30,676 nucleotides of DNA from a virus. The position numbers and the translations under genes are program-made. The stretch covers positions 1 to 30,676 of the IMG/VR virus record IMGVR_UViG_3300044695_003695, one strand, 5' to 3'. Below are positions 1-30,676 of the stretch, one piece after another (position 1 is the stretch's first letter; each line of letters opens with the position of its first letter). Under the pieces are notes generated by a model that did not search any database, was not told the DNA's origin, and saw nothing but the letters and a program-made list of their open reading frames with translations.

Positions 1-2615
1 ATAGTGATGAAATGAAAAATCTACTTGCCACTGATGGTAAGTTTGTTGATTGGTTTAGAGATAACCATGTTTCTAGAAAAGTTAAAAACAAAAAGACTAA
101 AAAAATGGAATTAAGATATGAAAGGTCTATGGCCAATTCAGTATCTGTTCCTAAAAATCAAAAGTATTATCAAACAACAACTTTGTTTAATGATATTACT
201 GGTCAAAATGAAACTTTTAGAGGTGTTCCAAATGCAAGACACTCAGTTTATAAAGTAAAAGATAAATATAGAACCGGTTATAATCCATCTACAGGAGAAG
301 TAGAATTACAAGTTGGTGTACATATTGACAATAGAGGTCAGTATCTACCAAGAATGTTTGATCCTAATGACAAAAATAGTGCTGTTGATGATAAATACAT
401 CAATAAGGACTACATGAGATTAAAGCAACAACCAAACAATCCTATATTCCAGTTGCTTGAATTTATGAAAGAATCTCATTTATCATTCCAAGATGGTAAG
501 TCTAATAAGTCTAAGCTTTATTTAGATATGCCAAGGTATGTACTTAGAGATAATCTATCTAGAATTCAGGCTGGTGAACTTGGAAATAGATATAAGCAAA
601 TCAAAAAAGGAGTTGGACAATACATTAAAGATACTTTTGGTAAATCTGTAGATGAACTTGAACTTGAGCACAACTATGAAAGAGATAATAATCTAGAAGA
701 GTATAGATTAATAAATACAGATCTTAACTCAGAAGAAATTTCTTACATACCTGTATCTGGTATGTATAATATTGAAATAGATAATACAGATCCGGATGTG
801 ATCCGTGGTATGTTTAAGTATCTATTGTCAATGGAGACCCAAAGTAAATTACTTGAAACTCTACCGCTAGTTAACTCTATCTTAGATACATTAGCTGATC
901 CTAAAAACGCACCTAAGACACCTAATACTTATAGTAAAACTATTAAGAAGATTAAAGGTAAATTACAGCACACTGTAAAACCAGGAGCAAGTAATAATAG
1001 ACTTGGTCAGGTAAGATCTTTAATTGAAAGAGAGTACTATGGTAAGCAGTATAGTGGTGGGGCTGGGTCAGTTTACTTAGATAAGTTTGTTGGGCAGTTG
1101 CAGAAACTTTCAGCTAGAGCTTCTCTTGCAATTAATGTTCCTTCGGATTTAAAAAACAGATATGGTCAGATAGTTCAAAATATTATTGAATCTGCTGGAG
1201 GAGAATTTATTACTGTAAAAGATTTAGCTAAAGCTAGATTATGGGCAGCACAATCAATGATTGAGTGGGCTTCTAAAAGTGTTTACACTAAAGGTGTTCC
1301 TGCATTATCTTCACAAATGGTTGAGATGTTTGACTCAGCATTTAAATTTAAAGATGATTTTGGTAGATCTGTATCCAGAAATTTTGCTAAAGACATGATG
1401 AATGGTGAATGGATGTACAATATCAGGAAGAATCTTGAAATGGAAGCTGCATTACAATTGTTTGGAGCTTTTCTTAACGCTCAAAAAGTAGAACAAAAGC
1501 TTACTAATGGAAAAACAATCACAATTAGTTACAAAGATGCATGGCAGACAAATAAAGATACTGGAATTGCTGAGTTAAAACCTGGCGTTGATCCAGCCTG
1601 GAATAACAAAACAGTTACACATGAATTCCAAAGAGGTCAAACTCTTGAAAATATTGCAGAAATGTATGGAGTAACTGTTGATGAACTTAAAGAAAGAAAT
1701 AAAGTTGTAAGTGCTTTAGAATTTGAAGACGGACAAGATATAATTATTGCTAAGTCAGAAAAATTTAAGCAGTTTAGAAATAAATTCCAAGGAGTTTCTC
1801 ATAGATTATATGGTTCATATGATGACTTTGCACAGTCAGAAGGTAATATGTATTTGCCATATAGGATGTTTACATTTATGAGAAAATGGTTTATTCCTAT
1901 GTTTACAAATAGATTAGGTGCTAGTGTTGAAATTGAGGATGGTAAATTTTGGAAACCAAAATTCAATAAAAGATATGATTGGATGACTGGAACCACTACC
2001 CGTGGATTTTATCTTAATGCTTTTAGTTCTATGACAGAATTAATTAAAAGCAAAGGTAAATACTGGGCATATATGCCAGAAGATCAAAAGAGAGACTTGA
2101 TTAGAACTTTAACTGAATCATTGTTTGTGATTACTGCAGGATTATTAAGTTCAATGCTATTTGGTTATGATCCAGATGATGAAGACAGATTCAAAAAAAT
2201 GAGAGAAAGATCAGGTGCATTTGGTACAGATGATTTTAAAACATGGGGCTTTATGCAAAACCACATGTTACTCTTACTTTTAGGTGTTCAAGCTGAGACA
2301 TCTGCTTTTATTCCATTACCTACAATTGCAGGTGTAAATTTAGGAGCGGATGATTATCTTAAAATGTTATCTACTACAACTTCAGCATTTGGTAATACTA
2401 TCGGTCTTTATGCTAAAATGTTTGAAGACTTATTTAAGTTACTTGCTGACAATGATAAAGCATACTATAGTAGAAAAGAAGGAGAATACTGGTGGCAACA
2501 AGAAGGTGTACCTAAAATATACGGTAGACTTCTCAAGTCTGTAGGTATTACAGGTTCTACTGGAGATGTAACCCAAGCTTTAGAAGGACTAGAAAATGCT
2601 GGTAAATTGAAATAA
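1..2615 (+). CDS. Giant virion-type protein with LysM domain, 3' part (5' end outside window)
   Basis: The frame is open to the left edge: codons at 3-11 read S-D-E before the first ATG at 12, and the text there looks internal, so this is the C-terminal ~870 residues of a larger protein. A LysM-like segment (nt ~1611-1753; GQTLENIAEMYGVTVDEL) could bind peptidoglycan. Two hydrophobic stretches (nt ~2103-2165 and ~2266-2292) may be membrane-active. Very long proteins of this kind are encoded beside the RNA polymerase and head genes in crAss-like phages and are thought to be packaged and ejected; that role is inferred here. It lies alone on the + strand and ends in tandem TAA TAA before a terminator. 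Exact function unknown. Confidence 0.8.
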   Translation, partial: SDEMKNLLATDGKFVDWFRDNHVSRKVKNKKTKKMELRYERSMANSVSVPKNQKYYQTTTLFNDITGQNETFRGVPNARHSVYKVKDKYRTGYNPSTGEVELQVGVHIDNRGQYLPRMFDPNDKNSAVDDKYINKDYMRLKQQPNNPIFQLLEFMKESHLSFQDGKSNKSKLYLDMPRYVLRDNLSRIQAGELGNRYKQIKKGVGQYIKDTFGKSVDELELEHNYERDNNLEEYRLINTDLNSEEISYIPVSGMYNIEIDNTDPDVIRGMFKYLLSMETQSKLLETLPLVNSILDTLADPKNAPKTPNTYSKTIKKIKGKLQHTVKPGASNNRLGQVRSLIEREYYGKQYSGGAGSVYLDKFVGQLQKLSARASLAINVPSDLKNRYGQIVQNIIESAGGEFITVKDLAKARLWAAQSMIEWASKSVYTKGVPALSSQMVEMFDSAFKFKDDFGRSVSRNFAKDMMNGEWMYNIRKNLEMEAALQLFGAFLNAQKVEQKLTNGKTITISYKDAWQTNKDTGIAELKPGVDPAWNNKTVTHEFQRGQTLENIAEMYGVTVDELKERNKVVSALEFEDGQDIIIAKSEKFKQFRNKFQGVSHRLYGSYDDFAQSEGNMYLPYRMFTFMRKWFIPMFTNRLGASVEIEDGKFWKPKFNKRYDWMTGTTTRGFYLNAFSSMTELIKSKGKYWAYMPEDQKRDLIRTLTESLFVITAGLLSSMLFGYDPDDEDRFKKMRERSGAFGTDDFKTWGFMQNHMLLLLLGVQAETSAFIPLPTIAGVNLGADDYLKMLSTTTSAFGNTIGLYAKMFEDLFKLLADNDKAYYSRKEGEYWWQQEGVPKIYGRLLKSVGITGSTGDVTQALEGLENAGKLK

Positions 2616-2616
2616 T

Positions 2617-2645
2617 AAAAAAGGGGAGTTAATACTCCCCTTCTT
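2617..2645. terminator. Bidirectional intrinsic terminator at the strand switch
   Basis: Arms at 2621-2629 and 2634-2642 form a perfect 9-bp stem with a TAAT loop. On the - strand the stem is followed by a run of T; on the + strand by TTCTTCTTT. It separates the converging + and - strand blocks. The stop codon of the - strand gene (2629-2631) lies at the loop. Confidence 0.9.
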
Positions 2646-2880
2646 CTTTATTGATAAATTCTACTGCTTCATTAGCATCTTTGAACTTAATTATCTCAAA
2701 TTTACTTTCATCAAAATTATATCTAACTACATATAATTTGGTGATTGCATTGTATAAACTACACTTTTTGCATATAATACACATGCCTTTACTTGACTTA
2801 ATCTGATACTTTCTACGGTTAGGAGCATACTTAGATAAAGGCTTTTCTATTTTACACTCAAAGCACTTCAGAGTTTCCAT
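2629..2880 (-). CDS. Small zinc-ribbon protein
   Basis: This 83-residue protein has cysteine pairs C6/C9 and C34/C37 (also C40), spaced as in a treble-clef or zinc-ribbon fold. A basic stretch (NRRKYQ) lies between them and a C-terminal half reads like a small alpha/beta domain (RYNFDESKFEIIKF). It is the last gene of the - strand block, overlaps the thioesterase gene by 23 nt, and its stop lies in the shared terminator. Small zinc proteins with this outline recur in phages of Bacteroidota, but I cannot assign a function; nucleic-acid binding is a guess from the fold. Confidence 0.75.
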   Translation of the reverse strand: METLKCFECKIEKPLSKYAPNRRKYQIKSSKGMCIICKKCSLYNAITKLYVVRYNFDESKFEIIKFKDANEAVEFINKEEGEY

Positions 2881-3277
2881 CTAGATCAATTAAAGTTTTG
2901 ATTCTTTTTTTACCTTTTCCTGCAATAGGAATAGGACTACCTGCTTCATCAATATGTACAAAAGTTATATTAGTCTTTAGAACTAAAGTCTGTGTTCCTG
3001 TATATACATTGTGAGATCTTGCTTCCATATAAAGAGTAACTGAAGTGTTACCAACTTTAACTGGATGACCATATATTTTTAGAAGTTGGCTTTCCTTTGC
3101 CGCCCGCTCAAAATTACATTGATCTATACTTACAGTAACCATTCTTGGAGTGTCACATAACTGCATTGCATAACCAGCAGCAGCTGCATCAATCCATGCC
3201 AGAAGTTTACCTCCAAACAAGTTACCGTGAAACCCAAGATCAGATTTCTTAATTGGATGAGAGTTAAGGAAAGTCAT
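2858..3277 (-). CDS. Acyl-CoA thioesterase-like hotdog protein
   Basis: This 139-residue protein has the outline of the YciA/ACOT branch of hotdog thioesterases. An early D-x-G-F-H-G-N-L-F-G-G segment (13-23) is followed by a W-I-D-A-A-A-A-G helix with D30, then strand V-T-V-S-I-D. The family hydrolyses acyl-CoA to free acid plus CoA, usually as a hexamer in the cytoplasm. Length is normal for a single hotdog domain. Start ATG overlaps the stop of the pyrophosphatase gene as ATGA (3274-3277), so the two should be co-translated. Why a phage carries it is unclear; altering host lipid or CoA pools is a possibility. Substrate cannot be read from sequence. Confidence 0.85.
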   Translation of the reverse strand: MTFLNSHPIKKSDLGFHGNLFGGKLLAWIDAAAAGYAMQLCDTPRMVTVSIDQCNFERAAKESQLLKIYGHPVKVGNTSVTLYMEARSHNVYTGTQTLVLKTNITFVHIDEAGSPIPIAGKGKKRIKTLIDLDGNSEVL

Positions 3278-3660
3278 TTTACTTCAATGAATTTAGATAG
3301 ATCTGGTTTAAAATATCCAGGTCCCTTTAATATTTTACCATCTTCGCGGAGAACAGGCTTGCCATCATCTCCTAATTTGCTCATATTGCTGGCTTGTATT
3401 TCATTAAATACATCTTCTATGACATGTTGCATACCATGCTTAAGAATAGTTCCACAGAGGATGTATAATTGATCACCTAATGCATCAGCAATTTCTACTA
3501 ATGAGTTTTTAAAACAAGCTTCTAAGTACTCATCATTCTCTTCTTGCATAAGAGAGTGTCTAAGATTAAATTCATGTTCTGATAATGGTTGTGGCCATTT
3601 GCCATTTTCTTGCCCAAAGGCATTGTGGAATGTCTCCACTGCTTTTAATTGTTCTTTCAT
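3274..3660 (-). CDS. MazG/HisE-like nucleotide pyrophosphatase
   Basis: This is a 128-residue all-alpha NTP pyrophosphohydrolase. Metal-binding acidic residues fit the family pattern: E40-E41-x-x-E44 and E56-x-x-D59-x-x-x-D63 (EIADALGDQLY). The family cleaves (d)NTPs or similar substrates to monophosphate and PPi, and in phages may clean the nucleotide pool or lower alarmone levels. The C-terminus (GKPVLREDGKILKGPGYFKPDL) matches phage HisE-like forms. It is the first gene after a strong terminator and has its own promoter-like box, so it probably starts a three-gene unit with the thioesterase and zinc-ribbon genes. Specificity is not decided by sequence. Confidence 0.85.
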   Translation of the reverse strand: MKEQLKAVETFHNAFGQENGKWPQPLSEHEFNLRHSLMQEENDEYLEACFKNSLVEIADALGDQLYILCGTILKHGMQHVIEDVFNEIQASNMSKLGDDGKPVLREDGKILKGPGYFKPDLSKFIEVK

Positions 3661-3664
3661 GTAT

Positions 3665-3672
3665 CAAAGTTA
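3665..3672 (-). promoter_or_regulatory. Bacteroidota-type -7 promoter box TAACTTTG
   Basis: On the - strand TAACTTTG matches the Bacteroidota consensus TAnnTTTG and ends 4 nt before the ATG at 3660. Transcription from it would start close to the start codon, giving a leaderless or near-leaderless mRNA. It sits just after the terminator hairpin of the upstream gene. No clear -33 TTTG element was confirmed. Confidence 0.4.
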
Positions 3673-3673
3673 G

Positions 3674-3704
3674 AAAAAAAAAGGGAGTAGCCGAAGCTAC
3701 CCCC
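3674..3704 (-). terminator. Strong intrinsic terminator with UUCG tetraloop
   Basis: On the - strand a 9-bp stem (one G-U pair; arms 3696-3704 and 3683-3691) closes a C(UUCG)G loop and is followed by nine T. It ends the DUF932-like gene 3745-4947 and lies 23 nt before the next start codon. Confidence 0.93.
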
Positions 3705-3744
3705 TTAGTGATAAATCAATCAATCCTTATGGTAAACAAGGATA

Positions 3745-4947
3745 TTAAAAGAATGATGAACTTTCATCATCATCATCATCAGAAAAATCAAATGCAAAGT
3801 CATCTGATTCTTCAATTTGTTGTGTTTCAAAGACTAAATGATCTTCTGGTGCAGGCTCTAATGAAACTACTTCAGGTTCAATAGACTCATCAATACCATC
3901 CATGAATTCACTTTCAGCATCATGTGCTGCACAAGGGCTTACCATAACTGACATCTTGGTATCCTTATTGAGATCAATAACATCAAATACTGGAGTCTCA
4001 AAGGTATTACCCATAGGATCAGTATAAGTTACTATTTCATCGCATACCTTGTTTTCCTGTTCTACCTTGATTTCTTCTATTTCTTCTACTTCAGCTGTCT
4101 CAGCTTCTGCTTCTGCAATCTGAACTAAAAGATTAGTCTGATTCTCAGGTTGACCATAGTTAGTTAGTAATGGATCTGCAACTTTTTCTTCTTCATCATT
4201 AACTGTAGTTTCTGGTTGAATTGGAAGTGGTTTAGCAAAGTTGTTTACGCTAGAGATGAAATAGTGAAGAACCCTTTGATCCTCCATCCATGTTTTTGGA
4301 TGAGAAGATTGTAAAGCAGTAGTCACATAGTTATAGAAAGCCCATAGACTACTAGAGTCTTCAAATACATGTGTTGGCTTATCCATCTGTGATCTTACAA
4401 TACTAGCTTGCTCAGTTGTAAGTATCTGATACTCAGCAAACAAGATACCAAGAAGTTGAGCTTGTTTTCTCTTATTCATCTTGATATCTTTCATTGCATC
4501 TTTATCAGCTACCAACTGATCATAATACATTTGAGCATTTGCAACTTGTTCTTTAATTGTAGCTACAGTCTCTTCATCTGCTGTACCAGTATGTTTTCTA
4601 GCCCAGCTACCCATATCTCCACATACCATAGTGGTGCCTGTGTGGTTCACATATGCACCAACACCGCACTTAAATCTTACTTGTTTGTTGTAACTGTTTG
4701 TCCAAGCAAACATCATAGACAACTCAGGATCAGAGTTATATTGTAGTACGTGAATACCTTGTGCAATATTACCATCTGCAGTAGCTCTATACTCTTCAGA
4801 TACAATTCCAAAACCTGCTTGAGCAAGTTCTGTATATACATGGTCAATAACTGATTCATGGCTGATAACTGTATAGCTATCACCATGATCAGGAAGTGCA
4901 ACACTCAATAAGTGTGCTTTACTACATTCTTTAATTTTCTTTGGCAT
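3745..4947 (-). CDS. DUF932-like protein with long acidic tail
   Basis: This 400-residue protein has an N-terminal ~240 residues resembling the phage/plasmid DUF932 family: a Y-T-V-I-S-H start, G-F-x-I-x-S-E-x-Y, an N-S-Y-N-K-Q-x-R-F segment, and a C-G-D-M-G-S-W-x-R-K-H-T-G motif in place of the usual C-x-N-G-M...HTG. Residues ~250-400 are low-complexity, strongly acidic, and end D-D-D-D-D-E-S-S-S-F-F, like the acidic-aromatic tail of SSB proteins. Function of DUF932 proteins is not settled. The gene follows the DNA polymerase with a 1-nt gap and ends in a strong terminator, so it is probably expressed with replication genes. A replisome-interaction role is inferred only. Confidence 0.75.
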   Translation of the reverse strand: MPKKIKECSKAHLLSVALPDHGDSYTVISHESVIDHVYTELAQAGFGIVSEEYRATADGNIAQGIHVLQYNSDPELSMMFAWTNSYNKQVRFKCGVGAYVNHTGTTMVCGDMGSWARKHTGTADEETVATIKEQVANAQMYYDQLVADKDAMKDIKMNKRKQAQLLGILFAEYQILTTEQASIVRSQMDKPTHVFEDSSSLWAFYNYVTTALQSSHPKTWMEDQRVLHYFISSVNNFAKPLPIQPETTVNDEEEKVADPLLTNYGQPENQTNLLVQIAEAEAETAEVEEIEEIKVEQENKVCDEIVTYTDPMGNTFETPVFDVIDLNKDTKMSVMVSPCAAHDAESEFMDGIDESIEPEVVSLEPAPEDHLVFETQQIEESDDFAFDFSDDDDDESSSFF

Positions 4948-4948
4948 C

Positions 4949-6847
4949 TTAAAATAAACTTAGTTGGTTTGTACTTGGTTCAAGGTTTTCAATTTCCTTT
5001 CTTACTTTCTCTAGGTAATACTTGAGATTAATATCATACTCCTCAAACTCTTTCTTTTCATAATCAATCATAAGGGTTTGCATCCATTTGCCAGCTTCTA
5101 CTTGTATAGCCCGCATGTCCTCATTGTTCTTCTTAACAATCTTACCACCACTATTAGATACATAATATCTGATAGTATGCTGCAAAGGAACATCTTGATA
5201 CTCCCCATTTACTACTTTATGGAAATGGAATGACCAGTCTCCTTTAATCTTAACACCACCACAGTAATCAAATATATCTGTGTTAGCTTTCATAAAGTCT
5301 TCAGGGTCTGTTCCATCTACAAAATATGCATGTAAAGCTTTAGGAATAATCAAAAAGCTTTTGTTCTTATGCATGGCCAAATCTTTGTACTCAAATCTAC
5401 CCTTGCATTTAGACTTACCATCTTCAGTAACAGCAATGTAATTATTTACATCACCCAGAACAATCTTACTATAAGTATCATGTTCTAACTGTAGATTAGA
5501 CATCTCTTCCCATCTCTTGCAAATCTCCATATACTTATCTACATGTTGTCTTGGGATTATTGTCTCAAGACCATCTGTATTTTGCATTAGTGGAATTGCA
5601 CCAGGAATCTCTTCACAGATCATCTCATACAGCATTGACAAACTTAGCTGACCATTAATAGTAATCCTCATTGTAAATTCAGGATCATATAGGAAGCTGT
5701 TCTCATCATTACTTAACCCATAGGTTGAGTTTAGGATAATCTTATATACATAATTCTTAGGATCAGATTTAGGAATCTTCTTCCTCTCTTCAAAGAACCA
5801 TTCATACAGACTACAGAATTCATCTTGTGGTAAATGTGCCGGAGCCCACTTGTTTCTAATAGCCAGATTAGGATAGAAACTAGTAACGTCAGATGTCATT
5901 ATTACCATGTCCTCATCAGACTTATAGACTTTACTTCTTCTAGCACCATGGATACCACCAAGACCATAATCAGTCTTGACTCCTTTGTACTGTACAGAAT
6001 ATTTAAAGCCTCCTTTAGTCTGACCAGGAAAGATAACTACTTCCTTAAACTTCTTCAAAAGGTTCTGGAATGTAGCTGTCTTGAATTCAATATATGGTAG
6101 AATAATTTCATCTACCTTAATCATACTTCTATGGGTTCTCATTTGTCTAAGATCCCATCTTTTAATACCAGTTTGTTCACTCAGGAACATCAGGAATAAC
6201 TCCTTAGAAATTCTTGGCTCAGAAGCACTAAAGAGATTGATACTATACTCTTCTGTTAGCTGTCTACGTAACTCAATCTGGCTCTTGCTGAGCTGCATGA
6301 TCTGTTTAGTAGACTTAACATCATTAATACAATATCTAATAACTTCTGGAATCTGATCTGCAGTAATTTTACTGGTATGATGAATAGGCATGTCAATAAT
6401 GTTATGCCAGTCCATGGTATACTGAATCCACTTTAAAGAACTTCTCTTGGCATTATTATCCCAGTGATTTAATTTAAAGACGTCTACCTGGTTAATCTGA
6501 AGATCTCTTGGAGAGAACTCAAGAAATTCACCACGGTTTTGTCTACCAATAATATCTTGAGCTTTACCATAAAGCCATTTAGCAATTGTATCTCCTGTGT
6601 TATGAATAATAGTATCTCTGTTTCTGAGAATATACTCAGTAATCTGACTGTCAAATCCAAGACCATTAAAAGATACATGCCATTCTTCCCTTGCAATGTT
6701 ACCCTGCAAGAATTCAACAAGTTCTAAGATGTCATTCTGTGATTCATGTACTACAAAGATCTCTCTTTGTTCAGACTTAATGTCTTCAAATACTGCTATG
6801 AAACAATTACTAAGAGTTTCATAGTCCATTACCCAATGTGTTCTCAT
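4949..6847 (-). CDS. Family B DNA polymerase
   Basis: This 632-residue polymerase carries both activities. The 3'-5' exonuclease has ExoI D8-Y-E10, ExoII N61-G-L-G-F-D66 and ExoIII Y172-C-I-N-D176. The polymerase has motif A D320-V-T-S-F-Y-P, motif B K369-I-I-L-N-S-T-Y-G and motif C N423-T-D425-G, with a G-G-I-H-G linker motif near 298. Motif C has N where many relatives have D, while the second catalytic Asp is kept; NTDG is seen in other phage enzymes. The length is compact, with no TPR insertions evident. It would copy the phage genome with the DnaB-type helicase and primase encoded upstream. The C-terminus (QLSLF) resembles a sliding-clamp-binding peptide (QLSLF/QxxLF); that reading is inference. 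Confidence 0.95.
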   Translation of the reverse strand: MRTHWVMDYETLSNCFIAVFEDIKSEQREIFVVHESQNDILELVEFLQGNIAREEWHVSFNGLGFDSQITEYILRNRDTIIHNTGDTIAKWLYGKAQDIIGRQNRGEFLEFSPRDLQINQVDVFKLNHWDNNAKRSSLKWIQYTMDWHNIIDMPIHHTSKITADQIPEVIRYCINDVKSTKQIMQLSKSQIELRRQLTEEYSINLFSASEPRISKELFLMFLSEQTGIKRWDLRQMRTHRSMIKVDEIILPYIEFKTATFQNLLKKFKEVVIFPGQTKGGFKYSVQYKGVKTDYGLGGIHGARRSKVYKSDEDMVIMTSDVTSFYPNLAIRNKWAPAHLPQDEFCSLYEWFFEERKKIPKSDPKNYVYKIILNSTYGLSNDENSFLYDPEFTMRITINGQLSLSMLYEMICEEIPGAIPLMQNTDGLETIIPRQHVDKYMEICKRWEEMSNLQLEHDTYSKIVLGDVNNYIAVTEDGKSKCKGRFEYKDLAMHKNKSFLIIPKALHAYFVDGTDPEDFMKANTDIFDYCGGVKIKGDWSFHFHKVVNGEYQDVPLQHTIRYYVSNSGGKIVKKNNEDMRAIQVEAGKWMQTLMIDYEKKEFEEYDINLKYYLEKVRKEIENLEPSTNQLSLF

Positions 6848-6884
6848 ATATATTGTTCAGTTAAGCTGTCCCCCCGTTACCGCA

Positions 6885-6912
6885 TAAAAAAAGGTAAACT
6901 ATACATTTACCT
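6885..6912 (-). terminator. Intrinsic terminator before the polymerase gene
   Basis: On the - strand AGGTAAA and TTTACCT (arms 6906-6912 and 6892-6898) pair across a 7-nt loop and are followed by seven T (6885-6891 plus the arm end). It would end the unit finishing with 6946-7287. The polymerase ATG at 6847 lies ~40 nt further on, in a leader containing a run of six G, so the polymerase likely has its own start. Confidence 0.8.
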
Positions 6913-6945
6913 CTTTTTACTGTTTTCACCCTTAATTAATTCACA

Positions 6946-7287
6946 TTATGAATTGATAAAGCTAAGATAATTAAATTCTTTGTTAACCACAACTAAGTTA
7001 ATCAATTCTTTAATAGATTCAACATCACTAATGTAATATTCTTGAAATACTTCAAGTTTGTGACGTTCTTGTTTCATTCCTTTTGTTCCTGTGATAGGTT
7101 GTCCATACTCATCAAGCTTAGGAAGCATCTGTAAAGTATTTCTCTTTTGCTTAGAAATAACTACAAATACTTTGCTTTCTGGGTCAAAGATACATTCTAC
7201 ATACGGGGAAGCCTCCGATACTGGGATGGCTCTAAAACTTGGCTTACCACTCCACTCAGAGTTAATAAGCATCATACTATTTTCCAT
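6946..7287 (-). CDS. Conserved phage protein, unknown
   Basis: This 113-residue protein is read from the ATG at 7287 (MENSMMLINSEWSG). An upstream in-frame ATG at 7308 would add seven residues in the tight gap and is less likely. It has mostly beta-strand character (FRAIPVSEASPYVECIFD, KVFVVISKQKR) with a conserved-looking G-Q-P-I-T-G-T-K loop and a C-terminal helix-strand. There is no catalytic motif or membrane segment. It is the last gene of the run from 10202 downward and is followed by a terminator. It neighbours the nuclease and polymerase genes, so a replication role is possible but not shown. Confidence 0.7.
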   Translation of the reverse strand: MENSMMLINSEWSGKPSFRAIPVSEASPYVECIFDPESKVFVVISKQKRNTLQMLPKLDEYGQPITGTKGMKQERHKLEVFQEYYISDVESIKELINLVVVNKEFNYLSFINS

Positions 7288-7309
7288 GTTGGTTATATTT
7301 TTATACAAA

Positions 7310-7876
7310 TTAATCTAGAATTTTTATATTTTCCAAATCTGCAACTTCTATTAATAACATTTCTTTTTCTAAATCAGGTTTATCGCATAGTTCACCAACA
7401 GATTTAATCAACTTTACATCTACATCTAGAATTTTTGCATATGTTGCAAAATGATTTTCTGGATATAGATAACTTTCAACATATGCATAGTTACCACTTT
7501 TCTTATTGAAGAAATTTAAAATTTTGCTCTTTGTATTACTACTCATTTTACTGTATTTTCCATTCAGAAAGTTGAACCAATCATCTTTTAAATCAGAAAA
7601 ATTAAATGTGACAACTAGTGTTTCATCATCTATTTTAACATAATCAATTAATCTATTATGTTTAAGAAGTATATTCTTTTCAAACTGTAAATATTCTTGA
7701 TCTGTTCTTGGATAATATACACATACTAGTTTCATATCCTCAGAGTTAATAGTATCATTCCATGAGAGATATGTCTCTTTTGGAACAACACTAGTACCTC
7801 TTTTAATGTCTAAGAGCGGATATAAAAATATCTTAGACTTTTGGAAATATTTCCTGTAAAGAGCATCAATTACCAT
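7310..7876 (-). CDS. Unknown protein between nuclease and polymerase genes
   Basis: This 188-residue soluble protein shows alternating strands and helices, including K-L-V-C-V-Y-Y-P and T-L-V-V-T-F-N-F-S-D-L-K-D-D-W-F-N-F-L-N-G-K-Y-S-K-M segments and a basic K-S-K-I-L-N-F-F-N-K-K patch. No motif I recognise. The ATG is 3 nt downstream of the PD-(D/E)XK nuclease stop, so it should be translated with it. Codon use and base composition match its neighbours. Could be a nuclease partner or replication accessory; this rests only on context. Confidence 0.7.
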   Translation of the reverse strand: MVIDALYRKYFQKSKIFLYPLLDIKRGTSVVPKETYLSWNDTINSEDMKLVCVYYPRTDQEYLQFEKNILLKHNRLIDYVKIDDETLVVTFNFSDLKDDWFNFLNGKYSKMSSNTKSKILNFFNKKSGNYAYVESYLYPENHFATYAKILDVDVKLIKSVGELCDKPDLEKEMLLIEVADLENIKILD

Positions 7877-7879
7877 AAT

Positions 7880-8899
7880 TTAAAGTGTTACATTACCTAA
7901 AGCTAATTCATATGGTAGCTTATATTCTCTGTTTACATAGTGATATTTTAATTTATCTTCTATGTCCTCAAAGTCAGCTAACCACATTTCTAATGTTTCT
8001 TTGCTTACCTGGTAAGGATACACTTGGTTGTACTTATCAATTACTATGAATGTAATTACTATATTCCATTCAACAGCATCTGGAAGTGGTTTAATAAAAT
8101 TCTCCCAGGCAAGCTTGTGATAAATGGCAGCCTGAATCCAATACTTATAATAACCTACAGACTCTGGGAAAGATGCAATGTCTTTACCTGTAGTCTTCAA
8201 GTCATTGATAAATAAGGTCTTGGAATCATAGTCCATTACCACATTATCTAAGATACCTTTATAACCAAATGGTAAATGCTCCTGATTAACACTAATCATA
8301 TGCTCACTAAATGTTTTTATGTGAACATCATTAGGAGTTTTATCCAATTGTAAAAGGGATCTTACTGCTTGATTAGATTTTAGTTCTATGAGAGATTCTT
8401 TGCAGTTGTTTAAAGTAACCTCATCTACTACAGTCTTATCAAGACTTTCTTTTAAGAAGTTAAAATAGGATTTGTTTTCTTCAGTTAGGACTTTATCTAA
8501 TCTTTGAGGATCTGTTTTAAGTGACTGATAGAGATTTGCTGTAAGTAATTCTGAGAGTATTTCTTGAGAGTAATCATTCAAAGATAATGAATCATTTCCA
8601 ACTGTACAATGGTACTTGAAAATATTATCAATAATCTTTCTTTGGCTATCCGTAGGATATTTGCCTGGCATGCTAATAAATTGCTTGTCATAACTGTCTG
8701 GCTCAAATAAGAGACAGTGTAGGACACGCCCTGCTACCAGGTGCGCGTCCGTACTATCTTCTCTCTGATTCAAAACATAATGACTGTAAAACATCCTAGG
8801 TGAGAACAATAGCTTATTAATGCTACTGTAGCTAAACCAAAATGGTTTTTTGTAAAATAATTCTAGTTCATCAGAACCAGTCAATGTCAGTGGACTCAT
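7880..8899 (-). CDS. PD-(D/E)XK exonuclease, RecE/Cas4-like
   Basis: In this 339-residue protein the nuclease core shows a G-R-V-L-H61 histidine motif, then G-Y-K-G-I-L-D218 and I-N-D233-L-K235, followed by a Q-A-A-I-Y-H helix. That is the H...D...D/E-x-K...Q order of RecE/AddB/Cas4-type PD-(D/E)XK nucleases. Such enzymes resect double-strand DNA ends for annealing recombination, which fits the Sak4-like ATPase and SSB-like protein encoded upstream. The start overlaps the end of gene 8871-10202 by 29 nt. Polarity and substrate cannot be read. Confidence is high for the fold and moderate for the recombination role. Confidence 0.85.
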   Translation of the reverse strand: MSPLTLTGSDELELFYKKPFWFSYSSINKLLFSPRMFYSHYVLNQREDSTDAHLVAGRVLHCLLFEPDSYDKQFISMPGKYPTDSQRKIIDNIFKYHCTVGNDSLSLNDYSQEILSELLTANLYQSLKTDPQRLDKVLTEENKSYFNFLKESLDKTVVDEVTLNNCKESLIELKSNQAVRSLLQLDKTPNDVHIKTFSEHMISVNQEHLPFGYKGILDNVVMDYDSKTLFINDLKTTGKDIASFPESVGYYKYWIQAAIYHKLAWENFIKPLPDAVEWNIVITFIVIDKYNQVYPYQVSKETLEMWLADFEDIEDKLKYHYVNREYKLPYELALGNVTL

Positions 8900-10202
8900 T
8901 AGTTTGGTTTATTTGATTGTTATTTGATAAAAGTTCGGTTTTTAGAGTAACTTCTATGTTCTCATTATCCACTCCATACAAGTCATGAGCAAGTTCTGAT
9001 TCAGTTAATATTTCTGTCTCAGGTTCTTTTTCATTTGATTCTTCAAGAACTGGTGCACTTAAATCATCCTGATCTGATAAATATGGGTGCTCCTCAAGAA
9101 TTTCAGGTGCAACTTCATCTTCTATAAGAATTTCAGGCGCATCTTCTAAACCAGCAGCAAAGTCTAAAACTGGACTCTGATCATCAAAGCTAATCTCTGC
9201 TCTATACTCAGACTGAATTACTTCTGCAACATCTGGTGTAGGAACAATACTTGCTACACTAAAAGTAGAACTTCTAGCAATGTTTGTAATAAACCAATCT
9301 AGTCTAGATTGTAAAAGAATATTTAACCAATCTGTAGTAAGAAGATTAAGTGAAACTAATTTCTTAGAAACATCATCTGGATCTAAGCAATCTATATCTC
9401 TAACTCTAAGACCAAAGTAACTAACCATAGACTTGAAGTTAACATGGTTTTTAGTATTACAGTCTGCCATCCTATGACCATATTCTTCAAGTAACATAAG
9501 CAGATATAGTGCACTCTCTACATAGTTAGAGTTTGCCATAATCTCCATTGCCATAATATGATTATCCTTGTCTGAGCTCTTAAACATCTCACGCAACTGA
9601 GTATATACCTCATTAGTAATTGTTACAGCATCATCTCCATTAATCATAGCAAGCAATTCAGACTCATCATAAACTACTTTGTTCTGACATTCTTCAATCA
9701 ATTCTTTCCACTCATCATCAATATGATAATAGTGATGAGAAGCTCCAGTAAACACACTAGTAACTACATGTTGAGTAATACTAACTTTAGTACTGTAATT
9801 AAAATATACATTTTCTGATTCTGAAGATTGCATAGCTGTGCGTAGATTATCTTTATAATAATCATCTACATCTATTTTATCAAGATATTCTTCAATCTTA
9901 GCAACAGGTGCAGTATAATACCAACTACCGTTTAATAGTTTACCTGCAGTAGCTCTACCTGTAATTATTACATTTGCATTGTCAGAATCTCTTACTACTC
10001 TAATTCCTTGATTAAGGGCTAGGTCTTTTAGTTTGGCTCTTGGGATATTAACACCCGGCATAAGATAAATTGTATCTCCTTGTTTAGGAGTATATCCTTT
10101 ACTTACATTAAATAATTCAAATTTTGAAGAGTCTTCAAGTACATATCTTATATTTACATTGAATACTCCATCTTCTCTATCAAAAAATACTGCTCTTGTC
10201 AT
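8871..10202 (-). CDS. Unknown 443-aa protein with SSDxxN motif and acidic C-terminus
   Basis: Residues 1-100 form a strand-rich domain (V-F-F-D-R-E-D-G-V-F-N-V-N-I-R-Y). A central helical region contains L-R-E-M-F-K-S-S-D-K-D-N-H-I-M-A (203-218). The same motif occurs in the proteins at 12579-12980 and 22257-22676. From ~330 to 443 the protein is acidic and low-complexity, ending T-D-I-D-W-F, another SSB-like tail. It is downstream of the MoxR ATPase gene, with a terminator hairpin between, and overlaps the nuclease gene. No enzyme motif seen. It may be an adaptor or substrate of the MoxR/VWA pair, or a replication protein; both are inference. Confidence 0.75.
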   Translation of the reverse strand: MTRAVFFDREDGVFNVNIRYVLEDSSKFELFNVSKGYTPKQGDTIYLMPGVNIPRAKLKDLALNQGIRVVRDSDNANVIITGRATAGKLLNGSWYYTAPVAKIEEYLDKIDVDDYYKDNLRTAMQSSESENVYFNYSTKVSITQHVVTSVFTGASHHYYHIDDEWKELIEECQNKVVYDESELLAMINGDDAVTITNEVYTQLREMFKSSDKDNHIMAMEIMANSNYVESALYLLMLLEEYGHRMADCNTKNHVNFKSMVSYFGLRVRDIDCLDPDDVSKKLVSLNLLTTDWLNILLQSRLDWFITNIARSSTFSVASIVPTPDVAEVIQSEYRAEISFDDQSPVLDFAAGLEDAPEILIEDEVAPEILEEHPYLSDQDDLSAPVLEESNEKEPETEILTESELAHDLYGVDNENIEVTLKTELLSNNNQINQTNESTDIDWF

Positions 10203-10203
10203 A

Positions 10204-10236
10204 ATTATAAAATAAAGGGGGCTGTTACACCCCCTT
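10204..10236 (-). terminator. Intrinsic terminator between MoxR gene and 8871-10202
   Basis: A 7-bp stem of A/T closed by five G-C pairs (arms 10230-10236 and 10215-10221) is followed on the - strand by TTATTTTATAATT. The next start codon (10202) is only about 12 nt beyond the stem, so the T-tract runs into the next gene's leader. Confidence 0.8.
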
Positions 10237-10241
10237 AGTTA

Positions 10242-11411
10242 TTACTGAATTGCCATCTTAACTACGTTAGTATCTTGCATAAGCTTTGCAAACTTGACCT
10301 TATTACCATTTACAATCTCTTTGACCATATAGTATCTCAAGTCATTTGTAAAGCCATCAAACTCTGTAGTAAGTTTAGCCAATCTGTCAATCATAGGCTG
10401 TGGAACTCCACCTTTGTCAGCAACAGTAAGTGCATAGTTAATAACACGTGTTGCAATGACACTGGATAAGTCCGCACGAAAATCATCACCTTGTCCTACT
10501 GAAGATACAATAGCACCTTTTACATATGCTTCATCCTTAGTAAGGATATCTTCAGGAGAAATAATCTTATCTAGTTTATTATTAATAAACATAGTAAACA
10601 TGCTAGAGAAATCTGCACCTACAGAACCCTCACCAATCATTTGGATTAGTGGCAACTGTTCTTCAAACTTAGGAATAGAACTAATAGCATTGAAGAATGT
10701 AGTAATAGCTCTTGGATTCACACGTTGAGTTACAAGTTCTGGGTGCATCAACATGAAGTTAATACATCTACCATCAATACCTGCAGTCTCAGCCCACTTA
10801 GCCCATACAGCTACATCATACTTCATCTCAACAGAAATAAATCTGGTCTTCTGAGCTACGTCAAGACTAGTTACATTATAATCACCATTGTCTGGATTTG
10901 AAGTCAAGATAACATGCCAGTTCTTAGGAAGCTTCCATGATACATATTCTTGGCGATCAAGAATCTCCATAGTAGCTTGCATAAATCTGTGGTCAGCACG
11001 AGTATAGTCATCCAAGATTAGGAAACCACCTTCACCTTTACCTTGAATCCACTCAGGAGCAGCATGTGACATTCTCTTATCAGCTACAGTATAGCCTGCT
11101 TTAAGAGCACCACTTACTTGAGCTTCAGTAATCCATCTTTGTTTACCTTCTTGGTTCTTTACAAGAAATTCTTTAACAGGAAAACCAACAAGGTCACCTA
11201 ACTCCTCAATCTGAGATAGATTAAGTTTTACAACATCCATTCCTAACTCTTTACCCAATTGTAAAATAGTTGAAGTCTTACCAAGACCAGCATCACCCTC
11301 AATATTGACAGCTACAGGAACTTTACCCTGAGCTTGGATGTGCTGATTATTATTTACCATGTGCTTGATAAAACTCTTTAACTCTTCTGCATTCAATTGT
11401 ACTGTGTTCAT
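10242..11411 (-). CDS. MoxR-type AAA+ ATPase
   Basis: This 389-residue ATPase has Walker A G39-D-A-G-L-G-K-T46 and a Walker B region F-L-I-L-D134-D135-Y-T-R-A-D. Sensor-1 is T-S-N172-P-D and an arginine follows at 190 (K-T-R-F). The D-x-x-x-R-A context and the N-P-x-x-x-G-D-Y segment are typical of MoxR/CbbQ ATPases. Family members work as chaperones that insert cofactors or remodel targets together with a VWA protein, which is encoded immediately upstream (11423-12604, gap 11 nt). The usual catalytic Glu of Walker B is Asp here. It probably assembles as a hexamer in the cytoplasm. Target unknown. Confidence 0.9.
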   Translation of the reverse strand: MNTVQLNAEELKSFIKHMVNNNQHIQAQGKVPVAVNIEGDAGLGKTSTILQLGKELGMDVVKLNLSQIEELGDLVGFPVKEFLVKNQEGKQRWITEAQVSGALKAGYTVADKRMSHAAPEWIQGKGEGGFLILDDYTRADHRFMQATMEILDRQEYVSWKLPKNWHVILTSNPDNGDYNVTSLDVAQKTRFISVEMKYDVAVWAKWAETAGIDGRCINFMLMHPELVTQRVNPRAITTFFNAISSIPKFEEQLPLIQMIGEGSVGADFSSMFTMFINNKLDKIISPEDILTKDEAYVKGAIVSSVGQGDDFRADLSSVIATRVINYALTVADKGGVPQPMIDRLAKLTTEFDGFTNDLRYYMVKEIVNGNKVKFAKLMQDTNVVKMAIQ

Positions 11412-11422
11412 AATGTTTGTTT

Positions 11423-12604
11423 TTATAATTCTAATTTAATCACTTGACCAGGTAGGTCTTCATTCATGCTTGATCTTTCTGACAAGACCCATAGGACTTT
11501 ACCTCTAGGTCTTACAGATGTATAACATTCACCATCAGTGAAATACACCAAGCTTGTATATTTCTTTAGGTTTGCATTGTAATAATCTAGGACGGGATCA
11601 AATTCAGTCCCACCTCTTCCTAATACACTAATTTCATTCTTGCCTCTATAAGGCTCAATAGATTTGATAGAAGTATCACACTGTACCACAGTAATATCTA
11701 CTCCTACCTTATAGATATGATGAATCTCATTCATAAACTCAGCAAGCTCTGTATCACTTACTGAACCTGAAGTATCAATAGCAAGCAACATGTGTTGACG
11801 CATCTTAATCTTCAGACCTGGATTATCTTCATATCTACGGTTCTCTTTTCTCCTGATCTTTTTAGTAAATACTTTTGTACTTACTCCAGTAAATCTTCTG
11901 AGATAACCTTTCCAATCAAACTTAGGTGCAGTAAATTCCTCAACTACAATTAGACCCTCAATCTCACCTGGTACATTACCACGTTTCTTTACAGTCTGTT
12001 CTTTTGCATCTTGTAGAATCTTCTGAACTTGCTTTTCAATTAGCTTTTTCTCAGCATCAGTCATGTCATCAAACTCCTCCCATGTGCTATGATCTGGAAT
12101 ATCTCCACTAGCTACATTATCAAGAAGTTTATCCATGGCATCATTGCCTGTGGTACCATTCTTATCCTTCTCATCTTGAAGACGGAGAAGCTGGTCATAG
12201 TAATATCTACAACCAGCTCTTTTATCTAGTTTGAGATCTTCATAGTCTTCAATTCTGATACCTCCTTCTGGCAGCCAAGAGTCTTCAATATACTGATTAA
12301 TTTCCATATCCATGGCAACATTTGCAAGTCTTTTGTTACTAAAAGAACTAAAACTTGTAAGGTGTCCAAATGCAATATGGAGCAATTCATGTTTCAGTAA
12401 GCCCATTTTATGCATATCACTTAGACCAGTCCAGAATTCCTCATTGATGGCTAATTGATAGTTAATATTCTGTTTGCTTACTCCTGCAGTTGGGAGATCT
12501 TTTCTCCAAACTTTATTCAACATAATGAGAAAGAACCCGTAATAGGGCTCTTTCAACATTAATTCTTTACTTATTTTACTAAGACTCTGTGCTTTGTCCA
12601 TCAT
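11423..12604 (-). CDS. Metallopeptidase-like plus VWA domain protein (DUF2201-type)
   Basis: In this 393-residue protein the N-terminal domain has H72-E-L-L-H76-I-A-F-G-H81, an HExxH zinc-peptidase motif with a third histidine. A charged linker (~145-215) leads to a C-terminal VWA domain whose MIDAS is complete: D277-T-S279-G-S281, T333 (R-G-G-T-E-F) and D357 (F-T-D-G-E). This order is that of the DUF2201_N/VWA-like family, which pairs with MoxR ATPases in bacteria. The start overlaps the SSDxxN gene 12579-12980 by 26 nt and the MoxR gene follows. Role probably metal- and ATP-dependent remodelling or cleavage of a target protein; the target is not known. Confidence 0.9.
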   Translation of the reverse strand: MMDKAQSLSKISKELMLKEPYYGFFLIMLNKVWRKDLPTAGVSKQNINYQLAINEEFWTGLSDMHKMGLLKHELLHIAFGHLTSFSSFSNKRLANVAMDMEINQYIEDSWLPEGGIRIEDYEDLKLDKRAGCRYYYDQLLRLQDEKDKNGTTGNDAMDKLLDNVASGDIPDHSTWEEFDDMTDAEKKLIEKQVQKILQDAKEQTVKKRGNVPGEIEGLIVVEEFTAPKFDWKGYLRRFTGVSTKVFTKKIRRKENRRYEDNPGLKIKMRQHMLLAIDTSGSVSDTELAEFMNEIHHIYKVGVDITVVQCDTSIKSIEPYRGKNEISVLGRGGTEFDPVLDYYNANLKKYTSLVYFTDGECYTSVRPRGKVLWVLSERSSMNEDLPGQVIKLEL

Positions 12605-12980
12605 CTCTTATTTTTACATTGATGTCTACTTTGTCCATTGGATACCCTATGCTTCCTAACATACTGGTTAAGTCCCGGATGAAAAACTCCAGGAATGTTT
12701 CTATTACATGTTTAGCCGCCTTATTGTTAGTAATAATACCAAGCACACGTGCAGATGATAATGCTATGGCTTCATCACCAATTACATCTGCAATCCTCTG
12801 TGCAGTCATTGGAATTTCTTTCTTCCATTGTGCAAATGGTTGTCCAGAAAATTTATACAATAATACTAGCTCATTATTATCAAGTGTACTGTTCTCAATT
12901 GCATGAAATGCAACTACATGGTTCTCAGCATCACTTGACTGAAACATGTTAATCAGATTTTTTAATTCATCTCTTGTCAT
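12579..12980 (-). CDS. SSDxxN-motif protein upstream of VWA gene
   Basis: This 133-residue protein opens with L-I-N-M-F-Q-S-S-D-A-E-N-H-V-V-A-F (9-25), the motif shared with the proteins at 8871-10202 and 22257-22676. The rest is helical (F-L-E-F-F-I-R-D-L-T-S-M-L-G) with no enzyme motif. It overlaps the VWA gene by 26 nt and starts at a TAATG junction with the small membrane-protein gene. It ends in TAG followed at once by TAA. Position suggests it serves the MoxR/VWA pair. I cannot name a function. Confidence 0.75.
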   Translation of the reverse strand: MTRDELKNLINMFQSSDAENHVVAFHAIENSTLDNNELVLLYKFSGQPFAQWKKEIPMTAQRIADVIGDEAIALSSARVLGIITNNKAAKHVIETFLEFFIRDLTSMLGSIGYPMDKVDINVKIRDDGQSTES

Positions 12981-13111
12981 TATCTTTTCTTTTTAATCAT
13001 TCTTAAAAACTGTGGTAGGGTCTCAAACCAAAATAAATACATTGCTATTAACAAAACCACTAATCCAGTTATACCAATCATACAGTATAATATTCCCTTT
13101 AGAATTTCCAT
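12980..13111 (-). CDS. Small single-pass membrane protein, 43 aa
   Basis: ATG at 13111 overlaps the preceding gene's TAA (TAATG), and its own TAA overlaps the next ATG at 12980. The protein begins MEILKGILYCMIGITG and has one hydrophobic segment at residues ~7-29 (G-I-L-Y-C-M-I-G-I-T-G-L-V-V-L-L). A basic tail (R-M-I-K-K-K-R) follows, predicting the C-terminus on the cytoplasmic side. The exact fit between two genes and the membrane pattern support it as real. It could anchor or signal for the neighbouring VWA/MoxR proteins, or be one of the many tiny phage membrane proteins without known role. Confidence 0.75.
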   Translation of the reverse strand: MEILKGILYCMIGITGLVVLLIAMYLFWFETLPQFLRMIKKKR

Positions 13112-13458
13112 TAGTCTTCAATTTTTAAGGTCTTAATAGCCCAGTCTTTAATTTCACCTGATGCAATCATATCTATCCATTCTTTTGCAGTAGGAATATA
13201 TCCATTGCAATCTTCCTTAACATGTTGTTCTGCAACATATCTTGTGTATACTCTTTTGTCATCAGAATTTATAATATAAAAACCATGACGTTTCTCACAT
13301 TCAAATATACCTTCACTATGGTGACGGAACATTCTATGTTTACTATGACCTACCCATGCTTTGGTTTCATCAAACCAATTATGAATATGCATATAGTCTT
13401 CTGGTATACCTCCAAACTTTCTAGCTGAAGATACTGCATGTTGATACGGATGTGCCAT
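13111..13458 (-). CDS. DUF6915-like phage protein
   Basis: This 115-residue, histidine-rich protein begins MAHPYQHAVSSARKFGG and contains H-N-W-F-D-E-T-K, H-R-M-F-R-H-H-S-E-G-I-F and A-E-Q-H-V-K-E-D. This pattern is what I recall for the DUF6915 family found widely in phages and prophages. The conserved His and Asp/Glu residues suggest a metal site, but no activity is established. It overlaps the next gene and the DUF6878-like gene by one base each (TAATG junctions), so it is part of the same coupled run. The name is from memory of the family pattern. Confidence 0.75.
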   Translation of the reverse strand: MAHPYQHAVSSARKFGGIPEDYMHIHNWFDETKAWVGHSKHRMFRHHSEGIFECEKRHGFYIINSDDKRVYTRYVAEQHVKEDCNGYIPTAKEWIDMIASGEIKDWAIKTLKIED

Positions 13459-13874
13459 TACAATGTCTTTTGGATTAAAGATCCTTCATGAAAATAACTT
13501 TCAATCTGGGTAATTCTAATATCATTGTAGATTTTATATTTACCTGAAGGAACTAAAATACATACTGAACCATAACCACCATCATTATTCCACCAATCTT
13601 CAATATCTTGGAGTAATTTATCTTCAACAAAGTTTTCTATATCAGAAGTAAGACCTGAATCTAATTCTCTAAGATGTTGCGCATCCTGATACCATACTTC
13701 TATATCATTTATATCATCAAATGCTGCTTCTTCATCTTTATCCATTTTTTCTGTAGTATAGACTGTATTTTCAATGCAACCAGAATCACCTGATCCTTCA
13801 TATTGTACCTTAATACCAGTTACTCCCAAGTCAGCTAATTTGACAAGGGTAGCCATCATATTTATTTCATTCAT
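13458..13874 (-). CDS. DUF6878-like phage protein
   Basis: This 138-residue protein is read from the ATG at 13874, 1 nt after the GIY-YIG-like gene's stop; an ATG at 13913 lies inside that gene and is unlikely. Features are Y-E-G-S-G-D-S-G-C-I-E near residue 26 and W-W-N-N-D-G-G-Y-G-S-V in the second half, the hallmark of a family I recall as DUF6878. The two acidic/glycine motifs look like binding sites, but activity is unknown. DUF6878-like and DUF6915-like genes are often small accessory genes in phages of varied hosts. Confidence 0.75.
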   Translation of the reverse strand: MNEINMMATLVKLADLGVTGIKVQYEGSGDSGCIENTVYTTEKMDKDEEAAFDDINDIEVWYQDAQHLRELDSGLTSDIENFVEDKLLQDIEDWWNNDGGYGSVCILVPSGKYKIYNDIRITQIESYFHEGSLIQKTL

Positions 13875-13875
13875 A

Positions 13876-14301
13876 CTATTTGATTTTGTAAAACCTGCCA
13901 AGAATATTGGCATTTAGATATTCTTCTTTTTCAAGCACTTCTCTTACAAATTGAAATTTAGTCTCATGATATGTTAACTCTGTCTTTGAGAAACATATCC
14001 TAACCATAAATCTCTTTATAGGAATTCCTGCTTTATGTGCATCCTGTAGCACTTTATTACTACTGTAATAATTTTCATAGTTAGTTTTGCTAACAAAAGT
14101 GTATTTAGATGCCCTTTTGTCTGTCATTGCCTCAATAGCTTTCTTTCCTAGTTTCTTTTTAACTGTAGAATAAAAGTTCTTTTTACCAATATAACGGACT
14201 GCTTTACCATCAATGATTGCCTCCATTTCATAAATGAAACCTACAGCACCATTTGGAATTTTGCTGTCATTAAATACTTCACCTTTGTATAACCAACTCA
14301 T
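13876..14301 (-). CDS. GIY-YIG-like endonuclease
   Basis: The 141-residue protein has G21-F-I-Y24 and R-Y37-I-G39 at GIY-YIG spacing, with a likely metal-binding Glu at E113 (H-E-T-K-F-Q-F) and N130/R136 (N-I-L-G-R-F). This matches a phage group of GIY-YIG nucleases distantly like T4 endonuclease II and Seg enzymes. It may nick host DNA or act as a free-standing homing nuclease. Start overlaps the primase stop as ATGA (14298-14301). The classic GIY is G-F-I-Y here; the second Tyr is present. Activity is likely but not certain. Confidence 0.7.
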   Translation of the reverse strand: MSWLYKGEVFNDSKIPNGAVGFIYEMEAIIDGKAVRYIGKKNFYSTVKKKLGKKAIEAMTDKRASKYTFVSKTNYENYYSSNKVLQDAHKAGIPIKRFMVRICFSKTELTYHETKFQFVREVLEKEEYLNANILGRFYKIK

Positions 14302-15275
14302 ACTGTCTGTTTTAGTAAAGATAATAATTTATCTCTCACAGGTTCAATACCATGATCTTTGACAGAGTCTGATAAATCTTTAGACATGTCAAGTATTACA
14401 TGTGGAATATTATACTTGTCCTGATATCTCTGAGCAGCCTTTACGCCAGGCTCATCATTATCAAACAGCACAATAATCTTAGAATACTTCTCTCTAAGTT
14501 TATTTATAACAGATTCTCCAATCATTGTATTCTCACTGTCCGGAGCAATACATTCTATATTACCAATACCAAGTTTCTTGAAAGACATAAGATCTTTAAG
14601 TGAAGAAACAATCAGTAGATACTTGGAATCATATTGCAGTTGATCCATTCCTTGTGTATAGTTCTGGATCTTAATGAACTTCTTCTCTGGGACTTTAGGC
14701 ATATAAATCTTATACAGCTCACCATCTTCTCTAAAATAACCATAGACATAGGGTTTTGCAAATCTATAAGAGGTTATACTACCATCAACTTCAGTCTTTT
14801 CCATAGTAAAGAACTCCAATGGAACAACATTGTATCTCTCCAGTATAGCTGAAGAAATCCTAAAACTCATCCAAAACTTAGAGTCTTGGGAATTCCAGTG
14901 TCTCATTTGGAAATCTACTACTTTAAACTTATCATGAAATTGTATTGGTCCTCTTTCTGCAGGTACATTATACTTCAGATATTCTTGATAATCATCAAGT
15001 ATTCTGTTAACTGCTTTGAATCTTGTGTCATAGTTAAATAAACATTTGACAAGTTCAATTTGATCACCTTGAAAGCCAGAAGAGAAATCTTTAAACTTAT
15101 AGTAATCCCCATTGCGATAGATAAACATGCTTGGAACTTTGTCCTTTACATTAAATGCAGATAGCATTTTTATATCTTGACCAATAAGTTTTTCTTTTAA
15201 GTTTAGATAATATTCAAATACCCATTCTCTGGGTACGTCTTGTAAATCAGATACTAAGTTCTTTGTAGAAATCAT
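14298..15275 (-). CDS. DnaG-type primase with divergent TOPRIM
   Basis: This 325-residue protein is read from the ATG at 15275, because upstream in-frame ATGs (to 15332) fall inside a terminator hairpin. The N-terminal region (Y-Y-K-F-K-D-F-S-S-G-F-Q-G-D-Q-I-E-L-V) resembles the DnaG zinc-finger end but has no cysteine ligands. The C-terminal TOPRIM (~215-305) has L-L-I-V-S224-S-L-K-D228 where most have V-E-G-x-x-D, so the catalytic Glu is replaced, while F-D272-N-D274-E-P-G is kept. It would lay primers with the DnaB-type helicase. Whether it is active, or works with another subunit, is open. Confidence 0.85.
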   Translation of the reverse strand: MISTKNLVSDLQDVPREWVFEYYLNLKEKLIGQDIKMLSAFNVKDKVPSMFIYRNGDYYKFKDFSSGFQGDQIELVKCLFNYDTRFKAVNRILDDYQEYLKYNVPAERGPIQFHDKFKVVDFQMRHWNSQDSKFWMSFRISSAILERYNVVPLEFFTMEKTEVDGSITSYRFAKPYVYGYFREDGELYKIYMPKVPEKKFIKIQNYTQGMDQLQYDSKYLLIVSSLKDLMSFKKLGIGNIECIAPDSENTMIGESVINKLREKYSKIIVLFDNDEPGVKAAQRYQDKYNIPHVILDMSKDLSDSVKDHGIEPVRDKLLSLLKQTV

Positions 15276-15278
15276 AAC

Positions 15279-15353
15279 TAATAAAATAAAAGGGGGAGTT
15301 TCCTGAAATAGTTTGAAATCCTTGTTAAACAATAATTATAACTAACTCCCCCT
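15279..15353 (-). terminator. Long-loop hairpin with T-tract before the primase
   Basis: Ten-base arms (15291-15300 and 15344-15353) are perfectly complementary across a 43-nt loop and are followed on the - strand by TTTTATTTTATTA, then the primase ATG at 15275. It would end the SSB-like gene. The loop is unusually long and holds smaller inverted repeats, so an attenuator is possible. Confidence 0.7.
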
Positions 15354-15370
15354 AATTATCTAGGTAGTAG

Positions 15371-16054
15371 TTAGTCTAAACTAAAGTCTGAAGATGTTTT
15401 TGGTTTCAAAAATACATCATCATCATCCCCAAAGGATTTAACATCTTTTACTTCTAATTTTTTAAGATGCTTAGCTTCATCAAAAGAAATTACTGTACCA
15501 GCTTCAATAGCTCCAAATGCATATTTCTTACCTTCTGATTTTGGTAACCACATGTCATAGTTAGTATAACCTGATTTACCTTCATATTCTTTACCAGCAA
15601 CACAGAACTCAAGATATTTACCTCTAAAGTCTGCAGTTTTATTAAATGCTTTAACAAAGTCTTCAATTGTTTCATGCTGACCATCTTGTTCAAGAAACCA
15701 AGAATCTAATTCCATTGTATGAGCAAGAGTTCTTAAGAAGATCAAAATAGATCTATCTCTTTGAATCTTAACACCGGATTTAGTTTCACCATCTGCAAAT
15801 GCATATTGGCTTGCTTTTACTCTACCAATTTGACCTGCATAACGTCCTTTGCTTTCATCATCTTTGTCAATCATGAAGCCTTCAAAACCTTCAATAGGTT
15901 GAGTTTCTACATGCATCATTAAGTGATATGCACCATCAATAAACTTAAAATCCTCAAGTTCAATGCTGTTAATTTTTAATACATGATTACCTGGTGTAAT
16001 TGTCTTTGGTAGTCCTGAGCCTGCTGTGCCCAAATCAGTTGTGCTTAATGCCAT
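15371..16054 (-). CDS. Putative ssDNA-binding protein (DUF669/SSB-like)
   Basis: The 227-residue protein opens with I-T-P-G-N-H-V-L-K-I-N-S-I-E-L-E-D-F, the P-G-x-H/Y-x-x-x-I-x-x-x-E pattern of phage OB-fold SSBs such as DUF669. Beta-rich text continues to ~170, and the tail is acidic (S-F-G-D-D-D-D...S-S-D-F-S-L-D). It lies directly downstream of the Sak4-like ATPase gene (gap 19 nt), the usual arrangement for annealing ATPase plus SSB. It should coat single strands in replication and recombination. The fold call rests on pattern and context. Confidence 0.75.
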   Translation of the reverse strand: MALSTTDLGTAGSGLPKTITPGNHVLKINSIELEDFKFIDGAYHLMMHVETQPIEGFEGFMIDKDDESKGRYAGQIGRVKASQYAFADGETKSGVKIQRDRSILIFLRTLAHTMELDSWFLEQDGQHETIEDFVKAFNKTADFRGKYLEFCVAGKEYEGKSGYTNYDMWLPKSEGKKYAFGAIEAGTVISFDEAKHLKKLEVKDVKSFGDDDDVFLKPKTSSDFSLD

Positions 16055-16073
16055 TTTTCTTTGTTTTTAATAA

Positions 16074-16796
16074 TTAAATAAATACTTTGTCCCAGTGGAA
16101 CTCAAGTTCTCCTTTTTCGTTTGCTTCTGTAATTACAATCTCTTCATTTCTGAGATGCTCTGGTCTTGCTCCACAAGTAACTTCCTCATTTGTCTTGAAA
16201 GACAGAATAGTTTTGTTACCCTTCCTATACATATAACCAATTGCATCAGCATTAGCACAGATTAAAGATTTAATTTTACCTGTCAAATCAATGTTTGCAG
16301 CTAAAACCATTTCTCCTTTATCATCTACCTGCTTGTCTTTGATGTGACCAGATAGAATAATGTGGGGAGCTAATGTATCAATAAAATCTAAAACTTGAAA
16401 GAAAGCTTGTCTTAAATATAAATAACCTGCACCATTTGGTAGAGATAATACATTGTCACCATCATAGTTTTTACCCATGCTTGTATTTTTGTAAAGCTTG
16501 ATAGCCAAAGGCATAACCATATCTTCTAATGCAGTTACAGTGTCAATTGTAACATACTTATATGGGTTACCTGCAGCTTTAATAGCTTTACCAGCATCAA
16601 GTAATTCTTGAAGGCTTCCAATTTTTACTTTAAGAGCCTCTACATAGTCAGCACCATTTTCTAAATCTACAAGAAGATTATCTTCTAGACCAGCAAATGC
16701 AGTTGTTTTACCTGTCTTAGGCTTTGAATAAATAACTAATCTTTTTGGATTAACTCTTTCAGCCTTGACCTTTTTAGTTGGAAGTACTATACTCAT
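16074..16796 (-). CDS. Sak4-like RecA-fold ATPase
   Basis: This 240-residue protein is a RecA/AAA-type ATPase with Walker A S24-K-P-K-T-G-K-T31 near the N-terminus and Walker B Y-V-T-I-D85. The length, early P-loop and S-G-H-I-K segment fit phage Sak4-type single-strand-annealing ATPases (often annotated AAA domain or ATP-binding protein). These promote recombination together with an SSB, encoded next. The start overlaps gene 16793-17374 as ATGA. A minimal RecA paralogue with another job is the main alternative. Confidence 0.85.
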   Translation of the reverse strand: MSIVLPTKKVKAERVNPKRLVIYSKPKTGKTTAFAGLEDNLLVDLENGADYVEALKVKIGSLQELLDAGKAIKAAGNPYKYVTIDTVTALEDMVMPLAIKLYKNTSMGKNYDGDNVLSLPNGAGYLYLRQAFFQVLDFIDTLAPHIILSGHIKDKQVDDKGEMVLAANIDLTGKIKSLICANADAIGYMYRKGNKTILSFKTNEEVTCGARPEHLRNEEIVITEANEKGELEFHWDKVFI

Positions 16797-17374
16797 TTTA
16801 TCTTTGTTGCTAGTTTTTGAAATTCTGTTGCAATTCTTAGAAGAATATCAGAAGCTGATTCTTCTTCATCTAAACTCACATCTTTAAGCTTTGGAATAAA
16901 CTCATCCTCAAAGTTTGGAAATACAGAAAGAGTCTGTTGCTCTTTTGGAGCTTCAGCTTTTCTCTTCTCATAAAGATTTTGAGTAATCTCAGAACCGTCA
17001 GGCATAACAACCATTAACTCAGATAATGGTATAGTGTAGGCAAAATAGTTTTCACCATTAGAGTTTGTACCTTCTTTTACATCATATTCTTCTGCAAAAT
17101 AAGGATTGTGTTTATACTTAAAGAGCGGTCTATCTTCAAAAGCTGGCTCAACACCAATCTCTTTTCCAGATGCATCTCTATTAACTTCAATAAACTCAAT
17201 ATAGATGTCTTCTCCTCTCTTCAATTCTCCTTCAAATAACTGAACCTGTCTACCAAACTTACCTTTCTGAAAGAAAGCAGTCTTAATAGCAAAGAAAGGA
17301 TCAGATACTTGAGCTTTCCGGAATTTGTCCATGTGATGGGCAAAGAATTCCTTTTCTTTTTCTTTTCTACTCAT
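16793..17374 (-). CDS. Unknown protein in the replication operon
   Basis: This 193-residue protein has a basic N-terminus (MSRKEKEKEFFAHHMDKFRK) followed by a beta-rich middle (G-R-Q-V-Q-L-F-E-G-E-L, Y-I-E-F-I-E-V-N-R-D) and a helical, acidic end. It lies between the DnaB-type helicase (gap 2 nt) and the Sak4-like ATPase (ATGA overlap), so it is almost certainly co-expressed with them. There is no motif I recognise. A helicase or recombinase accessory is the natural guess from position alone. Confidence 0.75.
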   Translation of the reverse strand: MSRKEKEKEFFAHHMDKFRKAQVSDPFFAIKTAFFQKGKFGRQVQLFEGELKRGEDIYIEFIEVNRDASGKEIGVEPAFEDRPLFKYKHNPYFAEEYDVKEGTNSNGENYFAYTIPLSELMVVMPDGSEITQNLYEKRKAEAPKEQQTLSVFPNFEDEFIPKLKDVSLDEEESASDILLRIATEFQKLATKIK

Positions 17375-17376
17375 AC

Positions 17377-18375
17377 TTAAATTTTAATTGTTTTACTTGC
17401 TTGGGCTGGAGTTGCTATTTCAATAATTCTCATGGAGTTTCTATCAAGCTTAAAGAAACTAATTCTAGTGGTACCATTTCTAGATTTAAGAAAGTGAAAC
17501 ACAAGAGTGTCTTCATCACTAATTATAAATCTTTCTGGACCATACTGTCTAATCTTTCTGATAGAGGGTTTATTAATACCCAAAACTACATCAGCATGTT
17601 GCAATAAAGCATCTGCTCCAAATAAATCAGAATCTAATACATAATTACCATAGTCACCATCTTTAGATCTGTCTGGATTATCTATATTCCTATTCAACTG
17701 ACTTAAGATAAGAAACGCCACAGGATAATGTTTCTTCATATATGTCATGGCTTCACCAAGAGCATATAATACTTCAAACTTATCTTTCTGACCTTTACCT
17801 ACTTTAAATAAAGCTGAGTGGTCAATAGTAACCAAAGCATTTGTGTAGTTACCTGCTTCATCTTTGTGAGCTTCCATATAATAATGTATAGTTGCACACA
17901 TCTCATCTACAGTACACGGATCATATATCACATCAATGATGTCATGTTTTGCACTATCTTCATAGTACTGCACACATTTCAGATATAGATCCTTATCTAC
18001 TGGTTCACCTTTGGACATTAGTGTATTGTAATCAGAACCTGTATTCAGACTCAGCTTTCTGATACCATTGGTCTCATCAAGCATCTCAAACTGGAACTTA
18101 AGTACTCTAAATTTATGGTCTTGGTTCTCTTCAATAATATCAGAGATTAACTGCTCCATAAATAAAGTTTTACCTGTTCCAGGCCTAGCACCTACTACGG
18201 TGATAGTTCTCCATTCCAATCCATCACAGAAGGCATCATTAAATTTGGGCCATGAACTTTTAAGTGACTTTAGCTCACCAGATCTTCTAGCCTTCATCTT
18301 AAGAAGGGCTTTTCTAAGAGCGTCTCTTTCACTCACAGGCTTCAGAGCCCGGGCACCGTTAAATAAATCTGCCAT
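17377..18375 (-). CDS. DnaB-type replicative helicase (RecA-like domain only)
   Basis: This 332-residue SF4 helicase has Walker A G62-A-R-P-G-T-G-K-T70, Walker B L-V-T-I-D185-H and L-S-Q226-L-N-R229 (motif 3/4 glutamine). The C-terminal G-A-D-A-L-L-Q-H-A-D-V-V-L and F-H-F-L-K-S-R-N-G segments carry the finger arginine typical of DnaB. The DnaB N-terminal collar domain is missing (bacterial DnaB is ~450-470 aa), as in several phage enzymes. It should form a ring that unwinds the fork for the family B polymerase. The gene after it in the strand order encodes an accessory of unknown kind; a possible loader is encoded just upstream. Confidence 0.93.
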   Translation of the reverse strand: MADLFNGARALKPVSERDALRKALLKMKARRSGELKSLKSSWPKFNDAFCDGLEWRTITVVGARPGTGKTLFMEQLISDIIEENQDHKFRVLKFQFEMLDETNGIRKLSLNTGSDYNTLMSKGEPVDKDLYLKCVQYYEDSAKHDIIDVIYDPCTVDEMCATIHYYMEAHKDEAGNYTNALVTIDHSALFKVGKGQKDKFEVLYALGEAMTYMKKHYPVAFLILSQLNRNIDNPDRSKDGDYGNYVLDSDLFGADALLQHADVVLGINKPSIRKIRQYGPERFIISDEDTLVFHFLKSRNGTTRISFFKLDRNSMRIIEIATPAQASKTIKI

Positions 18376-18384
18376 ACATTTGGA

Positions 18385-18555
18385 TTATGTTGTTAACTTA
18401 CTTTTTACATCATTATAGATGAGATGGGATAAACCCACTATAAATTCAATTGCTATAAATTGTATGATATTCATTTTTATAAGAAATGTATCAATCAATA
18501 ACCAGGAAGCAAGAGTTCCTGTAGCAGCAATCAAAAATAATTTAAGTCTAATCAT
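18385..18555 (-). CDS. Small membrane protein, 56 aa
   Basis: ATG at 18555 overlaps the previous stop (ATGA) and TAA ends 9 nt before the helicase start. The protein begins MIRLKLFLIAATGTLASWLL, with a first hydrophobic segment at ~4-22 and a second at ~29-44 (N-I-I-Q-F-I-A-I-E-F-I-V-G-L-S-H). A basic end follows. The exact fit between the putative loader and helicase genes supports it. Function unknown; it could tether the replication machinery to the membrane, but nothing in the sequence shows this. Confidence 0.75.
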   Translation of the reverse strand: MIRLKLFLIAATGTLASWLLIDTFLIKMNIIQFIAIEFIVGLSHLIYNDVKSKLTT

Positions 18556-19139
18556 ACTATATTCTCTTTAAAATAGTTTGGTTCTTCATAATCATCTGCT
18601 TCAATCATATCACAATAAGTTGCCAGAGTAGAATCCCAGGTTTTATCTGTATTCTGTTTTCTAACAAAGTATTGAGAGTTACGCATGTAGTTGTATCTAT
18701 TCATAGAATATTCATCTACATACTTCTCTGTTGCTTTTAATACAGTTTCCCAAGAATAGTTAAAATTCTCAAAGAACCATCTAAAAGCATTCTCAAGACC
18801 TTTAATGTTTACTCTTGCCGGTACACCACTTGGTAGTTTACCTTTAGGAAAGATTTCATTATAAAGCTTAAGATTATCTTGGAAGCTATCTCCCATTAGA
18901 TCTTTTGATGTTTTCTTCTTAGATTTCTTGAAGTATCCATCAATTTCTTCTATAAATTTAAGGCTATTACCTGACAATTCCAAAGATTCCGTCAGGTAAT
19001 TACCTGATAATAATTTGGAAACCTCAAGTGAAGTATTGACAGATTTATCTGGAATAATATTACTGTGCATACAGTATAGAACATACAACATGTTAGGTGT
19101 TAAGCCCATTTGGTTCATCCTAATAAAGATTTCTCTCAT
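18552..19139 (-). CDS. Possible helicase loader or replication accessory
   Basis: This 195-residue helical protein has an N-terminal winged-helix-like stretch (M-G-L-T-P-N-M-L-Y-V-L-Y-C-M-H). The C-terminal half (F-R-W-F-F-E-N-F-N-Y-S-W-E-T-V-L-K-A-T and Y-M-R-N-S-Q-Y-F-V) resembles what I recall in phage proteins encoded next to DnaB. It sits upstream of the helicase gene and overlaps the UDG gene by one base (TAATG). No ATPase motif, so if it is a loader it is of the non-AAA type. The call rests on outline and position. Confidence 0.6.
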   Translation of the reverse strand: MREIFIRMNQMGLTPNMLYVLYCMHSNIIPDKSVNTSLEVSKLLSGNYLTESLELSGNSLKFIEEIDGYFKKSKKKTSKDLMGDSFQDNLKLYNEIFPKGKLPSGVPARVNIKGLENAFRWFFENFNYSWETVLKATEKYVDEYSMNRYNYMRNSQYFVRKQNTDKTWDSTLATYCDMIEADDYEEPNYFKENIV

Positions 19140-19849
19140 TACCAGATAATTTTATAGTTATACAAATGCTGTACAGTATCTCCAACTTGTCCAAAGACAC
19201 CTTTAGAATCCCATTTGCTACCATTGTATGCAGCACTTGCAGGATGTGAGGCTGTAAATTTAATACAATTATCTCCACATGTTTCAGACCATTCCTGAGA
19301 TTTTTTACCTAAATACAAATAAACCAATCCTGGATTAAAGTTTTTAAGATAATCAAACACATAGGCTACAAATGGAGCCCAGATTTCATAATGCTGACCA
19401 ATCTTACCAACTTCAGTTGTCAGAGCTGTATTAAGCATAAGTATACCCTGTCGGGACCATTTTGCTAGGTCTAGAGGTCTTTCATACCCGTTTGGGTATA
19501 ATTTCTCAACTTCATCAAGAATGAATCTTAAAGAAGGTTGCTCTCTTTCAGATTTACCACAACTAAATGCAATACCATCTGCTACACCAATTGTTGGATA
19601 AGGATCTTGTCCTACTATAACTACTTTAAGTTCATCATATGGACATTCTTCAAAGGCTCTAAATACATCTTTTAATATAGGTGTAAACCTTTTACCATCA
19701 TTTGACATATTGTATAAATCAGTAAGAATCTTTTCAAATTCTAAACTAAATATAAAAGGTTTAAGAACTCTACCCCAGCCACTAGGCTCAAGTTTATTAA
19801 ATATTTTTTGTTTATAATCATCAATGTCTAATATATTATTCATAATCAT
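19139..19849 (-). CDS. ung: Uracil-DNA glycosylase, family 1-like
   Basis: In this 236-residue protein the water-activating motif G80-Q-D82-P-Y-P85 is followed by G-V-A-D-G-I-A-F-S, and G-I-L-M-L-N140-T provides the uracil-recognition Asn. S-H202-P-A-S-A-A corresponds to the HPSPLS intercalation loop. The enzyme removes uracil from DNA to start base excision repair. GQDPYP rather than GQDPYH is common outside the classic branch. Two starts are possible (19849, 19843). It is divergent from the gene at 19877. Presence argues that this phage's DNA carries T rather than U, and fits protection of an AT-rich genome from deaminated cytosine. Confidence 0.95.
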   Translation of the reverse strand: MIMNNILDIDDYKQKIFNKLEPSGWGRVLKPFIFSLEFEKILTDLYNMSNDGKRFTPILKDVFRAFEECPYDELKVVIVGQDPYPTIGVADGIAFSCGKSEREQPSLRFILDEVEKLYPNGYERPLDLAKWSRQGILMLNTALTTEVGKIGQHYEIWAPFVAYVFDYLKNFNPGLVYLYLGKKSQEWSETCGDNCIKFTASHPASAAYNGSKWDSKGVFGQVGDTVQHLYNYKIIW

Positions 19850-19850
19850 G

Positions 19851-19858
19851 TATATTTG
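19851..19858 (+). promoter_or_regulatory. Bacteroidota-type -7 promoter box TATATTTG
   Basis: TATATTTG matches TAnnTTTG and ends 18 nt before the ATG at 19877, in the 27-nt gap between divergent genes. It would drive the + strand gene 19877-20188. The UDG gene must use overlapping - strand signals in the same gap. No -33 element was confirmed. Confidence 0.45.
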
Positions 19859-19876
19859 TTAAAAAAGTATAATATA

Positions 19877-20188
19877 ATGGCTAAAGTAACCGTAAAAGAA
19901 ATCAAGGAAGATGCTATAATTCATGTCCCTGTAAATAAAACATATTACATTATGGTAAAATCTGTTTTATTTGATCTTTTTAATAGACTTCAAGAAAAAG
20001 GTTTTAATGAGAATTTAATTCAAGATATAATTAAAAAATCTTATGTTGAACTTTCTCAAGAAGAAAGATCCTTCTATACAATTACATTATTGCTTGCAGA
20101 AATAGAAAAACAAGCTACAGATAATAATCTTTTTGAAGAAAAAGATTTTGATGCTGAAAAAAATGTAAATGAAGAGCTTAAAAACTAA
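19877..20188 (+). CDS. Unknown 103-aa protein on the opposite strand
   Basis: This 103-residue protein is read from the ATG at 19877 (MAKVTVKEIKED); an ATG at 19856 overlaps the promoter box and is less likely. It is an acidic, helix-rich protein (F-D-L-F-N-R-L-Q-E-K-G-F, Y-T-I-T-L-L-L-A-E-I-E-K-Q) without recognisable motif. It is one of three + strand genes set in the - strand block. Its 3' end overlaps the convergent gene 20178-20549 by 11 nt. Regulation separate from the main block is likely because it has its own promoter-like box. Confidence 0.75.
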   Translation: MAKVTVKEIKEDAIIHVPVNKTYYIMVKSVLFDLFNRLQEKGFNENLIQDIIKKSYVELSQEERSFYTITLLLAEIEKQATDNNLFEEKDFDAEKNVNEELKN

Positions 20189-20549
20189 GATTAAAGTCTT
20201 TACCTATTTCTACACAAGACTCTATTGCTAGAGCCAATTCCATTTTACTGCAGTCAGCAAAAGATTTACAAATCTCTGCACCTTCTGCATCATAACAAAG
20301 ACCTGCATGGGTCTTAATAATTCGTTTCATTTCATCAAAAGTATAGCCAGATTCCTGTGCTAATGCACGTATGCATGCATGCACTTTAGCAATCTGAGCT
20401 AATGAGGCATTGTCAGAAGCAAGACCCATAAAGATCTCAACTTGCTGTCCATCAGCTAGTTTATCAATAAAAATCTGAAAATTTAATTTTGATTTATCAT
20501 CAGGATAAACTAACTTACCTCCGCGTTTAACTAATTTAGTAGTAAACAT
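20178..20549 (-). CDS. Unknown 123-aa protein, weakly NinB-like
   Basis: An N-terminal beta segment (K-L-V-K-R-G-G-K-L-V-Y-P) is followed by helices: I-A-K-V-H-A-C-I-R-A-L-A-Q-E-S-G-Y-T-F-D-E-M-K and C-K-S-F-A-D-C-S-K-M-E-L-A-L-A-I-E. The order of helix, E-S-G-Y-T-F-D-E-M-K, and a final S-K-x-E-L-x-x-A-I-E recalls NinB-type phage recombination proteins, but this is a weak resemblance. It is divergently transcribed from the metallophosphoesterase with 31 nt between. Confidence 0.65.
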   Translation of the reverse strand: MFTTKLVKRGGKLVYPDDKSKLNFQIFIDKLADGQQVEIFMGLASDNASLAQIAKVHACIRALAQESGYTFDEMKRIIKTHAGLCYDAEGAEICKSFADCSKMELALAIESCVEIGKDFNLSF

Positions 20550-20580
20550 AAGCTGATTTTTTTGTATATTATTAATAGAT
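20550..20580. promoter_or_regulatory. 31-nt divergent promoter gap
   Basis: The whole space between the divergent start codons at 20549 (-) and 20581 (+) is AT-rich, with a run of seven T followed by GTATATTATTAATAG. It shares TGTATATT with the other divergent gap at 19850. Both genes' promoters must overlap here or reach into coding sequence. Confidence 0.5.
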
Positions 20581-21609
20581 ATGGAAAGAATTCCCGGAAA
20601 CCAAGCTACAATAAGTAAAGATACTGAAATAGTACTGAGTTACCTAGAAAGGTTTCCAGAAGCTCCTTCAAAAACTTTAGCTAAAAAAATCTATTCTGAA
20701 AATCCTGCTCTTAGTTCTCTTGAATCTGTCTATGGTAAAGTAAGATACTATAGAGGTCAATATGGTAAAGCACATAGAAAACATTTACAGAATAGACAGT
20801 TTCAGCAAGAACTTAAAGTTGACATAAATATGAAAGAAAAATTCCTCCCCGAGTCTTATGCAACCAAGCGTGATACTTTTATATTCCCATCAGGTTGCAA
20901 CTCAGTAGGAGTTATTGGTGACCTTCATATACCATATCAAGATAATGATGCTATAGAAGCAGCATTTAATGAGATGGAAAAGCAAAACATAGAGTCCCTG
21001 TTTATCAACGGTGACATGTTAGACTTTTACCAACTCTCTTTCCATGAGAAAGACCCAAGAATGGTTCATTTCAAGCAAGAAATAGAAGCAGGCAGACAAT
21101 TCTTAGATTACTGCAGATCCAGATTTCCAAATATTCCAATATACTTTATCCCAGGTAACCATGAGAATAGATTTGAAAGATACCTTAGAGTTAAAGCATC
21201 AGAACTATTAGACATGGATGAATTCAGACTAGATGTACTTCTACATGTAGCTGAATATGGTGTACAGTATATTCCATTTAGATCTAAAGTTGTCTTTAGT
21301 GACTTCCTTATAGAACATGGAGACAAAATCCCAGGTGCAGGTGGTGTAGTACCAGCCCGCACTGCTCTAATGAAACTAAAGACAAACTGCCTTGTAAATC
21401 ACTTTCACAAAACAAGTTCTAGCTCACAGAGAGTATATGGTCCTGAAGACTCTACAACAATCCGTGGCTATAGTCTTGGTTGTTTGTGTGAACTTACTCC
21501 AGAATATTTAGAAATAAATGAATGGAATCATGGATTTGCTATTCTAAAAAGAAATGGTAACTTAGTACAAGTTAGCAATTACAAAATAGAAGGTAACCAA
21601 ATAGTCTAA
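20581..21609 (+). CDS. Calcineurin-like metallophosphoesterase with N-terminal helical domain
   Basis: In this 342-residue protein residues 1-75 look like an HTH or arm domain (S-K-T-L-A-K-K-I-Y-S-E-N and K-V-R-Y-Y-R-G-Q-Y-G-K-A-H-R-K), basic and possibly DNA-binding. The phosphoesterase has all five metal blocks: G113-D-L-H116, G144-D-M-L-D148, G192-N-H-E195, E-H246-G-D and N-H274-F-H276. Such enzymes cleave phosphoesters in DNA, RNA, nucleotides or proteins; substrate is not readable. Its stop and the next ATG overlap (TAATG). Nuclease or cyclic-nucleotide phosphodiesterase are both possible, and the latter would be of interest for counter-defence. Confidence 0.88.
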   Translation: MERIPGNQATISKDTEIVLSYLERFPEAPSKTLAKKIYSENPALSSLESVYGKVRYYRGQYGKAHRKHLQNRQFQQELKVDINMKEKFLPESYATKRDTFIFPSGCNSVGVIGDLHIPYQDNDAIEAAFNEMEKQNIESLFINGDMLDFYQLSFHEKDPRMVHFKQEIEAGRQFLDYCRSRFPNIPIYFIPGNHENRFERYLRVKASELLDMDEFRLDVLLHVAEYGVQYIPFRSKVVFSDFLIEHGDKIPGAGGVVPARTALMKLKTNCLVNHFHKTSSSSQRVYGPEDSTTIRGYSLGCLCELTPEYLEINEWNHGFAILKRNGNLVQVSNYKIEGNQIV

Positions 21610-21920
21610 TGTTTCTACCAATTGAATTCAAAGATGAGCAGGGCCCATATATTGAGCACCTGAATGTTACTCACATAACAAGAATATCTTTTGTCAATCC
21701 CAGAAATCCTGATGCAGGCAGTAAAATACATCTCCGTACAGGAGAAATATTAAAGACTACTATGCCATTTGATCTGTTATCTAAAGAAATAGATGAGGCT
21801 TGGGAATCAGGTTCTATTCTTATTCTATCTGCAATGTTATCTGAGAAAGCTAAACTCATGAAACAAAGTGACCTACAGAACTCAGGAATTGAAGAACTTG
21901 ATCCTTTGTCTGAAGTCTAA
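21609..21920 (+). CDS. Unknown 103-aa protein coupled to the phosphoesterase
   Basis: This 103-residue protein opens with M-F-L-P-I-E-F, then beta strands (I-T-R-I-S-F-V, K-I-H-L-R-T-G-E-I-L-K-T-T) and an acidic helix, a small beta-barrel-like outline. It starts at a TAATG junction with the metallophosphoesterase, so the two are likely partners. Its last 65 nt overlap the 3' end of the - strand gene 21856-22110. No known motif. Confidence 0.75.
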   Translation: MFLPIEFKDEQGPYIEHLNVTHITRISFVNPRNPDAGSKIHLRTGEILKTTMPFDLLSKEIDEAWESGSILILSAMLSEKAKLMKQSDLQNSGIEELDPLSEV

Positions 21921-22110
21921 ACTGATCTGGCCAATCTAGATTATATACATACCAATTTTCATCTTGTACTCTATCATTATCTACTGAAATTAAAGTAAGA
22001 TTGTTAAATATGTCAAGAGTATAATAATAATAATCATATCCATTTTGACTCTCTAAGTCATTGACTTCTACTTTATTAAAGCCTAAACCTGTTAATTCAT
22101 TTTCTGTCAT
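21856..22110 (-). CDS. Small conserved phage protein, unknown
   Basis: The 84-residue protein begins MTENELTGLGFNKVEV and continues with Y-Y-Y-Y-T-L-D-I, L-T-L-I-S-V-D and W-Y-V-Y-N-L-D before an acidic helix, an outline I know from many small phage proteins with strands ending in W-Y-V. Function unknown. It overlaps gene 22097-22264 by 14 nt at its start and the + strand gene 21609-21920 by 65 nt at its end; the antisense overlap may limit expression of both. Confidence 0.7.
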   Translation of the reverse strand: MTENELTGLGFNKVEVNDLESQNGYDYYYYTLDIFNNLTLISVDNDRVQDENWYVYNLDWPDQFRLQTKDQVLQFLSSVGHFVS

Positions 22111-22264
22111 TTGTTAATTCTTTTGCAATTGTCTTGGCAATATATGTAGAACACTTATATCTTATTTTTACATACTTTGCTATAGTTTCTGGAAGCATAT
22201 CCTGAATATTCTTATTACCATCTCTTATCTCTGCAATAATATGTTCTTTAATTAGATTAGCCAT
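22097..22264 (-). CDS. Small basic protein, 55 aa
   Basis: ATG at 22264 overlaps the end of gene 22257-22676, and TGA lies inside the start of gene 21856-22110. The protein begins MANLIKEHIIAEIRDGNKNI, then L-P-E-T-I-A-K-Y-V-K-I-R-Y-K-C-S-T-Y-I-A-K-T-I-A. It is helical and lysine-rich, and it bridges exactly the gap between two genes with matching overlaps. Looks like a small nucleic-acid-binding or regulatory protein, but no motif shows this. Confidence 0.7.
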   Translation of the reverse strand: MANLIKEHIIAEIRDGNKNIQDMLPETIAKYVKIRYKCSTYIAKTIAKELTNDRK

Positions 22265-22676
22265 TTGCGGGAGACATTGTTTTCATAAATACTTCATGAT
22301 TAAGTATTTCATGTGGATAATCTTTGGCAATCTTTGTATATGCCTTATTCACTTTACTATATTCACCATGTTCCTTTACTCTTAGATCTCTAAAGCTTTT
22401 AATTGATAGAGTAACCATGTGCAGGTTCTCTTCATCTGAAGATTCTAACATTGCAATCATGTTTTTTATCTCAGTATCATTAATGTAGCCCATTCTCTTC
22501 AGCAGTTGTAACTCTGCCATATATACAAAAGGACGGAATGTCCCAACTTTACTACCCTTGTGGTACATATACCACAGATAGTTTAAGTTTCTATCTACAT
22601 TATCTGTTAATTCATAATGTTCTTTTGCAATCTGTGCTGACAGTGCCAGCATTTCATCCATTATTTTCTTTTCCAT
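22257..22676 (-). CDS. SSDxxN-motif protein next to the radical SAM gene
   Basis: This 139-residue protein is read from the ATG at 22676, 1 nt after the radical SAM stop; a longer frame from 22841 overlaps that gene by 164 nt and is rejected. It is helical, with M-I-A-M-L-E-S-S-D-E-E-N-L-H-M-V (72-87), the motif also found in 8871-10202 and 12579-12980. Other stretches (N-Y-L-W-Y-M-Y-H-K-G-S-K-V-G-T-F-R-P-F) are polar-aromatic. Function unknown. Confidence 0.75.
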   Translation of the reverse strand: MEKKIMDEMLALSAQIAKEHYELTDNVDRNLNYLWYMYHKGSKVGTFRPFVYMAELQLLKRMGYINDTEIKNMIAMLESSDEENLHMVTLSIKSFRDLRVKEHGEYSKVNKAYTKIAKDYPHEILNHEVFMKTMSPANG

Positions 22677-22677
22677 T

Positions 22678-23547
22678 TTAAAAGATGTATCTGATGGTAT
22701 TCCAAGGAATGACTTCATCATGTAGTGATTTAAACTGTTTAATGTAGTCAGACTTCCTCCTATGTTGGTACCTAAGATTATTTCCTCCGTACTGGGAAGT
22801 CTTAGACTCCTGTATTTTCGGTACATACAAAAATTCTTCACCTGGTAATTTATTTGCTACGTTATACCAATGCTTTTCTTCATTATGAGTTAAAAAGATT
22901 ACCTCAGCTTTAACTCTTGTAAGGTCCCATCCATGTCTTTTTGCCATAAATGCAACATTTCTAAATAAACCTTCATAATGTTTTAACCAATTGTCATGTA
23001 CAATAACAGGACTAAAGTTTAAGTGCACATCATAACCAGCATTTAAAAATCTTGGTATAGCCATTAGTCTTTCATTAATTGTACTTGTATTAGGTTCAAG
23101 ATGCCGGTATAACTCATAAGGCATTAGACTAAATCTAATTCTAACTTTACCTTCAGGATTAAAATCTAGTAACTCATTGTTTACATACTTGGTAGCAAAT
23201 GAACCCATAGCAAGAGGGTGATCTCTAAAGAACTTAAAGATTGTTTTCCAATCATGATACTTAGCATGTAGAGCAAAGTCCTCATTACAACTGATATCAT
23301 ATGTAATATAATCTCCAGTTTGATTTGGCTTTTCTACATCTGCAAAGAATGCATGGGAATTGATTTCTGTCAAGATATCCATGGTATTCTTAGCTACAGA
23401 TAATCCTTCCGGCTTATGTCTCTTCATATAACAGTAGGTACAGTTATACAAACAGCCATGACCAAAAGAAGGAGCAATGTAATCAGTGCTCCTTCCACTC
23501 GGTCTAATAATCATACTCTTTCTAGTGACTTTTTCTACAACTGACAT
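22678..23547 (-). CDS. Radical SAM protein, spore photoproduct lyase-like
   Basis: This 289-residue protein has the radical SAM cluster C32-x-x-x-C36-x-x-C39 (H-G-C-L-Y-N-C-T-Y-C-Y), with the Y-C-Y ending typical of spore photoproduct lyase relatives. C87 (D-I-S-C-N-E-D) lies where B. subtilis SplB has its H-donor Cys (C141) in a C-T-S-D context, by my recollection of that sequence. Y-D-V-H-L-N-F-S-P-V-I is a later barrel strand. Such enzymes use an [4Fe-4S] cluster and SAM to repair thymine dimers of the spore type. In an AT-rich phage, repair of DNA lesions is plausible; another radical reaction cannot be excluded. Confidence 0.88.
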   Translation of the reverse strand: MSVVEKVTRKSMIIRPSGRSTDYIAPSFGHGCLYNCTYCYMKRHKPEGLSVAKNTMDILTEINSHAFFADVEKPNQTGDYITYDISCNEDFALHAKYHDWKTIFKFFRDHPLAMGSFATKYVNNELLDFNPEGKVRIRFSLMPYELYRHLEPNTSTINERLMAIPRFLNAGYDVHLNFSPVIVHDNWLKHYEGLFRNVAFMAKRHGWDLTRVKAEVIFLTHNEEKHWYNVANKLPGEEFLYVPKIQESKTSQYGGNNLRYQHRRKSDYIKQFKSLHDEVIPWNTIRYIF

Positions 23548-23590
23548 AATCTCTTAATCCGCTGTACCTTCCTAACACATGTAGAAATTA

Positions 23591-23770
23591 TCACTTTAGA
23601 AAGTTAATGTAAGATTGCGCAGCTCTCTTTGTGTCATACTGCATATCAAATCCTGCACTGTTTTTAATGGTCTTCCAGAACAACCAGAAGATTCTCTTCT
23701 TTACAGCATACTTGGTTGTATAACCATTCTGTACCTCTACTACTTTGTAGTCTTTCTTGTTTACATTCAT
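23591..23770 (-). CDS. Small protein, 59 aa
   Basis: ATG at 23770 begins 1 nt after the TAG of gene 23772-24008; TGA is at 23591-23593. The protein begins MNVNKKDYKVVEVQNGYTTK, then Y-A-V-K-K-R-I-F-W-L-F-W-K-T-I and a helical end (T-K-R-A-A-Q-S-Y-I). The K-R-x-F-W-L-F-W centre is aromatic and amphipathic. It reads like the tiny proteins common in Bacteroidota phages. Function unknown. 43 nt separate it from the radical SAM start. Confidence 0.7.
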   Translation of the reverse strand: MNVNKKDYKVVEVQNGYTTKYAVKKRIFWLFWKTIKNSAGFDMQYDTKRAAQSYINFLK

Positions 23771-23771
23771 A

Positions 23772-24008
23772 CTATTCTAGATTTAAATTATAGTCTTCTA
23801 ATATTCCTCTCAATTCTTTTCTAAGTCTATCAGCTAAATCTCTTTCTTGATCAGTAGCTTCTTTCTTGTCAACATAACCATATTTGGTTATCTCACGTAG
23901 TTTTTGGTCAAGATCCCAAACAGCCAATTTCCATCTAGGACCATCTAATGCATCTCTTGCATCTTCTTTTTCTTCAATAGAGTCAAACTCAAGAATTATC
24001 TTTCCCAT
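23772..24008 (-). CDS. Small charged protein, 78 aa
   Basis: This 78-residue protein is read from the ATG at 24008 (MGKIILEFDSIEEKEDARDA); a frame from 24080 lies inside the upstream gene. It has a strand, then long charged helices with W-K-L-A-V-W-D-L-D-Q-K-L-R-E, a segment I recognise from many small phage proteins (A-L-W-D-x-D-x-x-L-R). Ends in TAG. Overlaps gene 23989-24204 by 20 nt. Role unknown. Confidence 0.75.
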   Translation of the reverse strand: MGKIILEFDSIEEKEDARDALDGPRWKLAVWDLDQKLREITKYGYVDKKEATDQERDLADRLRKELRGILEDYNLNLE

Positions 24009-24204
24009 CTTTATTTTCTGATTTACTCCATATTTCTTCACCACCTTCACCCCAGTAATTATCACAAGTAAACTTGTCATCTACTGTTTTACCTGGAGCA
24101 CTCATAAAATATGATTGACCCCATTCATTTGCTTTAGCAGTGAATCTGTAACACTTGTCTTTAACTGGACAATTAGTACCAGGACACATTGTAATATCTG
24201 GCAT
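23989..24204 (-). CDS. Small cysteine-cluster protein, 71 aa
   Basis: The protein begins MPDITMCPGTNCPVKDKCYR. Four cysteines, C7, C12, C18 and C47, with C-P-x-x-x-x-C-Y-R and Q-S-Y-F, form a pattern common in small phage and Bacteroidota proteins and consistent with a zinc or Fe-S site. The C-terminal 20 residues are acidic and polar. It is 3 nt from the 29-aa membrane-protein gene. Nothing shows a function. Confidence 0.75.
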   Translation of the reverse strand: MPDITMCPGTNCPVKDKCYRFTAKANEWGQSYFMSAPGKTVDDKFTCDNYWGEGGEEIWSKSENKDGKDNS

Positions 24205-24207
24205 AGT

Positions 24208-24297
24208 TTAGAGTATAAAGTTAAATAATATATGACCGAAGCCAATACCTGCTAAAAAGTAAACAAAATTGTTTACCCATTTTGGATAATCTTCCAT
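24208..24297 (-). CDS. Tiny single-pass membrane protein, 29 aa
   Basis: ATG at 24297 follows the previous gene's TAA by 1 nt, and its TAA ends 3 nt before the next ATG. The sequence opens MEDYPKWVNNF, then a hydrophobic stretch to the end (V-Y-F-L-A-G-I-G-F-G-H-I-L-F-N-F-I-L), so the N-terminus is probably cytoplasmic or the protein is a short anchor. The position between real genes and the membrane pattern support it, but at this length chance cannot be fully excluded. Confidence 0.6.
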   Translation of the reverse strand: MEDYPKWVNNFVYFLAGIGFGHILFNFIL

Positions 24298-24298
24298 C

Positions 24299-24421
24299 TT
24301 AAAATAAGTTAAAAATTACTTGTAATACTGCTCCAATAGCAAATATAGTAACAGCTATGAGCAATAAAGCAGTTGTAATACCACCCATTTCTTCTCTACG
24401 GTCTTCTTGATTTAGTTTCAT
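24299..24421 (-). CDS. Tiny single-pass membrane protein, 40 aa
   Basis: ATG at 24421 overlaps the zinc-ribbon stop (ATGA). Polar charged start MKLNQEDRREEMGG is followed by a transmembrane helix (I-T-T-A-L-L-L-I-A-V-T-I-F-A-I-G-A-V-L) to the C-terminus. With its neighbour of 29 aa it makes two consecutive membrane peptides. Could be a host-membrane modulator or superinfection factor; there is no direct evidence. Confidence 0.7.
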   Translation of the reverse strand: MKLNQEDRREEMGGITTALLLIAVTIFAIGAVLQVIFNLF

Positions 24422-24588
24422 AGTTCTTCATTTGTATAATATTCTAAAACTTCATAGTGAGACATACGTCCACAATTAGCACACTCAAGTTTATCACATG
24501 ACTCATGGTGTACTGACAATGATTCATGTCCACATAAGTCACACTTAATAAGAGCACTTATCCATCCTGTTTCTTGTTCTTCACTCAT
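24418..24588 (-). CDS. Zinc-ribbon peptide, 56 aa
   Basis: ATG at 24588, TGA overlapping the next ATG. Two C-x-x-C knuckles, C16-D-L-C19-G-H and C36-A-N-C39-G-R, form a zinc ribbon; H27/H28 and C31 lie between. It is the first gene after the 222-nt repeat-rich gap, so it heads the unit running to the radical SAM gene. DNA or RNA binding is likely for a ribbon of this size, but the target is not visible. Confidence 0.8.
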   Translation of the reverse strand: MSEEQETGWISALIKCDLCGHESLSVHHESCDKLECANCGRMSHYEVLEYYTNEEL

Positions 24589-24724
24589 TGTTCTTGTTAT
24601 TTAAGGCTACAAGTTTAAATTTTCAACTGTTTTGTAAGCTTATAGGTTTACATTTATGTTCAACATATGTGGCAATTTTTACCCCTTATCCTTTCTAATG
24701 ATGTCTTAATCCATCTTTTTGTGA

Positions 24725-24738
24725 AAAAATCACATTTT
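24725..24738 (+). repeat. Direct repeat AAAAATCACATTTT, copy 1
   Basis: Exact 14-nt match to 24787-24800, with starts 62 nt apart (about six helical turns), so bound proteins could sit on the same face of the DNA. The first copy is preceded by GTGA, giving a GTGA-N5-TCAC inverted repeat. Confidence 0.8.
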
Positions 24739-24786
24739 ATGCTGGTTTTAACCTACATAATCGGATCTTAACCGGTTAAATGTAGC

Positions 24787-24800
24787 AAAAATCACATTTT
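24787..24800 (+). repeat. Direct repeat AAAAATCACATTTT, copy 2
   Basis: Exact second copy of the repeat at 24725-24738. It lies between the TTAACC palindrome and the stop codon of the macro-domain gene (24811). Confidence 0.8.
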
Positions 24801-24810
24801 GTTAAGTTTT

Positions 24811-25269
24811 TTAATTTGAAAACTGGACAACCGTAACATTACAGTCTGTAAATCCATCATTAATCATTTGTTTAATAGTTGGCCAATGACCACCTGCTAA
24901 ACCTGCTCCAATTTTTGGAAGTCCAATATGTTTACCTTTAAATTCAGAATTCATTTTAGCTACAATACTTTTAAATGCATCATAGTCAAATGGTTTACCT
25001 CCAAATCCATATTGTGTATATGCATTTACAACAGTAAGAGCTTTTCCATTAATATCTAATGTTTTATAATCAATCTTACCTAATTTATCTTTATCTCCAG
25101 AATACTCTGCATTTTCTAATGGAAATAAATCACAATTAAATGCATTTGCCATTTGCGGAGCAATTCCAGCACCCATTGTGCAAAAACAATTGCAACCATG
25201 AGCAATAACATCAAAATAGCCTTCTTTAGCTAGTGTAATCAAATTTCCTTTAATCTCTTTGTAAATCAT
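24811..25269 (-). CDS. Macro-domain protein, Poa1/ADP-ribose-1''-phosphatase-like
   Basis: This 152-residue protein is read from ATG 25269 (MIYKEIKGNL); earlier in-frame ATGs fall inside the upstream gene. Macro fold signals are K-G-N-L, D20-V-I-A-H-G-C-N27, G-A-G-I-A and the phosphate loop L-P-K-I-G-A-G-L-A-G-G-H-W near 117-129. The G-A-G-L-A-G-G-x-W loop and H-G-C-N are like Poa1 and TARG1-type domains that bind or hydrolyse ADP-ribose derivatives. In a phage it could reverse ADP-ribosylation or process tRNA-splicing or NAD products. It overlaps gene 25250-25465 by 20 nt and is the last gene before the repeat-rich gap. Confidence 0.9.
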   Translation of the reverse strand: MIYKEIKGNLITLAKEGYFDVIAHGCNCFCTMGAGIAPQMANAFNCDLFPLENAEYSGDKDKLGKIDYKTLDINGKALTVVNAYTQYGFGGKPFDYDAFKSIVAKMNSEFKGKHIGLPKIGAGLAGGHWPTIKQMINDGFTDCNVTVVQFSN

Positions 25270-25465
25270 TTTTACTTTTTTTATAATCAATAACAAAACC
25301 TAACGCTACTAATATATTCATACCTAATGACATTATAATTTCATGTATATCTTGATAGATTGTAGTCATAAGATGAATATGTCCAATAGACCAAAAAGGA
25401 ATAGCTAAGTTCTGACTAATCCAAACTAAAGTATATTTAATAAAGTGGTTAATCTCCCTCTTCAT
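25250..25465 (-). CDS. Small membrane protein, 71 aa
   Basis: The protein begins MKREINHFIKY. It has a hydrophobic segment at ~12-30 and a second at ~43-61 (I-I-M-S-L-G-M-N-I-L-V-A-L-G-F-V), ending basic (K-K-S-K). ATG overlaps the previous TAA by 1 nt, and it overlaps the macro gene by 20 nt. Shape is compatible with a small two-helix membrane protein such as a holin-like one, but there is no lysis gene beside it, so this is not claimed. Confidence 0.65.
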   Translation of the reverse strand: MKREINHFIKYTLVWISQNLAIPFWSIGHIHLMTTIYQDIHEIIMSLGMNILVALGFVIDYKKSKNDLQRD

Positions 25466-25731
25466 TATTCACCTTTTGCAATCCTTCTGACTTTACCTTT
25501 CCTGAGTTCTTCTTCCCAGAACTCTCTAACTTGTGCCACCTTTGTAATCTCTCTTGGATTTTCTTGTTTAATTCTGAATAGTCTAATTTTCTCTTGTTCT
25601 CTTTCATATTGTTCCCAATTATAGATTTCTAATTCTTTCATTTTCATGATATCTGCAATGGTCATCTCTTCAGGAACTTGACCATCATTTTCATGCATAA
25701 CTTGCATGTAGATTTCTTTCATTCTTCCCAT
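25465..25731 (-). CDS. Charged helical protein, 88 aa
   Basis: Almost entirely charged helix: I-A-D-I-M-K-M-K-E-L-E-I-Y-N-W-E-Q-Y-E-R-E-Q-E-K, then V-R-E-F-W-E-E-E-L-R-K-G-K-V-R-R. May form a coiled coil around residues 25-80. Its start overlaps the HTH gene by 13 nt. No enzymatic motif. Perhaps a partner of the HTH protein; inferred from position only. Confidence 0.65.
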   Translation of the reverse strand: MGRMKEIYMQVMHENDGQVPEEMTIADIMKMKELEIYNWEQYEREQEKIRLFRIKQENPREITKVAQVREFWEEELRKGKVRRIAKGE

Positions 25732-26153
25732 AATTTAATGGATTTTTCAAGTAAATGTTTAATTGTAACTCTAATGTCATCATGACCCATCAAGTTTCTA
25801 ATCTTTAGTAACTTTTTACCTAATTTATCTTCAACAGTTAGTACTACAGTATGCTGTCTGTGAGATTTAATAGAATAAGTTTTACTAAAGTCATAAGGAA
25901 ATAGTTGAGCGTATACATAAACATTTTGTTTATATATAACATCATCTTTAAATTGAATAGGTAATCTTTTGTTATAGTTTACCTTAGTTCTTTTTAAGCC
26001 TGTCAATTTTGCAATAGCATGTTCTGATAGACCAAATTTCTGAGCTAATATGCCAATTAGATAACTTCTCTGATCAACAATTTCTCTTCTACGGGAAGTT
26101 TGATCTAAAAGACTAAGCTCTTTAAGAACCTCTTCTCTTGTGTAATCTTCCAT
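25719..26153 (-). CDS. Helix-turn-helix DNA-binding protein
   Basis: In this 144-residue protein, residues 26-62 (V-D-Q-R-S-Y-L-I-G-I-L-A-Q-K-F-G-L-S-E-H-A-I-A-K-L) run into T-G-L-K-R-T-K-V-N-Y-N. This is a clear HTH, with a turn at G41-L-S and a recognition helix rich in K/R/N. The preceding R-R-x-x-I-V-D-Q-R recalls the basic helix of DnaA domain IV, a weak resemblance. The C-terminal half is beta then helix (H-T-V-V-L-T-V-E-D-K-L-G). Likely a regulator of early phage genes or an origin-binding protein; target sites may be in the nearby 24589-24810 gap. Confidence 0.75.
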   Translation of the reverse strand: MEDYTREEVLKELSLLDQTSRRREIVDQRSYLIGILAQKFGLSEHAIAKLTGLKRTKVNYNKRLPIQFKDDVIYKQNVYVYAQLFPYDFSKTYSIKSHRQHTVVLTVEDKLGKKLLKIRNLMGHDDIRVTIKHLLEKSIKLWEE

Positions 26154-26158
26154 AAAAT

Positions 26159-26437
26159 TTAAATTAATTCTAAGTCTGCTTCTTCTAAGACTTCTTTTTT
26201 TTCTTCTTCAACTTGGTGTAATCTGATATCTAATGGAATAAATCTCTCTGCGTCATAGTACTCATATGGAAAACAGTCGGCAGATATTTGTACTTCTTTA
26301 AGAAGCACACCATACTTGCCGTCCTGCAATCCCATCTTAACTACTTTAATAATAGTATATATCTCACCTTCTTTTACCCATTGTTCAATAGGTACTTTAG
26401 CTGGTTTGTTACTGCTATCAATGCATATCGCCTTCAA
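26159..26437 (-). CDS. Unknown 92-aa protein overlapping clpS-like gene
   Basis: The protein begins MKAICIDSSNKPAKVPIEQWV, then G-E-I-Y-T-I-I-K-V-V and F-I-P-L-D, with an acidic C-terminus (E-E-E-K-K-E-V-L-E-E-A-D-L-E). The N-terminal half is a small beta-barrel outline (I-C-I-D-x-S...K-x-G-E-x-Y-T-I) that I have met in many phage and Bacteroidota proteins without known role. It overlaps the ClpS-like gene by 20 nt, so the two are co-translated and may work together. Confidence 0.7.
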   Translation of the reverse strand: MKAICIDSSNKPAKVPIEQWVKEGEIYTIIKVVKMGLQDGKYGVLLKEVQISADCFPYEYYDAERFIPLDIRLHQVEEEKKEVLEEADLELI

Positions 26438-26672
26438 CTTCTTCCATTTTTACTTTTAAACCTTGTGATTGAAGAAACTCCAGCATTGTTGATATCTGTG
26501 CCCAACAACCATGTTTAATAGTGCATTGACCTGCTAGATCAGCAACTAATGCACATTGTTCTGCTTGTTGTGGGTCATGCCCACAATATTTTATTAGACA
26601 TGCCATAACATAAGCAAAACTATGCTCATCGTCATTATACAGTATAAGTTTGTGATCTTCTGGAAGTTCCAT
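26418..26672 (-). CDS. clpS: ClpS-like protease adaptor
   Basis: This 84-residue protein carries the ClpS core: L-I-L-Y-N13-D14-D15-E-H-S-F, then A-Y-V-M-A-C-L-I-K-Y and H-D-P-Q-Q-A-E-Q-C-A-L-V-A-D45. It lacks the long flexible N-terminal extension of E. coli ClpS (106 aa), which is needed for delivery to ClpA. ClpS brings N-degron substrates to ClpAP/ClpCP. Residue D45 stands where E. coli has H66 (same 32-residue spacing from the NDD Asn), a residue that contacts the substrate's N-terminus, so recognition may be altered. The phage may redirect or block host proteolysis. Confidence 0.85.
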   Translation of the reverse strand: MELPEDHKLILYNDDEHSFAYVMACLIKYCGHDPQQAEQCALVADLAGQCTIKHGCWAQISTMLEFLQSQGLKVKMEEVEGDMH

Positions 26673-26676
26673 GTTG

Positions 26677-27771
26677 CTAATTTAACTTTAAATCATAATT
26701 TCTCCAAACTATCTTATCTTGGTCAAATCCCTCAAGAGCTTCTTTAACCCATTTCTCATCTACTGTATCTTTATAACATAGTATATGCACAATAGCTTTG
26801 TCATCTGGATTAAGACGGAGTAATCTACCAATTCTCTGAGCTGCTTTTCTTTCATTACCATACGCATGCATGATAATGCCTTGTTTTAAATTAGGTATAT
26901 TAATACCCTCATTTAACTGCAGTACACAAGATAGTTTGTCTATATTACCATCTTTAAATAACATTAAGTTATCCTCAGAATCTTTATTACCACTATGGTA
27001 ACTAAATCTGCATAGTCTATCAGCCTGTTCCTGAGTATTGGCAAAAACAATACATTTTGAGTTAATGCTTTCCATTAGCTTCTTTGTGTACTTTTCTTTA
27101 GACTTATACTCCATCATAGCTTTCATACGCATAACTCTAAGCATTTGAGTAGGACCTTGACCTAAATCTATCCTATTACCCCAATACCTATAGTTATCAT
27201 GTTCTGAAGTAATAAAAGACTTGGTCTTCATTTGAACCTGATAGTTTTTACACTTGTCTAATTGAAGCTCATGTACAATAATTTGGTAATCATTAATGAT
27301 ACCATTTTCAATTGCATCATCTGCTTTAAAAGTATAAGTAACAGGACAAAACTGTCCAACCATCATTCCTTTCTCAGAATTTCTGTGTTTAGGTGGAGTC
27401 CCGGTTAAACCCAGGATTCCACCTTTATACACATCAAGAAACACTTTATGAGAATCAAGAAGAGAATGACATTCATCTAAGTACACATAATCATATGCAT
27501 TTGGATCTCTCTTTGGTAATCCAATATATGTAGAAAAAGTAATTCTTTCTAACAAATCTTGTTTACCAAACTTTACAGCATCATCAGACCAAGACTGAAA
27601 GATAGATTTCTTTGGAGCAACTACTAATACATTTTGCATAGCATTAGTATTTCTCTCAATATGTAGTAGGCCAACAAGGGTCTTACCGACCCCTGTGCCT
27701 AATACTACGGAACATCTTTTCTTTCCTTCTGTTGCTTTTAATGCTTGTTCTTGAATCTCTTCTCTTTCCAT
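26677..27771 (-). CDS. SF2 DNA helicase, UvsW/SNF2-like
   Basis: In this 364-residue protein, motif I is G25-T-G-V-G-K-T31, motif II D99-E-C-H102, motif III L-T-G-T-P and motif VI Q312-R-I-G-R-L-L-R, with C-I-V-F-A-N-T-Q-E-Q opening the second domain. Order and short length (two RecA domains, few inserts) fit phage SF2 helicases such as UvsW and the SNF2-like helicase of crAss-like genomes. It would remodel stalled forks or R-loops. The start overlaps the ParB-like stop (TAATG). There is no separate Q-motif domain or zinc finger. Confidence 0.92.
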   Translation of the reverse strand: MEREEIQEQALKATEGKKRCSVVLGTGVGKTLVGLLHIERNTNAMQNVLVVAPKKSIFQSWSDDAVKFGKQDLLERITFSTYIGLPKRDPNAYDYVYLDECHSLLDSHKVFLDVYKGGILGLTGTPPKHRNSEKGMMVGQFCPVTYTFKADDAIENGIINDYQIIVHELQLDKCKNYQVQMKTKSFITSEHDNYRYWGNRIDLGQGPTQMLRVMRMKAMMEYKSKEKYTKKLMESINSKCIVFANTQEQADRLCRFSYHSGNKDSEDNLMLFKDGNIDKLSCVLQLNEGINIPNLKQGIIMHAYGNERKAAQRIGRLLRLNPDDKAIVHILCYKDTVDEKWVKEALEGFDQDKIVWRNYDLKLN

Positions 27772-28535
27772 TATTTAGTTAAATTGAAAATATTTGCGCT
27801 AATGAACTCTTCAGCTGAAGAAGTATCACTCATTGCTTTAATAGTTTTAAGATGCTTATCAAGATTAGCTAATGACTTTTTGTGGTCATAAGTACCCCAT
27901 GCACGCATAAATACTTGTAAAAACTGTTTCTTAACCCAACGGTCAGCTCTACCAATCTTTAAGAAGAAATCATTGAATGCTTTAGCCATTTCCTGTGCTT
28001 CAGGATTAGTAACCTTAAACTTACCTGACTTTAGTAATTGACTTCCAGTAACAACAGAAGAAGTACCACGTGTGCATATTGCTGCCAACATTAGTGGCTC
28101 AATATCATACATATCACGTAACTCAAACAACTGATTATAGTCTGGAATGTACATTTTAAATGCATTAACATAGTTTAACAATGTCCAAGGTTTGGAAGAA
28201 TTGTTAAGCATTGCCATTTTATGTACAAGATCAATCTTATTTGGAGTCTCAATAATAACATATGGAATTTCCAATCCTTCTGCACATAAAGCTTTAAATA
28301 AGTGTTGACCATCAACAACATATAACTTGTTGGTGCCGTCCATAAATTTTACTTGAACACAGATAACTGGTCTAATAACACCCATAGCTCTAATACTAGT
28401 AACCATTTTCTGGATGTGTTTAGAATCAGGAATTCTATTAATACCATCAAGCATGTAAAATTTGTTGTAGTGCTTGCTGAATTTAATTTTCTTCAATAAT
28501 GCTAATGCATCTTTTAAATCATTTTTCATAATCAT
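27771..28535 (-). CDS. ParB/Srx-like domain protein
   Basis: In this 254-residue protein the ParB-like fold appears at 35-90: H-I-Q-K-M-V-T-S-I-R-A-M-G-V-I-R-P-V-I-C-V, then V-V-D75-G-Q-H78-L-F-K-A-L, the counterpart of the GERR/DGHHR box, then I-P-Y-V-I-I. The rest is helical (W-T-L-L-N-Y-V-N-A-F). These domains are CTPases in ParB, but many phage ones are nucleases or unknown. No second ParB HTH was seen. Both ATGs (28535, 28529) are possible. Position beside helicase and HNH genes suggests DNA processing. Confidence 0.8.
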   Translation of the reverse strand: MIMKNDLKDALALLKKIKFSKHYNKFYMLDGINRIPDSKHIQKMVTSIRAMGVIRPVICVQVKFMDGTNKLYVVDGQHLFKALCAEGLEIPYVIIETPNKIDLVHKMAMLNNSSKPWTLLNYVNAFKMYIPDYNQLFELRDMYDIEPLMLAAICTRGTSSVVTGSQLLKSGKFKVTNPEAQEMAKAFNDFFLKIGRADRWVKKQFLQVFMRAWGTYDHKKSLANLDKHLKTIKAMSDTSSAEEFISANIFNLTK

Positions 28536-28547
28536 AATTTTAAGTAA

Positions 28548-28958
28548 TCATTTTAAATAGTTCAGTATTCTAGCCTCTGCAGGATGAGCATGAATCCAAT
28601 CATGACAGTTTCTACATACGCTCAACCATGTAGACTGTACCAAATAGAAAGCATCCCTGTTGGAGCCGGCAAAAGTATGATGCACATCACTTGAGTGAGT
28701 CATACAACCGGCTACAGAGACCTGACATATTGGATTTTCAGTAAGGAATCTTTCTCTTAATTTAAGATACTCAACATCTTTCTTTTTCTTTTTAGAAGAT
28801 ACCTGAGGGATTTTATAATCGTTTGGTTTCTGTGAACTGTTATTATTAATGGCTTTTTGGCAACTCCAGCAATATTTACAGTACTTAAATCCCTCATGGT
28901 TCTTCCATATGATACTCTGTTTACCACAGGCATCACACTCTTTAAGCTTTGACTTCAT
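28548..28958 (-). CDS. HNH endonuclease, NinG-like
   Basis: In this 136-residue protein a zinc knuckle C8-x-x-C11...C27-x-x-C30 leads to a lysine-rich linker (S-S-K-K-K-K-K) and an HNH domain: C78...C85, V-H93-H94-T-F, and L-S-V-C115-R-N-C118-H119-D-W-I-H. This is the NinG/Rap order: zinc finger, basic linker, HNH. Such proteins act on branched DNA (Holliday-junction or D-loop resolution) in phage recombination. It overlaps the next gene in the strand by 17 nt. A general HNH nuclease is the alternative. Confidence 0.85.
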   Translation of the reverse strand: MKSKLKECDACGKQSIIWKNHEGFKYCKYCWSCQKAINNNSSQKPNDYKIPQVSSKKKKKDVEYLKLRERFLTENPICQVSVAGCMTHSSDVHHTFAGSNRDAFYLVQSTWLSVCRNCHDWIHAHPAEARILNYLK

Positions 28959-29424
28959 ATTTTAATCTAGGTAGTGCTAATGGTGCATCTTTTAAATCAA
29001 AAAAGTTTTTTGGTAAGATGCCTTCAGCAATAAAGATAGCAATAATATCTTGCTTTTCAATACCTAAATCTTTAAAAGTTAAAGTGTTCTTAAACTTCTC
29101 ATCTGTCTCAGTATCAGCCAATAAGAACTGTGTAATGGGACTATTTGGGAAGAAAGTATTAAAGATTATGTTGGAATATTGTATGGTTACTTGTTGCTTA
29201 AACTTATTAAGTGTAACTTGTGCACGTTTGTAAACATTAATAATCCGTTGTTTTTTCTTACTACACATAGTAGCAAGTTCTTTCTCTGTTAGAGCATCTA
29301 AACCGTAAAGTGCTCTCTTATACAGATAATTCTGATAGGCAGAATACCCATCTTGTTCATACTGTACATAGGTTTTACCTGCATACAGTTGGTAATTTCT
29401 TACCTGCTTTTTTAGCTTTTCCAT
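28942..29424 (-). CDS. Unknown 160-aa protein
   Basis: Read from ATG 29424 (MEKLKKQVRNYQLYAGKTYV); upstream in-frame ATGs at 29445 and 29466 lie in or next to the terminator hairpin. The N-terminal half is basic and helical (K-K-K-Q-R-I-I-N-V-Y-K-R-A-Q-V-T-L-N-K-F-K-Q). The C-terminal half is more hydrophobic (I-I-A-I-F-I-A-E-G-I-L-P). No motif. It starts a unit after a terminator and is coupled to the HNH gene. Confidence 0.7.
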   Translation of the reverse strand: MEKLKKQVRNYQLYAGKTYVQYEQDGYSAYQNYLYKRALYGLDALTEKELATMCSKKKQRIINVYKRAQVTLNKFKQQVTIQYSNIIFNTFFPNSPITQFLLADTETDEKFKNTLTFKDLGIEKQDIIAIFIAEGILPKNFFDLKDAPLALPRLKYEVKA

Positions 29425-29447
29425 AATATACATAGGTTTAATCATAC

Positions 29448-29477
29448 AAAAAAGAAAAGGGGGCATTTCTACCCCCT
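29448..29477 (-). terminator. Intrinsic terminator after 29499-29969
   Basis: A 6-bp G-C-rich stem (arms 29472-29477 and 29458-29463) with an 8-nt loop is followed on the - strand by TTTTCTTTTTT. The next ATG (29424) lies about 24 nt after the T-tract. Confidence 0.85.
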
Positions 29478-29498
29478 AATCTCATCAATCAACAAGTT

Positions 29499-29969
29499 TT
29501 AGATATCAAACTCTTCTGAAGGTTGGATAGCTTCTTTTGATTGTTGCAATGCATAAGCTGCACGCAACTCATCAACATTATCATGTTGGATAGGTGGGTT
29601 TTCAACTGTTGCTGGGTTAAAGCTGAACTTTGTTCTACGGTAAATTGGTAGTCCACCAAGTGTACATACAATACCTGTTTCACCAGCAATTTTCAAGTCA
29701 CGCTCTGGATTCTTTTTATTAAATGGAGTCAAAGACTCTTCAATAATAATTTTACCATCTAGTCCTTGACCACCATAAAGATTCAATGCTTGTAAATCTT
29801 CTATTGAACCTGGCATTAATGCACTAACTTCTTTTCTACGAAGAAAGCCATTATCATCTACCATAGTTCTGGTTTGTGTTAGGCGCACGTATCCATAATC
29901 TGGATTGTTTTCTGATACATTAATAACTGCACCTGTTTCATCTGCTTGTACAAAAACTTTTGAATTCAT
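29499..29969 (-). CDS. Conserved phage protein, 156 aa, unknown
   Basis: Read from ATG 29969 (MNSKVFVQADETG); an earlier ATG at 30044 would add a leucine/isoleucine-rich stretch coded by AT repeats and is rejected. It is beta-rich (V-F-V-Q-A-D-E-T-G-A-V-I-N-V, G-Y-V-R-L-T-Q-T-R) with a G-G-Q-G-L-D-G-K-I-I-I-E-E-S segment and an acidic end (P-S-E-E-F-D-I). The outline could be an OB- or barrel-type protein. It is a stand-alone gene between two hairpins, so it may be strongly expressed. Function not known. Confidence 0.75.
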   Translation of the reverse strand: MNSKVFVQADETGAVINVSENNPDYGYVRLTQTRTMVDDNGFLRRKEVSALMPGSIEDLQALNLYGGQGLDGKIIIEESLTPFNKKNPERDLKIAGETGIVCTLGGLPIYRRTKFSFNPATVENPPIQHDNVDELRAAYALQQSKEAIQPSEEFDI

Positions 29970-29983
29970 AACTGAAAGTTTTA

Positions 29984-30003
29984 AAATAAATAAATAAATA
30001 AAT
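29984..30003. repeat. (AAAT)5 tandem repeat in a gene leader
   Basis: Five tandem AAAT units lie 14 nt upstream of the start of 29499-29969. On the - strand this gives a TTTA-rich, unstructured leader. It may raise translation or reflect slippage. Confidence 0.85.
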
Positions 30004-30030
30004 AGATAGTTGTGAGTAGAAATACTATAA

Positions 30031-30050
30031 AGCTGGTCACTCAAGCCAGC
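30031..30050 (-). terminator. Weak hairpin after 30075-30347
   Basis: Five-bp G-C-rich arms (30046-30050 and 30032-30036) with a 9-nt loop are followed on the - strand by TTTAT only. It may end the 30075-30347 transcript or sit in the leader of 29499-29969. Confidence 0.4.
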
Positions 30051-30074
30051 AGTAAGTAAAGTAACCTGTAAAGA

Positions 30075-30347
30075 TTACATATCCAAATCTTCTGATAAAT
30101 CAACAATATCATCAAATGGGTCAACATCTGATGCAATGTTTGCTATATCTTCATCATCTAGAGACAAAAAATCAAAGTCGTAGATTTTTTCTTTTTTGTT
30201 ATCCTCAACAGCAGATCCTTTGAATGGATCTCTTATGTGTTCACCATAATCAATAGACATGAGGTATTGTATATCTTCATTTGTAAGATCTAAATACTCT
30301 TCTATTGAGAGGTTAACTACTTTCCCATTTGGGAGTTGATATAACAT
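30075..30347 (-). CDS. Small acidic protein, 90 aa
   Basis: The protein begins MLYQLPNGKVVNLSIEEYLD, then L-T-N-E-D-I-Q-Y-L, and a strongly acidic second half (D-F-D-F-L-S-L-D-D-E-D-I-A...D-L-S-E-D-L-D-M). No cysteine cluster or enzyme motif. A protein of this outline is, by memory, conserved in crAss-like genomes. Its leader has two palindromes, so it may be a regulated first gene. DNA mimicry or protein binding is possible given the charge. Confidence 0.75.
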   Translation of the reverse strand: MLYQLPNGKVVNLSIEEYLDLTNEDIQYLMSIDYGEHIRDPFKGSAVEDNKKEKIYDFDFLSLDDEDIANIASDVDPFDDIVDLSEDLDM

Positions 30348-30351
30348 TTAA

Positions 30352-30387
30352 GCATATAATATGCAGATAAATATACTGTATATTTAT
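30352..30387. promoter_or_regulatory. Two adjacent palindromes upstream of 30075-30347
   Basis: Palindrome 1 is GCATAT-A-ATATGC (30352-30364). Palindrome 2 has 10-nt arms at 30367-30376 and 30378-30387 around one central T. Both lie just upstream of the start at 30347 and look like repressor or activator sites on the gene's leader. Confidence 0.55.
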
Positions 30388-30428
30388 TAAGATTAATTGC
30401 TTGTAAAATAATATTTTGCAGTATATAG

Positions 30429-30480
30429 CTAAACAAGGATAAAGAGAGGGATGATTAGTCCCTCTCTGTATTCCTTTGTT
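30429..30480 (-). terminator. Hairpin terminator after the gene entering from the right
   Basis: A 9-bp perfect stem (30443-30451 and 30459-30467) with a 7-nt loop is extended outward by imperfect pairing (AACAAGGA with TCCTTTGTT). No long T-run follows, so termination may rely on the long stem. It would end the gene 30511-30676. Confidence 0.6.
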
Positions 30481-30510
30481 AGGAAAAGCATACCAACAGA
30501 TATACTATCT

Positions 30511-30676
30511 TTAAAGCTCTTCTATAATGCTTATTACATCTTGATAACCTATGAATCCTGTGTCTTCATATGATTTATCATTGCCATCAACATTCATAAA
30601 GTTTACATAATAATTGTGGCTATCATGAAAACCTCTGAATTCTTTGATTATAGCAGTAGCATGACCACTAATATTA
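30511..30676 (-). CDS. C-terminal end of an unknown protein (start outside window)
   Basis: The - strand frame is open from the right edge for 54 codons to TAA at 30511-30513. Visible sequence includes H-A-T-A-I-I-K-E-F-R-G-F-H-D-S-H-N-Y-Y-V-N-F and a final D-V-I-S-I-I-E-E-L. It looks like a normal globular C-terminus with a terminator-like hairpin ~45 nt downstream. Not identifiable from this piece. Confidence 0.7.
   Translation of the reverse strand, partial: NISGHATAIIKEFRGFHDSHNYYVNFMNVDGNDKSYEDTGFIGYQDVISIIEEL

Follow-up and report, generated by a model that had tools for sequence, protein, structure and literature searches.

The minus strand of the window, as we call the whole stretch of DNA analyzed (one IMG/VR virus record of 30,676 bases), encodes an 84-residue ClpS core domain that lacks the N-terminal extension (NTE) and carries aspartate at the position of Escherichia coli His66. 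Phage ClpS is already known, and the short NTE-less lineage to which this protein belongs is a new variant; in our search of open-licence papers, no ClpS lineage without NTE was described. Bacterial ClpS normally hands proteins over to a degradation machine. The reading that we place first, with a confidence a little short of even, is that the phage protein binds N-degron proteins while host ClpC or ClpA cannot pull on it, so that it would shield or block rather than deliver. The gene and its two pocket features are located as follows:

26418 to 26672, minus strand: clpS, the 84-residue ClpS core domain without NTE (open reading frame, Pfam and AlphaFold)
26628 to 26636, minus strand: codons N13-D14-D15, equivalent to E. 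coli N34-D35-D36, the amino-group-binding motif (alignment)
26538 to 26540, minus strand: codon GAT of Asp45, at the position of E. coli His66 (alignment)

Identity, fold and the missing N-terminal extension

The predicted protein passed the Pfam ClpS model PF02617 (E = 6.6e-13; 48.7 bits, cut-off 23) and scored far below the cut-offs of the NCBIfam ClpS equivalog models. AlphaFold2, given an alignment of 38 relatives, returned a model with a mean pLDDT of 92.5, and the top 38 PDB matches of this model in Foldseek (E < 0.001; TM up to 0.87) were all ClpS, with malarial ClpS (4o2x) among the matches. These results bear out the first-pass annotation, made from the sequence alone, which had called the gene a phage-encoded ClpS. 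The plus strand of the same interval has stops throughout, ruling out a reading on that strand. Alignment with E. coli ClpS, to which identity is about 20%, also upheld the earlier placement of the NDD motif at residues 13 to 15 and of D45 at the His66 position, the two lying 32 residues apart (N13 to D45), as N34 and H66 do in E. coli. The two proteins share the fold; the E. coli protein differs in having His66, a Met40 gatekeeper and a 25-residue NTE. N13 and D14 occupy the Asn34 and Asp35 positions that contact the substrate amino group and are conserved across the family. Where ClpS would be expected to have His66, the window protein has Asp45; this histidine is no absolute mark of ClpS, since Asp occurs naturally in other N-recognins and in three host ClpS proteins.

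The short N-terminus that had been noted earlier is genuine. Counted from the ATG, 12 residues precede N13 with strand 1 included, and only about six residues stand ahead of the first strand. A longer product is impossible (at most 15 residues before N13), because an in-frame stop stands four codons upstream of the ATG, and only four bases separate this ATG from the end of the helicase gene. The disordered NTE of about 25 residues that characterizes a delivery adaptor is thus absent from the window ClpS. Counted from the first Met, the short clade has a median of 12 residues ahead of Asn34; the corresponding medians are 28 for hosts and 26 for the ClpS of huge phages, which are H-type. The short N-terminus is common to all other phage relatives, His and Asp alike. 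In a maximum-likelihood tree built from 77 columns with column 66 left out, all 114 distinct short sequences grouped together (SH-aLRT 98), with hosts and huge phages falling outside this group. The missing NTE is a stronger feature than the Asp. In E. coli, ClpA pulls on the NTE of ClpS, and the 25-residue NTE is needed for delivery; keeping it from entering the channel suppresses ClpS-assisted degradation, and substrates with an ssrA tag are likewise degraded less when ClpS is present (PMC9663308).

The phage hosts are presumed, from ClpS resemblance alone, to be Bacteroidota. ClpS of this phylum (Flavobacteriales, Chitinophagaceae and others) shares with the phage proteins the fold, the NDD motif, a gatekeeper Phe, C-x-H and QAEQC, and differs in position 66 and in the longer N-terminus. 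The ClpS of huge phages (three records of 635 to 642 kb and their IMG/VR relatives) is likewise phage-encoded and close to Bacteroidota ClpS, but it has His, an N-terminal region and a different gene neighborhood. This type comprises loci L047, L048 and L049 (LR745206.1, LR756502.1 and LR756504.1) and L130 to L209; in L047 and L048, clpS comes after a protein that looks HAD-like by eye, the named records being unannotated. The text of the Mahaphage paper, on genomes of 634, 636 and 642 kb, does not mention ClpS (PMC7162821).

Aspartate at the His66 position

Relatives were drawn from virus contigs, named phage records and Bacteroidota genomes, and all were aligned to one profile. A single-sequence scan of genome contigs returned no relative of the window ClpS, while an alignment-based scan did recover relatives. 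Position 66 was Asp in 46/46 window-type sequences compared, encoded by both GAT and GAC, and the median pairwise dN/dS in this family was 0.097 (30 distinct sequences); clpS is under strong purifying selection. Asp45 is therefore not a sequencing error or a product of chance.

The first-pass annotation had made its reading depend on this Asp being uncommon in host Bacteroidota ClpS. Counted per locus, some contigs being present under two locus ids, the 190 host loci gave 187 His and 3 Asp, so the idea that Asp is ordinary in hosts was rejected. Asp is rare yet known in cellular ClpS. The three exceptions are L320 (genome G095), L401 (G183) and L411 (G132), whose genomes share their phylum with a Flavobacterium genome. 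The virus loci gave 147 Asp, 155 His, 1 Glu and 1 Asn, a ratio of Asp to His that is no population estimate because one scan required Asp or Glu at this position; the three huge-phage records were all His. On the best tree the short Asp label needs eight changes, and well-supported branches alone force one; on these 77 columns, repeated exchange of His and Asp within the short clade is likely. An Asn member (L439) that adjoins a His sister (L440) and an Asp member (L271) that sits among His relatives agree with such exchange.

Asp at this position has precedents. The ClpS-like N-domain of UBR1/UBR2, part of a ubiquitin ligase, binds type-2 N-degrons, and in human UBR1 its pocket residues are well conserved with ClpS except for D263, whose correspondence to H66 comes from a homology model in a review (PMC8346999); yeast Ubr1 was also a Foldseek match of the window ClpS model. 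Leptospira ClpS1 (LinClpS1), a bacterial protein with a 22-residue N-domain, has Asp62 where the pocket His would be, as its authors remarked; at pocket positions 38 and 62 it carries His and Ala, as does the window protein (PMC12493166). The E. coli D35A/D36A/H66A triple change substantially reduced substrate binding in vitro (PMC9810338) and is silent on Asp at 66 alone. An aspartate here is compatible with contact to the substrate amino group and may preserve that contact; the Asp alone does not imply that binding is lost.

These observations uphold the earlier proposal in part. The identity, the His-to-Asp change and the short N-terminus stand, and they set the phage family apart from Bacteroidota hosts. 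The further step, from Asp to a new specificity or a decoy, is weak because Asp is natural in UBR1 and Leptospira ClpS1 and because sister phages with the same architecture as the window phage retain His. It is quite possible, with a likelihood somewhat below even, that Asp is functionally neutral, His and Asp being interchangeable in these phages with no new activity, an account compatible with other explanations. Consistent with it, His, Asp, Glu and Asn are all found among the close phage relatives of the short clade, L271 has Asp amid His relatives, and UBR1 and Leptospira ClpS1 have Asp as well; against it, Asp is invariant throughout the window-type family and fixed in further large groups. 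The idea that Asp signals a decaying pocket was rejected, since loss of Asp36 was equally frequent in sequences with His (13/43) and with Asp (21/69).

Pocket conservation and candidate roles

Among the 114 distinct short-clade sequences, Asn34 was present in 113 and Asp35 in 111; neither residue belonged to the patterns used in two of the scans, but some peptide patterns of another search lie near both. Conservation at pocket positions other than 66 exceeded that of the remaining domain, with weighted entropies of 0.77 versus 1.51 (P = 0.013) when three sequences lacking the NDD motif were excluded and 1.04 versus 1.60 (P = 0.047) when they were included. The invariance of QAEQC is partly built in, because this motif belonged to the search patterns. 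The gatekeeper position, Met40 in E. coli, is Phe in the short clade and in Bacteroidota hosts, and most of the short clade has Ala at position 65 in place of Val/Ile. At the position equivalent to E. coli E79, a residue that contacts ClpA (PMC12493166), most hosts and huge phages carry an acidic residue. Most short-clade members do not: the residue is Leu or Met in most H-types and Ala in the window type, and docking to ClpA or ClpC may be altered as a result. At E82 and K84, Bacteroidota hosts show no conservation either.

With the pocket present and the NTE absent, binding without delivery would be expected. In the mechanism that we propose, the phage protein has retained both the fold of ClpS and its pocket for the N-terminal residue of N-degron proteins and has lost the disordered NTE, the part on which the host unfoldase would pull so that the adaptor lets go; Asp45 would most likely still touch the alpha-amino group of the substrate, in the way expected of the acidic residue at this position in the UBR1 N-domain. 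We infer that during infection it binds substrate N-degron proteins and/or docks on the N-domain of host ClpC or ClpA, fails to deliver efficiently and so benefits the phage: docking sites would be occupied and N-degron proteins, phage or host, shielded from ClpCP or ClpAP, making the protein an inhibitor or a specificity switch. The earlier suggestion of a decoy that blocks host ClpS is thus plausible through the missing NTE (PMC9663308) and not through the Asp. Two considerations temper the blocking role: the NTE requirement comes from E. coli ClpAP and may not be transferable to Bacteroidota ClpC, and the change at the E79 position means that docking itself may differ. It is doubtful, though worth stating, that a phage lineage with presumed Bacteroidota hosts has made of ClpS an inhibitor of the host's N-degron pathway, lacking the NTE and encoded by a core gene, with a pocket residue that switches between His and Asp during evolution; such an inhibitor would cap N-degron proteins or jam ClpC, a viral counterpart of an anti-adaptor built from the adaptor itself. 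As natural ClpS domains without NTE, in His and Asp versions, these proteins allow degron binding and delivery to be separated. If they block and do not deliver, the bacterial N-degron pathway is a phage target, and phage ClpS could help to identify the natural substrates of Bacteroidota ClpS, for which we found no description.

Delivery by another route is nearly as likely as shielding or blocking. Here the protein would be a working adaptor that brings N-degron proteins to host ClpC or ClpA, perhaps with shifted specificity, by a route that does without a long NTE. Retention of the pocket residues under purifying selection agrees with this, as does the gatekeeper Phe shared with Bacteroidota hosts, and Ala in place of Val/Ile at position 65 could enlarge the pocket. 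A published passage on a jumbo-phage ClpS (AMM43882.1; Iyer et al. 2021, PMC7824862) makes the same guess for another phage protein, proposing that it brings targets to host ClpAP; compared by description only, that protein resembles the window ClpS in being phage-encoded with a host Clp machine as proposed partner, and the passage on it discusses neither an NTE-less lineage nor position 66. Against an adaptor stand the roughly six residues before the first strand, set beside the dependence of E. coli delivery on ClpA pulling a 25-residue NTE (PMC9663308). We rank shielding or blocking first, NTE-independent delivery second and a repurposed ClpS fold, considered with the gene neighborhood below, a clear third.

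The helicase-clpS-X neighborhood

The genes around clpS are arranged as follows:

25465 to 25731, minus strand: conserved protein, no assigned function; syntenic
25719 to 26153, minus strand: conserved protein, no assigned function; syntenic
26159 to 26437, minus strand: gene X, 92 residues, with a TTG start (ATG in most relatives); overlaps the end of clpS and is found in nearly every clpS locus
26418 to 26437, minus strand: 20-base overlap of clpS and X (sequence)
26677 to 27771, minus strand: superfamily 2 helicase (phrog_16), directly upstream, 4 bases from clpS
27771 to 28535, minus strand: ParB-N-like protein; syntenic
28548 to 28958, minus strand: small protein with zinc-ribbon-like and HNH-like motifs by eye and no curated match above cut-off; syntenic

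A homologue of X lies downstream of clpS in 44/45 window-type, 101/102 other Asp and 74/74 His loci, and a helicase homologue lies upstream in 43/45, 94/102 and 71/74, respectively. Both are always on the clpS strand with similar spacing, contig ends near clpS explaining some absences, and the helicase-clpS-X order is kept in D- and H-type members. None of these neighborhood genes was found near clpS in 84 huge-phage-type loci. Each of 14 long contigs of the lineage (86 to 123 kb) encodes one ClpS. clpS belongs to the syntenic core of a large phage lineage and is not a stray acquisition. A ClpP or Clp_N domain was found in none of the 14 contigs, an absence that is provisional because they are unclosed; on these contigs a phage-encoded partner protease or unfoldase was rejected, and any ClpS partner would be the host's. 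The window phage has a replication module of DNA polymerase, primase, DnaB-like helicase, exonuclease and Sak4-like protein, and searches for named phage relatives of the other window genes gave distant matches only.

The fixed neighborhood is one reason to consider that the ClpS fold has been repurposed for a role in phage physiology, for example with the helicase or X, N-degron binding being secondary or lost. We regard this as unlikely. In its favor, Tyr42 and Ala45 on helix 1 are conserved in the short clade and variable in hosts, and the three distinct sequences that lost the NDD motif (L235, L251 and L273) retain the gene between helicase and X, which N-degron binding does not explain; the presence of Asn34 and Asp35 in nearly all members speaks against it, and synteny alone is no proof of a physical partner. 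The NDD-less IMG/VR contigs (L235, L246, L251 and L273; MARLxIIKNxNF...) all keep Asp66, the post-helicase position and the downstream X.

Gene X had no match in Pfam, PHROG, NCBIfam or PADLOC. Its family (85 to 95 residues) has the pattern CI(D/N)xxNKP...FPYEYY...RF with an acidic C-terminus, and its structure is predicted (pLDDT 82.7) to combine a small domain rich in strands with a helix at the C-terminus. Assignment to a known domain was rejected, the SH3-like PDB matches being weak and none having E < 0.1. The recurrent ClpS C-terminal E-x-x-(M/L)-(H/Y) arises because the same bases start X in the overlapping frame, where they encode CI(D/N)xxNKP, and it was rejected as a clade-specific tail. 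The helicase at 26677 to 27771 also matches PADLOC PbeA (6e-29), probably through common helicase similarity and not as part of a defense system. A Macro-domain-like protein (24811 to 25296, minus strand; phrog_335), near clpS in few relatives only, shows weak similarity to the DarG antitoxin (NCBIfam and PADLOC, E about 1e-5).
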